This document shows positions 1 through 64,000 of a DNA stretch of 64,000 bases, one piece after another (the first letter of the stretch is position 1; each line of letters begins with the position of its first letter). Source of the DNA: Lautropia mirabilis (GTDB taxonomy: Bacteria > Pseudomonadota > Gammaproteobacteria > Burkholderiales > Burkholderiaceae_B); assembly GCA_945876565.1 (NCBI GenBank), contig CAMCOS010000009.1, positions 1-64,000 of the forward strand, given 5' to 3'. Under the pieces are notes generated by a model. It was not told where the DNA came from and searched no databases. It worked only from the letters and a program-made list of their open reading frames with translations. A program made the position numbers and the translations under genes.

Positions 1-2
1 AT

Positions 3-125
3 GGCCTGTTTCAAGCCGCCAAGCGCAAGGCGCGTGGTTACGGAAGGTTCACCACCATACGCGCTGTGATCTTCTTGCTGGCTGGCAAACTCGACTTCTC
101 CAAGGTGAACACATTTGCTAGCTAA
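3..125 (+). pseudogene. 3' end of an ISL3-like transposase (cut by window edge)
   Basis: An open frame enters from the left edge and ends at TAA 123-125. Its last 40 residues contain AAKRKARGYG followed by a hydrophobic stretch ending in LLAGKLDF. This resembles the C-terminus of ISL3-family (DDE) transposases, where a QAAK.KARGY motif precedes a hydrophobic end. A terminal-repeat-like sequence starts at the stop codon, as expected for an insertion sequence. Whether the upstream part is intact cannot be seen. The family call rests on a short segment and is moderately sure. Confidence 0.65.
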
Positions 126-149
126 CCCACTCGCTTTTCAAAAGAGCCC
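124..149. mobile_element. right terminal inverted repeat of the ISL3-like element
   Basis: Directly after the transposase stop the sequence reads AACCCACTCGCTTTTC and then AAAAGAGCCC. Read on the other strand it begins GGGCTCTTTT, and ISL3-family ends typically start GGCTCTT and finish with GTGGGT. The A/T-rich bases after 149 would be the target duplication. The matching left end lies outside the window, so this is an inference from the motif and its position. Confidence 0.5.
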
Positions 150-199
150 AATTTTTTACGGATTTCGAAATCAAAAATTACGGAAACTGATGCCAACAA

Positions 200-227
200 G
201 CAAAAAATTAGCCGCGCTAAGCGCGGC
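200..227 (-). terminator. intrinsic terminator of the RND efflux operon
   Basis: GCCGCGC (211-217) and GCGCGGC (221-227) form a perfect 7-bp GC-rich stem with a 3-nt loop. On the minus strand the stem is followed by TAATTTTTTG (201-210). It lies about 105 bp past the stop of the efflux pump gene, in the right orientation to end that operon. Confidence 0.75.
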
Positions 228-280
228 CGAAGTTATATCAGTGATGGGGCAGTGGCACTGGAGCAATAGAGTACTAAAAC

Positions 281-308
281 ACTACAGCACTACAGCACTA
301 CAGCACTA
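281..308. repeat. 8-bp tandem repeat, 3.5 copies
   Basis: ACTACAGC is repeated at 281, 289 and 297, followed by ACTA. It lies between the operon terminator and the pump stop codon, so it is probably in the 3' untranslated region of the efflux mRNA. Confidence 0.9.
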
Positions 309-334
309 AACAGAGCGATCAGTCACCCAAAACA

Positions 335-3300
335 TCACGTCCCAGGTGAGACTGCTGGTCTGTCAGCTGCCGATGCAGTCGTAACCGCAGCCGCCACACC
401 TGCACCACCGCCTGCCCCACCGTGTGACTCACCACCCTCGGCATCCTCGCCATCTTCATCTTTCTTGTGCTTTTCAAAGAACGTCATGATCTTCACAAAA
501 AAGATCGGCACAATTGCCACCGCCAAGGTGGTCGAGGCGATCATGCCACTGAAGACCGTGATACCAATGGAGAATTGCGAGGCTGCGCCGGCACCCGAGG
601 CCGTGATCAAGGGAACCACGCCTAGGATGAATGCAATTGAGGTCATCACAATTGGGCGGAATCGCTCATGTGATGCATGTAAGGCGGCCTCGGTATAGCT
701 CATGCCTTTGTGCACGGCTTCAAGCGCCACTTCCACAATCAAAATCGCGTTCTTGGCCGAGAGCGCAATCATGAGCACCATACCAATTTGCACATAAATA
801 TTGTTATCGAGCCCAGTAGACATCAGGGCAATGACGATACCCGACATGGCCAGTGGCACCGCGCTTAGCACTGCAAGGGGCGCAGCCCATGACTCGTATT
901 GGCCAGCAAGCACCAGGTAGACCAGCAAGATAGACAGCGCAAACACCAATATCTGGGTGTTACCCACGAGTTGTTCCTGATAGGACATCGCAGTCCACTC
1001 GTAGCCAATCCCTTGCGGCAAGGTGTCGTTGGCCAGTTGCGTGATGGCTGCCAGCACCTGACCAGAGCTCACGCTTGGTTTGGCTGCACCGTTGACGCTC
1101 GCCGTGGGGAATAGGTTGTACTGCGATGCAATGGTGGGGCCGGAAGTCTCAGAAATCGCAGCAAAAGATCCCATGGGTACCATGTCACCGTTACGACTCT
1201 TGACGTAGAGCTTTTGGATTTGGTCGATGTTGATGCGGTATGGCCCGTCTGCCTGCACATAGACTTGGTAGGTCTGACCAAACTTGAAAAACTGGTTCAC
1301 ATACGACGAACCGAAGTAGGACTGCAGCGCATCGTACGCATCACCAATGTTCACACCCAAAGTTTCAGCAGCTGCCGGGTTAAACGTCAACTCAAGCTGG
1401 GGAGCGTTGTTGTCAAATGTGGTGAAGGCCATCATCACTTCGGGCAACTGATTGACCCGAGCCACAAACTGGTTGGTCGCATCCGCTAGCTTGTCAAAAC
1501 TGTTGCTCCCATCGGTCAAAAGCAACTGCAGCGTAAAACCACCTGACATGCCCAGACCGGGTATTGCTGGTGGCAACACCACGCGTGCGTTGGCGCTTTG
1601 CACCTCGCGCAAGGCCGCGGACATACGCCCGTAGATCGAACGCAAATCCTCACCCTTGACCTTACCGCGCTCATCCCAGGGCTTCAAAATAATGTACATC
1701 GCGCCCGCACTCGGATCGGTGTTGCTGTTATCCAGCACACTGATGCCACCGATGGTCACGACTTGATCCACACCGGGCACCTTCTCAATCACCTTTCTGA
1801 CCTCATCCATCGATTGCTGGGTGCGCTGCAGCGACGCGCCAGAAGGCAATTCGACCGTGGCAATCAAGTAGCCCTGATCCTCATTCGGAATAAAACCGGT
1901 GGGGATGCGCGTGAGGCCATAGATCGTGGCACCAATAATCAAAAGACCCACCAGCGCCGTCTTGCCGCCATTGTTCATGAGCGCGTGCATGAGCTTGGCA
2001 TAACGCGCTGCAATGGCCTCAAACCCACGATCAAACCCTCGGGCGAAGCGGTTTTTGGGCTTGGGGGCTTCGCCTTTTTTCAGGGGCTTGATAAACTCGC
2101 CTGCTTGCGCAGGGCTCAGACTGATGGCCGCAATACCCGAGAGCAAGGCAGTGATTGCAATCACCAAGGCGAACTGGCGGTACATCTGACCGGTGATGCC
2201 TGAAATGAACGATGCCGGCAAGAACACGGCCATGAGCACCAGCGTGATACCGATGATCGGTGCCATCAACTCACCCATGGCGGCAATGGCCGCATCCTTG
2301 GGCTTCATGCCAGCCTCGACTTTTTTGGCGACACCTTCAACCACCACGATCGAGTCGTCCACCACAATTCCGATCACCACCACAATGGCAAAGAGCGTCA
2401 AGAGGTTGATTGAGAACCCTAGCGCCGCCATACCAGCAAAGGCGCCGATGATGGTCACGGGAATGGTGACGGCTGGCACCAGCGTGATACGCCAGTTCTG
2501 CAAAAACGCCATGATGACCAGCAGCACCAAAAGACCAGCTTCATAGAGCGTGCTGTAGACCTGATCAATCGATGCTGTCACGAACATCGTGGTGTCAAAC
2601 GGGATGGCCCATTGAATATCAGGCGGAAAGGTTTTAGCGATTTTTTCCATTTCATCGCGCACCCCTTGAGACACCTGCAAGGCGTTGGCTTCAGGCAACT
2701 GATAAATGGCAATACCACCAGCAGGCCTGTCACCCAACCCAAAAAACTGGTTGTAGTTCTGGCTACCCATCTCGATGCGCGCCACATCGCGCAAGCGTGT
2801 TAACTCACCCTTGTCTTCTTTCAACACAATCTCGCCAAACTGCTCTGGCGTATCCATGGCGCTCGCCACGTTCACCGTGAACTGAAACGCCTGACCGGCG
2901 GGCACGGGCGGCGCGCCAATCTGGCCGGCTGACAAGAGCACGTTCTGTTTGTTAATCGCCTCCATCACCTCGGCAGGCGTTAAGTTTCTGGCGAGCATCT
3001 GCTCTGGGTTTAACCACACCCGCATGCTGTAGTTACCCACGCCAAACACGTTGGCTGCCGCCACCCCAGGAACACGAGCCAGACGCTGCTGCATCTGAAG
3101 GTTAGCGAAGTTACTCAAAAACAAGGCGTCGCGGCTATTGTCCTTGGAAGTCACGGTGACAAACTGCAAAATCGCCGTCGACTGGGTCTTAGTCGTCACC
3201 CCCTGCGCTTGAACGGATTTGGGCAACATGGGTAGCGCGATCGCCACCCGGTTCTGCACGTTGACCTGCGCCATGTCGGGGTCCGTACCCACCGCAAACG

Positions 3301-3580
3301 TCACCGTCAGCTGGTAAGTACCCGCGTCGGTTGAGAAGGACTGCATGTACAGCATGCCTTCCACGCCATTGACCTGAGTTTCAATGTTGCTGCCCACCAA
3401 CTGCTGAATCAGTTTGGCGTTTGCCCCTGGCCAGTTGGTGGTCACCTGAATTGTGGGTGGTGTCATCTGCGGATACTGCGCCACCGGCAGCCCAAATATC
3501 GACACCGCACCAATCAGCACGATGATGATGCCGATCACATTACTAAGAATCGGCCGTTCAATGAATACTTTCGATAGCAT
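335..3580 (-). CDS. RND efflux pump, HAE1 family inner-membrane transporter
   Basis: The product (about 1081 aa) is a proton-driven drug efflux permease of the AcrB/MexB type, acting as a trimer in the inner membrane. The N-terminus MLSKVFIERPIL and the following long hydrophobic helix are typical. The TM4 motif VVDDSIVVVEGV carries the two aspartates of the proton relay. Two large periplasmic loops and about twelve membrane segments are visible at normal family length. The start was set at ATG 3580; an in-frame TTG six codons upstream is less likely. The C-terminal tail is rich in Gly, Asp and Glu. It is the third gene after the outer-membrane factor and fusion protein. Substrates cannot be read from sequence. 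Confidence 0.93.
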   Translation of the reverse strand: MLSKVFIERPILSNVIGIIIVLIGAVSIFGLPVAQYPQMTPPTIQVTTNWPGANAKLIQQLVGSNIETQVNGVEGMLYMQSFSTDAGTYQLTVTFAVGTDPDMAQVNVQNRVAIALPMLPKSVQAQGVTTKTQSTAILQFVTVTSKDNSRDALFLSNFANLQMQQRLARVPGVAAANVFGVGNYSMRVWLNPEQMLARNLTPAEVMEAINKQNVLLSAGQIGAPPVPAGQAFQFTVNVASAMDTPEQFGEIVLKEDKGELTRLRDVARIEMGSQNYNQFFGLGDRPAGGIAIYQLPEANALQVSQGVRDEMEKIAKTFPPDIQWAIPFDTTMFVTASIDQVYSTLYEAGLLVLLVIMAFLQNWRITLVPAVTIPVTIIGAFAGMAALGFSINLLTLFAIVVVIGIVVDDSIVVVEGVAKKVEAGMKPKDAAIAAMGELMAPIIGITLVLMAVFLPASFISGITGQMYRQFALVIAITALLSGIAAISLSPAQAGEFIKPLKKGEAPKPKNRFARGFDRGFEAIAARYAKLMHALMNNGGKTALVGLLIIGATIYGLTRIPTGFIPNEDQGYLIATVELPSGASLQRTQQSMDEVRKVIEKVPGVDQVVTIGGISVLDNSNTDPSAGAMYIILKPWDERGKVKGEDLRSIYGRMSAALREVQSANARVVLPPAIPGLGMSGGFTLQLLLTDGSNSFDKLADATNQFVARVNQLPEVMMAFTTFDNNAPQLELTFNPAAAETLGVNIGDAYDALQSYFGSSYVNQFFKFGQTYQVYVQADGPYRINIDQIQKLYVKSRNGDMVPMGSFAAISETSGPTIASQYNLFPTASVNGAAKPSVSSGQVLAAITQLANDTLPQGIGYEWTAMSYQEQLVGNTQILVFALSILLVYLVLAGQYESWAAPLAVLSAVPLAMSGIVIALMSTGLDNNIYVQIGMVLMIALSAKNAILIVEVALEAVHKGMSYTEAALHASHERFRPIVMTSIAFILGVVPLITASGAGAASQFSIGITVFSGMIASTTLAVAIVPIFFVKIMTFFEKHKKDEDGEDAEGGESHGGAGGGAGVAAAVTTASAADRPAVSPGT

Positions 3581-3705
3581 GGGCTGGTTCCAATGCAAAA
3601 ATCAGGGGTCGTGGCAAAACTCGATCAAAACTCAACCAAAAAAAATCAACGCTAAGCCAACACCCAGTCAACAACAATCACTCTCGTTCGTTCTCAGTCC
3701 ACCAA

Positions 3706-4860
3706 CTACTTGGCACCCGCGCCAGGCAGCTTGGCAGGCTCGATTTTGCCGGGCTGGGCATCAACCGTATTGCCCGGGCTCAAGGTCACAAAGCCGTTAA
3801 TCACCACTTGCTCGGTGCCGGTCAGGCCCTTGTTCACTTCGATCAACTCACCGAACTGCTGGCCGGTGGTGATGTTCACACGTTGAGCTTTCTTGTCCTG
3901 ATCAATCACGAACACGTAAGGCCCTTGCTGGTCGCGCAGCACCGCAGAAAACGGCACTAAGAGGCCATCGCGCTTGTCACCGTAGTAAACCAACACCTTG
4001 GCATACACACCTGGCAAGATCGAACGGTCTTTGTTCTGGAATACACCACGCAGTTGCAAGGTACCGGTGTCGGTATTTAGATCACTGGCGGCATAGTCAA
4101 GTACGCCCGCATGCGGGAAACCGTCGTCACCCTGCAAAGCGGCATACACCGGCAGCGTGCCTACACCCTTGGCCACTCGGTCTGTGCCGGCTTGCATGCG
4201 CATATAGGCAAGCAGCTCGGTCTGACTCATGGAGAAGTAGATGTACAAAGGCTGTATTTGGCGAATGTCGGCAAGCTTGATGCCGTCTGGGTTTGAACCG
4301 AGGTAGTTCCCAACGTCAATGAGGTGGCGACCCATCACACCGTCAAATGGCGCACGCACCTCGGTATAACCCAGGTTAATTTTTGCCAATGCCAGATTGG
4401 CCTGTGCCTGCTGTAGCTCCGAGCGTGCTTTGTCTACGGCTGCTTGCGAGGTGGCCTTTTGCGCGAGCAAGGTGCTCTGGCGATCAAACTCGATCTTTGC
4501 CTCATCGTAAATAGCCTGATTCAGAGCCACCTCTTCTTTGTACTGATCCTGCTCGATCACAAACAGCAGATCGTCTTTTTTCACGGGCGCACCGTCTTTA
4601 AAGAGAATCTGCTCCAGGTATCCCGGCACCCGGGCTTCGAGATTGACAAACAAGAGCGGCGCGGCCGTGCCATCAAAGGTCACGTAGTCCTGCACGGTCT
4701 GCTTAAGCGGCTGCGACACAGTGACTTTGGCCGCAGGCAGCTCAGGTGGCTTGGGCTTTTCGCAACCAGCCAATCCCAGAGCAATCACAGCACCCATGGC
4801 GGCTATCCCAATGCGCGAGACCTTCACGCCAGAGATGTTTAAGGTATTGATCCAATTCAT
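3706..4860 (-). CDS. RND efflux periplasmic adaptor (membrane fusion protein, lipoprotein)
   Basis: This is a 384-aa HlyD/AcrA-type adaptor that links the inner-membrane pump to the outer-membrane channel. A lipoprotein signal ends in LAGC at about residue 33. A lipoyl-like half follows, then an alpha-helical hairpin (about residues 105-165, rich in Ala, Gln and Glu), the second lipoyl half with YTEVRAPFDG, and beta-barrel domains. Its ATG overlaps the stop of the upstream gene as ATGA (4857-4860), which indicates translational coupling. The pump gene starts about 125 bp further on. Length and domain order are normal. Confidence 0.93.
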   Translation of the reverse strand: MNWINTLNISGVKVSRIGIAAMGAVIALGLAGCEKPKPPELPAAKVTVSQPLKQTVQDYVTFDGTAAPLLFVNLEARVPGYLEQILFKDGAPVKKDDLLFVIEQDQYKEEVALNQAIYDEAKIEFDRQSTLLAQKATSQAAVDKARSELQQAQANLALAKINLGYTEVRAPFDGVMGRHLIDVGNYLGSNPDGIKLADIRQIQPLYIYFSMSQTELLAYMRMQAGTDRVAKGVGTLPVYAALQGDDGFPHAGVLDYAASDLNTDTGTLQLRGVFQNKDRSILPGVYAKVLVYYGDKRDGLLVPFSAVLRDQQGPYVFVIDQDKKAQRVNITTGQQFGELIEVNKGLTGTEQVVINGFVTLSPGNTVDAQPGKIEPAKLPGAGAK

Positions 4861-6485
4861 TGTTTCGCTCCAGAAGCAGCGGTACTGGTCGTTGCAGTGG
4901 TGGTCGCAGCGGCACTGGTGCCGGCAGCCTCTGCCATCGCCTGACCAACCGCATCGAGGTTAAAGGCTTGTATCAACCATGGCGTCTCGGGCTGGTTCAG
5001 GGCACTGCCCCAGTCAGTGCGCTCTCTCATTTGCGCGACCATCTCATTGGGTAACGGCGGCACTCTAAGCTCACCGCTCCAACCGCCACCAAGCGCCTTA
5101 AACGCATCGGCGTAGCCCAACAGCGCATTGGTGCGGGTCTGCACCAGATCACTTTGCACACGCAAAAGGATTTGCTGAGCCACAATCACGGTGTTGTAGT
5201 CAGACTGCCCGCCCTCATAGAGGTCTAGCGCCAATGTGGCTGCTTGCTGCGCCGAGCGAACGGCAAGCGCATAGTCAGCCGCTGCTTTCTGAGAGGTCGA
5301 GATCTGAACCAGCGCGTCTTCCACTTCGGCTTGGGCGTTTAGAACCGCGTTCTGGTAGTTAAGCACGGCCTGCTGAAAAGTCGCATCCTGCACCCGAACT
5401 TGGTCTGTGATCGCCCCACGGTAGAACAAGGGGATGGTAAAGCCGCCGCCACCGCCGCCGGTTGAACCATCGAACCTAAACGTCTGCCCGCCCTGATACG
5501 AGACTGAGGCGTTCAGGTAACCAAACATACCCGTCAGGGAAAAACTCGGGTATAGATCGGCCTCTCGCACCCCAATCAAGGCCGACTGCGAAGCTGCCTG
5601 GTATTCCGCCAAAGCAACGTCCGGTCGGCGACGCAGCAGGTCTTTGGGGATGCCCACGTTTAAAACCTCAGGTGTGCGCAACTGATTCTTGGCATCACCA
5701 AAGTTCGCTTCGTAGTAGCCCGGACGCTCACCCAAGAGCATGCTCATGGCGTTTTGCTGCTTGTTCAAGCGCGCGATCAAGCCTGGGATCTCGGCGTTGG
5801 TCTGCTGAAACCGCGTTTGCGCTTGGCTTAACGCCAAAAGCGATGTAGACCCCGCTTTGTAGCGTGCCTCGGCAATGCGTAAACTCTCGCGCTGCAAGGC
5901 CAGGTTGGTGCGCGCCACACGGATCAGCTCTTGCAGGTTACGGATGTTGATGTAGGTTCTGGCCACGGTGGCCGCCAACGACACATCAGCTGAGTAATAA
6001 GCTGCGATCGCCCCCTGATACCCTGCAAAGGTACTTTCGATGCCGCGGCGGTACTTACCCCAAAAGTCAAGCTCCCAGTTCGCTTGCAGCATCGCCTCGC
6101 GGGTGGTCGCGCTATTGCCTGCATTGATGCTGCCTTGGCCCACAACGGTTGGCAACAAGGTTGCATCGCTCACACCCAACTGTGCACGCGCCTGATAGAT
6201 ACGCACCGCAGCCGATTGCAGCGATAGGTTCTGCGCGCCAGCGACCTGCAACAGCTTATCTAGCGTTGGGTCATCAAACTGGGTCCACCAGCTCACGGGA
6301 TTGATCTGAGCGTCGCGAACCGTTTTGACGGCTGCAGAGAACTGTGTGCCAGTCTCCTGGCGCCACTGCTCCTTGATCGACACCTCGGGTTGCTTAAAGT
6401 CTGGGCCCACCATGCAACCAGTTAGAAACAGAGCGCCCAGTGACGTGCCAATCAAGCCCGCAAAACTGCGTGCGCGGCGAGACAT
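4857..6485 (-). CDS. outer-membrane efflux factor, NodT/OprM type lipoprotein
   Basis: The product is a TolC-like outer-membrane channel of the NodT lipoprotein group. A signal peptide ends in the lipobox LTGC, followed by MVGPDFKQP, a very common start of mature NodT proteins. Two OEP repeats follow, with the usual RRRPDVALAEYQ segment in the middle and an Ala/Gln-rich second half. ATG 6485 gives a normal 24-residue signal. An upstream in-frame ATG at 6560 would give an unusually long one; neither has a strong ribosome binding site. The Ala/Thr-rich C-terminus is low complexity. It is the first gene of the order channel-adaptor-pump; no local TetR or MarR regulator is next to it. Confidence 0.9.
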   Translation of the reverse strand: MSRRARSFAGLIGTSLGALFLTGCMVGPDFKQPEVSIKEQWRQETGTQFSAAVKTVRDAQINPVSWWTQFDDPTLDKLLQVAGAQNLSLQSAAVRIYQARAQLGVSDATLLPTVVGQGSINAGNSATTREAMLQANWELDFWGKYRRGIESTFAGYQGAIAAYYSADVSLAATVARTYINIRNLQELIRVARTNLALQRESLRIAEARYKAGSTSLLALSQAQTRFQQTNAEIPGLIARLNKQQNAMSMLLGERPGYYEANFGDAKNQLRTPEVLNVGIPKDLLRRRPDVALAEYQAASQSALIGVREADLYPSFSLTGMFGYLNASVSYQGGQTFRFDGSTGGGGGGFTIPLFYRGAITDQVRVQDATFQQAVLNYQNAVLNAQAEVEDALVQISTSQKAAADYALAVRSAQQAATLALDLYEGGQSDYNTVIVAQQILLRVQSDLVQTRTNALLGYADAFKALGGGWSGELRVPPLPNEMVAQMRERTDWGSALNQPETPWLIQAFNLDAVGQAMAEAAGTSAAATTTATTSTAASGAKQ

Positions 6486-6650
6486 TTGGGTGGCAGCTGA
6501 ATCACTAACTGGGTCAGCTGTGCAATCATGGGCTAACCGCAGCGATGAAATATCGTGCATGGTAAAAAATCCATAGGAGAAACATCGAGTCGATAGTAGC
6601 CGAAATCAGTGACAGGTAGCGCACCATGCAGGCTGCATGATGTCTCGCAA

Positions 6651-7325
6651 TCAGTCATACTGCCAAATCCTGGCTGGCGGCACATTGAAGGCCACAAAGC
6701 GCACTTGCCTTTCTGTAGCAAAGCCACAACCCGCAAACGGAGAGTGACTGCCGTATGAATAGGTGATGAGTTTTTGAATGAGCCCAGCCTGATACGCCTG
6801 AGCCACCGCTTGCCGGATAGCCCCTGCTTCGGGGTTGTTGAGCATGGGAATCGAAGAGACCACCGCACAGGGCGAGACAGTTTGGCTAAAAAACTCCACC
6901 GCCGAGCCATTAAATACCTTCGCTTCGGGATAGGCCTTGGCGAGCAGTTCACTGAACTTGCAGTTGATCTCAACCAAAGTCAGGTTATTGGCGGGTAGGT
7001 TCGACTGCAGGTGCTTGGTGATTTGCCCCGTGCCCGGGCCAAGCTCCACGACCTGAAGAGGCTCAAGAGAGGCTGCCAAGTTGCCGTTGGAGTTGCCGTT
7101 GGTCATGTGACCCACGCCACTGGAAGATTCGGCAGAAAAAGCATCTGTCGGTTCAGGCATGGAAGATACACGCACAGAAGATACACGCACGGAAGTTTCA
7201 CGCATGGAATCTTCGAGTGCACGCGCCATGGCAATGCCCAAGCGATTCGAAGACGGCAGCACAGCGCCCACCTTACGCGGGTGGCGCAATGCCTGAAACA
7301 AGAACTGAGCCGATGAAACTAGCAC
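6651..7325 (-). CDS. SAM-dependent methyltransferase, phospholipid N-methyltransferase-like
   Basis: The 224-aa product resembles PmtA-like phospholipid N-methyltransferases related to KsgA folds. The N-terminal pattern FLFQALRHPRKVGAVLPSS is characteristic of that group. Motif I, VVELGPGTGQITKHL, binds S-adenosylmethionine, and an NPE segment and a C-terminal PPARIW follow. About 50 low-complexity residues rich in Ser, Glu and Asn (roughly 42-90) separate the N-terminal helix from motif I and contain a 15-bp tandem repeat. The start is GTG at 7325 and has no clear ribosome binding site. It is transcribed in the direction of the efflux operon, about 165 bp upstream of it. Whether it methylates phosphatidylethanolamine is inference. 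Confidence 0.75.
   Translation of the reverse strand: MLVSSAQFLFQALRHPRKVGAVLPSSNRLGIAMARALEDSMRETSVRVSSVRVSSMPEPTDAFSAESSSGVGHMTNGNSNGNLAASLEPLQVVELGPGTGQITKHLQSNLPANNLTLVEINCKFSELLAKAYPEAKVFNGSAVEFFSQTVSPCAVVSSIPMLNNPEAGAIRQAVAQAYQAGLIQKLITYSYGSHSPFAGCGFATERQVRFVAFNVPPARIWQYD
7161..7205. repeat. 15-bp tandem repeat, 3 copies, in-frame
   Basis: The units GGAAGATACACGCAC, AGAAGATACACGCAC and GGAAGTTTCACGCAT follow each other inside the methyltransferase gene. They encode repeated Val-Arg-Val-Ser-Ser type peptide units, so the reading frame is kept. Confidence 0.9.
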
Positions 7326-7500
7326 GAGAGGCGGCTGGGGAGGTGGTTGGTCGTGTGGTTGTGCATACGGGTAGATGCTTTGGTGAGATAGTTATAAGCC
7401 TAGCAAGTTGATTTTATGTCATATTTGTTCAAGCATTTGTCACAAATGCGAGGGCTAGCAGGCAGTAGACGAGAAGTAGTTGAGCAAAAATATGAGGGGG

Positions 7501-8646
7501 TTACCGATGCGCCTGCGTCAATTCATAACTTGTGCTGCGCCCGCCTCCAGCAGACTTACACAGGATGCCGAGTTCAATTAACTGCGTGATGTCGCGCAGT
7601 GCAGTATCAGGAGAGCATTTGGTCATCGAGCCCCAACGGCTTGTCGTCAATCTCGCGTCGAAACCATCGAGCAAGCGATTCAGGATTTTGATTTGCCTAG
7701 GGTTCAAACTAACACCAGCCCAGTAGTGCCAGAATTTGGTTTTAACCAATGCACTATCGACAGTCGCGTGTGCGGTTTGTAACGCCTGGACCAACTGACT
7801 TAAAAACCACAGCAGCCAAGGCGTGATGTCCATCGATGATTTCTGTGTGGCCTCCAGAATGTCGTAATAAGCCTTTCGTTGCGCCTGAATTTCTGCCGAA
7901 AGACTGTAAAACCGCTGATTGCTGTGATCAGCACGAGCCAATAACAAATCGCCGATTGCGCGACCGATCCTGCCATTGCCATCATCAAACGGATGTAGCG
8001 TGACAAACCACAGGTGCCCAATGGCCGCCCGGATCAAGCCCGGCTGCGATGGATTGGGCTGATTTACCCAATCCATAAATATGTCCATTTGCCGCGACAA
8101 AATGCTAGCGGGCGGCGCCTCGTAATGAACTTTTTGGCGACGCGATGACCCTATCATTGCACCCACCACACCTGCGTCCACTGGCCCTGAAACCACCTGC
8201 ATGGGACCCAAGGCGTCAGATCGCCAGTCACCGACCGTGATTGGCACTAGCCCCGAATAACCGTTGGGAAACAATGCCGCGTGCCAGCCAAACAACCGCT
8301 GAGCAGTCAGTGGTTCGTTGGCTCTAGATGTGGCATCGAGCATCATCTGTACGATCCCGTCTACATGACGGTCTACAGGCGCCAAGGCCGCCTGCTCAAG
8401 GCCCAACCGTCTCGCAATTGACGAGCGAACAGACTCCGGTGACAAGACTTCACCCTCAATCGCACTGCTTTTAACCACATCTTCAGTCAAAGCAGACAAA
8501 GATGTTTGCGCTTGAACCTCAAAACCGACGTCTGCTAGCCTGCCATACAGGCGCCCCTGCAATCTTGCTGCTTGATCGAGCAAGGGTTCGAGCTCATCGA
8601 GTCGATAGCGCCATCGTGGCCAATCTGGTGCCTGCCAAATGTACAA
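7501..8646 (-). CDS. Fic-family protein (DUF4172 + Fic + winged helix)
   Basis: This Fic-domain enzyme probably transfers AMP or another nucleotide moiety to a protein. The core motif HPFDDGNGRIGR (about residues 218-229) is complete. An upstream SSAIEGE matches the inhibitory motif (S/T)xxxE(G/N) of class II Fic proteins, so the enzyme should be held off by its own N-terminal helix. The N-terminus YIWQAPDWP is typical of DUF4172, and the C-terminus looks like a winged helix. I chose the TTG start at 8646 because a GGAG sits 6-7 nt before it and homologues start near YIWQ. The in-frame ATG at 8712 lies inside the repeat-rich operator. The target protein is unknown. Confidence 0.88.
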   Translation of the reverse strand: MYIWQAPDWPRWRYRLDELEPLLDQAARLQGRLYGRLADVGFEVQAQTSLSALTEDVVKSSAIEGEVLSPESVRSSIARRLGLEQAALAPVDRHVDGIVQMMLDATSRANEPLTAQRLFGWHAALFPNGYSGLVPITVGDWRSDALGPMQVVSGPVDAGVVGAMIGSSRRQKVHYEAPPASILSRQMDIFMDWVNQPNPSQPGLIRAAIGHLWFVTLHPFDDGNGRIGRAIGDLLLARADHSNQRFYSLSAEIQAQRKAYYDILEATQKSSMDITPWLLWFLSQLVQALQTAHATVDSALVKTKFWHYWAGVSLNPRQIKILNRLLDGFDARLTTSRWGSMTKCSPDTALRDITQLIELGILCKSAGGGRSTSYELTQAHR

Positions 8647-8681
8647 TTTAATCTCCGCAATTATTACGGTATTTATAGCAC

Positions 8682-8745
8682 TTATTCGCCGCAAAATCAT
8701 TTTTAAACGCATATTTTGCGGTGATTAGGCGTATTATTCGCCGCA
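8682..8745. promoter_or_regulatory. probable operator of the fic gene: three copies of TTATTCGCCGCA
   Basis: TTATTCGCCGCA occurs at 8682-8693 and 8734-8745, and its inverted form TGCGGTGATTA at 8717-8727. The second and third form an imperfect palindrome. CCGCAAAAT (8690-8698) and ATTTTGCGG (8713-8721) form a perfect 9-bp inverted repeat that bridges the first two. All lie just upstream of the likely TTG start, so autoregulation by the winged-helix end of the Fic protein is plausible (inference). Confidence 0.6.
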
Positions 8746-8939
8746 CGCTGCTCAATAATTACCCGCATCGCCGCCCAAGAAAAAGCGCCCAAAAGACGAT
8801 GTGTTTAATCGCTGAGGGCATCCAGCGCCCATAACTGGCGTGGAACTGCGTACACTATGGGAGTCGCTGCGGGGGAACTGATCTGTTGGCAAGTCTAGAT
8901 CGCAAACGTAAAATACAGATTCACTAAGAAGGGTCAATT

Positions 8940-9230
8940 ATGAAACCATCAACCGCCCTGGCGGCACATCGAGACGAGATCCGCAAGATCGTCTTATGCC
9001 ATCGAGCCTCCAATGCCCGGGTGTTTGGGTCCGTGCTTCATGGCGCAGACACCGATGACAGCGATTTGGACCTATTGGTGGATACAACGGCCGATACAAC
9101 GCTTTTTGATTTGGGTGCCATTCGCTACAAATTGCGCAATCTTCTCGGGGTTGAAGTCGATGTTTTGACGCCAGGTGCGTTACCCGGCAAATTCCGCGAC
9201 GTCGTTATTTCAGAGTCTCGTCCTGTATGA
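8940..9230 (+). CDS. MNT-type nucleotidyltransferase (MntA-like antitoxin, orphan)
   Basis: This 96-aa minimal nucleotidyltransferase contains GSVLHGADTDDSDLDLLVD, which fits GS-X10-DXD, the metal-binding active-site pattern of MntA-type antitoxins. Such proteins neutralise HEPN (HepT) toxins by adding AMP groups to them. An AAGAAGGG ribosome binding site lies about 7 nt before the ATG. The partner toxin normally follows with a short overlap. Here an ATGA overlap is present, but the second frame stops after nine codons. The gene may now serve as a free antitoxin or be a relic. Confidence 0.8.
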   Translation: MKPSTALAAHRDEIRKIVLCHRASNARVFGSVLHGADTDDSDLDLLVDTTADTTLFDLGAIRYKLRNLLGVEVDVLTPGALPGKFRDVVISESRPV

Positions 9231-9256
9231 CCAGGGATCCGCTTCAGTTGATCTGA
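9227..9256 (+). pseudogene. 9-codon stub of a HEPN (HepT-like) toxin gene
   Basis: An ATG overlapping the antitoxin stop (ATGA) opens a frame reading MTRDPLQLI and then TGA. HEPN partners of MNT antitoxins often begin with a similar MxRDPxxLI segment and are coupled in exactly this way. The following sequence shows no HEPN-like residues in any frame, so the toxin seems to have been deleted after its start. The stub is very short, so the call depends mostly on context. Confidence 0.45.
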
Positions 9257-9329
9257 TGCACGGGCACCGCAAGCGGGGGAACCGTCAGATCTAGTCGTGA
9301 CCATAACGCATTACCCTGACTACCCCCAA

Positions 9330-10241
9330 TCAACTCCCCACAATCCTTCGGCAGTGATTCAAAGCGGCCTCAATCAGATTGTCACTGGCCTCTTGTGTAC
9401 GAAATGCCGAGTGAGCTGACAGGGTGACGTTATCAAGTTTGGACAAGGGATGTCCGGCAGGCATGGGCTCCGTGGTGTAGACGTCTAGGCCGGCATGACC
9501 AATCTTGCCTGATTTTAGGGCGTCAATCATGGCGTTTTCATCGACGACAGCACCTCGGGCAGTGTTAATGAATAACACGCCATCACTCATCTTCTGAATC
9601 CAGTCATGGTTAATGAGGTTTCGGGTCTCATCGTTTAGCAACAGGTGCACTGAAATCACGTCACTTTGCGCAAGCACATCATCAAGCGCCATGAACTCAA
9701 CACCCGGGTGTGTCTTGGGGGACCGGTTCCAGGCAATCACACGCATGCCGGCACCCAGACACAGTCGTGCCATTTCGGCACCGATACCACCAAAACCGAT
9801 CAAACCAGCGGTCTTACCCGTCAGTTGCAGGCCGTCACGTCTTGGCCAACCCCCTGCCCTCACACCTCTATCCATGTAGGCGAAGTCTTTTGCGGCGGCC
9901 CACATCAAGCCAAATGCACATTCGGCCACCGCGGTGTCGCCATAGCCTTTGATGATGTGTACTTGGATGCCGATTTCAGCCAGTTCTTCCGGGTTCATGT
10001 AGGAACGGGCGCCAGTGCCCATAAAAACCACGTGCCTCAAATTCGAGCACTGGCTGGCAATATCGGTGGGGAACGCCGTGTGGTCAATCCAGACAATGTC
10101 GGCATCACCCACGACCGCAGGTATCTCCTGCGGGGCAATGTCGATATTGCGATTCACAATCACCTCAATGTCAGTGGCCTGACGCAAGCGCTCAGTCACC
10201 GCGGCATGCATGTCACTCGCATCAATAAACACGGCTTTCAT
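9330..10241 (-). CDS. D-isomer-specific 2-hydroxyacid dehydrogenase (NAD-binding)
   Basis: This is a cytosolic oxidoreductase of the D-2-hydroxyacid dehydrogenase family (glyoxylate/hydroxypyruvate reductase or phosphoglycerate dehydrogenase type). The Rossmann motif GLIGFGGIGAEMAR binds the dinucleotide. The catalytic Arg in NTARGAVVDE, the Glu in YTTEPM and the His in LSAHSAF are all present. Length is about 303 aa, normal for the family. The start is uncertain: ATG 10241 gives the usual MKAVFIDAS N-terminus, while ATG 10253 and TTG 10265 lie just upstream. It stands alone, and the substrate cannot be assigned. Confidence 0.85.
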   Translation of the reverse strand: MKAVFIDASDMHAAVTERLRQATDIEVIVNRNIDIAPQEIPAVVGDADIVWIDHTAFPTDIASQCSNLRHVVFMGTGARSYMNPEELAEIGIQVHIIKGYGDTAVAECAFGLMWAAAKDFAYMDRGVRAGGWPRRDGLQLTGKTAGLIGFGGIGAEMARLCLGAGMRVIAWNRSPKTHPGVEFMALDDVLAQSDVISVHLLLNDETRNLINHDWIQKMSDGVLFINTARGAVVDENAMIDALKSGKIGHAGLDVYTTEPMPAGHPLSKLDNVTLSAHSAFRTQEASDNLIEAALNHCRRIVGS

Positions 10242-10537
10242 TTTTACACTCATCCTCACATCCAACTTGATTGGGTCTTGGCTGCGCCACCGGCATCATG
10301 CGTCAAGCGCTGTACTTGCGTCAACATCCAATGTCTCGAGAGCATAAGACTTCACGGCCCTGCCAAGACACCTGGTTGCTGACTTATCGTAACTGCAATT
10401 ACGCATACAATCCATCGGGGTAGCTATGAACGTGGTTTGCAAGTTCGCAGTTAAATCACTGCCCCCAGAAAAACACCCACTAGCCTACACAATCGCAAAA
10501 GATTCCCTCCCCCACAACCATCACTGACACCATCACC

Positions 10538-11275
10538 GTGTACGGCATCACCGACCTCACCACCTTTGTACTGGGCACCATCTTTATCGTGTTACTGCCT
10601 GGACCCAATTCCGTCTTTGTGCTCACGACGGCGAGCATGCGTGGGGTACGGGCAGGCTACTGGGCTGCTTTTGGGGTGTTTGTGGGTGACACGATTCTTA
10701 TGGTGTTGGCTTCCACGGGCGCTGCCTCAGTGCTCTATGCCAACCCAACACTTTTTACGGGACTGAAGTATGCCGGTGCGACCTATCTGGCCTGGATTGG
10801 AATTGGATTGATGCGCGATGCTTACAAAGCTTGGTTTCACCCACTGCAACCAGCAAAGCAACTTGACTCACCTATTGACAGCGAGCGCCCTACCCCTGAG
10901 ATCGCCGAAGCGGCGTCAACAGAAAAAAAATCCTCACGGATCAGGTCTTGGCGAGATTGGAGCAAGCCATCGCATCAGTCACCGTTTCGTGGAGCCTTAC
11001 TAATTAGTCTCCTGAATCCCAAGGCGATATTCTTTTTTATCTCATTTTTTGTGCAGTTCGTAGACCCTCGGTATCAATACCCTGTTCTGACGTTTCTGCT
11101 GCTAGGCGTCATCGTGCAGGTATTGAGCGTCACCTATCTGGCCGGCCTTGTTCATGGTGGCGTGCATTTGGCTAGTCGCATGCGACAGTATCCCAGGCTC
11201 AATGCCGTGGGTGCGGCTGCGGTGGGTGCCATCTTTATCTGGTTTGGGGTCAAGCTAGCGAGTGCCACGCTCTGA
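10538..11275 (+). CDS. LysE/RhtB-family amino-acid exporter, LeuE-like
   Basis: The product (245 aa, about six membrane helices) belongs to the LysE translocator superfamily. The N-terminal FIVLLPGPNSVFVL is the family signature, and LLISLLNPKAIFFFISFFVQF in the second half is also typical. The N-terminal pattern resembles LeuE, so leucine or a similar amino acid is a reasonable guess. About 50 hydrophilic residues (roughly 105-150, rich in Glu, Ser and Lys) in the central loop are longer than usual. The start is GTG at 10538, without a clear ribosome binding site. No LysR regulator is adjacent. Confidence 0.82.
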   Translation: MYGITDLTTFVLGTIFIVLLPGPNSVFVLTTASMRGVRAGYWAAFGVFVGDTILMVLASTGAASVLYANPTLFTGLKYAGATYLAWIGIGLMRDAYKAWFHPLQPAKQLDSPIDSERPTPEIAEAASTEKKSSRIRSWRDWSKPSHQSPFRGALLISLLNPKAIFFFISFFVQFVDPRYQYPVLTFLLLGVIVQVLSVTYLAGLVHGGVHLASRMRQYPRLNAVGAAAVGAIFIWFGVKLASATL

Positions 11276-11488
11276 AACACCTATTCACTATCCAGTTTTG
11301 TGCGGCACGTGCAAAGCCTGAAACGCAGAGCCACTGATCAGCAATGCTTTCAATGAATGCGAATGATTCGCTAAATCGCATTAGGTTTCATTTGCTTGAA
11401 CTGCATGCTGGCCTGCTTAACACTTAAAAATGCTAAAAAAATACAACTTGCCACGCGCAAGTCACAAATTTGGATAACAATATCCCCC

Positions 11489-12520
11489 ATGGGAAAAGCA
11501 CACAGTCACGCGCATCACAGACAACATGGTCACTCAGGGCATGAGCACACGCATGCCGAGGATCATCTGGTATCCATCGCGCCGGAGCCGGCGGAAATGG
11601 ATGTCAAAGACACACCTTACACAGCGGCTGAGCGAGCCAAGGTGGCAAAGTCCACGACCATGGTCAGCGTCTGGGTCAATATTTTTTTAAGCATTCTGCA
11701 GATTGTGGTGGGGTTCTTTGCCAAGTCACAGGCTTTGATTGCCGATGGCATTCATTCTTTGTCTGACCTCTTGTCAGACTTTGTTGTGTTGATTGCGAAT
11801 CACCACAGTCAAAAAGAAGCCGATCATGATCACCCTTATGGTCACCAACGGTTTGAAACGGCAGCGTCTCTGTTTTTAGGAGGGATTCTGTTGTCGGTGG
11901 GTGCTGGCATGATTTGGGCATCTGTTGACAAGGTCATGAATCCTGAGAGCATTCCAGACGTCGCACCCGTGGCCTTGGGGATTGCAACTCTGACGCTCTT
12001 TGTCAAAGAGGGTCTGTTTCGCTACATGCTATCGGCAGCCAAGCGGGTGAAATCCAGCATGCTAGTGGCCAATGCCTGGCATGCGAGGTCGGATGCAGCC
12101 TCATCACTGGTGGTGGCCATTGGCATTCTCGGACACTTGATGGGCTACAAGATACTGGACCCGATTGCAGCACTCATTGTGGGGCTCATGATTGGTCGGA
12201 TGGGCTGGCAGTTTGGCTCTGAGGCGTTTAACGATCTAATGGACCGCGGGGTCGATGAGCAAGAGCTACAAGAGATCATCAGAACCTTAAACACCACCCC
12301 CGGTGTTTTAGGGGTGCATGATGTGCGCACCCGCAAGATGGGCGACATGGTGATGGTTGATGCCCACATTGAGGTCGACCGCACGCTCACCGTCGAACAA
12401 GGCCATGACATTGCCGTGGCGGCCAGAGAGGCGGTGATGCACCGCCATCGGGTGTTGGATCTCATGGCGCACGTGGATCCGGTGGATCCACCGAAGGTAG
12501 TTGCGCCAGCCGGCACTTAA
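11489..12520 (+). CDS. cation diffusion facilitator family metal exporter
   Basis: This 343-aa CDF (FieF/MamM-like) protein should export a divalent metal such as Zn, Fe or Mn in exchange for protons. A His-rich N-terminus (about residues 4-25) is followed by six membrane helices. TM2 contains ADGIHSLSDLLSD and TM5 contains HARSDAASS, which supply the metal-site His/Asp residues. A cytosolic zinc-transporter dimerisation domain follows, with HDVRTRKMGD and VDAHIEVD. The start at ATG 11489 gives the His-rich N-terminus; the frame is open further upstream without support. It stands alone between two unrelated genes. Confidence 0.88.
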   Translation: MGKAHSHAHHRQHGHSGHEHTHAEDHLVSIAPEPAEMDVKDTPYTAAERAKVAKSTTMVSVWVNIFLSILQIVVGFFAKSQALIADGIHSLSDLLSDFVVLIANHHSQKEADHDHPYGHQRFETAASLFLGGILLSVGAGMIWASVDKVMNPESIPDVAPVALGIATLTLFVKEGLFRYMLSAAKRVKSSMLVANAWHARSDAASSLVVAIGILGHLMGYKILDPIAALIVGLMIGRMGWQFGSEAFNDLMDRGVDEQELQEIIRTLNTTPGVLGVHDVRTRKMGDMVMVDAHIEVDRTLTVEQGHDIAVAAREAVMHRHRVLDLMAHVDPVDPPKVVAPAGT

Positions 12521-12652
12521 GCACGGCATAAAGGGCGACCAGCAAGCTCAGACACGAGTGCACATCAATCGTTCATCAGGGTTGGCACTGATCGCTCGCG
12601 TGTGGCGGGAACATACAATCAGTGTTCCTGTTTACATCAGCACCGCCAGAAT

Positions 12653-13942
12653 ATGTCTGACAACAAGAACGATCAAGTCCAAGAACGAAGCGAAGAGCCA
12701 GCCCACCCAAAAGCAAACGCCTACCCCACGCCACAGGTGCCCGTATCTGCCGTTGGCATCAGGCCACTCGATGGTTTGAGGGTGCTAGAGCTTGGTCAGT
12801 TAATCGCTGGTCCCTTTGCATCCAAGATCCTGGCTGAGTTTGGGGCCGATGTCATCAAAGTCGAGCCGCCAGAAGGCGATCCCCTACGCAAGTGGCGTTA
12901 CATCCACGATGGCACATCGGTGTGGTGGGCTGCACACGCCAGAAACAAACGTTCGATCACGATTGACTTGAGGCAAGTCCAAGGGCAGGAACTGGTGCGG
13001 CTGCTTGCGAAAGAAGCGGACATTCTCATTGAAAACTTTCGCCCGGGTGCGATGGAGAAATGGGGCTTAGGGTTCAAAGACCTGCACGCAATCAACCCAA
13101 AGTTAATTATGCTCAGGGTCTCTGGCTACGGCCAGACGGGGCCTTACAAAGATAGACCGGGGTTTGGGGTGATTGGTGAGGCCATGGGTGGATTGAGGTA
13201 CTTGTCCGGTGAACCTGGCAGGCCACCGGTACGGGTGGGTGTATCAATTGGTGACACGCTGTCTGGCTTACATGGGGTAATTGGTGTCATGATGGCCTTG
13301 CGTCACCGCGAAATGCAAAACGGTCTGGGCCAAGAGATTGATGTGGCGCTCTATGAGTCGGTCTTTAACATGATGGAAAGCCTGATTCCTGAGCACTCGA
13401 AATTTGAAGCAGTTAGACAACCATCTGGCGCAAGCATGCCGGGTATTGCACCGACGAACGCCTACCCTACCTCAGATGGCAAATACGCGCTGATTGCGGG
13501 CAATGGTGACAGTATCTTTAAGCGATTAATGACGCTCATTGAGCGTGAAGACTTGGCCAAGGACCCAGAACTTCAAGACAACGTTGGTCGAGCTAAGAAT
13601 GCCAACAAACTCGATGAGGCCATTTCTGAGTGGACACAAAAAAGAACGCTAGACGAAGTGCTCGAGAGACTAAATCAGGCCAATGTACCTAGTGGCAGAA
13701 GTTACGACGCGGCTGATATTTCGCGTGATCCACACTACCGAGCGCGCGAGATGATCCTGCAAACGACGCTGCCCGATGGATCAACGATTGAGGTGCCCGG
13801 GGTTATGCCCAAGCTTTCTAAAACACCGGGTCAAGTCGATAGGCTAGCACCGAAGCTGGGGCAGCACACGGATGAGATTTTGAGGGAGCTTGGGGTGGAT
13901 GAGGCCACGAGGAAGGCTTGGAAGGATAAGGGAGTGGTGTGA
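12653..13942 (+). CDS. CaiB/BaiF-family CoA transferase
   Basis: The 429-aa product is a class III CoA transferase, which moves CoA from an acyl-CoA to another carboxylic acid through an enzyme-bound aspartyl-CoA. LDGLRVLELGQLIAGP at the start, KVEPPEGDPLR, RPGAMEKWGLG and the catalytic-region pattern SIGDTLSGLHGVIG (with the conserved Asp) are all typical. The C-terminal pattern DRLAPKLGQHTDEIL is also standard. The first 35 residues are polar and extend beyond the family domain. No acyl-CoA dehydrogenase or racemase gene is nearby to suggest a substrate. Confidence 0.85.
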   Translation: MSDNKNDQVQERSEEPAHPKANAYPTPQVPVSAVGIRPLDGLRVLELGQLIAGPFASKILAEFGADVIKVEPPEGDPLRKWRYIHDGTSVWWAAHARNKRSITIDLRQVQGQELVRLLAKEADILIENFRPGAMEKWGLGFKDLHAINPKLIMLRVSGYGQTGPYKDRPGFGVIGEAMGGLRYLSGEPGRPPVRVGVSIGDTLSGLHGVIGVMMALRHREMQNGLGQEIDVALYESVFNMMESLIPEHSKFEAVRQPSGASMPGIAPTNAYPTSDGKYALIAGNGDSIFKRLMTLIEREDLAKDPELQDNVGRAKNANKLDEAISEWTQKRTLDEVLERLNQANVPSGRSYDAADISRDPHYRAREMILQTTLPDGSTIEVPGVMPKLSKTPGQVDRLAPKLGQHTDEILRELGVDEATRKAWKDKGVV

Positions 13943-13991
13943 ACACGAAGCAACGGGGCACCTTATAATCCAGCACTATTCTGTAAACGGT

Positions 13992-14043
13992 TGAATTGTC
14001 GTGATGAATTGTCGTGATGAATTGTCGTGATGAATGGTCGGGA
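13992..14043. repeat. 13-bp tandem repeat, 4 copies
   Basis: TGAATTGTCGTGA is repeated exactly three times (13992, 14005, 14018), followed by the variant TGAATGGTCGGGA. The array lies in the gap between the CoA transferase and the O-antigen-ligase-like gene, about 60 bp before the start of the latter. Confidence 0.95.
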
Positions 14044-14102
14044 TTTACGCACACATACATAGATGATCTAACTCACCAACGCCATAGTTTTATTGCGCCA
14101 CC

Positions 14103-15377
14103 ATGAAAACAAATTGGATCGTCCCCAGGCTAGAAACGCTTCTAATCTTTACACTCGGTCTGGGCATCTTTGTATCCAAGCCCGTCATCTACGCATCAAG
14201 CGGCGCTTTGGTGGCCATCGCCGTTTTACGGGTTTGCTTTGATTCGAGCTACCGCAAGTCTTTGTTCTCAAGCCGCCTGACACTGGCCAGTATCGGTTTA
14301 TTTGTGCTCGGTCTGGTCGCCACGGCAGTGCATCCTGGCACGCTCAGCGAGATTGGGTGGATAGCCAGAAAGTCAATTTACATTTTGCTTTTACCGGTTC
14401 TCTACTTAGCCTTTCATTCGCAAGGCAACCGAACAGCGGGACTTGCCGGCGCATTCATCGGATTTTGGGTGGCCGCCATACTGACCATGCAAAGTATCGA
14501 TTGGCAGTGGGCCGGCGGACGAATCGCAGGCGCGACTTGGCTCGTGGACGTATGGGGCGTTCTGACTGGGCTATTCGCAAGCTTTTTGTTGCCTCGTGTG
14601 TTTCAGGCCAAACAGCCGTTGATCCTTTGGCTGCTAACCGCGATCACCTTACTGGCAAGCGTTGGGATGATGATTATGAGTGGTGGACGCGGGCCATGGC
14701 TTGGCTTTTTCGCGGGCGGGCTAATCTATTTGCTGTTTTACCAACGCAAGACGCTCTTAATCATGACGGTATTGCTAATCGCGTTGTACTTTCCGGTTAA
14801 ACAGTTTGCGCCCACACCGGTTGCCTACCTTGAAGACCGAGTCATGAGCATCGTCAAGACCTCGGACGATGCGAACAACCCGGAAACGTATGATGCGGGC
14901 AACTGGGTTCGGATGAGCCTCTGGAAAACCTCGCTCGCGCAAGACCTGCACAAACTTCACAACACGCCCATGACGTTTTTGTTTGGATCTGGACCGAACA
15001 ACCAGATCCATGAGATGCGAGCGTTCTTTATGGAATGGAATGGCATGTCACAGACCGACAAAGAGCGGCTAATGTCTTACGACTATCCTGGCAACGAAGT
15101 GCACAACATGTATCTCGATGCCATGGGCAAAATGGGCATCCTTTGGACTCTGTCGGCAGTATTGCTGATGCTAGCGGTGATCATTAAAAGCTTGCAAATC
15201 CGTCAAAGAGACAACCAAGCCAGCTTGGCTGTCCTGGTTGTCACGGTGAACTTCATGGTCACCGGTATTTTCTATGACCTTTTGCCGCATTGGGGAACAT
15301 TCTTCTTAGTATTCTTTACCATGCTGGCCATGCATGGCGGACAACCACACAAAAGCCAGTCTGCGGGATTTAAGTAA
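14103..15377 (+). CDS. O-antigen ligase / Wzy_C-family membrane protein
   Basis: This polytopic protein of 424 aa has about eleven hydrophobic segments. The large periplasmic loop in its second half (about residues 240-345) contains NWVRMSLWKTSL, FGSGPNN and NEVHNMYLDAMGKMGI. That loop, with the conserved His of an HN segment, is characteristic of WaaL/Wzy_C proteins, which join O-antigen or other polymers to lipid A core or to proteins. No other polysaccharide genes are adjacent, so ligase versus polymerase cannot be decided. Confidence 0.75.
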   Translation: MKTNWIVPRLETLLIFTLGLGIFVSKPVIYASSGALVAIAVLRVCFDSSYRKSLFSSRLTLASIGLFVLGLVATAVHPGTLSEIGWIARKSIYILLLPVLYLAFHSQGNRTAGLAGAFIGFWVAAILTMQSIDWQWAGGRIAGATWLVDVWGVLTGLFASFLLPRVFQAKQPLILWLLTAITLLASVGMMIMSGGRGPWLGFFAGGLIYLLFYQRKTLLIMTVLLIALYFPVKQFAPTPVAYLEDRVMSIVKTSDDANNPETYDAGNWVRMSLWKTSLAQDLHKLHNTPMTFLFGSGPNNQIHEMRAFFMEWNGMSQTDKERLMSYDYPGNEVHNMYLDAMGKMGILWTLSAVLLMLAVIIKSLQIRQRDNQASLAVLVVTVNFMVTGIFYDLLPHWGTFFLVFFTMLAMHGGQPHKSQSAGFK

Positions 15378-15462
15378 TCTGACTGTTGTCAACCCCTGTA
15401 ACCAAAGCAACGTTAAAATCAAGATATGTTTTCTTTTATTTACTAACCTTCGGTAATTCAAC

Positions 15463-15993
15463 ATGTCACTGAACAACGTCAAGCCCGGCGATAAGGCCCC
15501 CGAAATCGTCAACGTCATCATCGAAATCCCGATGGCGTCTGACCCCATCAAATACGAAGTCGACAAAGAAACAGGTGCGCTGTTTGTCGATCGGTTTGTC
15601 GGTACCGCCATGCACTACCCTACCAACTACGGTTACGTGCCCCAGACCATTGCCGGCGATGGTGACCCAGTTGACGTGCTGGTACTCACACCCTTCCCTG
15701 TGGTTGCCGGTGCAGTCATCCCTTGCCGTCCAATCGGGATTTTGAACATGGAAGATGAAGGCGGACTAGACGGCAAGGTGCTGGCAGTGCCAACCACCAA
15801 GATTCTGCCCCTCTACAGCCATATCAACAAGCCTGAAGACCTGAATCCGTCGCAACTAAAAATCATCGCCCATTTCTTTGAACACTACAAAGACCTTGAA
15901 GAAGGCAAATGGGTCAAAGTACTGGGTTGGGCGGGCAAAGACGAAGCCATCAAAGAAATCATGGACGGCATCGCGAACTATCAGAAGGCCTGA
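15463..15993 (+). CDS. ppa: inorganic pyrophosphatase (family I)
   Basis: This is the cytosolic Mg-dependent enzyme that hydrolyses pyrophosphate to two phosphates and so drives biosynthetic reactions. The 176-aa product has the signature [11 protein letters not shown] with the metal-binding aspartates. It also shows [21 protein letters not shown] and VLAVPTTK, all typical of bacterial hexameric enzymes. It is a single-gene unit, followed by a hairpin that could end transcription. Confidence 0.97.
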
Positions 15994-16016
15994 GCTTAGA
16001 GGCTGGGTCAATAAAC

Positions 16017-16060
16017 AGAGGCGTCCCAAAGGATTCAACCCTAAGACGCCTCTTCTATAT
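16017..16060 (+). terminator. possible terminator after ppa
   Basis: AGAGGCGTC (16017-16025) pairs with GACGCCTCT (16045-16053), a perfect 9-bp stem with a 19-nt loop, followed by TCTATAT. The position right after ppa fits. The weak T-tract and long loop leave some doubt. Confidence 0.5.
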
Positions 16061-16109
16061 ATGCGCCACAGCCGAGTTTGAAACTGAAGGTTCGGTTTGG
16101 TTTGGTAAG

Positions 16110-17708
16110 TTAAACCCTATCTTTTTTATCAGCAGTCGTCTCAAGCTGCTCATCAATCGACTCAAAATGCCCCATCGGTATAGGGGCGCTATCAAAGAGC
16201 TCGTCGTAGCCCCTTGTTTGTGACGTATCACCCACATCTGCCGAGGCAACCTCATTTAAGGGCTCAGTATCATAGACATTGATGCCTTCGCTGTGCGGAA
16301 TGATAGGATCAGCCTCCGTATTGGCCGCAGGCAACACCACGTCTTGCGCCAGTGTCGGTAGCGCAGCGCTGACCGCCGTGGCTAAGCGCCAATGCTTGGC
16401 AGCACGCTGGGGTTGGCCGATACGATCAAATAGACTGCCCAAAAGCGCATGCACCCTCGCATCTTTCCTGAGCTTGGCACTTTGCTCCAGATAACGCTGA
16501 GCTTGGCCCCACATTTGGGCCGCTAGACACAAAGCACCTAGCGTAGTCAGCAGATCCACGTTCTGGGGTGAGCTCTGAGCCTTGTCCTTGTGTTCTAACT
16601 GACGGGCTTCAAGCCACTGCTCGGCTTTCTGCAGACGCGGGGTGACCTGTTCGGGCTCAGCCCGGGCGTAGGCTGCCAAGAGTTTCGGATTCAGGGGCGC
16701 AAGACCTCCCGCTGAGTCTTTATGTGCCTTGTCGTGACTCGTCAATGCAGCTTCGAGTACTTTGGTGGCCTCTTTGAAGCTGCCCACATTCTGAAACGCT
16801 TGAGCGGCTGCTAAGGCCACCTCGGGCAGCACCTTTTCTTCTGATTTCAGGTCTTTCCAGCAGGCTTGCCAGTCCGCCCGTTGACCCTCTGATTGAGCCG
16901 CGTTGTCTGCAATTGCTGACTTGTCGGAATCGCTATCGATACCCATACGTGAGTCCGAACCGGCACTGGCTCGAATCAATGCTGCAGCCGCTGCTTCAAT
17001 CAAATTGTCTGCCTCGCCTGGTGAGATCGCGTTTTTACGTCTTAGTGCACGGGCTAGCTGCAGTACTTTAGCGTGGTTTTGGGTTTGCTGATAAACCCTG
17101 AGCATCAAGCGCATGGTGTGCAAATGTCGCATGGGCTGTACATGATCAACTTGTAAAGCACCCAGCGCCTCTGACGCTCTGCCCTGCTGCAACCACAAAT
17201 CCGCGGCAGCAGCTGCCACGGCAGTGTTTAGGTCAACATCGGTGACTTGCCTCGCGGCTGCTGTCTGTGCCTGTCTAAGCAGCTCGTCCTGACGCTTGAA
17301 CTCACCAACTTCGTGTGCTGCTCTGGCCGCACTCAACATGGCCAGCACCTGACGCCGTTTGTCGGCCGATTTACCCGATAAAAGCGTCAGCATCTTTTCA
17401 GCATGTCCATAGCGCCCTTCTAGCAAGGCGGTCCAACCAGCTTCAAGCTGTGTCTGCTCGCGCTTCTCTTGCCGTTGATCACGCCAGTTGCCAACACGTT
17501 CTGGCATTTGAGCCAACCAGGTCATTATCCGTATTAAGGCGTACAGACCTGCAAATGACGCGATCATCAACAAAATCGCAAAGGCGAGCGACGTCTGGAC
17601 CCGCCATTGGTCCACCACAATCAAGACGTTGCCCGGGAAACGATGAATCACGAAGGCCACCACCACCGCCAACGTCACCAATAAAACAGTCCAGAACCAT
17701 GTACGCAT
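16110..17708 (-). CDS. hemY: HemY-like TPR membrane protein of the heme cluster
   Basis: The 532-aa product has two N-terminal membrane helices (about residues 5-20 and 40-65) with the HemY pattern WRVQTSLAFAILLMI. A long TPR-like helical region follows. Despite the name it is not the protoporphyrinogen oxidase of Gram-positive bacteria. In proteobacteria it is a conserved inner-membrane protein of unclear role beside hemC, hemD and hemX. Only 2 nt separate it from hemX, which indicates co-transcription. The region around residues 230-255 is a Ser/Asp-rich insert. Confidence 0.88.
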   Translation of the reverse strand: MRTWFWTVLLVTLAVVVAFVIHRFPGNVLIVVDQWRVQTSLAFAILLMIASFAGLYALIRIMTWLAQMPERVGNWRDQRQEKREQTQLEAGWTALLEGRYGHAEKMLTLLSGKSADKRRQVLAMLSAARAAHEVGEFKRQDELLRQAQTAAARQVTDVDLNTAVAAAAADLWLQQGRASEALGALQVDHVQPMRHLHTMRLMLRVYQQTQNHAKVLQLARALRRKNAISPGEADNLIEAAAAALIRASAGSDSRMGIDSDSDKSAIADNAAQSEGQRADWQACWKDLKSEEKVLPEVALAAAQAFQNVGSFKEATKVLEAALTSHDKAHKDSAGGLAPLNPKLLAAYARAEPEQVTPRLQKAEQWLEARQLEHKDKAQSSPQNVDLLTTLGALCLAAQMWGQAQRYLEQSAKLRKDARVHALLGSLFDRIGQPQRAAKHWRLATAVSAALPTLAQDVVLPAANTEADPIIPHSEGINVYDTEPLNEVASADVGDTSQTRGYDELFDSAPIPMGHFESIDEQLETTADKKDRV

Positions 17709-17710
17709 CT

Positions 17711-19357
17711 TCAGTTCCCCTGCCCTGCTATCTGTCCTGATACCTGCCCGCTAGGCTCGCTCGGTGGCAATGGTGGTGACGAAGGCGATGGCGGGGCTTG
17801 CGTTTGGCTCTCACCACTCGATTCACTTGGCGTGTCCGTCTGCGACTGCGCATCGGAGACATCCGTGGCTAGAGACTTTCGATGTGCAGGAATAGACAGC
17901 GCGCGTTCAGCCGATGCCAGCGCACTTAGCGTGTCCGTCATTGGCGGCACCGCTGCTGCCACTGGGGCATCGAGCAGTTCATCAAGCAGGCTTAATGACG
18001 CTTTGGTGTCGAGTGCCTGATTGTCATACCGGGTGTTAAGAATCGACTGCACTTCAGTCAGCTCAGAACGCCAAATATCCGCTTGACGAGTCATGAGTGC
18101 CAGTTGGGCGCTCAGTAGCATGGCACGCACATTGGCTTTGAGTTGGATGGCTTGTTCTTCCGACAATAGCAACGCTTGTGGATCATCCGCTTTGCGAATA
18201 CTCATCACATCAGCAAACTCGCGTAACAAGACCGACGATGCTTCAGATGTCCATTGGCTCACCTTGCCAGTGGCGCGATCCCAGGACAACCAGTCAGGCC
18301 AAGTTGACCGCGAGGACTGCTCAGCTTGCTGAGCTAGCGCAGGCGCTTGTGCGGCCGACGGCTTCTGACTTGTCCCTGCTGCGACCGGTGCGGATTTCTG
18401 GATTGACGAGGCAGTCACACCAGCCAAGCTCAATAACGGTGCCTTGCCAGTCAGTTGGATCAGGCTATCAAGCCTGGCTGAGAGACTTGCCACATCCACT
18501 TGAGGTAAAGAACGCAGACGCGCCAGATCGGTGATCACAGCTCGCTGGAGATTCTGAAGCGCCGGTGCGCTCTGGGTCCGGAGCATCGAATCCACTGAGG
18601 ATAGGATGGAGACAGCGCTATTCACGTTGCCAAACAGCACCAGTTCTTGGTTAGCCATGGTGATCAGACGCTTGAGGTCATTGAGCAGCAGAGTTTGATC
18701 CAAACCCTCGTTGGCCGCTTCCCAAGCTTGTTGCAGGGTTTTAAGTTCATTGGTGGTGACCGATAGTTCCCGGCTCAGTTGATCCACCAACTCACGCTGC
18801 GCGGTGGCAATGCTTAGGGCTTGGCTAGCTCTTTGACTCGCTTGCGCGGTTTGTGTGTCGGACTGCTGCAGTCGAGTGGCAATTTCTCGGGTCACTACTT
18901 CAAAACGCTTTTGCTGCCACCGCAAGCCCAGGCCTAGGGCTACCGCAATCAGCGCCAAGCCCAGTATCAGCGCTGTCCAGACCCCGTTGGCCTTCTTGCG
19001 GGTGGGTGCAATCGAACTCGTTTTGGCAGCTGCGGCCGGGCTGCTTGGTTTGGTTTCATTTCTGGGGTTGCTGTTGCTATCGCTTTTGTTATTCATGGCG
19101 CCTGATTGCTTCGGGGGATCGGTCTGAGTGACGGTTGTTAAATTGCTTGGCGTACTGGGCGTACTGGGCGTACTTGGCGTACTGGGCGTACTGGAACTTC
19201 GCAGCGCATCGAGTGGTTGGTGAATACTCAGTTGATCGGATCCGCTGGTGCGGGCCAGATCTTTGCTCACGACGGCCTGTGCCTTCGGATCTGCTGCTTT
19301 GACAGACTCAACAGAAGACTCGGTTGTTTCGTTGGTCGGTGACTGGTCTTGGCTCAT
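17711..19357 (-). CDS. hemX: HemX-like membrane protein
   Basis: This 548-aa protein has a long polar N-terminus (about 125 residues) rich in Ser, Thr and Pro, one membrane helix (ALILGLALIAVALGLGLRW) and a periplasmic coiled-coil/helical domain. The segment LLLNDLKRLITMANQELVLFGN is typical of the HemX family. Such proteins are often mislabelled uroporphyrinogen-III C-methyltransferase; the catalytic domain is not present here. Both ends are low complexity: a 9-bp repeat encodes Ser-Thr-Pro units near residue 60, and the C-terminus is Pro/Ser/Gly-rich. It lies between hemD and hemY. Confidence 0.85.
   Translation of the reverse strand: MSQDQSPTNETTESSVESVKAADPKAQAVVSKDLARTSGSDQLSIHQPLDALRSSSTPSTPSTPSTPSTPSNLTTVTQTDPPKQSGAMNNKSDSNSNPRNETKPSSPAAAAKTSSIAPTRKKANGVWTALILGLALIAVALGLGLRWQQKRFEVVTREIATRLQQSDTQTAQASQRASQALSIATAQRELVDQLSRELSVTTNELKTLQQAWEAANEGLDQTLLLNDLKRLITMANQELVLFGNVNSAVSILSSVDSMLRTQSAPALQNLQRAVITDLARLRSLPQVDVASLSARLDSLIQLTGKAPLLSLAGVTASSIQKSAPVAAGTSQKPSAAQAPALAQQAEQSSRSTWPDWLSWDRATGKVSQWTSEASSVLLREFADVMSIRKADDPQALLLSEEQAIQLKANVRAMLLSAQLALMTRQADIWRSELTEVQSILNTRYDNQALDTKASLSLLDELLDAPVAAAVPPMTDTLSALASAERALSIPAHRKSLATDVSDAQSQTDTPSESSGESQTQAPPSPSSPPLPPSEPSGQVSGQIAGQGN
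19146..19190. repeat. 9-bp tandem repeat, 5 copies, in-frame in hemX
   Basis: CTTGGCGTA or CTGGGCGTA is repeated five times without gaps. On the coding strand it gives consecutive Thr-Pro-Ser units. Confidence 0.95.
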
Positions 19358-19607
19358 GAGACTAATTGTAGTCCGTGACTGCGTAAAAGCCCATGTTGTA
19401 TCAATCGACTAGCCAACCGATTACAACGAACCTCAATCGAGCGTAACGTCTAAGGCTACCCGCCACGACTCTTTATCGGCGTAAGGTTGATTGATCGCAG
19501 TTTTTAACTGACGATAAGCAAAAATACATAAAGACAGTTCGATAGACACTAGAAGCATCATTGCATGTGAATTCAGCATACATGACCACTGAGCGGTTTA
19601 GCTTAGC

Positions 19608-20759
19608 CTACTCCACCCTCAAAATCCCCACTGCAATCGCCTCGTCATCGGGCGCGACCGCAAGCACCGGCGATTGGGCACCGGCTTGACCGTGATCAGC
19701 TGGCGTTTGGATAGGTGTTTGCCAATGCGCGAGCCAGCGGCGCACTGGTGCCACGAGACGCTCATGGACTACGATAACCCGTTCAGGGGCAAAGCCCGGC
19801 ATACCGGTGAAACCATAAAAATCATATTGCTGCTCAATGGCAGCGAGCCCTTCAGCGCTGGTGATAAGCCACGTGCCCACGCCGGCGTGAACATCCCCTG
19901 CTGCATCTCTAGCCCATGCTTTAAGTGTGGTGAGCTGCTCTTCTGACCACGCGGCAGGTTCACGCCGATAGACAGATAAACAGCTCACCGACATGCCATG
20001 CCGCGTCAGCACATCTGCCAGCCAGTCACGGCCGGTTTGGCCTCGCACGATCAGGGTTTTAGCGTTAGGGGAGAGTTGGGGTTTTAGAAGTGCCCACAGC
20101 CCCTCAGAGTCAGAAGACAAGCCATCTTTTGGGTAGGTGATCGTTGGTAATGGGGCTCTTAATGGGGCTCTTAATGGGGCTGCTAGATACAAATCGAGAT
20201 CATCGGCGATCTGTTTAGCCGTTGAAACACCGACACACGCGAGGATGGGTATTTGCCTGGGCGGCTGGGTGGACCCATGCTGATTAGAACTAACCTGATC
20301 GCCGTCAAGCCGAGTAGCGCGCAAGAAATCAACACCCGAGGTATCGAGATAGAAACGATGGTAGTACTGCCAGGCACCCCGGCTGACAAATACGAGTACG
20401 TCAAACTTGGATGGCTGCCAATCAGCAACCCCAGCATCGTTTGCAGACTGCCGCACTGGGCAAATAGGGGAAACGGTCAGTGCCGGTAGCTCCAACACCT
20501 CACAGCCTAAATGCCGCAGGCGGTTAGCGAGCGCTGCCTGCCGATCAGCAGGTCGGGTGAGCACAACACGCTTTACACGGTGCTTTACACGGCCCTGTAC
20601 AGGCTGCTTGAGTGTGCCACTTGCGGTTTCAATTCCAGTGGCAGTTTCAGGTGCTGTCTCAGGTACCGTCTCAGCCGCGCCTGTAGTCGAGCCATGGGCT
20701 GTACCATCAGTTGCACCCCCACCCCCTACTTTACCGTTCATTGGGTGCGCTGCAGCCAT
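19608..20759 (-). CDS. hemD: uroporphyrinogen-III synthase with N-terminal extension
   Basis: This cytosolic enzyme closes and isomerises hydroxymethylbilane to uroporphyrinogen III. Family features are KRVVLTRPADRQAALANRL, KFDVLVFVSRGAW, LIVRGQTGRDWLADVL and GTWLITSAEGLAAI. At 383 aa it is over 100 residues longer than most HemD proteins. The first 60 residues are Gly/Thr/Glu-rich, and other inserts (Ala-Pro-Leu-Arg repeats near residue 200) are low complexity. It begins 9 nt after the hemC stop, so the extension may be translated, although a start nearer residue 55 is possible. Confidence 0.88.
   Translation of the reverse strand: MAAAHPMNGKVGGGGATDGTAHGSTTGAAETVPETAPETATGIETASGTLKQPVQGRVKHRVKRVVLTRPADRQAALANRLRHLGCEVLELPALTVSPICPVRQSANDAGVADWQPSKFDVLVFVSRGAWQYYHRFYLDTSGVDFLRATRLDGDQVSSNQHGSTQPPRQIPILACVGVSTAKQIADDLDLYLAAPLRAPLRAPLPTITYPKDGLSSDSEGLWALLKPQLSPNAKTLIVRGQTGRDWLADVLTRHGMSVSCLSVYRREPAAWSEEQLTTLKAWARDAAGDVHAGVGTWLITSAEGLAAIEQQYDFYGFTGMPGFAPERVIVVHERLVAPVRRWLAHWQTPIQTPADHGQAGAQSPVLAVAPDDEAIAVGILRVE
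20149..20184. repeat. 12-bp tandem repeat, 3 copies, in-frame in hemD
   Basis: AATGGGGCTCTT occurs twice, followed by AATGGGGCTGCT. It encodes repeated Ala-Pro-Leu-Arg units inside HemD. Confidence 0.92.
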
Positions 20760-20768
20760 GATGTCGTA

Positions 20769-21713
20769 TCAATACTCAAGCTGCGCCAGCAACTTGTCAG
20801 CCCCCTGGTCCAGCAAATCCTGGGCCACCTTGACACCGAGGATTTCTGGGGCATCTGGGTCAGCCATCGGGCCTCTGGCATTGGCTCTCAGAATCGTCTG
20901 CCCATCTGGGGTAGCCACCAAGGCATAAACCGTCAGTTGACCGTTAATCAATTGAGCGTGTGCGGCGATCGGTGTTGAGCAAGAACCACCCAGGGCACGC
21001 GATACGGTTCTTTCAGCTTGGGCAATGGCGGTGCTTTGGGCACATACCAATGGTTGCAAGAGTCGGCTAATCCCCGGGCGCGATTTGAGCACCTCGATGC
21101 CCAAAGCACCTTGCCCTGCTGCAGGCAAAGATTGCTCCAGCGGGATAATGGTACGGATACGGTCAGCGAGATCTAATCGCTGCAAACCCACCGCCGCTAG
21201 AATGATGGCGTCAAACTCACCATCGTCGAGTTTCTTGAGTCTCGTATCGAGATTACCCCTGAGCGGTTTGACTTGTATGTCAGGGCGCTGGGCTTTCAAT
21301 TGACACTCGCGTCTGAGGCTACTGGTGCCAATGGTGGCACCATGGGGTAATTCAGTCAAGCTTGCGTATTTTGAAGACACCCAGGCATCTCTACTCTCTG
21401 CTCTTGGCAAAATCGCAGCCAGCTCAAACACTGGTGGCATATCAACTGGTACGTCCTTGAGCGAATGCACAGCCAGATCTGCCCTGCCATCGAGAAGGGC
21501 ATTTTCTAGTTCCTTGATGAATAGTCCCTTGCCGCCTACCTTTTGTAGGCTTCGATCAAGGATCTCGTCACCTCGGGTGCTGAGCTTAAGCAGACTCACT
21601 TCTGTGTTGGGGTACTGGGCTTGCAGTAACGCCTTTACGTGCTGCGCCTGCCACAGGGCCAGTCGGCTTGCTCGGGTAGCAATAACCAGTCGATCGGGGA
21701 TGGATAAGGCCAT
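20769..21713 (-). CDS. hemC: hydroxymethylbilane synthase (porphobilinogen deaminase)
   Basis: The enzyme condenses four porphobilinogens into hydroxymethylbilane. The 314-aa product shows [37 protein letters not shown] and [22 protein letters not shown] carries the Cys that holds the dipyrromethane cofactor. Length is normal. It is the first gene of the leftward hemC-hemD-hemX-hemY cluster. The ATG has no clear ribosome binding site: the bases just upstream are a 13-bp tandem array ending 7 nt before the start. Confidence 0.96.
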
Positions 21714-21720
21714 GGCGATG

Positions 21721-21759
21721 TGTCGTGTTCTTGTGTCGTGTTCTTGTGTGGTGTTGTTT
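21721..21759. repeat. 13-bp tandem repeat, 3 copies, in the hemC leader
   Basis: TGTCGTGTTCTTG is repeated at 21721 and 21734 and followed by the variant TGTGGTGTTGTTT. On the hemC mRNA this puts repeated CAAGAACACGACA units directly before the start codon, where a Shine-Dalgarno sequence would be expected. Confidence 0.93.
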
Positions 21760-21954
21760 TGCTATTTTGCGTAAGAAACTCGTGTCGATCTGATGCCTGA
21801 GCAAATGATTAAGCTCAATGGGGAGAACTGCTTTGTCCGGTTGACCATTCAAATCTACTGAGGCTCACTGGGCCAAATCGACAGAGTAAAAATCAGTGAG
21901 ACGGACCCACTCATTCAGACCTATGCAATGACAGCACCAGCATCAAAACGAGCA

Positions 21955-22059
21955 CTAGCGCAGGTAGTTTAGGATAACAGTTAACACAATGCCGGCGATG
22001 GCTGCGACAGCCAACCACTGCAAAATGGTGAGTTCTTGTTTGGAAGGTTTTTCTGACAT
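21955..22059 (-). CDS. 34-codon small membrane protein
   Basis: The frame starts with MSEKPSKQELTILQWL and continues into a hydrophobic stretch (AVAAIAGIVLTVIL) ending in NYLR. This gives a short polar N-terminus and a single membrane helix. AAGGAAC lies about 10 nt before the ATG. The gene lies alone between hemC and the TerC-family gene in a region with no other coding sequence. I do not recognise a named family. The composition and ribosome binding site make it a plausible real small protein, but it could be chance. Confidence 0.5.
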   Translation of the reverse strand: MSEKPSKQELTILQWLAVAAIAGIVLTVILNYLR

Positions 22060-22232
22060 GATGGAAAAGTTCCTTTTAGCCTTTTAAGTTAGTGCTTGCA
22101 GATCAATCTTGATGGGCACGGGTCATGGACGATGAGGCATTGATCATTATCACCGCCCCCAAAATCCGATCTAATCCGAACCGCCCAAAACTCATGAACG
22201 CGCAAGTTTCGTTGATCTAAGGCAGCAGTGTT

Positions 22233-22982
22233 CTAGCGACTCAGCTTTTTGCCTGCCCAATACCGCCCAATAGTGATTACTACCACTACACCAATAATTT
22301 GAGCTACCAGTTTAGCAAGGGAAGATACTTCGCCAAATTGATTCAAGACAAGAATGTCGGTCACCATCATGCCACCGGCGATCCAGCCCAAAAGGCCCAC
22401 GCCTGCCATCACCAGCACCGGAAATCGATCAAGGAGCTTTACAAGAAGGCTACTACCAAAAACAATGATAGGTACGCTAATGAGTAAGCCAATCACCACC
22501 AAGGTCAATTGCTGGTCAATCGTTACGATCACGTCACCCACATGAACCGCACCCGAGATGGCGAGCACGTTATCCAAGCTCATCACAAAATCAGCCACCA
22601 CGATTGTTTTAATGGCTGCAAAGAGGGATGTGCCGGCGGCCAGGCCAACCGCAGCGCCGCCCCCAGCACCAGTCACCGAGCGGGTGCGGTCAGGAGTTGG
22701 GTTCTGTAGCAGGCGCATGGCCACCCAGGAGAGTAATAGGCCGCCAACGATTTTTAAACCTGGAATCGACAGAAGGCTAAGCGCCACCGCGATCAATACA
22801 ATGCGCACAACGATGGCAACCAAGGTGCCCCAGGCAATGCCCTGCCGTCTGCGAGCGGGGTCAAGATGGCGACATGCCAAGGCAATCACCACGGCATTGT
22901 CTGCGCTTAACAGCAGGTCAATCAGGATAATGTGAATGATCAAAATCAAACTGATGTTTTGCAGGAGTTCGATGTTGTTCAT
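22233..22982 (-). CDS. TerC/YjbE-family integral membrane protein
   Basis: The 249-aa product has seven to eight membrane helices. The paired family motifs LLSADNAVVIALA (TM1) and DFVMSLDNVLAI (middle) carry acidic residues in the membrane, as in the TerC/Alx/YjbE group. Members of this family export manganese or support metal loading of secreted proteins. A Gly/Ala-rich central loop lies near residue 105. I looked for a yybP-ykoY (Mn) riboswitch upstream and could not recognise one. Confidence 0.85.
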   Translation of the reverse strand: MNNIELLQNISLILIIHIILIDLLLSADNAVVIALACRHLDPARRRQGIAWGTLVAIVVRIVLIAVALSLLSIPGLKIVGGLLLSWVAMRLLQNPTPDRTRSVTGAGGGAAVGLAAGTSLFAAIKTIVVADFVMSLDNVLAISGAVHVGDVIVTIDQQLTLVVIGLLISVPIIVFGSSLLVKLLDRFPVLVMAGVGLLGWIAGGMMVTDILVLNQFGEVSSLAKLVAQIIGVVVVITIGRYWAGKKLSR

Positions 22983-23020
22983 GCGGTACCTACAATAAAT
23001 TCGGGTGGTGGTTCCTGGTG

Positions 23021-23060
23021 ACTAGCCGTAGCTTAGCGTGACTCGCCGTGGCTTAGCGTG
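23021..23060. repeat. 20-bp tandem repeat, 2 copies
   Basis: ACTAGCCGTAGCTTAGCGTG is followed directly by ACTCGCCGTGGCTTAGCGTG and then ACTAAGCG. It lies in the leader of the TerC-family gene, about 40 bp upstream of its start. Confidence 0.88.
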
Positions 23061-23531
23061 ACTAAGCGCACAGTAACTGTGTCCCCCATCGTAAACCATC
23101 TGCTGGTTATGGTGGCGGCAATGTTGGGCCGAAATAAGTGCAGCCAGGTGGGAGAAGGTGCAACAGTGCCACAGACCTACCGGCGAACGATCAGAATGTA
23201 TTTCCAGAGCCATCGCAGCCATAAACACTCAAGCTGCATCAGAGGCCTCAATGTTTTGCGACGAACCCTGAACTGATCATCCGAAGCCGCTTTCGTCAAC
23301 AGGGCAAAGAATCTCTCAGCTTTCTGGCGATGGAACTTCACTGGAACTTTGATACCAAACGTGACTCGCTGCCGCCTGCAAAACAACCGACGTATCGAGC
23401 TGACTCGGATTCTGCAGAGAATTCCGTTCATCGGGCTCCAAGGTTACTGTAAATCCGTACGTGGAGCCACCCACGAAAACTCAACTGGCCAACCCGCAAT
23501 ACGAAAGCAGCAGTCTCCTGCAGCCCTGCCT

Positions 23532-23609
23532 TGCGTTTTTCACCTGCGTTTCTCACCTGCGTTGTTCACCTGCGTTTTTCACCTGCGTTTTTCACCTGCG
23601 TTTTTCACC
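23532..23609. repeat. 13-bp tandem repeat, 6 copies
   Basis: TGCGTTTTTCACC is repeated six times without spacers (copies 2 and 3 each differ by one base). It lies 135 bp before the SNF2-type gene and is the highest-copy array in the window. Confidence 0.96.
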
Positions 23610-23744
23610 TATACTCTTGCGGGTACCATGACCAGTAACTGATAGACAGGTATGCAGGCCATGTTGCTCGCCTCATGACGTGTTTTATCACTTGCTTGAT
23701 TTGCTCGATTCGCATTGTTTTACCTCTGAACCAGACCCCGTCCC

Positions 23745-26700
23745 ATGCAATCACCGATCGACACCATCCTTCACCGAGAAATCGACTCGACGTCGCTGGC
23801 CCGGGGTCGAGCCTATGCAAATGAAGGCAGAGTCAAGTCCTGGAAACTCTCATCTAACCGACAAATATTAACCGCCCACGTACAAGGCACCCAACTATAC
23901 AGGGTGGAGGCTGCGCTGACCTGGTCGCATGCTCGCGTGTTGACCGCAATGACTGGATTCTGCTCATGCCCATTGGCGTTTCAGTGCAAGCATGTCGCAG
24001 CCGCCATGTATGTGGCCCAAGCCGCCGGGGCTTTGCGAGATGAATTCTCTGGCACAACCCGCACGAGCTGGTCACACCCGGAGTTCGAGGCTGACACGGC
24101 ACAATCCGTCGAAGCTCCACTGAGCCCTGATCTAGGCGTTTGGCTAACTGATTACCAGCGCCACTATGCCAAGCGACTAGAAGACAGCCCAAATCCGATT
24201 AACCCCAACGCCTATGCGCCCAACGTCAAAGACCGCATTCGGTACGTGGTCGATCAAGACAGCAGTTCAGTCACCATCGTGCCGATGAAGGTATCGGTTC
24301 GCAAAGAAGGCAGCCTCTCGCGTGGCGGTGCACAGCACTATGATTTTCGGAATGCCATCCATCGCAGCCCGCCACGATTTGTCCTGCCCATAGACCTTAG
24401 GATTTTTAGGCTGCTAACCGTGTCGACACGCGACGGGTACTTTAGTCAATCGGTCATCTCCGATGATGACGAAGGACAAATGCTGTTTCGGCTCATCCTC
24501 AGATCTGGCCGAGCCCATTGGGGCCATGAGGACGGGCTGGCGCTATACGAAGGTGAACCCTTCGCCGGAGAGATCGCCTGGCGTGACTTCGGTGACACAC
24601 AGCAGCTGATGGTGAGGGTGAATGACCATCGCAGTGACAAGAATGAAACCAACTACAACAATGACGAGAACAGCGACAACAACAGCACCGAGGGCAAAGT
24701 ACTGTGGGTCAAACCCCTAGCCCTGGTACCACCCTGGTACTTAAATACTGAAACTGGCCGTTGCGGGCTGCTAGAAACCAAGGTGCCTGCGCTGAAGGTT
24801 AAATGGCTGGCCACTGCACCACCGGTTCCAGCCACCCAGACCGAGCAGGTGTTAGCTGCCCTGTCGCGCGCCAACATCGACATACCGCGCCCCCGACCGG
24901 TCGCCCAAATGCGGATAACCGACATAGAGCCCGTGCCTGTGCTCACGCTCGGTGTTATCAAGGCACGCGAACGTACCGACCGCGATGGCTATATCGCCTA
25001 TCACCGTCCATTTAACCGCCCCTTTCAGCGCCACGAAATTGCGCCTGTGCTGCGCCTGTCGTTTAACTACGATGGCCATCGCGTGGCGGCCGACGCACCA
25101 GATACCATTACGCGCTACGTCGAAGGTGGCAATTTGCAGGTCATTGAGCGCAATGCCGCACTGGAAGGCATGATTTTTCGCAAACTGCTCGATCGTGCCG
25201 AGGATCACTTGTTCCGTCCGGCAGCGTTCTTCGAAGACGACGTCGACATGGCGAGCGGCAAAGAATACGATCTGATGTTCTGGCCGTTTGACGGTCTGAA
25301 CCCCATGACCTTTGAAGGTGGTGGCCATGATCTGCTAGATTTCATGGCAGATGTGCTGCCAGAACTCAAAGCCGAAGGCTGGATCATCAAGATCGACCCC
25401 GCGTGGCCCTGCTTACTGCATGAGGGTGAGGGTCAGGTCCACGGTGGCATTAAGGAACAAGAGAACGGCTGGTTCTCACTCGGCCTGAACTTTGAGGTCG
25501 ATGGCCAGGAGTTTGATCTTTTGCCGGTGCTCGCCAATCTCGTTGAGTCTATCCCTGAAGATATTCTGGAGGATGACCACAAGCTGCAAGAGGGAATTGA
25601 ATACACGCAGTTTGTGGCAAGGCTCAAAGACGGCAGCTACGCGAGACTGCCGCTTGCGCCACTGATACCGGCTCTGCGCGTCATCCGCGACTTAAACAAG
25701 CAAATGCATGCGGCACAAGCCGGCACTGTTCATGACTTAGCCGAAGCGCTGGCTGGTTGTGGCATTGCGTTTGACGGTGGCGAGCGCCTCATTGAGCTTG
25801 GCAAACGCTTGCGTTCACTCGCGCAGATTGGTCAGGGCATTGATGAAGCCGATGGAGTGGATGGAGCTAGCGAGGCTAGCCTACCGAAGATTCCCGATAC
25901 CTTCAAGGGTGACCTGCGACCCTATCAAAAAACCGGCATGGCTTGGATGCTGGCGCTATCTGACACCGGATTTGGCGGCATTCTGGCTGATGACATGGGT
26001 CTTGGTAAAACCGTGCAGACGTTGGCGTTTTTGGCAGCCAGGAAACACAAACAGGCACTCGAACAAGCGGGTTGTGAATCAAGTGCCGTGCCAAGTAAGG
26101 ACAACAACACAGCCAACGATGCAGCCAACGATGCAGCCAAGGGCAAAACAGCAAAGGCTGTGAAGACCGAAAAAACCACCAAAGCAGCTAAAACTACTAA
26201 AGCAGCTAAAACCACTAAAGCCGCAGCCGTCAAACAGTCTGCCGCCGCAAGTATTGCGGCGAGGATTGCAGTGACCGCACCGGATGCCACGGCAGCTGCT
26301 GCGTCGCCCACCTCTGCCCCCACACAGCACCTACCCTGTCTCTTGGTGGTGCCAACGTCATTGGTGAGCAACTGGCAGCGTGAGGCGGCTCGCTTCGTGC
26401 CGGACATGAAAGTGCTGGCCTTGCATGGACCGGATCGCAAGCAACACTTTGATTCGATCAGCCGCCAGGACCTGGTGATCACCACCTATCCACTGCTACA
26501 TCGGGATCACGAGGCTTTATTTGACCAACAGTACGACACGGTGATATTGGATGAAGCTCAGAATGTGAAGAACCCCACCTCACAGGCTGCCAAGTTGATA
26601 CGCGAAGTTTCAGCCAGACAGCGTCTGGCGCTGACCGGCACGCCAATGGAGAACAATCTCGAAGAACTATGGTGCATTTTTGACTGGCTGATTCCCGGGT

Positions 26701-27581
26701 TGCTAGGCAACCGCAAGTCGTTTGGTGAGACGTTTCGCAAGCCCATTGAGAAAGAACGCAACTTCACCCGTCAGATGGTGCTGTCTAAGCGCATCGCACC
26801 GTTTGTTCTGCGGCGCACGAAAGATCAGGTGGTGACCGACTTGCCACCACGCACAGAAATTGTCGAGACGGTCGAGCTGACTGGCCCACAACGTGCGCTG
26901 TACGAGACGGTGCGCGCCACCATGCACGAGCGGGTGCGCGAGGCGCTGAGCAAGAAAGGCCTTTCCAGCAGCAAAATCACTGTGCTCGATGCCCTGTTGA
27001 AACTGCGCCAGGCATGTTGTGACCCACAATTGGTCAAGCTAGCCAGCGCGGCATCGATTACCGCGAGTGCCAAGCGCAGCCGTTTGATGGAAATGCTGGA
27101 GTCGCTCACTGCTGAAGGCAGGCGGGTATTGGTTTTCTCGCAGTTTGTGGAGATGCTGCGACTAATTGAGTCCGACATCAAAGCCCAGGGCTGGGACTAT
27201 TTGATGCTAACCGGACAATCACAGAAGCGTGGAGAATTGGTCGAGACGTTTCAGACTGGGAAGGCCAAGATTTTTCTGATCAGTCTGAAAGCCGGTGGCG
27301 TGGGACTCAATCTCACGGCTGCCGACACCGTCATACTGTACGACCCGTGGTGGAACCCAGCCATTGAACGCCAGGCTATGGACCGCGCTCATCGGATTGG
27401 CCAGGACAAGCCGGTGTTTGTGCACCGCTTGATTGCCGAGGGCACAGTAGAGACCCGGATTGCCGAGATGCAGGCTCGCAAGCAGGCCTTGATGGATTCG
27501 GTATTTGATCCCGAGGCTACTGGTGCGATGGAGATGAGCGAAGACGAAATCCTGTCACTGTTTGCGCCGATCGTGGGCTGA
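23745..27581 (+). CDS. SWIM zinc-finger SNF2-family helicase
   Basis: This 1278-aa DNA-dependent ATPase is of the bacterial SNF2/HepA type. A SWIM zinc finger with C73, C75, C81 and H83 (CSCPLAFQCKH) lies in the N-terminus. The helicase core carries ADDMGLGKTVQTLAF (Walker A, about residue 750), the DEAQ box in VILDEAQNVKN (about 935), LTGTPMENNLEELW, and the C-terminal GGVGLNLTAADTVI and RAHRIGQ. Between Walker A and motif Ia (about residues 780-860) there is an insert rich in Lys, Ala and Thr with short repeats. Such proteins remodel nucleoprotein complexes or help transcription; the exact role is unknown. It is transcribed alone. Confidence 0.9.
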   Translation: MQSPIDTILHREIDSTSLARGRAYANEGRVKSWKLSSNRQILTAHVQGTQLYRVEAALTWSHARVLTAMTGFCSCPLAFQCKHVAAAMYVAQAAGALRDEFSGTTRTSWSHPEFEADTAQSVEAPLSPDLGVWLTDYQRHYAKRLEDSPNPINPNAYAPNVKDRIRYVVDQDSSSVTIVPMKVSVRKEGSLSRGGAQHYDFRNAIHRSPPRFVLPIDLRIFRLLTVSTRDGYFSQSVISDDDEGQMLFRLILRSGRAHWGHEDGLALYEGEPFAGEIAWRDFGDTQQLMVRVNDHRSDKNETNYNNDENSDNNSTEGKVLWVKPLALVPPWYLNTETGRCGLLETKVPALKVKWLATAPPVPATQTEQVLAALSRANIDIPRPRPVAQMRITDIEPVPVLTLGVIKARERTDRDGYIAYHRPFNRPFQRHEIAPVLRLSFNYDGHRVAADAPDTITRYVEGGNLQVIERNAALEGMIFRKLLDRAEDHLFRPAAFFEDDVDMASGKEYDLMFWPFDGLNPMTFEGGGHDLLDFMADVLPELKAEGWIIKIDPAWPCLLHEGEGQVHGGIKEQENGWFSLGLNFEVDGQEFDLLPVLANLVESIPEDILEDDHKLQEGIEYTQFVARLKDGSYARLPLAPLIPALRVIRDLNKQMHAAQAGTVHDLAEALAGCGIAFDGGERLIELGKRLRSLAQIGQGIDEADGVDGASEASLPKIPDTFKGDLRPYQKTGMAWMLALSDTGFGGILADDMGLGKTVQTLAFLAARKHKQALEQAGCESSAVPSKDNNTANDAANDAAKGKTAKAVKTEKTTKAAKTTKAAKTTKAAAVKQSAAASIAARIAVTAPDATAAAASPTSAPTQHLPCLLVVPTSLVSNWQREAARFVPDMKVLALHGPDRKQHFDSISRQDLVITTYPLLHRDHEALFDQQYDTVILDEAQNVKNPTSQAAKLIREVSARQRLALTGTPMENNLEELWCIFDWLIPGLLGNRKSFGETFRKPIEKERNFTRQMVLSKRIAPFVLRRTKDQVVTDLPPRTEIVETVELTGPQRALYETVRATMHERVREALSKKGLSSSKITVLDALLKLRQACCDPQLVKLASAASITASAKRSRLMEMLESLTAEGRRVLVFSQFVEMLRLIESDIKAQGWDYLMLTGQSQKRGELVETFQTGKAKIFLISLKAGGVGLNLTAADTVILYDPWWNPAIERQAMDRAHRIGQDKPVFVHRLIAEGTVETRIAEMQARKQALMDSVFDPEATGAMEMSEDEILSLFAPIVG
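26111..26134. repeat. 12-bp tandem repeat, 2 copies, in the SNF2-type gene
   Basis: AGCCAACGATGC is repeated twice and followed by AGCCAAGG. Together with degenerate Lys-Thr-Thr-Lys-Ala-Ala repeats at about 26170-26225 it builds the low-complexity insert in the helicase core. Confidence 0.85.
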
Positions 27582-27615
27582 GTCATCGAAAACTGACGCG
27601 TTATTGATGTGGCAG

Positions 27616-27671
27616 ACATTTACGACAGCACATTTACGACAGCACATTTACGACACCACATTTACGACAGA
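27616..27671. repeat. 14-bp tandem repeat, 4 copies
   Basis: ACATTTACGACAGC occurs twice, followed by ACATTTACGACACC and ACATTTACGACAGA. It lies 35 bp after the SNF2-type gene and replaces the expected 5' part of the broken nucleotidyltransferase gene. Confidence 0.95.
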
Positions 27672-28179
27672 ACCAAACGGAAAGCGCGCAGAATAAAACT
27701 CGCACCAAGTGCTGTCATCAAAGAGTCGAACAAACTAGCCGATGCTGGCCTATTGCTTCATCACAAACAGGGTGATCGGCAGATATTTCAGGAGAACACG
27801 GCTTGCCCAATCTTCCCCGAACTTGTCGGCATCTTAAAAAACCTCCGGCATTTCTGATGTACTGGCGCAAAGTTTTGAAAGCCTAGCCACAAAAATCCAT
27901 GTTGGCTTTGTATTTGGCTCAGTGGCCAAACACACCGAAACCACAAGTAGTGACATTGATTTGATGCTGATCGGTGACATTACCTTCGAAGAGGCCGTCA
28001 AATCCATTTGGCCCTTGCAGACCCAGCTTGGGCGGGAAATAAACCCAAAGGTCTTTACACACGATGAATTCCGAGCGGCCCTTGATCAAACATTTTTAAA
28101 AGACGTGCTCTCGAAACCGAAAATTTTCGTGAAAGGAACTGAGAATGACCTTACAAAACTTGTTGGGCATCAGCCTTGA
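27672..28179 (+). pseudogene. broken HTH-nucleotidyltransferase gene (antitoxin-like)
   Basis: Two adjacent frames together encode a known architecture: a winged-helix domain joined to an MNT nucleotidyltransferase. The first frame gives SAVIKESNKLADAGLLLHH and IFQENTACPIFPELVGILK. The second gives ISDVLAQSFESLATKI, then FVFGSVAKHTETTSSDIDLML with the GS-X10-DXD site. They join at the A6 run near 27836-27841: one A fewer would restore a single frame. The 5' end is missing and a 14-bp array takes its place. Such genes normally pair with a small HEPN-like gene, whose stub follows with overlap. Confidence 0.7.
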
Positions 28180-28312
28180 GTTTATTGCGCCCAACAAGCT
28201 CTCGTTAACACAGCTGCTAAACGCTGCCCAGAGAAACATCAGACCAACAAACCGGATCTTCATGAAGAAACCAAGAGGCCCGAGTGGTGACACTCGGGCC
28301 TCTTGGCTTTAA
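28145..28312 (+). pseudogene. truncated HEPN-like partner of the broken nucleotidyltransferase
   Basis: The ATG overlaps the end of the nucleotidyltransferase frame. The first 36 codons read MTLQNLLGISLEFIAP and then LTQLLNAAQRNIRPTN, which resembles the N-terminus of the HEPN-like proteins that follow HTH-nucleotidyltransferases. The frame then runs into the terminator hairpin and stops in it at 28312. The rest of the domain, including the expected RX4-6H motif, is absent. Confidence 0.6.
28271..28310. terminator. strong bidirectional intrinsic terminator
   Basis: CCAAGAGGCCCGAGTG (28271-28286) and CACTCGGGCCTCTTGG (28291-28306) form a perfect 16-bp stem with a GTGA loop. T-rich tracts flank both sides: CTTTAACTTT on the plus strand and TTTCTTC on the minus strand. 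It can end the leftward sucCD transcript and any transcript from the left. Confidence 0.9.
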
Positions 28313-28383
28313 CTTTAGACGCTGACCGCTTTTGCTGTTGCGTGAAAAGACGACCAGCTTCTCTTGCGGTAGAACACTGGATA

Positions 28384-28448
28384 GTTACAGTACCGAGTTA
28401 CAGTACCGAGTTAGAGTACCGAGTTAGAGTACCGAGTTATAGCACCGA
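28384..28448. repeat. 13-bp tandem repeat, 5 copies, covering the sucD stop codon
   Basis: GTTACAGTACCGA occurs twice, GTTAGAGTACCGA twice, and GTTATAGCACCGA once (28436-28448). The last copy contains the sucD stop codon (28437-28439) and its last codons. The array therefore seems to have expanded from the 3' end of the gene into the untranslated region. Confidence 0.95.
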
Positions 28449-29318
28449 CTTTAGCAACTGCCCCATCTCAGACGGGTTGCGCGTGGTCTTGATTCCGCAC
28501 GCTTCCATAATTTCCAACTTTGCATCGGCGGTGTCTTCGCCACCAGAAATCAGTGCGCCAGCGTGACCCATGCGCTTGCCAGCAGGCGCCGTGACACCCG
28601 CAATGAACCCAACCACGGGCTTTTTCATGTTGTCTCTGGCCCAACGTGCTGCATTGACCTCATCCGGTCCACCGATCTCACCAATCATGATGACAGCATC
28701 CGTCTCAGGATCGTCGTTAAACATCTGCAGAATGTCGATGTGCTTTAGACCATTGATGGGATCTCCACCAATACCAACGGCACTCGACTGACCCAGACCG
28801 AGTTCCGTGACTTGTGCCACGGCTTCATAGGTCAAGGTGCCAGAGCGGCTAACGATGCCGATACGGCCCTTGCGGTGAATGTGGCCGGGCATGATGCCAA
28901 TCTTGATCTCATCTGGGGTGATCAAACCTGGGCAGTTCGGCCCCAAAAGCAGGGTCTTGCTGTTGGCTTGTGCCATCTTGCTCTTGACTTCGAGCATGTC
29001 ACGCACAGGAATGCCTTCCGTGATACAGATGACCAGATCGAGCTTGGCATCGACTGCCTCAAGGATGGCAGCGGCTGCGCCTGCGGGTGGCACATAAATA
29101 ACCGAGACCGTGGCACCGGTGGCTCTTTTAGCGTCACTCACGTTGGCATAGATTGGAATGCCTTCGAAGTCTTCGCCTGCTTTCTTGGGGTTCACGCCCG
29201 CCACAAATGCTGCTTTGCCGTTGGCGTACTCGCGGCACATGCGGGTGTGGAACTGACCGGTCTTGCCGGTGATGCCTTGTGTAATAACTTTGGTGTCTTT
29301 ATTGATCAGAATCGACAT
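28437..29318 (-). CDS. sucD: succinate-CoA ligase subunit alpha
   Basis: This TCA-cycle enzyme subunit binds CoA and carries the phosphorylated His. The 293-aa product begins MSILINKDTKVITQGITG, then shows GVNPKKAG, LGPNCPGLI, the phospho-His region RIGIVSRSGTLTYEA, and GIGGDPINGLKHID. ATG 29318 has AAGGA about 8 nt upstream; the frame is open further upstream but without family support. It follows sucC closely (about 40 nt), so the two subunits are co-expressed. The stop codon lies inside a 13-bp tandem array. Confidence 0.97.
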   Translation of the reverse strand: MSILINKDTKVITQGITGKTGQFHTRMCREYANGKAAFVAGVNPKKAGEDFEGIPIYANVSDAKRATGATVSVIYVPPAGAAAAILEAVDAKLDLVICITEGIPVRDMLEVKSKMAQANSKTLLLGPNCPGLITPDEIKIGIMPGHIHRKGRIGIVSRSGTLTYEAVAQVTELGLGQSSAVGIGGDPINGLKHIDILQMFNDDPETDAVIMIGEIGGPDEVNAARWARDNMKKPVVGFIAGVTAPAGKRMGHAGALISGGEDTADAKLEIMEACGIKTTRNPSEMGQLLKSVL

Positions 29319-29361
29319 GTGAAATCCTTTGGTAACCTTTTTGCTGGTTCGTGTAGCTGGT

Positions 29362-30522
29362 TTACTTAACGGCAGCAACCACTTTGGTCGCGGCTTCAGC
29401 CATGGTGTCAGCACTGATGATCGGCAGACCCGATTCAGCCAGCATCTTCTTGCCAAGCTCTTCGTTGGTGCCCTTCATGCGCACCACCAGCGGCACGCTC
29501 AAGTTCACGGCCTTGCAAGCAGCAATCACGCCCTCGGCAATCACATCACAACGCATGATGCCACCGAAGATGTTGACCAAAATGGCTTTCACGTCCTTGT
29601 TTTTGAGCATGATCTTAAAAGCTTCTGTCACTTTCTCAGCCGTGGCACCGCCGCCCACGTCCAGGAAGTTGGCAGGCTCTCCACCAAAGAGCTTAATGGT
29701 GTCCATCGTGGCCATGGCCAAGCCTGCACCATTGACCAAGCAGCCAATGTTGCCATCGAGCTGGATGTAGGCCAGATCAAACTTGCTCGCCTCGATTTCG
29801 GCGGGATCTTCTTCATCCAGATCACGGTACTCCACAATCTCGGGGTGGCGGAACAGGGCGTTGCTATCAAAATTGAATTTAGCGTCCAGTGCAACAATGT
29901 CGCCCGAACCCGTCAAAATCAGCGGATTGATTTCAGCAAGGGATGCATCAGTATCCCAGTAGGCTTTGTAGAGCTTCTGAAACTCGGTCGCGGCCTTGGG
30001 CACAGAACCTTGTGGCACGCCAATACCCAAAGCCAACTCTTCAGCCTCTTCTTGGGTGAAACCTTTGGCGGGGTCAACAAAGACTTTGAGAATCTTCTCA
30101 GGGGTTTTAGCGGCGACTTCTTCGACATCCATGCCGCCTTCGCTTGATGCCATGACACAGACGCGCTGCGTGGCGCGATCGGTCACGATACCCACGTAGT
30201 ACTCCTTCTTAATGTCAGCGCCCTCTTCCACTAGCAAACGCTTGACCTTCTGGCCATCAGCACCGGTCTGATGCGTAATCAACTGCATGCCCAGGATTTC
30301 ATTGGCGAGCTTGCGCACTTCATCAATCGACTTGGCCAGCTTCACACCGCCGCCCTTGCCGCGGCCACCCGCGTGAATCTGGGCCTTCACAACCCAAACC
30401 GGACCACCGAGTTTTTCTGCGGCAATAACTGCCTCATCGACGGTGTACGCCGGGATGCCGTGTGGAACGGTCACACCAAATTTGCGTAACAGTTCCTTGC
30501 CTTGATATTCGTGAATTTTCAT
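29362..30522 (-). CDS. sucC: succinate-CoA ligase (ADP-forming) subunit beta
   Basis: The 386-aa beta subunit has an ATP-grasp domain and forms succinate and ATP from succinyl-CoA together with the alpha subunit. [17 protein letters not shown] at the start, [17 protein letters not shown] (nucleotide binding), [11 protein letters not shown] and [13 protein letters not shown] are family hallmarks. Length is normal. It is the first gene of the leftward sucCD operon; the upstream gap to the DUF2889 gene holds a five-copy 15-bp array. Confidence 0.97.
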
Positions 30523-30600
30523 GTGAAACCTGTGTCTGTCAGTTAGTCAATGAATCAAAAAACTACGCTAAAAATCTTGGCGGGCTCACGCCCCCTGTCC

Positions 30601-30675
30601 TGCTCTCCATACTGCTGCTCTCCATACTGCTGCTCTCCCTACTACTGCTCTCCATACTGCTGCTACCCACACTGC
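30601..30675. repeat. 15-bp tandem repeat, 5 copies
   Basis: TGCTCTCCATACTGC occurs at 30601, 30616 and 30646, with the variants TGCTCTCCCTACTAC at 30631 and TGCTACCCACACTGC at 30661. It fills most of the gap between the DUF2889 gene and sucC, in the sucC leader region. Confidence 0.95.
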
Positions 30676-30706
30676 ATCAGTACCACTTAATCATGACCGT
30701 TTGCCT

Positions 30707-31282
30707 TCACTGCGCTGCTGCCTTGCCCTTGCTTTCAAACCACTGCGCATAAAACTCCTGCACCACCGGGCCATCCAAGCGCAAAGCATGGCAGCCTTCA
30801 AGCTGAAACGGTTTTTTGGGTGTGTGAGTCGCGGCCCCTTGCGCCTTGCGACGCTTGGATGCCATGCTTTGCATGGCCACGGTGGGCAACAGCCCTGCCA
30901 ATTCGTTTAAGTGGGTACAGCCTGCTACACGGGCAAAGCGCTCACGCACTTGACTCCTGAAACTCTTCAATAGGTTCATGCCCACTAGTTCACCATAGTC
31001 CGGCGCAATACAAGTGCAGTTCTCACCGTAGGGTGCAGCATCGTATGCCGCTTGCGCCTTTTGAATAAACAAATCACTGTCGATCGTCACGCGCAAGTGC
31101 ATGTGGTGATACGGCTGCCCGGCATGCTGCACGGCGCCAGAGCGTTTGGTGTAGTCGTAACACTTGCTGTCAATCAATTCCGCCTCGATATCCCAAAGCC
31201 CATCATCACGCTCATACGAGTGCGCGCGGATGATGCGATTGTGCAATGGCTTTCTTGAGCAATCAGGTGGCGGTAAAGGCAT
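30707..31282 (-). CDS. DUF2889-family protein
   Basis: This is a 191-aa protein of unknown function. It starts MPLPPPDCSRKPLHNRIIRAH and has GLWDIEAELIDSK, HMHLRVTID and a Cys-containing CTCIAPDYGELVG segment. I recognise the overall pattern as DUF2889. Such genes commonly sit between recX and sucC in Burkholderiales, as here. The final 40 residues are basic and less conserved. No membrane segment or signal peptide is visible. No function can be given. Confidence 0.75.
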   Translation of the reverse strand: MPLPPPDCSRKPLHNRIIRAHSYERDDGLWDIEAELIDSKCYDYTKRSGAVQHAGQPYHHMHLRVTIDSDLFIQKAQAAYDAAPYGENCTCIAPDYGELVGMNLLKSFRSQVRERFARVAGCTHLNELAGLLPTVAMQSMASKRRKAQGAATHTPKKPFQLEGCHALRLDGPVVQEFYAQWFESKGKAAAQ

Positions 31283-31524
31283 GGCATCAACTGATATGGC
31301 TAAGTCCGTGAGTATAACGCGTCAGCAGCGCTGCCCGCTGACACAGGTCTGACGCACTCATTAGATGCAACCACATGATGCAACCAAAAGGTGAAACCGG
31401 TAAGGACTTAAGACAATCACGAGTTCACATCTTGAGAGCAATCTGCAAAACATACTAGAAACAGACATCACAGCACATCCTGCCGAACAACTTTGATTGG
31501 CTAGTGGTTTTAGTGAACCTTACG
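31283..31524. other. intergenic boundary of the accessory insert
   Basis: This stretch between the DUF2889 gene and the AAA ATPase holds no gene and no hairpin that I can see. It is probably the right-hand boundary (in transcription direction) of foreign genes inserted between recX and the DUF2889 gene. Confidence 0.4.
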
Positions 31525-33096
31525 CTAGGAAGGCCCCAAAGACTGCACATCGAACCCCACAATCTGGCGCCGTTCGCTGGAAAACTCAACGCCAATCAAA
31601 TGAATAAACTTTCCACTGGCGCGATATTTATCGGCGTAGCCTTTCTCAACGATTTGAGCGAGTGCCTTACCTTCGGGCAGTTGCTCCACCACCTTGAATT
31701 CAAACAAATAGATGTGATCGTTGAAATCGACAACCATATTCACACGACCGCGGTGACTGGCATCCTCGACAGTGATGTTAAGGCCCAACGCAGCAAAATG
31801 ACTATAAAACACACTGGCGTAATGACCTTCATATTGCGCGATCGAATTGCTACGGTACCAATCGTAAGGCAGCGATGCAAAGAGCGATTTCAAATGCGTC
31901 TGCAAACCAGTCAAATCGTGACTCAATAAAGTATCAAGCAAAGCACGCTGGTTCTTCGGGGCATCGCCAAGACCGAGCGCTGGAAGAAGCGCTTTGTTTA
32001 GGCCTGACTCTACCTCTCTGTTCGGAAAACCCAGCGTGTATTGTCGAAATCCTATGATGGGCTCCTCGACTTTCTTGATTGTCAGATAGCCAGTCTGAAA
32101 CAGTAGCGCATCCGTGCTGATGTTATCCACATCGAATTGACTGAGCAAGGTGTCATCGGTCTGCCACTCATCGAGTGAGGGGGTAAAAATACCGCGTCTC
32201 TTTAAGAGATCGACTAAAAAAGTCGGTGTGGCAGTTTCAAACCAGTAGTTACCGAACTGACGATTCTGAAACAGCAACAACACATCGAACGGGTTGTATA
32301 CCGAGGTCACCTCTTGCCCACCCCAGCGGTAGCCGTTAAACCAATCGCGGATCGCGTCACGATCCAAGCCAGTCAACTGCGGCGCGAACACGGTGTCGAT
32401 GTCGTTATCGGTGTAACCACAAATGGTTGCGTACTCAGGCAAAAGCGAAATATCTCGAAGATTATTCAGTCCTGAAAAGAGACTCACTTTGCTGAATTTC
32501 GATACCCCAGTAAGAAACACCAATCTCAAATGTGGGTCAGCATCTTTGAGTACGCTATAGAGATTTTTTAGACCCTCACGCAGCTCTCTGGCTCGATCAG
32601 CATCCAGAATGTTGTCTAGGATCGGTTTATCGTACTCATCGATCAACACAACCGCAGTCTGCCCGTGTTGGGTATGCGCGTCTTCGATTAACTCAAAAAA
32701 CTCGCCAGCGATATCGGATTGGCGACCGCAAGTTAAGCCAAGGTGTCGGCGCGCCATTGAAAGCTGTTGGCGAATCCGGACATCAAGCTCTTCCCGGTTT
32801 CGCAGAACCCCACTACCAAAACTCAACCGAATGACTGGGTGCTTTGTCCGCCAGTCCCACCTGTCATAAATATAGAGACCTTCAAACAGGCTTTGACGAC
32901 TTTCAAATAAGCAATGCAAGGTATCGAGCAGCAGACTCTTACCGAACCGCCTCGGACGAGAGAGAAAGTAGTACTTATTCTGCGTAGCCAAACGTTGAAT
33001 CGCAGGTGTCTTGTCGACATAGTAATAACCACCATCCCGTATTTCCGAGAAGGTCTGAATGCCGATCGGTAACTTTGTGTAGTGCGTAACTGGCAT
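31525..33096 (-). CDS. AAA-ATPase-like protein with PD-(D/E)XK nuclease-like C-terminus
   Basis: The 523-aa product belongs to the family with an N-terminal AAA-ATPase-like domain and a C-terminal PDDEXK_9-like domain. Features are LPIGIQTFSEIRDGGYYYVDKT, a P-loop variant in SRPRRFGKSLLLDTL, the Walker B region VVLIDEYDKPILDN, and FLTGVSKFSKVSLFSGLNNL. Near the C-terminus VDFNDHIYLFEFK supplies the D...ExK nuclease-type triad. ATG 33096 gives the usual start; an in-frame TTG at 33123 overlaps the hipA stub. Such genes are mobile and often multicopy; their role is unknown, with defence or selfish functions suspected. Confidence 0.85.
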   Translation of the reverse strand: MPVTHYTKLPIGIQTFSEIRDGGYYYVDKTPAIQRLATQNKYYFLSRPRRFGKSLLLDTLHCLFESRQSLFEGLYIYDRWDWRTKHPVIRLSFGSGVLRNREELDVRIRQQLSMARRHLGLTCGRQSDIAGEFFELIEDAHTQHGQTAVVLIDEYDKPILDNILDADRARELREGLKNLYSVLKDADPHLRLVFLTGVSKFSKVSLFSGLNNLRDISLLPEYATICGYTDNDIDTVFAPQLTGLDRDAIRDWFNGYRWGGQEVTSVYNPFDVLLLFQNRQFGNYWFETATPTFLVDLLKRRGIFTPSLDEWQTDDTLLSQFDVDNISTDALLFQTGYLTIKKVEEPIIGFRQYTLGFPNREVESGLNKALLPALGLGDAPKNQRALLDTLLSHDLTGLQTHLKSLFASLPYDWYRSNSIAQYEGHYASVFYSHFAALGLNITVEDASHRGRVNMVVDFNDHIYLFEFKVVEQLPEGKALAQIVEKGYADKYRASGKFIHLIGVEFSSERRQIVGFDVQSLGPS

Positions 33097-33119
33097 GAGT
33101 CGCTTTGACAAGTCTTTGC

Positions 33120-33290
33120 TCAAGATAACCGTCTATCAACCACGCGATTATGGCATGCACCGGCGGCTACTCTCTGTTGGCTTTCGAACAGTTGATTCGC
33201 AAGGAGAACTTCTTTGCCGCAAGCATCACCAACGCAGCGAGGATGGCTCGGGTCACGCAAAAACCACAAGTGGAGCGTATCCAGACGCAT
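33120..33290 (-). pseudogene. 5' stub of a hipA-like toxin kinase gene
   Basis: The ATG follows the stop of the HipB-like gene directly (TGAATG), the usual hipB-hipA layout. The first 22 codons read MRLDTLHLWFLRDPSHPRCVGD, with L.LWLL.DP...VG as in N-termini of HipA-family proteins. After that the frame has no HipA features and stops at 33120, where the ATPase gene begins. About 95% of the kinase gene is therefore missing. Identification rests on a short match plus position. Confidence 0.5.
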
Positions 33291-33656
33291 TCATTCTTTC
33301 CTTCTCGTTCTCAGACGCGACTCGGCAGACGCTTGTGCCCGAGCTTGACCCAATGCAATCGCTTTCTTTACATCGCGTTCAATCGCGCCGCGGTCGTGTT
33401 CGGGCGCAGCCAGTTGCGCCAGCTCCACATCACGACTGATGAGCCACAACGCCGTAGCCACTATGCCAATGCCAACACCAGGGTCACCGCCTTCAAGCCG
33501 CTGCAAGGTCGGCACGGAAACACCCATTCGTTTGGCCCACGATTTGAGAGACTCTTTACGACGCAAACGCGCCACAGCAAGATCGGCACCGAGCTTTTCA
33601 ATGGCGGCCGTCGTCGAGGGCGGTAGTTGCAACAGGGCTTTAGCAGTCTTTGGCAT
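33291..33656 (-). CDS. XRE-family regulator, HipB-like antitoxin (orphan)
   Basis: This 121-aa helix-turn-helix protein has RRKESLKSWAKRMGVSVPTLQRLEGGDPGVGIG as the DNA-binding part (split here as RRKESLKSWAKRMGV and SVPTLQRLEGGDP). ATALWLISRD and a basic C-terminus follow. The pattern matches regulators that precede HipA-type toxins in proteobacteria. They repress their own operon and neutralise the kinase. An AT-rich inverted repeat overlaps its promoter. Its toxin gene is only a stub, so it may persist as a free repressor. Confidence 0.78.
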   Translation of the reverse strand: MPKTAKALLQLPPSTTAAIEKLGADLAVARLRRKESLKSWAKRMGVSVPTLQRLEGGDPGVGIGIVATALWLISRDVELAQLAAPEHDRGAIERDVKKAIALGQARAQASAESRLRTRRKE

Positions 33657-33659
33657 AAT

Positions 33660-33699
33660 ATAGATATTAACAATACACCGATATTTTGTATATATCTAT
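33660..33699. promoter_or_regulatory. inverted repeat upstream of the HipB-like gene
   Basis: ATAGATAT (33660-33667) and ATATCTAT (33692-33699) are perfect inverted arms separated by 24 bp, just before the start codon at 33656. Autorepression through paired sites is usual for HipB-type regulators; the assignment is inference. Confidence 0.4.
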
Positions 33700-33897
33700 G
33701 TTATAGACTGAGTATTCGGGTTACTTTGAGGTTATTTTTCGGGTTCGAAAGACGTTGTCTTCTTTGGTTAAGCAAAACAGGATTTGACGCCTTCCTAAAA
33801 ACCTCTAGCACCATTGGCGCCTCAATCACACAACCAAGCCAAACCAAAAACTCGCTGGTTTGATCATCACAAGAAGGCGCGTCAAATCGCCCCTTGC

Positions 33898-34389
33898 TCA
33901 ATCCTCCCCCAGCTCACCGCCCACCTCACCACCCACCACGCGTCGGATGACATCACCCCCAAACCCGCGGCTGGCCAAGAACCTCACTTGCCGGGCTTTC
34001 TCTTTGGGATCCTGGTAGACACCCACCTTGCCGAACTTCTTCTCCCAGACAGCACGTGCCCGGTCAAACTCCGTACCCTTTAGCTGATCCAAGGCATCGG
34101 CGATGAGATCAGCATCAACACCCTTTTGGCGCAAGGCTTGAGCAATCAATGCACTGCCTTGCTTGTGGGATTTTCCGCTCTGAAACGACTGGACAAAACG
34201 TACGTCGGACTGCCAGCCTTCACGCTCAAGATCATCCAGCACGGACTCAATGTCTTCGGGAGTGTCTGAGTAGGGCTTAAGTTTGCGCGCAAGCTCCATG
34301 CGCGTGTACTCGCGTGCCGCCAACCAGCGCACGGCACGCGCCTTGAGCCCTGCCGCGGGCAAGAGCTCAAACTCGGCAGTCTTACTCAT
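33898..34389 (-). CDS. recX: RecX, regulator of RecA
   Basis: The 163-aa product binds RecA filaments and limits their activity. [21 protein letters not shown], followed by [17 protein letters not shown] and [16 protein letters not shown], is typical of the three-helix repeats of RecX. Its ATG (34389) overlaps the recA stop by 8 nt, so translation is coupled. A longer in-frame start would reach into recA and has no support. The C-terminus is short and acidic. Confidence 0.93.
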
Positions 34390-35527
34390 GTGCAGCATCC
34401 GAGTCGAATGGGTCGACGGCTTTGTCAGCTTTATCGGCTTTGTCAGCTTTATAAGCTTTATCGGCTGCCTTGCTGACTTTGATTTCAGCAGAAGGCCCCG
34501 TGCCCTCGCGTGGCTTAACCCCAAAGTGCTCGCGCACTCTGTTTTCAATTTCGACCGCCATCTCGCCATGCTCTTTCAGATACTCGCGCACATTATCTTT
34601 ACCCTGACCAATGCGATTGCCGTTGTAACTGAACCAAGAACCTGACTTGTCCACGATATTGGCTGCCACACCCAGGTCAATGATCTCACCCTCGCGTGAA
34701 ACGCCAGTGCCGTACATGATGTCAAACTCTGCCTGCTTAAAGGGCGGTGCGACTTTGTTCTTGACGACTTTCACACGGGTTTCATTGCCCACCACCTCAT
34801 CGCCCTTTTTAATTGAACCAATGCGCCGAATATCGAGACGCACGGAGGCGTAAAACTTCAAGGCGTTACCGCCCGTGGTGGTTTCCGGATTACCAAACAT
34901 CACGCCGATCTTCATGCGGATCTGGTGAATGAAGATCACCATGCAGTTGGTGCGCTTGATGGTGGCGGTCAGTTTTCTGAGGGCCTGGCTCATTAAACGC
35001 GCCTGTAAGCCCGGCAGAGAATCACCCATCTCGCCTTCAATTTCAGCCTTGGGCACCAACGCTGCCACCGAGTCGATCACGATCAAATCCACCGATCCCG
35101 AGCGCACAAGCGCATCTGCGATCTCCAGGGCTTGCTCACCCGTGTCTGGCTGAGAGATCAAAAGGTCGGTCAAGTTCACGCCCACGTGCGAGGCATATTG
35201 AACGTCAAGCGCATGCTCGGCGTCGATAAATGCACAGGTGCCACCGATTTTTTGCATTTCGGCGATCACTTGCAAGGTGAGCGTGGTTTTACCTGAGGAT
35301 TCTGGACCATAGATTTCAACCACACGTCCGCGCGGCAAGCCACCAACACCCAGGGCGATGTCCAAGCCCAAGGATCCCGTAGAGACGACCCGAATGTCAT
35401 GCTCGACCTCGTTGTCGCCGTAGCGCATGACCGATCCCTTGCCAAACTGCTTCTCGATTTGCGCGAGAGCGGCAGCCAAGGCCTTGGCTTTGTCAGAAGC
35501 TGCTTGCTTGCTTAGTTTGTCGTCCAT
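34382..35527 (-). CDS. recA: RecA recombinase
   Basis: This is the 381-aa DNA-dependent ATPase for homologous recombination and SOS induction. The P-loop GPESSGKT (residues 74-81), [30 protein letters not shown] and loop 2 ([18 protein letters not shown]) are present. AAGGA lies before ATG 35527. The C-terminal tail contains Ala-Asp-Lys repeats built from an 18-bp duplication. A LexA box lies in its promoter. It is transcribed together with recX and divergently from a two-component system. Confidence 0.98.
34418..34453. repeat. 18-bp tandem repeat, 2 copies, in-frame in recA
   Basis: GGCTTTGTCAGCTTTATC is followed by GGCTTTGTCAGCTTTATA. It encodes the Tyr/Asp-Lys-Ala-Asp-Lys-Ala repeats in the disordered C-terminal tail of RecA. 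Confidence 0.88.
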
Positions 35528-35615
35528 GTTGTTCCTTGCTTTAAAAAGGTGGCAGTGTCTGTTTGATGGTCTTGCAACGGTGCTTGACCAGACATGGCAA
35601 GCATTATCACACTCG

Positions 35616-35645
35616 ATAGTACTGTACAAATAACCAGTATGACAA
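35616..35645 (-). promoter_or_regulatory. recA promoter with LexA (SOS) box
   Basis: TACTGT-N8-CCAGTA at 35620-35639 matches the LexA consensus TACTGT-N8-ACAGTA with one mismatch. On the minus strand it sits between a -35 TTGTCA (35640-35645) and a -10 TACTAT (35616-35621) with an 18-bp spacer. LexA binding would therefore block the promoter directly. Confidence 0.85.
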
Positions 35646-35781
35646 TCGTAATCACATCGCTCACACCAAAAATTAGGCCCAAACCCACCAAAACACCTGA
35701 AATTCGGGGATGTTCCTGTATGCAATTCGCAACAGCTGTGCCAGAATGGTTTGGTCTGATCTGAGAAAGAATACGACAACG

Positions 35782-36480
35782 ATGAGAATACTGATCGCCG
35801 AAGATGACAGCCTGTTGGCTGATGCACTTACCCAATCCTTGCGTCAAAGCGGCTACGCTGTGGATGCCGTGAGCGACGGCTTGGCCACCAACACGGTGCT
35901 GCGCTCGCAAGAGTTTGATCTGCTGATCTTGGACATCGGCCTGCCACGCATGAGTGGGCTAGAGGTGCTGCAAAGCCTGCGCGCGCAGAACTCTCGCTTG
36001 CCCGTGCTGATTCTGACCGCGGCCGACTCCGTTGACCAGCGCGTCAAGGGGCTGGACTTGGGTGCCGATGACTATATGGCCAAGCCCTTCGCCTTGTCTG
36101 AACTAGAGGCCCGCGTGCGTGCGCTGACCCGGCGTGGTGCGGGTGGTGGCAGTACGCTTTTAAAGCATGGGCGGCTGGTGTTTGATCAAACAGGACGCGT
36201 GGCCACGGTCGATGACAGGCCGCTCGAACTCTCGGCGCGTGAAGTCAGCCTGCTGGAAATTCTGCTCACGCGCGCCGGCCGCATGGTCAACAAAAGCCAG
36301 ATCGTTGACCATCTCTGCCAATGGGGTGAGGAAGTCAGCTCAAACGCCATTGAGGTCTATATTCACCGCCTGCGTAAAAAGCTCGAGCCCAGTGGCGTTC
36401 GCATCGCCACCGTGCGCGGCCTAGGCTACTGTTTGCAGCGCGACCCCAATGAAGTCAATCACGGCAATGGCAACGGCTGA
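35782..36480 (+). CDS. OmpR-family response regulator (QseB/TctD-like)
   Basis: The 232-aa product has a receiver domain starting [16 protein letters not shown], with the phospho-acceptor Asp in [12 protein letters not shown], followed by [26 protein letters not shown]. The winged-helix output domain ends with [22 protein letters not shown] 35782 is the family start; the frame is open upstream without support. The sensor kinase gene follows 27 nt later. The pair is divergent from recA. Confidence 0.92.
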
Positions 36481-36507
36481 CAAAGCCCCTAGGATGGACA
36501 GGCACTG

Positions 36508-38064
36508 ATGCCACCCGGTACAACCGTTAACGGCACAAGCGCGAGCAACGCGAGCGCGAGCGTCATAAGCGTAAACAACACAACCGCTGGCAGCACAAGC
36601 ACTGCGCCCTCGTTTACCAAGCCAGATGCCAATGCGCTGTATCGCCGCAGCCTCTTGGGCGAGATTCTGGACTGGATGCTCGCGCCCTTGTTTTTACTGT
36701 GGCCCATGAGCGTGGCCATCACCTATGTAGTGGCACAAGACATCGCCAACACGCCTTATGATCGAGGCCTTCGAAGCGCGCTTGCCGTGTTATCAGAACA
36801 AATTCAGTGGCCCAATGGCGATACTGGCCAGCCCATCCTGCCCTTGAACCCACTGACCAAGGTGGCGCTGCGCACACACGACAGCGAAGGCGTATTCTGG
36901 AAAGCCCAAGTCGTGCTGTACACGGGCGCTGGCCAATTAGATGGACCGGTCATTGGCGGCGATGCAGCCCTGCCCACCCCCAAACTGAACTATGAAGATA
37001 TCCGGCCAGGTCGAGTAGCCTACATGGACCAGACGATCAATGGCTTTGACGTGCGCCTGGCTTATCAATGGGCCTACAACCAGCGCTATCCAACCGATGA
37101 CTTGGTGTTGCTGGTCGTGGCCGAAGGCCGCGAGCCACGCGTGGAACTGGCCAACGCCATCATCAAAGGCGTCATCATCCCGCAGTTTCTGGTCTTGCCG
37201 ATTGCGGTGCTTTTGGTTTGGTTTGGGCTCTCTCGCGGTGTAGCACCCATCAATGCGTTGCAACGCCGTTTAAGAGCGCGCCGGCCAGACGACCTCTCGG
37301 CCATCGATGAATACGCCACACCCGCCGAGATCACGCCGCTTGTGACCGCCATGAACGACCTGTTGAGCAGGCTATCAGGCAATATTGAAGCGCAACGCCG
37401 CTTTGTGGCCGACGCAGCACACCAACTGAAGACCCCATTATCTGGCTTGCGCTTGCAGGCCGAGCTCGCCCTCAAATCGGCCTCCAACCCAGAAACGGTA
37501 GAGAACCTGCACAAGATTGTCGCTGGCACAGCGCGCGCCACGCGCTTAATCAATCAGTTGCTCTTGATGGCCACCGCAGAAAACCCTGATCTAGTGCAAT
37601 TGGTGCCCTTGGACTTGAATAAGCTCGCGCGCCAAGTCACTGAAGAATGGGTCGAGCAGGCAATGGCACGCGGTGTTGACTTAGGATTTGAAGAAACCGA
37701 TGAGCCCGCCATGATCCGTGGCCAATCGTTGCTGCTGTCTGAGGCGCTAAACAACCTGATTGACAATGCGCTTCGTTATGCACCTTACTCGGGGCAAGTG
37801 ACTGTTAGCGTGAAACTGACCGACACCGAGGTATCGTTGAGCGTTCAAGATAATGGGCCCGGCATCTCGGCCGACGAACGCGAGCGGATATTCGATCGCT
37901 TTTACCGCGTGCTTGGCACACAGACCCACGGCAGTGGTCTGGGTTTGGCGATTGTCAAAGAAATCGCGCAAAAGCATCAAGCCAAAATTATTGTTGATAA
38001 TGCGCGGCTCTTTGCCCGCCCTCCCGGTACTCGCTTCACCGTCACATTCCAACGGGCACGTTAA
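36508..38064 (+). CDS. sensor histidine kinase (TctE/QseC-like)
   Basis: This 518-aa membrane kinase begins with about 40 polar Ser/Thr/Ala-rich residues. A first helix (LDWMLAPLFLLWPMSVAITYVV), a periplasmic sensor domain of the 2CSK type and a second helix (FLVLPIAVLLVWFGLS) follow. The HAMP region leads to the H-box FVADAAHQLKTPLSGLRLQAEL, then the N-box NNLIDNALRYAP and G-boxes DNGPGIS and GSGLGLAIV. It should phosphorylate the regulator encoded just upstream. TctE-type sensors often respond to carboxylic acids, but no transporter gene is adjacent to suggest a signal. Confidence 0.9.
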   Translation: MPPGTTVNGTSASNASASVISVNNTTAGSTSTAPSFTKPDANALYRRSLLGEILDWMLAPLFLLWPMSVAITYVVAQDIANTPYDRGLRSALAVLSEQIQWPNGDTGQPILPLNPLTKVALRTHDSEGVFWKAQVVLYTGAGQLDGPVIGGDAALPTPKLNYEDIRPGRVAYMDQTINGFDVRLAYQWAYNQRYPTDDLVLLVVAEGREPRVELANAIIKGVIIPQFLVLPIAVLLVWFGLSRGVAPINALQRRLRARRPDDLSAIDEYATPAEITPLVTAMNDLLSRLSGNIEAQRRFVADAAHQLKTPLSGLRLQAELALKSASNPETVENLHKIVAGTARATRLINQLLLMATAENPDLVQLVPLDLNKLARQVTEEWVEQAMARGVDLGFEETDEPAMIRGQSLLLSEALNNLIDNALRYAPYSGQVTVSVKLTDTEVSLSVQDNGPGISADERERIFDRFYRVLGTQTHGSGLGLAIVKEIAQKHQAKIIVDNARLFARPPGTRFTVTFQRAR

Positions 38065-38228
38065 GTTAGGCTGGGCAGCCCCCATCAAGTGCTAGCGCCT
38101 AGGTGCTGCGGTCCAAACCAGTGAAGATCGCTGCGCGCACGCCACTCTCACCCAAAACGGACAAACATCAGGTCGGCTTTTGTCAGGATAAAGTCAGTAA
38201 ACTCTACTAATATTTACTTGTCTTTCGG

Positions 38229-38264
38229 AATACAGAAGGCTGTGTTACAAAATTGTTCTGTATT
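38229..38264. repeat. 9-bp perfect inverted repeat
   Basis: AATACAGAA (38229-38237) and TTCTGTATT (38256-38264) are separated by 18 bp. They lie downstream of the sensor kinase and directly upstream of the candidate small RNA, so they could be an operator or part of its 5' structure. Confidence 0.5.
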
Positions 38265-38271
38265 GGCTATG

Positions 38272-38409
38272 TCCCTAATGTTGATGTAGCGCTGATGGCT
38301 GACGGCTGACAGCGAAGGGCTGTTATTGTTGATTGATCCCCCGCCGGATGGGACTGCTGCGCCCTACCGGCTTTCGAGACCCTGATAAACGTCTGGGTCT
38401 CTTTTTTTT
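38272..38409 (+). ncRNA. candidate small RNA ending in a strong terminator
   Basis: There is no open frame here, but there is ordered structure. GCCGG (38343-38347) pairs with CCGGC (38367-38371), enclosing GGG/CCC (38350-38352 with 38362-38364), and a terminator hairpin with eight T follows at once. Upstream, TTGTTC (38254) and TAATGT (38276) are spaced about 17 bp apart as a possible promoter. It could instead be the 3' end of the two-component mRNA. The 5' end given here is a guess, and I do not recognise an Rfam family. Confidence 0.45.
38376..38409 (+). terminator. strong intrinsic terminator
   Basis: GAGACCC (38376-38382) pairs with GGGTCTC (38395-38401) around a 12-nt loop and is followed by eight T residues (38402-38409). 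It is 312 bp past the sensor kinase stop, far for that gene alone, which supports a separate short transcript. Confidence 0.88.
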
Positions 38410-38415
38410 GCGCAA

Positions 38416-38441
38416 CTGACATGCTGACCTGACATGCTGAC
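38416..38441. repeat. 13-bp tandem repeat, 2 copies
   Basis: CTGACATGCTGAC is repeated twice and followed by CT, directly after the terminator T-tract. Confidence 0.85.
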
Positions 38442-38516
38442 CTACTTAGCTTTGCGGTAGAGCAAAAACTCAGGTAATGCCAACTACTAAGTAAATGCTC
38501 AGCACACATCGTCCGC

Positions 38517-38993
38517 TCAAACCGCCGCCATGCGCTTGCGCAATCGTTTCAGCACGGCCCCAATGAGCGGCAAGCGCTCATAAAGACCCGCAGCCACATC
38601 CCAGTAGTCCACGTGGTCTGTCACTAACCCCTGGTCGTTAATCGCAAAGCGCGTACCGCCTGGGATATCGAATGACTGACCGCGCCACTCAAACTTAAAC
38701 TGCCAGGCCACAAACGCATGGAATGAACTTTGGCCTGAAGTTTGATCCAACGTTTGGCCTGAAGTTTGGCCCCACTGCTCGGCCTGCTCAATAACCTGCG
38801 TGATCTCAAACCTTGGGTTTGTCAGGTTCTCAAACATATGAGCGTATATTGCCTGAATCTGATCGATGCCCACGACATCGTTAAACGGGTCTTTGAAGTG
38901 CGCATTGCCGGCATAGACCTCACCAATCGCATCGAGTGTCTGTGGTGTGAGCGACTCGAACCAGGCCGTAATCTTGGGCAACGGACTTGTCAT
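38517..38993 (-). CDS. NTF2-like / SnoaL-like family protein
   Basis: This 158-aa single-domain protein has the NTF2-like fold. PLPKITAWFESLTPQTLDAIGEVYA is split by loops from AHFKDPFNDVVG and the C-terminal DHVDYWDVAAGLYERLP, which are typical. Members bind small hydrophobic molecules or act as isomerases and hydratases. Residues 78-90 contain a 24-bp duplication (Gly-Gln-Thr repeats). It is the last gene of the lipid operon, 82 nt after the SDR gene. ATG 38993 was chosen by family length. Confidence 0.78.
   Translation of the reverse strand: MTSPLPKITAWFESLTPQTLDAIGEVYAGNAHFKDPFNDVVGIDQIQAIYAHMFENLTNPRFEITQVIEQAEQWGQTSGQTLDQTSGQSSFHAFVAWQFKFEWRGQSFDIPGGTRFAINDQGLVTDHVDYWDVAAGLYERLPLIGAVLKRLRKRMAAV
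38729..38771. repeat. 24-bp tandem duplication, in-frame
   Basis: TTTGGCCTGAAGTTTG followed by ATCCAACG repeats as TTTGGCCTGAAGTTTGG with a period of 24 bp. It encodes the repeated Gln-Thr-Ser-Gly-Gln units of the NTF2-like protein. Confidence 0.8.
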
Positions 38994-39075
38994 GATGGCG
39001 GTGACTCTGAATGGTTGCTTGAAATGGCGCACTTAGGTCATGCGTTGGCTTGATTCGGGCTACTGGAACACTGGA

Positions 39076-39891
39076 TCACTGCTTGGTTGCCCGATGCAAC
39101 AAAGGGAAGCGCCAGCGGTATGGCAGGCGACTGACCCAACGCAAGCCATTGGCGAATCCCCTAGGAAACCGAATCTCAAACCAGCCTTTGGCCATGCCAT
39201 CGATGATCGCTTGCGCGGCCTCGGGCGGCGTCATCAAGCCCGGCATCTCAAAGTCGTTGTTGGCAGTCATCGGCGTTTGCACAAAGCCCGGACTAATCAA
39301 ATACACGCCTAGCCCTTTGGGTGCCAACTCAAAATACAGCGTCTCTGTAAAATTCTGCAAGGCCGATTTGGTCGCACCATAGACAATTGCGCGCGGCAAC
39401 CCCGTGTAACCCGAAATACTGCCAACCACTGCAATCGAACCACTGCGTTGCGCCAATAAACGCGGCGTGACGTGTCTAACCGCCTCGTACATGCTGATGA
39501 CGTTTAACTCGTAGCTTGCCCGAACCTCATCCATGTTCAGGTTCCACGAGTGCTGCGGATCATAGCGGGCCGCACCGAGCACCACCAAGTCCAAGCCGCC
39601 GAAACCAGCAAACACTTCTTCGACTGCTTGCGGCCAGGCTTGCGTGTCGGTCACGTCAAAAGGCACAACCATGGCGTTGCCACCCTTGGGGTGCTTGCTG
39701 ATCAACTCGGTCAGTCTATCTGCCCGTCTGGCTGACACCGCCACCCGGGCACCGGCATCAAGTAGCGCACTAGCCAATGCAGCACCGATACCACTCGATG
39801 CCCCCACGATCCACACCCGACGATCGGTCCAGTCTTTGACGGGCGGGTTCAAGGGCTTAAACATAGATCCAAATAAAGACTGCTGCATCAT
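39076..39891 (-). CDS. short-chain dehydrogenase/reductase
   Basis: This 271-aa NAD(P)-dependent SDR has the nucleotide motif VGASSGIGAALASAL (about residues 28-42), ARRADRL, the active-site Ser in VVGSISGYTG and YGATK with the catalytic Tyr and Lys. The C-terminus is basic and aromatic (RWVSRLPYRWRFPLLH), suggesting membrane contact. It overlaps the DUF3833 gene as ATGATGA, with AAGGA just before. In the operon it could reduce or oxidise a modified acyl chain (inference). Confidence 0.87.
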   Translation of the reverse strand: MMQQSLFGSMFKPLNPPVKDWTDRRVWIVGASSGIGAALASALLDAGARVAVSARRADRLTELISKHPKGGNAMVVPFDVTDTQAWPQAVEEVFAGFGGLDLVVLGAARYDPQHSWNLNMDEVRASYELNVISMYEAVRHVTPRLLAQRSGSIAVVGSISGYTGLPRAIVYGATKSALQNFTETLYFELAPKGLGVYLISPGFVQTPMTANNDFEMPGLMTPPEAAQAIIDGMAKGWFEIRFPRGFANGLRWVSRLPYRWRFPLLHRATKQ

Positions 39892-40466
39892 GATCCTTGC
39901 GCTTTGCTGGTGGCTGAATCAACTTGATCGCCCACCTGACGCTTTTTAAAAAACAGTGAGACTTCACCCAGGTCAAACCCAAACTTGGACATCGTTGAGC
40001 GGTTCATCATGGTGTTCTCATCCATGAGCCACATCCAGTCATCGAACTTCACGTCATAGACCTTGCCGTCCACCGGCAGCTGCAGCGTGTACTTCCAATG
40101 CAAAGCGTTACCCGCCACCTTGCCAATTGCCACGCCCACCACATCATCAGCCGTGCCATGCCAGGTGCCATCGGGCTGCTTGGTCAAGGTCCAGACACGG
40201 CGCTGCTTCTCGCCATCGGCATAAGTAAAGCGCTCATCCAGCACACCCCGATTCGGACCGTCCCATGTGCCCACAATCTCCACATGAAAGCGTCTGACCA
40301 GCTCACCGTTACGCTTTTGAAATATCCCCCAGGCATCCATCTCGCCACTGAAGAAGGTGGATAAATCGAGCACTGGCTTCTGGTCAGCGTAGGTTGAAAC
40401 ATCCACGCTGCCGCATGCGGTCAACAACGCCGCACTCATTGCGGCAAACATTACTTTGAGTTTCAT
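39888..40466 (-). CDS. DUF3833-family lipoprotein
   Basis: This 192-aa protein has a lipoprotein signal (MKLKVMFAAMSAALLTACGS). Conserved DUF3833 features follow: LDLSTFFSGEMDAWGIFQKR, FTYADGEKQRRVW, DDVVGVAIGKVAGNALHWKY and MNRSTMSKFGFDLGEV. No enzymatic function is known. Genes of this family are commonly found next to CFA-synthase-like, DUF1365 and FAD oxidoreductase genes, as here. Its ATG overlaps the MFS stop (ATGA). Confidence 0.88.
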   Translation of the reverse strand: MKLKVMFAAMSAALLTACGSVDVSTYADQKPVLDLSTFFSGEMDAWGIFQKRNGELVRRFHVEIVGTWDGPNRGVLDERFTYADGEKQRRVWTLTKQPDGTWHGTADDVVGVAIGKVAGNALHWKYTLQLPVDGKVYDVKFDDWMWLMDENTMMNRSTMSKFGFDLGEVSLFFKKRQVGDQVDSATSKAQGS

Positions 40467-41749
40467 GACAAGGACTCCAGCTGATTGAGTTTGGCACCCG
40501 CAGGCCAAATGACCCACGCCGCCATGAGTTTGAAAGCCACTGGTAGCACCGCGTACAAAACCGACAACACACCGGCAGTCGCGGGTTCTCCTGGCACATA
40601 GCCCAAGGTACCAAGCAAGGGCAGTGCGGCCCCCGCCGCCAAGGCCAAGGAGAACTTCGCAATCAAGGCCCAGAAGCCGAAGTAGAGCCCGGTGTTCGCG
40701 CGTTCCGCCGGTTCAATGGCATCAGCTAGCATGGCAGGCGGCAGGGCCAAATCAGCGCCGAGTGCCGCGCCACTGACAGCACACACCAACACGTACAGCC
40801 AGACGTCACCCGCACCCAAGAGCGCGGCTGCGACTAAAGCCATGCTCGCCATCACCGCACCCAAGCCCCAGGCCTTGACCTTGCCCACTTTGTCTGAGTA
40901 GCGCACCCACAAAGGCAAGGTCACCAAGCCCGCCAAAAAGTAGACACCCAGAAACAGCCCGGCTTGGCCTGTGGCCTGCAACACATCATCGACAAAGAAC
41001 AAAATCAGGGTCGCCGGGATCGCAGCCGAGGTCGCGTTAAACAAATAAAACCAGTAGAGCCTGCGGATACCGGGGTTCTTTAATGCCTCGCGCCAAGTCG
41101 AACGCTTGTCCGACAAAGCGAGGATCGGTTTGGGCGAACCCAGCAAAGTCACCATCAAGCCGATCGCCAACACCACGGCAAACACGAGCGACAAGCGAAC
41201 ATAGGCTTGGTTTTCACCGAGCTGCGCCACCCACACCACCGGCAACACCGAGGCGAGCACCACACCAATGACACCACTGGCCTCACGCCATCCCGTCACC
41301 CGCGCCCTGCCCGCTTGATCATCAGTCAGCCTTGCACCCCAAGCCAAGTAACAAACATTCAAGCAACTGTGGGCGGTATAGACCAGTACGAGGCTAATCG
41401 ACAGCCATAGCAACAACTGCACTTGCCCTTGCTGAAGCCCTATCTCAGGCCCCATCAACGAAGGCATAAACAAGAGCGCAAACCCAATGGCAAGCACCAC
41501 GGCCGCTGCAACCATCAGCACCGCCCAACCACGGCTGAATTTGGCTAGCCAATCCACCAGACGGCCAATCAAGGGATCCTGCGCCGTGTCAATTAAGCGC
41601 ACCGCAAAGAGCGTGACCCCAAGCGCTGTCAGACTGACGCCCAAGCTGTCACTGTAGAACTTGGGTGCCATCATGTAGATCGGCAGCATCGCCATGGCCA
41701 AGGGCAAAGCCAAGGCGCTGTAGGCAGCCAATGGCCATTGGCGTGTCAC
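40463..41749 (-). CDS. MFS transporter (GPH/MelB-like)
   Basis: This 428-aa permease has about twelve membrane helices. The N-terminal YSALALPLAMAMLPIYMMAPKFY and DTAQDPLIGRLVDW resemble the glycoside-pentoside-hexuronide group. Similar carriers encoded with lipid-modifying genes are poorly characterised; some related MFS proteins move lipids or lipid-like molecules. ATGA overlaps link it to both neighbours, so its dosage is tied to the operon. Confidence 0.85.
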   Translation of the reverse strand: MTRQWPLAAYSALALPLAMAMLPIYMMAPKFYSDSLGVSLTALGVTLFAVRLIDTAQDPLIGRLVDWLAKFSRGWAVLMVAAAVVLAIGFALLFMPSLMGPEIGLQQGQVQLLLWLSISLVLVYTAHSCLNVCYLAWGARLTDDQAGRARVTGWREASGVIGVVLASVLPVVWVAQLGENQAYVRLSLVFAVVLAIGLMVTLLGSPKPILALSDKRSTWREALKNPGIRRLYWFYLFNATSAAIPATLILFFVDDVLQATGQAGLFLGVYFLAGLVTLPLWVRYSDKVGKVKAWGLGAVMASMALVAAALLGAGDVWLYVLVCAVSGAALGADLALPPAMLADAIEPAERANTGLYFGFWALIAKFSLALAAGAALPLLGTLGYVPGEPATAGVLSVLYAVLPVAFKLMAAWVIWPAGAKLNQLESLS

Positions 41750-42363
41750 TGCGTAACCTCTGGCGCGCGAATCGCCTCTTGACCTAGCAGCGCTTGACGC
41801 AAGGCAGGCTGCTTTGTCTTTGGGTCAAGCCAAATCGCAAAAAATGCTTTGGCCAAGCGCTCATCAATTTGACCCGTCAGTTGGTCGTTGTAGAAGAACA
41901 CTGCCCCCTGACCTGGCGTATAGACGCCCGTTAACGTGTCGCCAGCCTTGACCGACTCCATGGCCTGATCCAGCTTTTGTGTCCACTCGGGGTTTCGGTC
42001 AACCGCGAACCCAAGCTCACGCATCTGATCAATCGATGCCTTGACAATATCCTCTTTGGAAACGGTACGCGCATAGCGCAGGGTTAACGCAAACGGACCA
42101 CCAGGCTGGTACTGGCCAAGTGGTGACCACAGTGTGGCGTCGTACACCAAAAACCCCCACCAACGGAATTGTCCGCTGCCAACCTCACCGGCCTTAGGCA
42201 AAAACACCGCCCAGGCAGCATTGTCCGCGGCTTTGTCCGCGGCTTTGTCCGCGGGCCTATCCAATGGCTTCTCCGCGATCGCCGTCGGTGCCCACAAAAG
42301 ACCGGCCAGCGCCAACGACCCGACCGACAAAAAACTTGCCATCTTGCTCGTGGCGTGCCTCAT
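41746..42363 (-). CDS. chalcone isomerase-like protein (first copy)
   Basis: This 205-aa protein has a signal peptide (about residues 1-30, ending near PTAIAEK), so it acts in the periplasm. The Chalcone_3-like fold is suggested by LVYDATLWSP, ALTLRYARTVSKEDIVKASIDQM, KAGDTLTGVYTPGQGAVFFYN and FFAIWLDP. Relatives bind fatty acids rather than chalcones. A 12-bp repeat encodes Ala-Asp-Lys units after the signal. ATG 42363 overlaps the CFA stop as ATGA and is preferred over 42384. Confidence 0.8.
   Translation of the reverse strand: MRHATSKMASFLSVGSLALAGLLWAPTAIAEKPLDRPADKAADKAADNAAWAVFLPKAGEVGSGQFRWWGFLVYDATLWSPLGQYQPGGPFALTLRYARTVSKEDIVKASIDQMRELGFAVDRNPEWTQKLDQAMESVKAGDTLTGVYTPGQGAVFFYNDQLTGQIDERLAKAFFAIWLDPKTKQPALRQALLGQEAIRAPEVTQ
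42221..42256. repeat. 12-bp tandem repeat, 3 copies, in-frame
   Basis: TTGTCCGCGGCT occurs twice, followed by TTGTCCGCGGGC. It encodes Ala-Ala-Asp-Lys repeats right after the signal peptide of the first chalcone isomerase-like protein. Confidence 0.92.
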
Positions 42364-43580
42364 GATGCGTGTGTGAGTAACCATTGCCTGACACCCGTGC
42401 GTTGTTCCCGGAAACCTGCCTCGCAGTACGCCAGGTACATGCGCCAGATCCGAACGAATGATTCATCAAACCCAAGCGCCCGAATATCAGACAGCTTGGC
42501 CTCAAACTGCTGCAGCCATCGGTTCAATGTCTCGGCATAATCCAAACCGAAACTGAACTCGTCTTTGATTTGCAGATTCGCTTGACCAGCGAGTTTCTTA
42601 AATCGCGATGGACTAGGCAACATGCCACCCGGAAAGATGTACTGCTGAATAAAGTCGGTACCGCTGACGTAGGCGTCAAACCGCTCGTTGGCAATGTCGA
42701 TCGTCTGAATCGCGACCTTGCCACCGGGCTTCAGGCTTCTCTTAACCATATTGAAAAACCCTGACCAGTGACGCAAGCCCACGGCCTCGAACATCTCAAT
42801 CGAAACAATGTGGTCGTACTGCCCTTGCACGTCACGGTAGTCACAAATCGACAGATCAACCAAATCAGCCAGCCCTTCACGCTGCATGCGCGCGCGTGCC
42901 CAAGCCAACTGCTCATCGGACAAGGTAATGCCCGTGACTTTCAAGCCGCGCTGAGCCGCGCGTTCAGCCAAACCACCCCAGCCACAACCAATCTCCAAAA
43001 TATGCTGGCCCGGTTTGGCATCAATGGCATCGAGCATGCGGTCATATTTGGTGTGCTGTGCCTCTGCGAGGTCACCATCGGCGCCGTCTTTGAAGATCGC
43101 AGCCGAGTAACTCATCGAGGGGTCTAGCCACAGGCGGTAGAAATCATTGCCCAAGTCATAGTGGGCCAGGATGTTGCGACGACTGCCCTTGCGATTGTTG
43201 TCGCGCAAAACCCAGTGAGCCAGTCGTTTCACCAGCAAGGCCCACCATGTCCCGTGCACTGAATTGACGGCATCTTCGTTGCGCAAAGCAAATCGAAACA
43301 AATTCAACAAATCCGGGCAATCAACCCACTGTCGCCGATAACTCTCAGCAAACCCAACGTCGCCCTGGCGCAGGATCGCAGACGCACAAGACCAGTCATG
43401 CACGGTGAGTTGCGCATGTGGCCACTCACCCTGCTTACCAAACAGCATCGAGCGGCCTTGCGGATCAACCAGCGTGAGCGAACCGATTTTTAGTTTCGCC
43501 AGCATAGACACAAATGCCCTGGCCGCCCACGGCAGTTCGCGGATGGTTTGACGGTCAATGACGTATTCGTTGGCGTTCAT
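42360..43580 (-). CDS. cyclopropane-fatty-acyl-phospholipid synthase family methyltransferase
   Basis: The 406-aa product transfers a methyl(ene) group from S-adenosylmethionine to unsaturated acyl chains of membrane phospholipids. Its SAM motif is HILEIGCGWGGLAERAA (about residues 190-205), preceded by NILAHYDLGNDFYRLWLDPSMSYS and followed by GITLSDEQLAWA and YDHIVSIEMFEAVG. It could make cyclopropane rings, or methylated unsaturated chains like UfaM of furan fatty acid synthesis; the partner genes favour the second (inference). ATGA overlaps on both sides. Confidence 0.92.
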   Translation of the reverse strand: MNANEYVIDRQTIRELPWAARAFVSMLAKLKIGSLTLVDPQGRSMLFGKQGEWPHAQLTVHDWSCASAILRQGDVGFAESYRRQWVDCPDLLNLFRFALRNEDAVNSVHGTWWALLVKRLAHWVLRDNNRKGSRRNILAHYDLGNDFYRLWLDPSMSYSAAIFKDGADGDLAEAQHTKYDRMLDAIDAKPGQHILEIGCGWGGLAERAAQRGLKVTGITLSDEQLAWARARMQREGLADLVDLSICDYRDVQGQYDHIVSIEMFEAVGLRHWSGFFNMVKRSLKPGGKVAIQTIDIANERFDAYVSGTDFIQQYIFPGGMLPSPSRFKKLAGQANLQIKDEFSFGLDYAETLNRWLQQFEAKLSDIRALGFDESFVRIWRMYLAYCEAGFREQRTGVRQWLLTHAS

Positions 43581-44485
43581 CGTGAAGGTCCCTGATTGGA
43601 AGTCACTGCTTCAGTGGGTAAGTCGGGAAGTTTGTGAAACTTGGCACCGCCGCGCCACAGCTTAAAGGCGTGCCAATGAATGCGTGCCATTACGGCAAAG
43701 GTCATGAGCGGCATGCGCAAAAACGCTTTGAGCAATCGGGCAGTGGAGAAAGCCTCAGGCTTGACTGCAATGCCCGTGCGAATGATGGGTTCATCCATCG
43801 ATGTATCATCAAAGTAGTCAATGGTCATGCGATCAATTACGTTTAGGCCCATGCTTTGATCGCCTCGTCCATCCTGCCGCGCATTGATTACCCGCTCAAA
43901 CTGGTAACGTCCAGTGACCGGACAAAATGGCGAGACATGAAACACCTTTTGGCAGGCAAGAACCTGGCTACTTTGAATCGGTTGGCCGTCTGGGGCCGTC
44001 AGCACGTACTGGTGATGCTGGCCAAAGGTATTGTTAACCTCAGCCACAATCACCTTGACTTGGCCCTGTGCGTCGTGCAAATACCAGAAGCTCACTGGGT
44101 TAAACACATAGCCCAACATTCTGGGAAAGGTCTGTAACCACACCGCGCCACCCGGGTGAGCCGCACCGACAGCAGCCAGCGTGTCCGAGAGCCACACATT
44201 CAAATCGCCACCGTCGCGGTAACCGTGGTCTGCGTTCATAAAACTGACCAACCGGCGCTGGTTAAACCCAAAGAGCCAACTGGTTTGCGTGGCCAAGGCA
44301 TGCGGCTGATCCATTCTCAAACGCAAACAGAACACGTCATAATTCAACGGGTGTTTGAAGGGCCGCAAACGTATGTGCCAGACTTTGGCCGGGCAGAACT
44401 GCATCACCGCACCATCAGGCACTTGAGCAGAGATCTGGGCAGAGATCTGAGCAGAGATCTCAGAGACCATGGGATCAGTTGCCAT
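43577..44485 (-). CDS. DUF1365-family protein
   Basis: This 302-aa protein of unknown activity shows KVWHIRLRPFKHPLNYDVFCLRLRMD (split by loops), GDLNVWLSD, TFPRMLGYVFNPVSFWYLHD, AEVNNTFGQHHQYVL and VFHVSPFCPVTGRYQF, all characteristic of DUF1365. These proteins accompany CFA-like and FAD oxidoreductase genes and are thought to act on lipids. ATG 44485 overlaps the upstream gene by 11 nt. Residues near the start carry a 12-bp repeat (Gln-Ile-Ser-Ala). Confidence 0.88.
   Translation of the reverse strand: MATDPMVSEISAQISAQISAQVPDGAVMQFCPAKVWHIRLRPFKHPLNYDVFCLRLRMDQPHALATQTSWLFGFNQRRLVSFMNADHGYRDGGDLNVWLSDTLAAVGAAHPGGAVWLQTFPRMLGYVFNPVSFWYLHDAQGQVKVIVAEVNNTFGQHHQYVLTAPDGQPIQSSQVLACQKVFHVSPFCPVTGRYQFERVINARQDGRGDQSMGLNVIDRMTIDYFDDTSMDEPIIRTGIAVKPEAFSTARLLKAFLRMPLMTFAVMARIHWHAFKLWRGGAKFHKLPDLPTEAVTSNQGPSR
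44425..44460. repeat. 12-bp tandem repeat, 3 copies, in-frame
   Basis: GAGCAGAGATCT, GGGCAGAGATCT and GAGCAGAGATCT follow each other near the 5' end of the DUF1365 gene and encode Ala-Gln-Ile-Ser units. Confidence 0.93.
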
Positions 44486-45815
44486 AGAGGTCACGCCCCC
44501 AAGGAATTGGCACACCAAAGTCATTGGCCACCGCGATGGCCGAGCGCAAGCCGTCCTCATGAAATCCGTAGCCACACCAGGCGCCGCAAAACCATGTACG
44601 ACGCTGGCCCTGAATCGATGGCAACTGGCGTTGGGCATTGATCAAGTTAGTGTTCATCACCGGATGGTCATAATCGAAATGCGCAATGACGGCTTGAGGA
44701 TCTGGCACCTTGAAACTGTTCAAAGTCACCACCACCGGCTTCTTAAACGGCAAGGGCTGGAGTTTGTTCAGCAGATAACTCACCGCCACTGGTTTGGCCA
44801 CACCGGATGTCGCTGGACTGCCACCCTCAGAGAGGTAATTCCATGCCGACCAAACTGTCTGACGGCGGGGTAAGAGCTTGGCATCGGTGTGTAAGACGGC
44901 TGTATTGGGCTGATATCGAATGCCACCAAGAACCGCGCGCTCGTCATCCTGCAAATCCAAAATGGCACAACTCGTGGGTGCATGACAGGCCATGACCACA
45001 CCATCGAAACTTTGAACCCCGGCAGCACTATGTATCTGGACCGAATCACTGCCAAGTGTGGTCTCGCCATTAACGCACTCCCGCTTGATCGCATGAACCG
45101 GACAGTTCAGGTGCGTGGCCTGAATTTTAGGGATCATGGCTTTGACATACTCGCGTGAGCCGCCAAGCACCGTGCGCCACTGTGGGCGGCCTTGGATCTG
45201 CAGCAGACGGTGGTTCAGACAAAACTTAAAAAACGTCTGGGCGGGAAACCCCAGAATATCCTTGACCGACGACGACCAAATGGCAGCGGCCATGGGCAGC
45301 AGATACCAATCCTGCATGGGCTTGCCATAGCCATGGCGCGCCAGCAGTTCGCCGAGTGTGAGCGGTGCAGATTCGACCTCACGCAAATAGGCTTCGGCTG
45401 ACTTGTTAAAGCGCATGATGTCGCGCAGCATGCCCAGAAAGGCTGGGCGCCACAAATTGGATTTCTGCGCAAACACCGTGCCCAAATTGGTACCTGCCCA
45501 TTCGATGTCGGGCTCATCAATGGATACGCCAAACGACATGTCACTTTGGTGAACTGGCACGCCAAGCAATTCAAACAAGGCAATCAAATTCGGGTAAGTC
45601 AGGTCGTTGTGCACTAAAAAGCCTGTATCCACCGGTGAGGTCATGCCTTCCAGTGTCACGTCCACGGTGTTGGAGTGACCGCCGAAGTACGAGCCTGCTT
45701 CAAACAAAGTCACGTGATAGCGCTCGGCCAATAACCAGGCGCTAGCCAGCCCGGCAATGCCAGAGCCAACCACGGCAATGCGCGAACCGGCTGGCGGGAT
45801 GCGGGCGCTGTCCAT
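44475..45815 (-). CDS. FAD-dependent oxidoreductase (amine-oxidase fold)
   Basis: This 446-aa flavoprotein has the dinucleotide motif RIAVVGSGIAGLASAWLLA near its start, then FEAGSYFGGHSNTVDV. VDTGFLVHNDLTYPNLIALFELLG, WAGTNLGTVFAQ and the C-terminal FCGAWCGYGFHEDGLRSA are typical of the NAD/FAD-binding proteins paired with DUF1365. In alphaproteobacteria related flavoproteins take part in making methylated or furan fatty acids on phospholipids. It starts in a TAATG overlap with the preceding gene. Confidence 0.9.
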   Translation of the reverse strand: MDSARIPPAGSRIAVVGSGIAGLASAWLLAERYHVTLFEAGSYFGGHSNTVDVTLEGMTSPVDTGFLVHNDLTYPNLIALFELLGVPVHQSDMSFGVSIDEPDIEWAGTNLGTVFAQKSNLWRPAFLGMLRDIMRFNKSAEAYLREVESAPLTLGELLARHGYGKPMQDWYLLPMAAAIWSSSVKDILGFPAQTFFKFCLNHRLLQIQGRPQWRTVLGGSREYVKAMIPKIQATHLNCPVHAIKRECVNGETTLGSDSVQIHSAAGVQSFDGVVMACHAPTSCAILDLQDDERAVLGGIRYQPNTAVLHTDAKLLPRRQTVWSAWNYLSEGGSPATSGVAKPVAVSYLLNKLQPLPFKKPVVVTLNSFKVPDPQAVIAHFDYDHPVMNTNLINAQRQLPSIQGQRRTWFCGAWCGYGFHEDGLRSAIAVANDFGVPIPWGRDLYGN

Positions 45816-46369
45816 TAGGCTTGCTCCAGGCCAAGCAATTTGGTGCGCAACGCCGGTGCACGGGTCTGCTCATCGAGCCAGACCGCCGCAAAGGCGTCTA
45901 CAAAGCCCGGGTCCTGAATCGAACCTAACGCCGCCTCGCGGCTAAAGAAGGACACGCCGACTCCCGGCTCAAACACACCAATCAGGCGATCACCGAGTTT
46001 GACATCCGGCAAAATATCCAACATCAACTCACCCCACCGATCGGCGGTGTCGGCCTCAACGCCCACGATGCGCTGAATCTCCTGAACGGAGGTCTGGGCA
46101 ATTTGCTCAGCACTCACGTTGCGCAGGTAGTTCAGGTCTAGCGCATACACCTGATCGGTCGCAAAGCCATCGCCCGTGACGTGTAAAGCTGCCCGGTAAA
46201 CCCGGAACACGCTCCAAGTAAAGAGCCCTTGGCCATGCACATGCCAATTGCCCGCAAAGCGCTGCGTTACGGCCAATGGCAGGGGGGCAATTTTTGGGGC
46301 ATCGTCAAACGCGGCAGATACGGGCATAATGATCGCTACTGAAAAGTTATAAAAAAACTTGAGAGTCAT
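45815..46369 (-). CDS. chalcone isomerase-like protein (second copy)
   Basis: This 184-aa probable periplasmic protein is the first gene of the operon. A short hydrophobic N-terminus (MTLKFFYNFSVAIIMPVSA) looks like a signal peptide. WSVFRVYRAALHVTGDGFA, YALDLNYLRNVSAEQIAQTSVQEIQRI, LGDRLIGVFEPGVGVSFFSRE and AAVWLDEQTRAPALRTKLLG parallel the other copy in the operon, but the two are clearly diverged. The start is uncertain (ATG 46369 or 46327), and the frame is open to 46486. Confidence 0.78.
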   Translation of the reverse strand: MTLKFFYNFSVAIIMPVSAAFDDAPKIAPLPLAVTQRFAGNWHVHGQGLFTWSVFRVYRAALHVTGDGFATDQVYALDLNYLRNVSAEQIAQTSVQEIQRIVGVEADTADRWGELMLDILPDVKLGDRLIGVFEPGVGVSFFSREAALGSIQDPGFVDAFAAVWLDEQTRAPALRTKLLGLEQA

Positions 46370-46607
46370 AAATCGAGTAACACAGTCTTTAAAGTGAACG
46401 ATTCTTTGCGCTAACGAGATAAACACCACGCATGAATGACCAGAAAAGACACTGAAATTGACAATCGAGACTAGAATTTGAACCAATGGGTTTAATAAAA
46501 ATACTGATTAGTAACTTTCTGAACCGATTAGATACTATTTATTGAAACTGCGCAATACCCTTGCGTACCCGGTTATTCCCTAGGGCAACCTCTTTTTCTT
46601 AGAACTT
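46370..46607. promoter_or_regulatory. divergent promoter region of the lipid operon and tetR
   Basis: This AT-rich region separates the leftward operon from the rightward TetR gene. It contains the small palindrome TACT-GATT-AGTA (46502-46513) and the related GATTAGATACTA about 20 bp later, which are candidates for TetR operator sites. I could not define a clear -35/-10 pair for either side. Confidence 0.4.
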
Positions 46608-47270
46608 ATGACGCAAGCAGTGGCCTCCTCACCTAAAACCCTCGACAAAACTGCCGACAAAAAGCCCTCTTTCAAAGAGCAGCAGCACAAATTCCGCGAA
46701 GACGCGATTCTTGATACCGTCAACCGCCTACTCGCGCAAAAAGGCTATGACCTGATGACCATGGACGAGGTCGCGGCCGAAGTCGGTATCGCCAAAGCCA
46801 GCCTCTACAAACATTTCGAGTCCAAAGAAGCCTTAGCCGCCGCCTCCATGACGCGTTTCATTGAAGACGCCATCGCCATGGCCCGCGGCCTACCCGAACA
46901 CTTGAGCCCGCTGGAGAAGTTGAAATCCGTGGTGCGCTGGGCTGTGCGCATTCATTTGTCGGGCACCATGCCATCACTGCCCTCAACACGCTCAAGCATT
47001 CAACAGGCACTGCTCGCCCACCAGGCCTATGTGCAGCGACTCGAAGAACTGACCGAGATCCTGGGCGAGTGGATTGGCCAAGCGCAAGAAACCGGTGACC
47101 TTTCTCCCGCCTTGCCCGGCGAAGTCATTCTCTACACCATCTACGCGCGCTCCTGCGACCCAGTGGCGGATTTCTTAAAGGGTGGTGGCGCATTTAGTGA
47201 CAACGACATCATCGATCTGGTCGTACACACCTGCTTTGAAGGCATGGCCAAGGCACCGAGCTGCCCCTAA
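46608..47270 (+). CDS. TetR/AcrR-family transcriptional regulator
   Basis: This 220-aa regulator has about 30 Lys-rich N-terminal residues before the helix-turn-helix domain. The domain reads AILDTVNRLLAQKGYDLMTMDEVAAEVGIAKASLYKHFESKEALAA across its helices (quoted here in parts: DEVAAEVGIAKASLYKHF). The C-terminal ligand domain is helical. It is divergent from the nine-gene lipid operon, the usual layout for a local repressor, so that operon is its likely target. The ligand may be a fatty acid or acyl-CoA (inference). Confidence 0.88.
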   Translation: MTQAVASSPKTLDKTADKKPSFKEQQHKFREDAILDTVNRLLAQKGYDLMTMDEVAAEVGIAKASLYKHFESKEALAAASMTRFIEDAIAMARGLPEHLSPLEKLKSVVRWAVRIHLSGTMPSLPSTRSSIQQALLAHQAYVQRLEELTEILGEWIGQAQETGDLSPALPGEVILYTIYARSCDPVADFLKGGGAFSDNDIIDLVVHTCFEGMAKAPSCP

Positions 47271-47310
47271 GCCAGTGACCCTAGGCCAGTGACCCTAGGC
47301 CAGTGACCCC
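47271..47310. repeat. 14-bp tandem repeat, about 3 copies
   Basis: GCCAGTGACCCTAG occurs at 47271 and 47285 and is followed by GCCAGTGACCCC. The array begins directly after the tetR stop codon. Confidence 0.93.
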
Positions 47311-47440
47311 ATCAAGGGCAAAATCACCCCGGCCTGCCAACGGAGAAACCTGCACGGGCTACACTGCGGGTTTGGTTTGCATGGCGCGGTTTTTGAATGG
47401 CGCGGTTTGGATATCCCCATTAGCCTCAAACGATCAAGGT

Positions 47441-47474
47441 CGATCGTGGCTTACAGTCGATCGTGGCTTGCAGT
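47441..47474. repeat. 17-bp tandem repeat, 2 copies
   Basis: CGATCGTGGCTTACAGT is followed by CGATCGTGGCTTGCAGT. It lies 60 bp before the rdgC start, in the region where its promoter would be. Confidence 0.88.
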
Positions 47475-47536
47475 CGCAGCCAGCCCGCAGCCTACACACA
47501 AAACTTGCTCTAACAGTCACTCACAACAGGAAGTCT

Positions 47537-48445
47537 ATGTGGTTTAAGAATCTCAAAGTGTTTCGCTTGACCGACCATTGGTCCAAGCACACGCAAGACC
47601 TCGAGGCAGCACTCAAAGCCGATGCCTTCAAGCCAGCCGAAGACATCGCAGCCACCGCCACAGGCTGGGTACCACCGCGAGATGACGACGATCGCTTGGC
47701 GCTCGAGGTCCAAGGCCAGTACCTGCTTGCTTTTAGGATCGAGAAAAAACTCCTGCCTTCTTCTGTGATTAACCAGACGGTTAAAGAACGCGCGCGAGTA
47801 TTAGAGGCCGAGCAAGGCTATGCGCCTGGTCGCAAGCAATTGCGTGACCTCAAAGACGCAGTCACAGACCAACTCTTGCCACGAGCCTTTAGCATCGCGC
47901 GTGACATTCGCCTCTGGATTGACCCCAGCAACCATTGGTTGGTGATCGATGCAGCAGCGGCCGCGCAGTCAGATGAAATACTCTCAGCGCTTGGCCGCAG
48001 CCTGCACCCCTACCCGGTTGAGCCTTTAAAGCTTGAACACAGCCCAACGGCACTCATGACCGAGTGGTTGCTATCAGGCGAGGCCCCTTCCGGATTCACG
48101 ATAGATGATGACAGCCAATGGCAAGCAACCGGTGAACAAGCCGCTTCAATTCGCTACGTGCGCCATGACCTACCCAACGAGACCATTCAGAGCCATGTCC
48201 AAGACGGCTACCAGTGCACGCGCTTGGCGCTCACTTGGCAAGATCGGGTCAGTTTGATGCTCACGGACACCGGTGATCTCAAGCGCGTCGCCCCCCTAGA
48301 AGTGCTAGAAGAGCGCTCAAACGACGCCATTGTGCAGAACCAGGCTGAGAAGTTTGAGAGCGACTTCACTCTCATGACGGCCGAGCTCGCCAAGCTACTA
48401 GACGAGCTGATGCCGGTGCTGGGCGAGATCCGAGAGGCGAAGTAG
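47537..48445 (+). CDS. rdgC: recombination-associated protein RdgC
   Basis: This 302-aa ring-forming DNA-binding protein modulates RecA and is associated with the nucleoid. MWFKNLKVFRLTDHW at the start, GWVPPRDDD, FRIEKKLLPSSVINQTVKERA and RSLHPYPVEPLKLEHSPTALMTEWL (in parts) are family features. ATG 47537 has AGGAAG 6 nt upstream. The frame is open further upstream to 47303 but with non-family sequence. A 13-bp array starts in its stop codon. Confidence 0.96.
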   Translation: MWFKNLKVFRLTDHWSKHTQDLEAALKADAFKPAEDIAATATGWVPPRDDDDRLALEVQGQYLLAFRIEKKLLPSSVINQTVKERARVLEAEQGYAPGRKQLRDLKDAVTDQLLPRAFSIARDIRLWIDPSNHWLVIDAAAAAQSDEILSALGRSLHPYPVEPLKLEHSPTALMTEWLLSGEAPSGFTIDDDSQWQATGEQAASIRYVRHDLPNETIQSHVQDGYQCTRLALTWQDRVSLMLTDTGDLKRVAPLEVLEERSNDAIVQNQAEKFESDFTLMTAELAKLLDELMPVLGEIREAK

Positions 48446-48483
48446 GACAAGAAAACTGAACAAGAAAACTGAACAAGAGAATT
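48445..48483. repeat. 13-bp tandem repeat, 3 copies, starting at the rdgC stop
   Basis: GGACAAGAAAACT, GAACAAGAAAACT and GAACAAGAGAATT follow each other. The first base is the last base of the rdgC stop codon. Confidence 0.92.
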
Positions 48484-48500
48484 GGACGACGGGACTTGCC

Positions 48501-48902
48501 ATGATTGAAGGATTGACCGCCACCTGGGTGACTGACACCGAAACGCTCAAAGAGTTTGAGCTCAGACAAACCCTGACCGATGCCACTGGGCCAGACGATC
48601 AGGTGCAGCCCCAAACACAACAAAACCCGCTGGTGCTGTCCGTGGTGTTGGTGGTGGGCCCGCCCGACCCCAATGCTTTGTCTTATCTGGTGCCGCGCTC
48701 AGTCTTTGAGCGCGGGCTGCCGGTGCATGTGGGTGCCCTGTCAGCGCCCGCAGCCGATCAAGAGAACACCCACCAAGTGTTGCTCGATGACATGCTCGAC
48801 ATTCTTGAAGTCATGAATCCGAACGACATCGTGGTGTTCATCTGCAACACCCAAGACACGCTCGAGGCAGCGATTACTCTGATGGAGCCTTTGGAACACT
48901 GA
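48501..48902 (+). CDS. hypothetical protein, 133 aa
   Basis: I do not recognise a family. The frame starts MIEGLTATWVTDTETLKEFEL and contains the hydrophobic LVLSVVLVVGPPDPNALSYLV. An acidic helical end (LLDDMLDILEVMNPNDIVVFI) follows. A GGGA lies about 6 nt before the ATG. It follows rdgC by 55 bp in the same direction and overlaps the convergent permease gene by 29 bp at its 3' end. Amino-acid composition is protein-like, with no long low-complexity runs. Confidence 0.5.
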   Translation: MIEGLTATWVTDTETLKEFELRQTLTDATGPDDQVQPQTQQNPLVLSVVLVVGPPDPNALSYLVPRSVFERGLPVHVGALSAPAADQENTHQVLLDDMLDILEVMNPNDIVVFICNTQDTLEAAITLMEPLEH

Positions 48903-49959
48903 CGCCGGTGTCTAGCCTCATCATGAAAAGATCCCAGGCCACCAAAAACAGCGCCGCAATCAAGGGGCCGGCAATAAAACCGCTGACACCAAATAGCGTT
49001 AATCCGCTGAGCGTTGAGATCAGCACCAAGTAATCCGGCATGCGAGTGTCTTTGCCCACCAGCACCGGACGCAATACATTGTCGACCAGACCAATAACCA
49101 ACACACCGTAGAGCCCCAAAATGATGGCTTGGGTGATATCACCTGTTAGGGCAAAGTAAATCGCCACCGGCCCCCAGACCAAACCTGCACCCACCGCCGG
49201 CAGCAAAGACAATACCGCCATCACGGTGCCCCAAAGCGTGGCAGACGGGATGTCGAGCACCCAGAAAATCAGGCCACCTAGCGCGCCCTGGCTTACTGCC
49301 ACTGCCACGTTGCCCTTAATGGTGGCACGCACCACCATGGCAAGCTTGTCAATAAAACGGTCACGTTGATGTTGGGCCAAGGGCAGCGCCCTGCGCACCA
49401 TCTCGGCGAGCTTGCCACCATCGCGCAACAAAAAGAACAACAGATACAGCATGATGGCCAGATCGAGCACAAACATGAAAGTGTTTTGCCCAAGGCTTAA
49501 GGCCTGATTGCCAACGACGCGAATGGCCTGCGTGGCCGCGCGCGAAACATAGTTCTTAATCGCTTCCAGATCCTCAAAGCCCAGACGTGCCAACCAAGGA
49601 CGCACTGACTCAGGAATGGCGTTGTACGACAACTCAATCCAATCGCCTGCGGAGAAACCGCCGTTTTGAACGGCCTGATAAACCTGAATGGTTTCAGATA
49701 TCAGTGATCTCATCAATAGAGACACGGGCAACAGCACCATCACAATCACTGCCAGCAATGAGATAAATGCGGCGAGATTGCGCCGTTTGGGCATGCGCTG
49801 AGCCAAACGTTTTTGTAGGGGATGAAAGAGAATCGCAATCACCACGGCCCAGAAAACCGCCGCGGCAAATGGCACGAGCAGCCAAAAAAACGCGAGCGTG
49901 ATGACCACGAGCAATGCGATGAACGCGCGATGATGGAGGGGGTCGGCTTGGTTAGGCAT
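48874..49959 (-). CDS. AI-2E transporter-family (PerM-like) permease
   Basis: This 361-aa membrane protein has about eight helices. Features are the N-terminal LLVVITLAFFWLLVPFAAAVFWAVVIAILF (hydrophobic, quoted in part), FFLLRDGGKL and the central GGLIFWVLDIPSATLWGTVMAVLSLLPAVG. The C-terminal PVLVGKDTRMPDYLVLISTLSGL is typical of the family. Members export small molecules or exchange Na+ and H+; few transport AI-2. Its ATG follows the HepT stop directly (TGAATG). Confidence 0.88.
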   Translation of the reverse strand: MPNQADPLHHRAFIALLVVITLAFFWLLVPFAAAVFWAVVIAILFHPLQKRLAQRMPKRRNLAAFISLLAVIVMVLLPVSLLMRSLISETIQVYQAVQNGGFSAGDWIELSYNAIPESVRPWLARLGFEDLEAIKNYVSRAATQAIRVVGNQALSLGQNTFMFVLDLAIMLYLLFFLLRDGGKLAEMVRRALPLAQHQRDRFIDKLAMVVRATIKGNVAVAVSQGALGGLIFWVLDIPSATLWGTVMAVLSLLPAVGAGLVWGPVAIYFALTGDITQAIILGLYGVLVIGLVDNVLRPVLVGKDTRMPDYLVLISTLSGLTLFGVSGFIAGPLIAALFLVAWDLFMMRLDTGVSVPKAPSE

Positions 49960-50319
49960 TCAATCGACTTGCAGCTGATTTTTTAATGCCGTTAGCATTC
50001 GATGCGGAGCTGGAACATCGTCAGATACGATGCTCCAAACCGTGTCATCATCGATTCCCAAATATCCGTGAATTAGTCTATTTCGGGTTGCAATAACCAT
50101 ACGCCATGGAATTTCCGGGTGTTCATCTCGGATTTCATCGGGAATGTGTGTAGCTGCCTCGCCGATCAACTCTAGATTACGAAGCGTCGCATCGTACAGA
50201 AGATCATTAGCCACAAACCGATCCTTATCGACATCGCTGGTGTAAGACAAGACCTTGAAGCAAAACTCCAACATATCATCCAGATAAAACCGCCACTCCC
50301 GTTTGGATTGTTCAAACAT
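49960..50319 (-). CDS. HepT-like HEPN ribonuclease toxin (DUF86)
   Basis: This 119-aa HEPN-domain toxin has the complete motif RX4HXY in RNRLIHGY, preceded by NLELIGEAATHIPDE. RX4-6H is the catalytic pattern of HEPN RNases. In the characterised HepT/MntA pair the Tyr next to the His is AMPylated by the antitoxin. The start overlaps the end of mntA by 8 nt, giving coupled expression. Unlike the three other loci in this window, the toxin is full length. Confidence 0.87.
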   Translation of the reverse strand: MFEQSKREWRFYLDDMLEFCFKVLSYTSDVDKDRFVANDLLYDATLRNLELIGEAATHIPDEIRDEHPEIPWRMVIATRNRLIHGYLGIDDDTVWSIVSDDVPAPHRMLTALKNQLQVD

Positions 50320-50602
50320 TCAACAACTCTTTTTGTATAAAAGGACGAAGCTCTGCCCTTAGCGCCTTATCGGTTACCAAATCGACTGGACAACCCAGCA
50401 GATCTTCAAGAAAAAATTGCACTCCAAAATAACGTTTAGACGTTGCAGGCCCATCAAACGCCACCAAAATATCCACATCACTGCCAGCACGAGCCAAGTC
50501 GCGCGCAGTTGAGCCAAATAACCCGAGTTGCGTCACACCAAACCGCTGAGTCAGTTCGGCCTTGCTGTGCTGCAATAAAGAAAGCGCTCGATCACGGTTC
50601 AT
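50312..50602 (-). CDS. MntA-like nucleotidyltransferase antitoxin
   Basis: This 96-aa MNT-domain protein has LGLFGSTARDLARAGSDVDILVAFDG, quoted here as GSTARDLARAGSDVDILV, which fits GS-X10-DXD. It should AMPylate the adjacent HepT toxin and inactivate it. ATG 50602 has AGGGATCGG upstream; the open frame extends to 50656 without family support. It is the first gene of the module, before hepT and the AI-2E-type permease. Confidence 0.87.
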   Translation of the reverse strand: MNRDRALSLLQHSKAELTQRFGVTQLGLFGSTARDLARAGSDVDILVAFDGPATSKRYFGVQFFLEDLLGCPVDLVTDKALRAELRPFIQKELLNV

Positions 50603-50817
50603 AATCCGATCCCTGCAACGATTAGCGTGCACACGTATAGGTGAGCCCAAGCTCACTCAAAACAAACAATACCAAAGCTGCGTTTAATCAATGGCTCAAC
50701 TGTACGCCCGCGCTAGGATACCGACAAGTTAGCCGTAATCCATCACAATTGTCTAGAGACAGAGCCGCTCGCCTGAAGTCCGGGCGCCTAATAAAAAATG
50801 GCATTGGATACTATCAC

Positions 50818-52128
50818 CTAACCTTCGCACAATGACGCAGCCGGTAACGCCGTCACAGACTCCGTGAGCTTTAATGGCTCCTCAATCAGGCAGACGACTG
50901 CACCATGCCCTTGGCGTTTACCAAGACCTTCGATGACATGAAACTGCTTGTATGCTTGACGCGTTGGCGTGGCGGTACGCTTGATCTCAACCGGATACAG
51001 GGTGTCACCTGACTCAATAAGCAAGTCAATCTCCCGACCGTCGGTGTCGCGATAGAAATAAAGCGGTGCTTCTTTGCCATTGTGCCAATATGACTTCAGG
51101 ATTTCGCTGACCACCCAAGTCTCGAATATAGCGCCAGACAGATTGCCTGACTGCAATGACTCAGAGCCTGGCCAGCGAGTCAGGTAAGCCGCCAATCCTG
51201 TATCGAGGAAATATAGCTTGGGGGCCTTAACGATCCGTTTATTTAGGTGATTGAAATAAGGCGGCAACAAATAGATCAATCCCGAGGTCTCCAGAACCGA
51301 CAGCCAATTCTTAATCGTTTTGTTGTCAACGCCCAGATCCCTGGCCAGGTTGGCGTAATTTAGTAACTGCCCCGTGTAAGCGGCCACAATACCCAAAAAA
51401 CGATTGAAAGCGATGTGATCAGTCACCCTCAATACATCCTGAACATCACGCTCAATATAAGTCTGGACGTACGACCGATAGAACGCATCGCGTGCTTGAC
51501 TTCCGATTTGGATCAGATGCGGAAATGAACCCAGCCAGATTTGCTGATACACGCGTTGCAGTGTGGCTTCGCGCGGTGTAGGTTGAACTTTTTGGAAGGG
51601 GTGCTCGCCAGACGCGTTACTGCCCGGTATTGCATTGGAAACGTCTGGCTTGGGAATAACAGACTTATGAACGTCAGCTGCAGGAACGAATGGCTTAGAA
51701 ACTCGGCCAAACCCATCGATCTCTGCTTGCGATAGCCCCAGCAAATCAAGCAAAGCTACCCTGCCTGCGAGGCTCTCAGTTATCCCCTTCATGAGCGCAA
51801 ACTTCTGGGACCCCGTTAACCAATACATACCAGGTCGTTTGTGACGATCCACCTCCACTTTAATGGCTGACAACAGTCCTGGCGCATACTGAATCTCGTC
51901 AATGATGACCGGTGCTGGCCACTGCTGCAAAAATAGCGCTGGATCGTTCACGGCAAGATCCCGGGCGTTCAAATCGTCAAGCGTGACATAACGCCTGGGG
52001 ATTGGCTCGTCGCTAGCACACGCATGCAGCAAGGTCGATTTGCCAACCTGCCGGGGCCCAGTCACCATCACCACCGGAAACATTCGGGATACAGCGAGCA
52101 CTGTTTGGCTTAGTGTTCGTTCAAACAT
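50818..52128 (-). CDS. P-loop ATPase with DUF4143 domain
   Basis: The 436-aa product has an AAA_14-type ATPase domain with Walker A VTGPRQVGKSTLL and Walker B APVIIDEIQYAP, then WLTGSQKFALM. The C-terminal DUF4143 domain contains a winged-helix-like part (NYANLARDLGVDNKTIKNWLSVL) and a PD-(D/E)XK-like core with GREIDLLIESG and YPVEIKRT. About 50 variable residues near position 145-190 are polar. The family is widespread and mobile and its function is unknown. A perfect palindrome lies 4 nt before the start. Confidence 0.87.
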   Translation of the reverse strand: MFERTLSQTVLAVSRMFPVVMVTGPRQVGKSTLLHACASDEPIPRRYVTLDDLNARDLAVNDPALFLQQWPAPVIIDEIQYAPGLLSAIKVEVDRHKRPGMYWLTGSQKFALMKGITESLAGRVALLDLLGLSQAEIDGFGRVSKPFVPAADVHKSVIPKPDVSNAIPGSNASGEHPFQKVQPTPREATLQRVYQQIWLGSFPHLIQIGSQARDAFYRSYVQTYIERDVQDVLRVTDHIAFNRFLGIVAAYTGQLLNYANLARDLGVDNKTIKNWLSVLETSGLIYLLPPYFNHLNKRIVKAPKLYFLDTGLAAYLTRWPGSESLQSGNLSGAIFETWVVSEILKSYWHNGKEAPLYFYRDTDGREIDLLIESGDTLYPVEIKRTATPTRQAYKQFHVIEGLGKRQGHGAVVCLIEEPLKLTESVTALPAASLCEG

Positions 52129-52132
52129 AATC

Positions 52133-52167
52133 TCAGTTAAATTGGATCACTAATCCAATTTAACTGA
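52133..52167. promoter_or_regulatory. perfect 15-bp palindrome before the DUF4143 ATPase gene
   Basis: TCAGTTAAATTGGAT (52133-52147) and ATCCAATTTAACTGA (52153-52167) are perfect inverted arms around CACTA. It covers the region where the ribosome binding site should be, since the ATG is at 52128. It could be an operator for autoregulation through the winged-helix part or an mRNA hairpin that hides the start. Confidence 0.7.
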
Positions 52168-52310
52168 ATATCACTGCTTTTTCCAGTCTGATTTCGGGTG
52201 TATTTGCAGCGCCGAGACAATGCAATAACTGAGCCTAAGATGTTTGCGGCACGTACGCTGGCTTATTTGCTATGTTTTTGTGCCACGATTTTCATTGCAA
52301 TGATTTACAG

Positions 52311-52339
52311 TTGCCTTTCAATATACTTTTTTATAAAAT
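52311..52339 (+). promoter_or_regulatory. trxC: sigma-70-like promoter of trxC
   Basis: TTGCCT (52311-52316) and TAAAAT (52334-52339) are separated by exactly 17 bp in AT-rich DNA. Transcription would start about 30 bp before the trxC ATG, which has AGGAG 7 nt upstream. No OxyR site could be identified by eye. Confidence 0.65.
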
Positions 52340-52379
52340 ATAGCTATTAAACGCGATCCGTAGCCTTCAGGAGCTTGTC

Positions 52380-52817
52380 ATGCAAATCCGCTGCCCTCAC
52401 TGCAACAAACTCAATCGTGTTGACGAGGCACGCTTGGGCGACCACCCAAACTGTGGTGCTTGTGGCGAGTCACTGCTGGCCGGTGTGCTCTCGGTCGACA
52501 GCCAGGGGCTTGACGATTTGCTCAAACAATCCAGTCTGCCCGTGCTAGTAGACTTCTGGGCTCCTTGGTGTGGACCCTGCCGGATGTTTGCACCCACCTT
52601 TGAAGCCGCAGCAAAGAAACACGGTGAGAAAGTTATTTTTGCGAAACTCGACACCGAAGCCAACCAGGCCGCGGGCACCAAATTCAACATCCGATCGATC
52701 CCCACACTGGCCGTGTTTCACCGTGGCGCGGAACTCGGTAGAGTCTCAGGTGCCCTGCCGCCGGCGCAACTCGAAGAACTCGTCACCAATGTGCTGGGGC
52801 AAGTGGCTAGGGTTTAG
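52380..52817 (+). CDS. trxC: thioredoxin TrxC (thioredoxin 2)
   Basis: This 145-aa cytosolic thiol-disulfide reductase has an N-terminal zinc-binding part with two CxxC pairs (CPHC near residue 5 and CGAC near residue 25). The thioredoxin domain has the active site APWCGPCRMF and the cis-Pro segment RSIPTLAVF. The zinc module distinguishes it from TrxA. It is transcribed alone from a promoter at 52311 and convergently with pyk. Confidence 0.95.
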   Translation: MQIRCPHCNKLNRVDEARLGDHPNCGACGESLLAGVLSVDSQGLDDLLKQSSLPVLVDFWAPWCGPCRMFAPTFEAAAKKHGEKVIFAKLDTEANQAAGTKFNIRSIPTLAVFHRGAELGRVSGALPPAQLEELVTNVLGQVARV

Positions 52818-52825
52818 TCCTGGGG

Positions 52826-52849
52826 CTAGGCTTGGCACTAGGCTTGGCA
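52826..52849. repeat. 12-bp tandem repeat, 2 copies
   Basis: CTAGGCTTGGCA is repeated twice, in the short gap between the convergent trxC and pyk genes, ending at the base before the pyk stop region. Confidence 0.9.
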
Positions 52850-54283
52850 CTACTCAAGCCAGGCAATGCGCAGCACATTGGTGGTGCCCGAGACCCCAAA
52901 GGGTGTGCCCGCAGCAATCAATACCGCCAACCCCGGCGCGCCAAACCCATGGCGCTTGACCTCGCGAATGGCGTGTTCTGCTACCTCATCAATGCTCTTG
53001 ATGTCGATGGCTTGGGTCGAGTGCACCCCCCAGACCAAGGTCAAACGCCTGGCCACTTCAAGGTTAGGCGTCATGCTCAGAATCGGGGTTTTAGGGCGCT
53101 CATGCGCCACGCGCAAGGCACTCGACCCCGACGAAGTGTAGGCAACGGTGGCCGCAACAGGCAAGGTCTCAGCCACGGTTCGGATGGCCGCCGAAATCGC
53201 ATCTGACGCGGTCGTGTCCCGATAAGCCTGCACCGCCTGCATGGTGCCCTTTTGCAGAGGATCGGATTCAGTCGCACACAGAATCCGGTTCATCATCGAC
53301 ACCGCTTCAATCGGGTACTGGCCTGCGGCTGACTCAGCTGACAACATCACGGCATCCACACCGTCGTAGATAGCACCGGCCACGTCACTGACTTCCGCAC
53401 GGGTCGGCACGGGCGAGGTAATCATGGACTCCAGCATTTGCGTGGCCACCACCACGGGCTTACCCAACTCTCGGCAGGTACGGATAATGCGCTTCTGTAG
53501 CACTGGCACATCTTCAGGCGCGCATTCCACACCCAAGTCACCGCGCGCGACCATAATCCCATCTGAAATCCGCACGATCTCCTCCAAGGACTCAATCGCT
53601 GCAGGCTTTTCCAGCTTGGCCATGACCCAAGCCCGGCCATTGACAATGCCTTTGAGTTCTTCAATGTCATCTGGTCGCTGCACAAATGACAAAGCCACCC
53701 AGTCAACACCCAAGGACAAACCAAATTCCAAATCCTTGCGGTCTTTTTCGGTCAATGGCGAGAGCGGCAATAGCGCTCCCGGCACGTTGACACCCTTGCG
53801 ATCAGACAGGACGCCATCGTTGAGCACTTCGACCTTGGCACGCTTGCCATCGCAGACCAACACCTTCAAGCGCACCTTGCCATCATCAATCAAGAGGTGA
53901 TCACCGGCTTTGACGGCCACAAAAATCTCCGGGTGCAACAACGGCACGCGGCTGGCATTGCCAGGCTCAGGGCTCATGTCAAGCGTGATCTGCTGACCCA
54001 CTGACACTTTGATCTTGCCGCCCTCAATCGTGCCGAGTCTTAATTTAGGCCCTTGCAAGTCCAACAATATCCCGACCGGCCGACCGATTTCTTTTTCAAT
54101 TGCGCGCACCGCATCGTAGCGAGCACGGTGGTCCTCGTGGCTGCCGTGGCTGAAATTGAATCGAAACACATCAACGCCAGCCGCAAACAGTTCTCGGATC
54201 ACCTCGGGATCGGTGCTCGCCGGCCCCAGGGTCGCCAGGATCTTGGCGTTGCGGTCACGGTGTGAAATGGCATCAAGCTTCAT
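52850..54283 (-). CDS. pyk: pyruvate kinase
   Basis: This 477-aa glycolytic enzyme transfers phosphate from phosphoenolpyruvate to ADP. NAKILATLGPASTD at the start, FRFNFSHGSHEDH, GILLDLQGPKLRLG and MVARGDLGVECAPEDVP are present. The signature AKLEKPAAIESLEEI carries the catalytic Lys, and ATQMLESMITSPVPTRAEVSDVA is typical. Length and domain order are normal. It is a monocistronic gene next to pckG, so two enzymes of the PEP node lie together. Confidence 0.97.
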   Translation of the reverse strand: MKLDAISHRDRNAKILATLGPASTDPEVIRELFAAGVDVFRFNFSHGSHEDHRARYDAVRAIEKEIGRPVGILLDLQGPKLRLGTIEGGKIKVSVGQQITLDMSPEPGNASRVPLLHPEIFVAVKAGDHLLIDDGKVRLKVLVCDGKRAKVEVLNDGVLSDRKGVNVPGALLPLSPLTEKDRKDLEFGLSLGVDWVALSFVQRPDDIEELKGIVNGRAWVMAKLEKPAAIESLEEIVRISDGIMVARGDLGVECAPEDVPVLQKRIIRTCRELGKPVVVATQMLESMITSPVPTRAEVSDVAGAIYDGVDAVMLSAESAAGQYPIEAVSMMNRILCATESDPLQKGTMQAVQAYRDTTASDAISAAIRTVAETLPVAATVAYTSSGSSALRVAHERPKTPILSMTPNLEVARRLTLVWGVHSTQAIDIKSIDEVAEHAIREVKRHGFGAPGLAVLIAAGTPFGVSGTTNVLRIAWLE

Positions 54284-54457
54284 GAGGTTCCTTCAAGGTT
54301 TACTGTGGGGCTACCGAGTCGTTAATGAGGAATCACTTGGGCATGGTTTCTTGGCCAACAAAAAAACTGCCCCCACCCATCTTGCGACGGACAGGGACAA
54401 ATGACAAGCTAAACATGGCGGTTATGGGCCTGAGGACCAATCTAGTTTGACAATCCC

Positions 54458-56317
54458 TCACACCGGCTGGGTCAGTCTGGCTTCGAGATCCGCCCGAATC
54501 TGCTTCAAATGCGAAGGCAAACCATGCGCGAGCCTGTCAAACAGTTCGTCATGAAGTTTGAACTCTGCTTGCCAGGCATTCGGGTCAATCGAAGTAATCG
54601 ATGCAAACAACTGTTCAGAGAAATTAAGCCCTTCCCAGTCGATATCCTCGTAGCGAGGCGTGACACCCAAAACGTGTTCTTCGCCGCCAGCCTCACGCTC
54701 AATGCGCGCCAGCATCCACTTCAGCACCCGAGCGTTCTCACTAAAGCCTGGCCACACAAAGCGGCCATTTTCATCGGTGCGAAACCAGTTCACACAAAAG
54801 ATCGCTGGCAACTTCGCACCCTCGGCCTGCATGCGTTGACCCAACTGCAACCAGTGCTCAAAGTACTCGGCCATGTTGTAGCCACAAAACGGCAACATGG
54901 CGAACGGATCGCGGCGCACCACGCCTTGCTGGCCCATCGCGGCTGCCGTGGTTTCTGAACCCATGGTGGCAGCCATGTATACACCCTCTTGCCAGCTGCG
55001 CGCCTCGGTCACCAAAGGTACAGTGCTCGAGCGGCGCCCCCCGAAAATAAAGGCATCGATTTCCACGCCAGCCGGGTCATCCCAGGCCTCGTCCAAGACC
55101 GGGTTCTGCGTGGCCGAGACAGTAAAGCGCGCATTCGGGTGCGCGGCTTTGACACCTTCTTTGGCATTCTCAGGCGTCCAGTGATTGCCCTTCCAGTCAA
55201 TGCAGTGGGCCGGCGGCACTTTGGTCATGCCCTCCCACCAGACATCGCCATCGTCGGTTAAGGCGACGTTGGTAAAGATCACGTTCTCGTTCAAGGACGC
55301 CATGCAGTTGTAGTTGGACTGTTCATTGGTCCCGGGTGCCACACCAAAATAACCTGCCTCTGGGTTGATGGCTCTCAGACGTCCATTAGCATCGGGCTTA
55401 ATCCATGCAATGTCATCACCAATGGTGGTGATCTCCCACCCTTGCTGCGACAGGCCAGACGGCGGAATCAGCATGGCGAAGTTGGTTTTACCGCAAGCCG
55501 ATGGGAAAGCCGCCGCCACGTGATACTTCTTGCCCCAAGGGGCTTTCACGCCAAGAATCAACATGTGTTCTGCCAACCAGCCCGTGCCTTCTTTGGCGGC
55601 AGCACGTCCCATCGTGGAGGCAATGCGTAACGCAAAGCATTTCTTACCCAACAACGCGTTTCCACCATAGCCCGAACCGTAAGACCAGATCTCGCGAGTG
55701 GCCGGAAAATGCACGATGTACTTGGTCGAGTTGCACGGCCAGGCCACATCGGCTTGACCATTGGCCAAGGGCGCACCCACGGTGTGCACGCACGGCACAA
55801 ACGCCCCATCCGAACCCAACACGTCGTATACCGCACGGCCCATGCGGGTCATCATCCGCATGTTGACCACCACATAAGGCGAATCCGAGATCTCAATGCC
55901 GATCTGGGCAATGGGTGAACCTAGAGGTCCCATGGAAAAAGGCACCACATACATGGTGCGGCCTTGCATACAACCATCAAAGAGCTCACCGAGCGTCTGG
56001 CGCATTTCATTGGGCGCGATCCAGTTGTTGGTCGGGCCAGCCTCTTCTTGCTTGTCCGTACAAATAAAGGTGCGGTCTTCAACACGCGCCACATCGTCCG
56101 CAGACGAACGAGCCAAAAAGGAGTTGGGGCGCTTGGCAGGGTTTAGGCGAATGAGCGTGCCGGCTTGAACCATCTGCTCGCACAGGCGATCGTATTCCGA
56201 TTGTGACCCGTCACACCACACAATCTCTTTGGGTTTGGTCGTGGCAGCGATCTGCGCCACCCAGCGCTTGATGCCTTCATGCTTTACATAATCAGGAGCC
56301 TGAATTGTCTCGTTCAT
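54458..56317 (-). CDS. pckG: phosphoenolpyruvate carboxykinase (GTP)
   Basis: This 619-aa gluconeogenic enzyme converts oxaloacetate and GTP to PEP, GDP and CO2. The P-loop region [13 protein letters not shown] contains the hyper-reactive Cys typical of the GTP-type enzyme. Other features are [24 protein letters not shown] (in parts), [17 protein letters not shown] and [19 protein letters not shown] 56317 is the family start; the frame is open to 56365. It is transcribed alone. Confidence 0.97.
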
Positions 56318-56383
56318 GGTTAGATGTCGTGAAATGGTTAAATTTAGGTGATCTGATCTTAGCACCTCGAAGACCAGCCGTAA

Positions 56384-56442
56384 CTAGTGACACCCCTAGT
56401 GACACTCCTGATTACCCCCCGGTTACCCCCCGGTTACCCCCA
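56384..56442. repeat. two adjoining short tandem duplications (12 and 11 bp)
   Basis: CTAGTGACACCC is followed by CTAGTGACACTC (56384-56407), then GGTTACCCCCC by GGTTACCCCCA (56421-56442). They lie in the divergent region between pckG and the ClC gene. Confidence 0.85.
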
Positions 56443-56547
56443 GTGAAGCCCCCCCGGGTAAAGCTTGCATTCAGGCCCGATGGTCAGCCGGCTGCTTTCC
56501 GTAAACATAACCATCGTGATCAATCACGTTACGATTGTTAAATTGTG

Positions 56548-56586
56548 ACTTGCCGCCACCACTTGCCGCCACCACTTGCCGCCACC
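56548..56586. repeat. 13-bp tandem repeat, 3 copies
   Basis: ACTTGCCGCCACC is repeated exactly three times, 28 bp before the likely start of the ClC gene. Confidence 0.95.
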
Positions 56587-56613
56587 CAGACAAACCGCCC
56601 TGCGACCCTGCCA

Positions 56614-57990
56614 ATGACTAGCCCTGACAGCCCAAATAACAGCCCAAATAACAGCAAGCGGCCAGCCAATCAGACCCCCGACGATGAGTCTTTTGCGCAC
56701 ATCAACCAGGGGCTGATCCAGCTGCTGGCGGTTGCGTCCATCGCCGGGGTTGGCGTGGGTCTGGTGGGCGGCAGCTTTCATTGGTTGCTGGTGCACGGTG
56801 GTGCTGGGTTTGCTGAGATGCTAGCGCACTGGAAAGAATACGGCATCTGGGGAATGCCGGGCTGGGTCGCTGCCATGGTGCTAGTCGGTGTCTGCGTTGC
56901 CTTGGCGCGCTGGCTAGTGACCTTGGCACCGGCATCAGCCGGCAGTGGTGTTCAGCACGTTGAAGCGGTGATGCGCGAAGAGGCGCAGCCTGCACCGTTT
57001 CGGGTGCTGCCCATCAAGTTCATTGGCGGGCTACTGGTCATGCTGCCAGGATTAGCCCTGGGGCGCGAAGGCCCCACCATTCAGATGGCTGCGGTCATTG
57101 GCACGCAGTTTGGCAAGATTTTCAGGCTTGCCCGTGAAGACCGCTTCATGCTGTATACGGCCGTCGCAGGCTCTGGTCTATCGGTGGCCTTTAATGCGCC
57201 ACTGGCAGGTGCTGCGTTTGTGATCGAAGAAGTGGCCAGACGGGTGACCGCCAGACGAATGCTGGTGACCCTGGTGGCAGTCGGCACCGCGATGGCCGTC
57301 TACCGAGGGTATTTCGGGAACCACACGAACTTCGATGTCAGCGCGTTTTTGCCAGCCACCACCACTGAGTACATCGGTTATGCGATTTTTGGGGCGGCCA
57401 TGGGTGCGCTCGGCGTGGCTTACAACAACAGTGTACTGTTTGGACTTTATACCTTTGGCAAGATCGCGCCTTCAGTGTCACCGATTGCCAAAGCAGGCTT
57501 AATTGGTGCGGGCTTGGGTTTACTGGCCTATTGGCAGCCGCAGTGGATGGGAGGTGGCGAAATCCAGGCCAATATGGTGCTGGCGGGGCAATTTGGCCCG
57601 AGCGCCTTGGTCATCCTGTTTGTGGCGCGCTGGGTGCTGGGCCCACTGTCCTACTCCATGGGCACGCCGGGCGGACTCTTTGCGCCACTGCTGCTAGTGG
57701 GGGCTTTAGCCGGCGCTCTGTTTGCACATGGGGCGAATTTCATCTTGCCCGAGGCCGTGGGCTTGACACCCACCGCGTTTGCGTTGGTCGGCATGTCAGC
57801 GTTCTTCACCGCGGTGGTCAGAGCCCCTTTTACGGGGGTTTTATTAATCACCGAAATGTGTGGTTCCGTGTCGCTGATCATCCCCATGGTGATTGCGGGC
57901 GTGACAGCCACCGTGGTTGCTGACCTGATGAACGGCGAACCAATCTATGACTCGCTCAGAGCCCGCATGCCGCCGGCAAGCAGGCGTTAA
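56614..57990 (+). CDS. ClC-family chloride channel/antiporter
   Basis: The 458-aa product is a ClC-type anion transporter with many membrane helices. LALGREGPTIQMAA carries the gating Glu, SVAFNAPLAGAAFVIEE is the second signature, and GTPGGLFAPLLLVG the third. The first selectivity motif reads GSGVQHVE rather than the common GSGIP. The N-terminal 35 residues are polar with a 12-bp repeat (Asn-Ser-Pro-Asn). The start at ATG 56614 is preferred; the frame is open from 56545. No CBS domains are present. Confidence 0.9.
   Translation: MTSPDSPNNSPNNSKRPANQTPDDESFAHINQGLIQLLAVASIAGVGVGLVGGSFHWLLVHGGAGFAEMLAHWKEYGIWGMPGWVAAMVLVGVCVALARWLVTLAPASAGSGVQHVEAVMREEAQPAPFRVLPIKFIGGLLVMLPGLALGREGPTIQMAAVIGTQFGKIFRLAREDRFMLYTAVAGSGLSVAFNAPLAGAAFVIEEVARRVTARRMLVTLVAVGTAMAVYRGYFGNHTNFDVSAFLPATTTEYIGYAIFGAAMGALGVAYNNSVLFGLYTFGKIAPSVSPIAKAGLIGAGLGLLAYWQPQWMGGGEIQANMVLAGQFGPSALVILFVARWVLGPLSYSMGTPGGLFAPLLLVGALAGALFAHGANFILPEAVGLTPTAFALVGMSAFFTAVVRAPFTGVLLITEMCGSVSLIIPMVIAGVTATVVADLMNGEPIYDSLRARMPPASRR
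56627..56650. repeat. 12-bp tandem repeat, 2 copies, in-frame in the ClC gene
   Basis: ACAGCCCAAATA is repeated twice and followed by ACAGCA, encoding Asn-Ser-Pro-Asn units at the polar N-terminus. Confidence 0.9.
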
Positions 57991-58002
57991 TGCAACGTTA
58001 CA

Positions 58003-59091
58003 TTATCGAGATGCACCCGCGTGCATGTGCGTGAGCGCCTGATAAAACTGCTGTGTTGCAATTGGCCAGGTGAACTCAGCGGCACGTCTGGTAGCGGCCG
58101 ATCGGTCAATATCCAGGCACCCCAGACACGCTTGCTTTAAGTCCTCACTCAAAACCCCTGCGCCTGAATTGCCCACCACATCGATGGGGCCCGGCACCGG
58201 AAATGCGGCCACAGGCAATCCACAAGCCATGGCCTCGACCATCACCAAACCAAAGGTGTCGGTCACACTCGGGAATACAAAGACATCCGCTTCGCTATAG
58301 AGCCTAGCCAATTCATCCTGGGCGATGACGCCAATGTATCGGGCACTGGGATATTTGCGCTTTAACTCTGCAGCCATGGGCCCTTCACCTGCGACCCATT
58401 TCTGCCCGGGCAAGTCTAGCTTTAAAAATGCCTCGACATTTTTTTCAATGGCAAGACGACCTACGCACAGGAATATTGGGTTGTCTTTGTTGGGTGGCTT
58501 TTGTTCGATGCGCGGATAAAAGATATCGTGTGCCACCCCGCGCGACCAATGCACGACATTCTTGAAACCTCGATCATTTAAGTCCTCAACGATGCCTGGC
58601 GTGGGTGCGAGCACCGACGAAGCAGGTCCATGGAACTTGCGAAACAGCGCATAAGACCAGTTCAGCGGTACACCGATTCGTGCCTTAACGTACTCCGGAA
58701 AGCGGGTGTGGTAAGCCGTGGTGAACGCCCAGCCTTGGCGCAGTGCAGCTTGACGAGCAGCCCAGCCAAGCGGACCTTCTGTTGCGATGTGCAACGCATC
58801 AGGATTGAACTGCTCGATCATTGCCTGCACGCGCCGGCTAGACGTCAGTGACAACCGTATCTCTGGGTAGCTCGGACACGGCAAGGTTTTAAAGGACAAG
58901 GGCGTGAGCATTTCGACTTCAACGCCCATGGCTTGCAAATGCGCGCGGGTGTTGCCTAGGGTACGAACCACGCCATTGACCTGTGGCTGCCAAGCATCCG
59001 TGACAATCAACAAACGCTGAATGGCATGGACCTTAGCCGGAGACTCGGGCAGCGATGGCGTGCTCGGGTTGGTGTTGGGTATCGTTGACAC
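58003..59091 (-). CDS. glycosyltransferase, GT4 type (MgtA/PimB-like)
   Basis: This 362-aa GT-B enzyme shows LLIVTDAWQPQVNGVVRTL (N-terminal Rossmann part), LHIATEGPLGWAARQ, TTAYHTRFPEYV and FLCVGRLAIEKNVEAFL. The acidic motif DTFGLVMVEAMACGLPVAAF is also present. The pattern resembles glycosyltransferases that add mannose or glucose to lipid acceptors. I chose GTG 59091 because AGGA lies 6 nt upstream; the frame is open to 59181. It overlaps the phosphoesterase gene by 59 nt, so the two are coupled and probably act on the same lipid pathway. Confidence 0.87.
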   Translation of the reverse strand: MSTIPNTNPSTPSLPESPAKVHAIQRLLIVTDAWQPQVNGVVRTLGNTRAHLQAMGVEVEMLTPLSFKTLPCPSYPEIRLSLTSSRRVQAMIEQFNPDALHIATEGPLGWAARQAALRQGWAFTTAYHTRFPEYVKARIGVPLNWSYALFRKFHGPASSVLAPTPGIVEDLNDRGFKNVVHWSRGVAHDIFYPRIEQKPPNKDNPIFLCVGRLAIEKNVEAFLKLDLPGQKWVAGEGPMAAELKRKYPSARYIGVIAQDELARLYSEADVFVFPSVTDTFGLVMVEAMACGLPVAAFPVPGPIDVVGNSGAGVLSEDLKQACLGCLDIDRSAATRRAAEFTWPIATQQFYQALTHMHAGASR

Positions 59092-59938
59092 GATGTCCTG
59101 GGTGCTCTCGGTCGTCTTCAACAACTTTCTCTCCTGCCATGGCCCGATAGGGCCAATGAATGAGTTTGAGTTCACCCTCATGGGTTTCGACCAGCGCGGT
59201 TAGGCTCTCGACCCAGTCGCCATCGTTGCAATACAAGGTGCCATCAATGTCACGCATCTCAGCTTTGTGGATGTGGCCGCACACCACCCCATCAAAGCCA
59301 CGCTGCCTGGCTTCGTTGGTGACAGCCTCTTCGAATGAATTGATGAAAGAAACGGCGTTTTTGACCTTGTGCTTTAGATATTGCGACAGTGACCAGTACG
59401 ACAAGCCGAATCGATGCCGCCAGCGGTTGAAACTGTTGTTCAGTTTCAGCACCAAGGTGTAGAGCGTATCGCCCACGTACGCTAACCACTTGGCATGCTG
59501 GATCACCCCATCAAAATAATCCCCATGCGTAACCAGCAGCTTCTTGCCGTTTAGCATGTGGTGGGTCGCTTCATTGACTATCCGGATATCACCAAAGGCC
59601 AGCCCAATAAACTGGCGCAACACTTCGTCGTGGTTGCCCGCCACATAGGTCACACGCGTGCCCTTGCGCGACTTGCGCAATACTTTTTGCACGACATCGT
59701 TGTGCGACTGTTTCCAGTACCACTGCTTGCGCAACTGCCAGCCGTCAATAATGTCACCAACCAGATACAAGTCCCAAGACTGGTTGTGACGCAAAAAATC
59801 CAGCAGAAACTCGGCCTGACAGCCGGCGGTACCGAGGTGGACATCTGAGATCCAGACGGCACGGTAATGGGCATGAACCCGTGGCGGCGTCTCAAGCGGC
59901 GATGTTTGCAACGATGTTTGCTTTGGTTTCGCATTCAT
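59033..59938 (-). CDS. LpxH-like metallophosphoesterase (UDP-2,3-diacylglucosamine hydrolase family)
   Basis: This 301-aa calcineurin-type enzyme shows all metal motifs: ISDVHLG, VGDIIDGWQL, VAGNHDEVLR, VTHGDYFDGV and VCGHIHKAEMRDI. The family includes LpxH, but this longer group, often paired with a glycosyltransferase, is of uncertain substrate. The C-terminal 40 residues (in the overlap with the glycosyltransferase frame) are polar and may be under weak constraint. ATG 59938 fits the family; the frame is open to 59986. Confidence 0.86.
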   Translation of the reverse strand: MNAKPKQTSLQTSPLETPPRVHAHYRAVWISDVHLGTAGCQAEFLLDFLRHNQSWDLYLVGDIIDGWQLRKQWYWKQSHNDVVQKVLRKSRKGTRVTYVAGNHDEVLRQFIGLAFGDIRIVNEATHHMLNGKKLLVTHGDYFDGVIQHAKWLAYVGDTLYTLVLKLNNSFNRWRHRFGLSYWSLSQYLKHKVKNAVSFINSFEEAVTNEARQRGFDGVVCGHIHKAEMRDIDGTLYCNDGDWVESLTALVETHEGELKLIHWPYRAMAGEKVVEDDREHPGHRVNDTQHQPEHAIAARVSG

Positions 59939-60064
59939 GGAACGATATGTTGCCCCCGGCGTTTGACACCGAGGTTGCAGCACCATGAACTTTGCGTGAC
60001 AGCGGCAGATTTACAACAAAACCCAAACCGTCAGGCACATATCGAGCACACATCCGGCACAAAC

Positions 60065-61045
60065 CTAGGCCAGCGAATCAATGTACTGATGAATGATGTC
60101 GTGAAACGACTGGTCTGGCGTCAAACCCAGTGCCTGAGCCCGGCTAGATTCAAACGCACCGGGCCAGCTACCCACCACCTTGGCAATGGTGGCATCAAGT
60201 TCGAGACTGACCAATGCCCGCGTGTCCGGGCCTGCGATGTCTTCCAGCGCAGCCAACATATCAGCCACTGTCAAACTCAAAGGCGGCAGGTTAATCGCCG
60301 TGCGGCCCGCGAGCTCATCTCTGGCCGCCTCAGCAACACGCAAAATACCGGCGATGGTATTGCGCGGCGAGGCCAGTGCCACGCGAGTGCTGGGGTCTAC
60401 CGGACAGATTGCCGGTTCACCGGCAAGTGGCTCACGAATCATGCCGGACAGAAAGCTCGAGGCAGCGCCATTGGGGCGGCCAGGCCGCACAGACACCGTC
60501 ATCAGCCTAGCGACCCGTCCATCGATGTAGCCCTTGCGGGTGTAGTCAGCGATCAGTTGCTCACACACAAACTTGTGCACGCCGTAGCTTGATTGAGGCA
60601 CGGGCAACGTCGAGTCAGTAATGACCTCAGGTAGAGGCACACCGACATCACCCCCAAACACAGCAACCGAACTGGCAAAAAACAGTTTAGCGACCACGCC
60701 TGTCTGCGAATGTTGCGTGCGCAACTTCTCCAGCAAGGCTTGGGTGGTCGCCAAATTGGCGCGCAAACCCAAGGAGAAGTCCGCTTCACATTCGGCTGAG
60801 ACGGCCGAGGCCAAGTGGAACACGCCGTCATAGACACCCTCAAAGTGCTCAGGCAAGCTTTCAAGCAAATCCCCTTGGTGCAATTGCACGCGAGCATCTT
60901 GCACAATGGCTGGGTCACTTGAAGCCACCATGTCAGTGAGCACCAGCGATTCGATCGCCTGGCCATTGAAATGCGAACGGGCAAGCAATTCGCGAGTCAG
61001 TTCACGCCCAAGGAAACCAGCCGCACCGGTAATTAACAGCTTCAT
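60065..61045 (-). CDS. denD: NAD-dependent epimerase/dehydratase, D-erythronate dehydrogenase-like
   Basis: This 326-aa extended SDR has the nucleotide motif LLITGAAGFLGRELTREL, LTDM with an acidic residue for NAD, and VFHLASAVSAECEADFSLG. The catalytic-region patterns FFASSVAVFGG and YGVHKFVCEQLIADY contain the Ser, Tyr and Lys. The pattern matches DenD, which oxidises D-erythronate at C2. The other genes of that pathway are not in this window, but a TRAP permease pair lies about 0.7 kb away. The substrate assignment is therefore moderate. Confidence 0.78.
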   Translation of the reverse strand: MKLLITGAAGFLGRELTRELLARSHFNGQAIESLVLTDMVASSDPAIVQDARVQLHQGDLLESLPEHFEGVYDGVFHLASAVSAECEADFSLGLRANLATTQALLEKLRTQHSQTGVVAKLFFASSVAVFGGDVGVPLPEVITDSTLPVPQSSYGVHKFVCEQLIADYTRKGYIDGRVARLMTVSVRPGRPNGAASSFLSGMIREPLAGEPAICPVDPSTRVALASPRNTIAGILRVAEAARDELAGRTAINLPPLSLTVADMLAALEDIAGPDTRALVSLELDATIAKVVGSWPGAFESSRAQALGLTPDQSFHDIIHQYIDSLA

Positions 61046-61073
61046 AAGCCAGACACCGTCAAAGTGAGTATTA

Positions 61074-61090
61074 AGTGATGAGTGATGAGT
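61074..61090. repeat. 7-bp tandem repeat, about 2.5 copies
   Basis: AGTGATG repeats at 61074 and 61081, followed by AGTGC, in the leader of the denD-like gene. Confidence 0.7.
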
Positions 61091-61175
61091 GCTAAGTGGA
61101 AAGTATATGTTGTGGGTATTGAGCTCTGCCCAACAGCGGGGTAATGATATATACCAATGGTGTTTGCAGATGATA

Positions 61176-61613
61176 CTAGCTGGCTAGCTCCACTTCCTTG
61201 ACCTCATAATCGAGCACTGCCTGTTTCCACTCGCACGGCAAAGGCGTGCTGCTACGGGTTTTACTGTCAACGCATACGTAGATCATCTCGCCGCTGGTCA
61301 CCATGACCTCTTTGCAGTAGATCTCGAGCACGAACCGCAAGCTCGAGTTGCCAAGGTAGCCTACCCGCACATGGATTTGCAACTCGTCATCGTATTTGGC
61401 AGGCGCGTGATATTCGACCACTGATTTGCGCGCAAAAAACTCTTTGCCTGTCTTTTGCTGAGTGACCACATTGGGCAAACCCACTGCACGGGCATATTCC
61501 GTTACCGCCACATCAAAAAACGTCAAGTAATGGCCGTTAAAAACAATCCACTGCGGGTCGCACTCAACCCACCGCACCCGATGGTGATAGACGAACTTGA
61601 AATCCGATTGCAT
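61176..61613 (-). CDS. acyl-CoA thioesterase, 4-hydroxybenzoyl-CoA thioesterase type
   Basis: This 145-aa hot-dog-fold thioesterase begins FKFVYHHRVRWVECDPQWIVFNGHYLTFFD (in parts: RVRWVECDPQWIVFN). The Asp of ECDPQ is the usual catalytic residue of this group; the next position pattern (IVFNGHY) resembles YbgC-like enzymes. LQIHVRVGYLGNSSLRF follows. ATG 61613 has AAAGGG upstream. It is transcribed in the same direction as the denD-like gene with a 130-bp gap. The acyl substrate is unknown. Confidence 0.83.
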   Translation of the reverse strand: MQSDFKFVYHHRVRWVECDPQWIVFNGHYLTFFDVAVTEYARAVGLPNVVTQQKTGKEFFARKSVVEYHAPAKYDDELQIHVRVGYLGNSSLRFVLEIYCKEVMVTSGEMIYVCVDSKTRSSTPLPCEWKQAVLDYEVKEVELAS

Positions 61614-61760
61614 GCTTAAAAACCCTTTAGTCGCACCAACTGTTTCATCTGACAAACGGGATACTATAAGAAGCATTCATCATACTCATATTCAAAACAA
61701 CCGGTGTTTGTTGGCCAAGGACATCGCGCCAGCGTCGGTTCGTGGTTTGGGAGACTTACG

Positions 61761-62261
61761 GTGCGTCGTTTGATCCTGACGCTAGATCGCTACATCACTG
61801 GCTTGTCCTGGGCTGTAGCATCAATGTTGCTAGCCATCATCAGTTGTCTGGGCTTGTGGCAGGTGGTTGCTCGGTTTGTGCTCTCGCAACCGTCGACCTG
61901 GACCGAAGAAGTCATGCGCAGGCTCTTGATCTGGTGCGTGATGTTGGGGGTGGTGGTGGCCTTGCGCCAAGGGGTGCTGGTCTGTGTGGACTTGGCCTTG
62001 CGCGCCACCAAAGGTCATTGGCAGACGGCCGTGCGCTGGTTTGTCACGCTTAGCACGGCAACATTTCTCGGCACGATCGTCTACTTCGGTGTGCTGCTGA
62101 CGTACCGCGTGCGTTTTCAGACCTTTGCCAGCATCGATATCTCGATTGCCTGGGCCTACGCCGCTGTGCCCGTGGGCGCAGCCTTGGCCATCATTGCTGT
62201 CATGGCGCATCACCTCGACCCTAGTAAACCTGAAGCACTCGCCATGGCTGCGGGCGATTAA
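61761..62261 (+). CDS. TRAP transporter small permease (DctQ-type)
   Basis: This 166-aa protein has four membrane helices. SWAVASMLLAIISCLGLWQVVARFVL, the conserved STWTEEVMRRLLIWCVMLG (Trp-Thr-Glu-Glu) and VALRQGVLVCVDL are DctQ hallmarks. I chose GTG 61761 because GGGAG lies 7 nt before it; the frame is open from 61704. It forms the membrane complex with the large subunit encoded 15 nt downstream. The periplasmic binding protein (DctP) that the system requires is not encoded next to it. Confidence 0.87.
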   Translation: MRRLILTLDRYITGLSWAVASMLLAIISCLGLWQVVARFVLSQPSTWTEEVMRRLLIWCVMLGVVVALRQGVLVCVDLALRATKGHWQTAVRWFVTLSTATFLGTIVYFGVLLTYRVRFQTFASIDISIAWAYAAVPVGAALAIIAVMAHHLDPSKPEALAMAAGD

Positions 62262-62276
62262 GCGAGGTAAACGAGC

Positions 62277-63872
62277 ATGCCAATTACCTTACTAGTTACC
62301 ATGCTGCTTGGCTTTGCGCTAAGTGTCTCGATTGCGGTCTCCATTGGTGGCGCAGCAGTGCTTGGGCTGGCGATCTTTGACACAAATCGGCTCATCATGG
62401 CGCCCAAGGAAATGTTTAGCGCCATCGACAAGTTTCCATTGGCTGCCATTCCATTTTTTATCCTCGCTGGCAACCTCATGGAGCGCGGCGGCATTTCTGC
62501 CCGCCTCGTTGATTTCGCCAAGAGCCTGGTGGGCGGTGTGCAAGGCGGCTTACCCATGACCACGGTGCTGACGTGCATGATATTTGCAGCCGTGTCAGGT
62601 TCATCAGTCGCCACAACGTTTGCCATTGGCGCCATCCTGATACCGGCCTTGGTCAAGCACGGCTACCCCCGTCCGTACGCTGCATCCCTGCAGGCCACTT
62701 CGGCTGAGCTCGGTGTGGTGATTCCTCCGTCGATTCCCATGATTCTGTTCGGGGTTGCGGCTGAGGTCTCGATTGGCGAACTCTTTATTGCTGGCATTGG
62801 ACCAGGACTTTTGATTGGTGGCGTGCTGATGCTCTTTGTGCATCTGTACTGCCGTTTCAAAGGTTGGGGCAAACACGATGGCGATGGACGTTTGTCCGTC
62901 TCAAAAGCCACCTTAAAGGCGGGCTGGGCGCTCTTGATGCCAGTCATCATTCTTGGCGGCATTTATGGGGGCATCTTCACCCCCACGGAAGCCGCCGTGG
63001 TGGCGGTGTTTTATGCCTTGATGGTGGGCACGCTTCTACACCGGGAGCTGGGCTGGCGTGACATCATCGACTGCTTAAAAAAATCGGTCGTCTCAAGCGC
63101 AGTGATCATGTTCATCATCGCCAACGCGGGTCTGTTTGCTTTCATCATCACGCGTGCGGGTATTCCAGAGGCGATTGGCCAGTGGCTCACCACCATGCTG
63201 AGCTCGCCCGCGATGTTCTTGATCGGTGTGAACGCAGCCTTGTTTGTCATCGGCATGTTCATTGAAACATCGGCTGCCATCATCGTACTAGCCCCGATTC
63301 TGACGCCGGTGGCCATCTACTTTGGCGTAGATCCGATTCATTTTGGCATCATCATGGTGGTCAACTTGGCCTTGGGCATGATCACCCCTCCGTTTGGGGT
63401 GAATCTGTTTGCTGCCTGCACCGTGGCGCAAGTCTCACTTGACCGTGTGATCAAGCATCTGGTGCCGTTTGTGCTCACCATCATTGGCTGCCTGATGCTG
63501 ATTTCGTACGTGCCACAAATCAGCCTGACCCTGCGAGACCTGGTCTATTCACAAACGTCCGCAACGTCACCGACAGTCACACCCGCGCCACTGGTGCCAA
63601 GCCCGCAGACACCGACTGTCGTTCCCTCCCTCGGGCCAACACCAGTAGTTCCCACGCCAGCATCTCCTGCACCACTAGGTCCCACACCACTAGGTCCCAC
63701 ACCACTAGGTCCCACACCACTGGACCCAACCCCTGCCCCCTCTTCTGTCAGTCCTACCCCTGTCGGTCCTAAGCCTGTCGGCCCCACATCGGTTGGACCC
63801 ACGCCTGTTGCACCCAGCCCAGTCGCACCCAGCCCAGTCGGACCAACGCCCCCTGCACCCGCCCCCAACTGA
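62277..63872 (+). CDS. TRAP transporter large permease (DctM-type) with Pro-rich tail
   Basis: The 531-aa product is the main translocating subunit, using a Na+ or H+ gradient to import organic acids. MPITLLVTMLLGFALSVSIA, FPLAAIPFFILAGNLMERGG, GSSVATTFAIGAILIP, GVVIPPSIPMILFG and MITPPFGVNLFAAC are typical. The family domain ends near residue 425, its usual length. About 105 further residues consist of repeats such as Pro-Leu-Gly-Pro-Thr and Pro-Val-Ala-Pro-Ser, partly from 15-bp tandem repeats. The tail is unusual for this family. Confidence 0.9.
   Translation: MPITLLVTMLLGFALSVSIAVSIGGAAVLGLAIFDTNRLIMAPKEMFSAIDKFPLAAIPFFILAGNLMERGGISARLVDFAKSLVGGVQGGLPMTTVLTCMIFAAVSGSSVATTFAIGAILIPALVKHGYPRPYAASLQATSAELGVVIPPSIPMILFGVAAEVSIGELFIAGIGPGLLIGGVLMLFVHLYCRFKGWGKHDGDGRLSVSKATLKAGWALLMPVIILGGIYGGIFTPTEAAVVAVFYALMVGTLLHRELGWRDIIDCLKKSVVSSAVIMFIIANAGLFAFIITRAGIPEAIGQWLTTMLSSPAMFLIGVNAALFVIGMFIETSAAIIVLAPILTPVAIYFGVDPIHFGIIMVVNLALGMITPPFGVNLFAACTVAQVSLDRVIKHLVPFVLTIIGCLMLISYVPQISLTLRDLVYSQTSATSPTVTPAPLVPSPQTPTVVPSLGPTPVVPTPASPAPLGPTPLGPTPLGPTPLDPTPAPSSVSPTPVGPKPVGPTSVGPTPVAPSPVAPSPVGPTPPAPAPN
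63671..63730. repeat. 15-bp tandem repeat, 4 copies, in-frame
   Basis: ACCACTAGGTCCCAC is repeated exactly three times, followed by the variant ACCACTGGACCCAAC. It encodes Pro-Leu-Gly-Pro-Thr units in the C-terminal tail of the TRAP large permease. Confidence 0.96.
63810..63839. repeat. 15-bp tandem repeat, 2 copies, in-frame
   Basis: GCACCCAGCCCAGTC is repeated twice near the end of the TRAP large permease gene (Ala-Pro-Ser-Pro-Val units). Confidence 0.92.
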
Positions 63873-63884
63873 TTGGAATCGCTC

Positions 63885-64000
63885 ATGACGTCCCCCCAAA
63901 GCCCCGCAAAAACCTTTGTTTTGCTGCACGGTGCCTGGCATGGCGCCTGGTGCTGGAAGAAATTAACGCCACTGCTCAAAGCCGCCGGGCATGAGGTCTA
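63885..64000 (+). CDS. alpha/beta hydrolase, N-terminal part (cut by window edge)
   Basis: The frame starts 12 nt after the TRAP permease stop and runs off the window. It reads [21 protein letters not shown] followed by KAAGHEV when split at the loop. The [10 protein letters not shown] segment is the oxyanion-hole region of esterases of the salicylate/methyl-ester esterase (EstC-like) group. Its catalytic Ser, Asp and His lie outside the window. Co-transcription with the TRAP genes is likely. Confidence 0.8.

Follow-up and report, generated by a model that had tools for sequence, protein, structure and literature searches.

Gene content and organization

The locus comprises nine genes on the minus strand, extending from position 46369 to position 38517 of the analysed stretch of Lautropia mirabilis DNA (64,000 nucleotides, hereafter the window), a divergent tetR gene, and a candidate operator in the intergenic region:

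45815..46369, minus strand: chi1, chalcone isomerase-like protein (Pfam Chalcone_3), with a hydrophobic, signal-peptide-like N-terminus and conserved residues
44475..45815, minus strand: UfaD-type FAD oxidoreductase, an acyl-lipid desaturase by homology (Pfam Amino_oxidase/NAD_binding_8)
43577..44485, minus strand: UfaO-type DUF1365 protein, a furan-forming oxygenase by homology (Pfam DUF1365)
42360..43580, minus strand: UfaM-type CFA-like SAM methyltransferase (CMAS), assigned from the tree and the residues at Cfa C139/H266
41746..42363, minus strand: chi2, chalcone isomerase-like protein (Pfam Chalcone_3), with a signal-peptide-like N-terminus
40463..41749, minus strand: MFS_2 (GPH-type) transporter with a GTG start (Pfam; partial PDB sequence matches)
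39888..40466, minus strand: DUF3833 putative lipoprotein, lipobox LTAC (Pfam)
39076..39891, minus strand: SDR (short-chain dehydrogenase/reductase), at the RSP1087 position (Pfam; gene contexts)
38517..38993, minus strand: SnoaL/NTF2-like protein, the ninth gene (Pfam; equal position in 5 genus loci)
46608..47270, plus strand: TetR-family regulator, divergent from the operon (Pfam TetR_N; divergent relatives in 36 of 200 homologous loci)
46502..46513, no strand assigned: probable TetR operator TACTGATTAGTA with the palindromic core ACTNNNNAGT (motif shared by tetR-linked intergenic regions)

All nine frames are open, with no internal stops, and each of the nine products, as well as TetR, scored above the Pfam cut-off for the family named, in agreement with the gene set, place and order given in a preliminary description of this DNA. 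The overlap of the first eight genes and the divergent position of tetR alongside them were likewise recovered from the sequence. The junctions of these eight genes consist of TAATG, an 11-nt overlap and then five 4-nt overlaps; the preliminary description was correct on the TAATG and the 11-nt overlap, whereas its reading of the remaining junctions as ATGA fails at one of them, where the MFS gene starts with GTG and the overlap is GTGA. The ninth gene lies downstream, separated from the eighth by 82 nt.

Conservation of the gene row

Of the 6 other genomes listed for the genus, 5 encode DUF1365, and in all of these loci (5/5) the same nine genes and the divergent tetR are present in the same order, which indicates that this gene row is not a product of chance. 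Of 92 loci in the order, picked by hand from match lists and not at random, 52 have all eight core genes: 5 of 5 loci in the genus, 20 of 35 other loci in the family and 27 of 52 other loci in the order. These 92 loci represent 40 of the 46 other DUF1365-containing genomes of the family plus 52 loci from other families, the latter drawn from two surveys, in one of which DUF1365 was present in 164 of 349 genomes. The UfaM-UfaD-UfaO triad was identified in 182 of the 200 homologous loci, and many loci contain the triad without the auxiliary module.

The claim of the preliminary description that the set in the window is larger than its relatives holds only in part. Compared to the pathway of R. 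sphaeroides and R. palustris, chi and NTF2-like genes are indeed added, but MFS, DUF3833 and SDR genes follow ufaD-ufaO elsewhere too, in the order fad-duf1365-mfs-duf3833-sdr beside rpoE-chrR in loci L092, L095 and L098, and locus L100 contains fad-duf1365-cfa-chi-mfs-duf3833-sdr with chrR adjoining. These four loci probably belong to Rhodobacteraceae, judging from their rpoE-chrR neighbourhood and from best plasmid matches to Qingshengfaniella and, for L100, Paracoccus. The comparison also included 80 named loci, the best of 198, which are biased to the kin of Rhodopseudomonas and have flanks of at most 5 kb, so that regulators further off were missed there.

The methyltransferase belongs to the UfaM clade

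Phylogenetic analysis places the methyltransferase of the window inside the UfaM clade (48 rows, SH-aLRT 99), together with UfaM of R. palustris XCP, whereas E. coli Cfa and the second CMAS protein of the genome fall outside this clade, the latter grouping with Cfa-type rows. FufM-like rows, so labelled from genome position in G928 and not from the CGA009 sequence, form a separate clade (SH-aLRT 100). FufM (the 9M5-FuFA methylase, RPA0924) and E. coli Cfa are members of the same CMAS family as the window enzyme, and Cfa likewise transfers methyl groups from SAM to acyl chains, but Cfa and the FufM-like rows fall elsewhere in the tree.

Comparison of the positions that correspond to C139 and H266 of E. 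coli Cfa, the bicarbonate ligands of that enzyme, shows that position 139 is not Cys and position 266 is Gln in all 48 rows of the UfaM clade, whereas Cys139 and His266 are both present in all 11 Cfa-type rows (E. coli Cfa numbering). The window enzyme contains Ala and Gln at these positions, and thus lacks the Cfa residues; clade placement and residue signature both assign it to the UfaM type. These findings agree with the earlier suggestion that the CFA-like enzyme is not an ordinary Cfa, and the Gln in place of His266 could serve as a simple annotation marker to tell UfaM from Cfa. A dimethyl furan product made via FufM was considered and rejected, given that neither of the two CMAS proteins detected in the genome at E 1e-10 belongs to the FufM-like clade; a methylase of another kind might still make one.

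The FAD oxidoreductase and the DUF1365 protein

The FAD protein aligns with its R. palustris XCP homologue at 42.7% identity (440 aa, E 7e-114), and by this homology is a putative UfaD-type enzyme. The DUF1365 protein, a putative UfaO-type enzyme by the same reasoning, is 37.8% identical to its R. palustris XCP counterpart over 286 aa and scored 227.2 bits against the DUF1365 profile (cut-off 25); 26 columns are invariant in an alignment of 42 rows including that of the window. At only 38-43% identity to their R. palustris counterparts, these proteins could give a product with another chain length or another methyl position. The structure of the UfaO homologue was predicted with pLDDT of 84. 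Foldseek gave a single match under E 0.001, its TM-scores being low, and the highest-ranking VIA matches, with Z of 7.0 and below, include nitrobindin and OlmO-type barrels, a range that may mean a common arrangement only; these matches are too weak for us to propose a fold or cofactor.

The auxiliary module

The two chi proteins and the DUF3833 protein have signal-like N-termini, and a lipobox-like motif is located close to the N-terminus in 68 of 93 DUF3833 homologues. For the MFS protein, PDB sequence searches yielded 3 matches, all to MFSD2A-type lysophosphatidylcholine transporters and covering part of the protein, whereas the same searches with chi1, chi2 and DUF3833 returned nothing credible; a structure of chi2 predicted from one sequence was unusable (pLDDT 39). 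In R. sphaeroides, deletion of RSP1087, 1088 or 1089 left the fatty acid profile unchanged (PMC7380195), so that these counterparts of the auxiliary genes were dispensable for synthesis there; RSP1089 is equated with the MFS protein from synteny and length, not sequence. We suggest that the SDR, the DUF3833 lipoprotein, the MFSD2-like transporter, the two chi proteins and the NTF2-like protein form a co-inherited module that may handle, transport or repair the furan lipid or the products of its oxidation, which seems more likely than a part in synthesis. The analysis also draws attention to this uncharacterised module as a companion of the furan pathway.

Regulators of homologous loci and the candidate TetR operator

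ChrR was the regulator next to 59 of the 200 homologous loci, a B12-domain MerR next to 37 and TetR next to 36; at 68 none was seen, and two regulator types never occurred at one locus (0/200). A MerR-B12 match counted wherever it lay in the retrieved sequence, a ChrR match within a 17-kb part and TetR only if divergent within 4.5 kb, all scored with profiles built for this analysis (lowest ChrR score 216 bits). On the UfaD tree, obtained by a quick search and containing many weak forks, there were at least 7 regulator changes. Within the window, no profile match was found for merR, chrR or rpoE, including the MerR/B12 regulator that would adjoin a class II LitR regulon, and the best ChrR score in the genome (34.4 bits) was under the cut-off of 124.5, so that RpoE-ChrR control is not indicated.

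A palindrome shared between divergent genes, as expected of a TetR autorepressor, was found. The core ACTNNNNAGT occurs in 29 of the 37 tetR-linked intergenic regions, compared to a mean of 1.8 in shuffles that preserved base composition only, and the operator motif is present in 4 of the 158 regions without tetR (6 of the 164 such loci yielded no region that could be scored and were left out of the count); the loci compared are related, not independent. The pattern was picked by eye from 22 regions, and of the 13 tetR-linked regions uninspected at that point, 9 contain it. Exact TACTRATYAGTA sites number three in the genome, compared to one for the reversed control pattern. The two outside the window, one among only short ORFs and one within an ORF, are at no obvious promoter, and a wider TetR regulon is not claimed.

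The exclusivity of regulators across the 200 loci and the palindrome common to the tetR-linked regions are new here, and no TetR-controlled ufa operon was found in the literature searched. The shared motif makes the TetR control proposed in the preliminary description probable. By this model, the divergent TetR would repress both itself and the operon via the palindrome at 46502-46513, and would hold the place taken in relatives by RpoE-ChrR or the B12-domain MerR.

Interpretation and alternatives

Taken together, these findings are best explained by a furan fatty acid (ufa) operon with an auxiliary module, repressed by TetR through the palindrome, a reading that we consider likely. UfaM would add a methyl group to a phospholipid acyl chain with one cis double bond (by analogy, converting cis-vaccenate to 11Me-12t-18:1), after which UfaD would desaturate the methylated chain to a conjugated methyl-diene, and UfaO would insert oxygen and close the furan (9M5-FuFA type, with one ring methyl); the furan lipid would then scavenge singlet oxygen in the membrane. 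The lipid-modification operon of the preliminary description is upheld, but its proposal of a hitherto undescribed acyl lipid is not supported: the known ufaD-ufaO-ufaM set is complete, so that a monomethyl furan fatty acid, a product already described, is to be expected, and the operon's lipid is probably not a novel one.

An ordinary cyclopropane fatty acid operon, in which the CMAS protein is Cfa and the other genes belong to an unrelated membrane stress response, would account for the CMAS Pfam domain and for the names of the best NCBIfam matches, all cyclopropane synthases, although none reached its cut-off (highest score 260.5 of 400 bits); with the tree and the residues pointing to UfaM, and a separate CMAS in the genome to group with Cfa-type rows, we reject it as highly improbable. 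It is quite unlikely that the product is some other acyl lipid, new to science, started by the UfaM, UfaD and UfaO homologues, modified at the furan by the SDR, chi and NTF2-like proteins and exported by the MFS protein. The cohesion of the auxiliary genes in genus, family and order, the signal-like N-termini and the resemblance of the MFS protein to lysophospholipid transporters are in line with such a product, whereas the unaltered fatty acid profiles of the R. sphaeroides deletions and the many triads without the module argue against it.

The adjacent TetR might not control the operon at all, the motif serving tetR alone or another regulator. In keeping with this, a consensus search recognised no sigma-70-like promoter in the intergenic region, and 8 of the 37 tetR-linked regions do not contain the exact motif; however, the motif tracks tetR, and tetR, ChrR and MerR-B12 are never found together, which makes this possibility unlikely.

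In the favoured reading, a known operon for an antioxidant lipid is here governed by a third switch, interchangeable with the other two; the unusual point appears to be the TetR repressor, as opposed to the usual light or singlet-oxygen switches. In such bacteria, the putative TetR-operator pair offers a way to identify the signal for antioxidant lipid synthesis. More speculatively, the operon may have been re-wired repeatedly among sensors of singlet oxygen (RpoE-ChrR), light (B12-domain MerR) and, via TetR, a signal that stems from lipids, for example an acyl group that has been oxidised or methylated, and the conserved MFSD2-like transporter, the DUF3833 lipoprotein and the periplasmic chi proteins may form a route by which the furan phospholipid, or what is made from it, reaches the outer membrane; we regard this combined scenario as tentative and rather unlikely.

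Comparison with known systems

UfaD, UfaO and UfaM together suffice for 9M5-FuFA in alphaproteobacteria (PMC7380195). The window contains all three enzyme families of this R. sphaeroides/R. palustris pathway, in a triad order identical to that of R. palustris RPA2571-2570-2569, and its methyltransferase shares a clade with UfaM of R. palustris XCP; it differs by the TetR alongside, by the chi and NTF2-like genes and by a genome in which neither CMAS is FufM-like. The synthesis of furan fatty acids was established in two alphaproteobacteria and would be extended by this locus to a conserved operon in Burkholderia's order. The assignment to that order, Burkholderiales, is based on one of its members (L268), which shows 90.8% identity over 4 kb to Burkholderia arboris; the equivalent comparison with L112 gave nothing informative.

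The core regulon of RpoE-ChrR includes RSP_1091-1087 (PMC5507510 Table 2; PMC3818230) and is listed with an SDR, a lipoprotein, RSP_1090, an FAD protein and cfaS (PMC5507510). FAD, DUF1365, SDR, lipoprotein and CFA-like genes are all found in the window, which confirms the relation to gene sets accompanying stress sigma factors noted in the preliminary description, whereas rpoE, chrR and the photolyase gene are missing from the operon. In Pseudomonas, a light-induced phrB-SDR-FAD-ufaM cluster is linked to class II LitR (PMC9758184); there, too, an SDR, an FAD oxidoreductase and ufaM belong to a single regulated cluster, but with LitR (MerR type) and a photolyase in contrast to the TetR of the window.

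Gene organization and enzyme assignment

The nine-gene row and divergent tetR gene of the preliminary description are borne out by the window sequence and by Pfam matches, all over the cut-off: in operon order, Chalcone_3 (chi1), Amino_oxidase/NAD_binding_8, DUF1365, CMAS, Chalcone_3 (chi2), MFS_2, DUF3833, adh_short and SnoaL_2, with TetR_N for the regulator.

46369 to 38517, minus strand: nine-gene operon, read from the sequence
46608-47270, divergent from the operon: tetR, TetR_N Pfam match
46502-46513: candidate operator TACTGATTAGTA, motif match

In order, the genes are joined by TAATG, by an overlap of 11 nt and by five overlaps of 4 nt; the ninth gene follows after a gap of 82 nt. The overlaps described earlier stand, except that one of the 4-nt overlaps is GTGA and not ATGA. 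Tandem repeats in three of the nine genes (NTF2-like, 38724-38771; chi2, 42221-42254; DUF1365, 44424-44460) have a 12-bp unit and are therefore in-frame.

The R. sphaeroides pathway starts with the methylation of cis-vaccenate by UfaM; UfaD then desaturates the methylated chain, and UfaO, a DUF1365 protein, closes the ring with oxygen. The monomethyl furan fatty acid 9M5-FuFA is lost on singlet oxygen exposure and is protective (PMC7380195). The window holds the identical three families, in the order of R. palustris RPA2571-2570-2569, and its proteins are 42.7% (UfaD), 37.8% (UfaO) and 43.2% (UfaM) identical to those of R. palustris XCP, the pathway experiments having used another strain, CGA009. 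By profiles built for this analysis, the triad fad-duf1365-cfa was found in 182 of the 200 loci compared, a hand-picked, non-random sample. On sequence evidence, the case for a furan fatty acid pathway as the operon core, and for the enzyme assignment, is strong. As modelled by AlphaFold, the UfaO homologue (43577-44485; pLDDT 84) is beta-strand-rich, with conserved His residues and weak, indecisive nitrobindin-type barrel matches (Z 6-7) that may bear on the UfaO cofactor.

Phylogeny of the methyltransferase

In a tree of 71 CMAS rows (quick search, SH-aLRT as the sole support measure), the window protein falls with R. palustris XCP UfaM inside a 48-row clade (SH-aLRT 99), which also holds the sole CMAS protein of the genome of L095, a candidate for the RSP2144 position. 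Outside this clade are the second CMAS protein of the window's genome (contig C3, 48737) and E. coli Cfa, and 12 FufM-like rows form a separate clade. At E. coli Cfa positions 139 and 266, which we take to be bicarbonate ligands, Cys139 is found in 0/48 UfaM-clade rows vs. 11/11 Cfa-type rows, and position 266 is Gln in 48/48 UfaM-clade rows and His in all Cfa-type (11/11) and FufM-like (12/12) rows. The window methyltransferase is thus assigned to the UfaM type; an ordinary Cfa is very unlikely given the clade placement together with Gln266 and the lack of Cys139. The grouping with ordinary Cfa that had been named as the refuting outcome was not obtained, and the suggestion of an acyl lipid not yet described has lost its basis, because the methyltransferase groups with a described pathway. 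Expression of a Halomonas UfaM in E. coli yielded an intermediate of furan fatty acid synthesis (PMC12089945).

Neither of the genome's two CMAS proteins is FufM-like in this tree, so that a monomethyl furan fatty acid is the expected product. In 24 of the 200 loci (e.g., L055, L056, L061, L062, L078-L081, L105-L107, L237-L241), the triad has a second CMAS gene nearby, and eight of these genes fall in the FufM-like clade; such genes may add a second ring methyl.

Distribution and precedents of the auxiliary genes

The full core of eight genes (fad-duf1365-cfa-chi2-mfs-duf3833-sdr-ntf2) was present in 5/5 loci of the genus, 20/35 other loci of the family, 27/52 of the order's other families, 0/28 of other orders and 0/80 named, mostly alphaproteobacterial loci (the best 80 of 198). 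The order is taken to be Burkholderiales because one of its member genomes matches Burkholderia arboris at 90.8% identity over 4 kb. The extra chi1 occurred in five loci of the genus and six others of the family, and in none of the remaining three groups.

The auxiliary genes, too, have precedent elsewhere. Three loci, probably of Rhodobacteraceae (L092, L095, L098), carry ufaD-ufaO followed by MFS_2, DUF3833 and SDR, with rpoE-chrR adjoining, and the core RpoE-ChrR regulon includes the SDR RSP_1087, the lipoprotein RSP_1088, RSP_1090, RSP_1091 and cfaS (PMC5507510). In the same family, L100 has fad-duf1365-cfa-chi-mfs-duf3833-sdr beside ChrR, the sole such locus with chrR among the 200. The UfaM proteins of L100, L101 and L104, loci of a family that belongs to a different class from the window's, fall inside the Burkholderiales-type group of the 71-row tree, which suggests cassette transfer. 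Deletion of RSP1087, 1088 or 1089 left the R. sphaeroides fatty acid profile unchanged (PMC7380195). All three PDB sequence matches of the MFS protein are MFSD2A-type lysophosphatidylcholine transporters, and the N-termini of DUF3833, chi1 and chi2 carry a lipobox or resemble signal peptides; we infer a putative transport or handling role for these proteins.

Candidate operator and regulator exchange

The motif ACTNNNNAGT was found in 29/37 tetR-linked intergenic regions (mean of shuffles preserving base composition, 1.8) and in 4/158 regions without tetR (shuffle mean 6.2). The pattern was picked by eye on 22 regions; in 13 regions uninspected at that time (12 fetched later and L197) it occurred in nine (shuffle mean 0.6), and it was found in 19 of the 23 remaining relatives. 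Evidence for the predicted TetR control of the operon is good. No sigma-70 promoter was recognised in the window's tetR-chi1 intergenic region; in the corresponding region of L034, of the same genus, the motif is central in a 48-bp perfect palindrome.

ChrR was the adjoining regulator in 59 of the 200 loci, a MerR carrying B12-binding domains (typed by Pfam on three such proteins) in 37 and a divergent TetR in 36; none was seen in 68, and no locus had two of these types. The 52 complete cores comprise 28 with MerR-B12, 21 with TetR and three with none. Regulator states require at least seven changes on a 101-row UfaD tree from which 'none seen' rows were left out. Neither ChrR over the cut-off in the window's genome nor merR, chrR or rpoE profile matches within the window were found. 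Single typed neighbours at tetR-less loci of the order, namely a photolyase-related protein (L045), folE2 (L054) and glutathione peroxidase (L236), fit a photo-oxidative stress island.

The R. sphaeroides singlet oxygen response runs via RpoE, which ChrR holds (PMC3818230); light induces a P. mendocina cluster with ufaM and class II LitR (MerR type), raising ufaM 25- to 33-fold (PMC9758184); V. cholerae VC1122, annotated as CFA synthase, is blue-light-induced via ChrR and MerR (PMC5241685); and a Shewanella operon shared by cfa and phrB has an RpoE2-type promoter (PMC4336711). Thus, judged by gene position, the window's putative TetR sits where other loci have a photo-oxidative switch. We propose that TetR would repress the operon until freed by a stress-derived ligand, and that UfaM, UfaD and UfaO, once expressed, would build a monomethyl furan acyl chain that would consume singlet oxygen. 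The operon would then be a variant of the furan fatty acid pathway, with TetR in place of the photo-oxidative switch.
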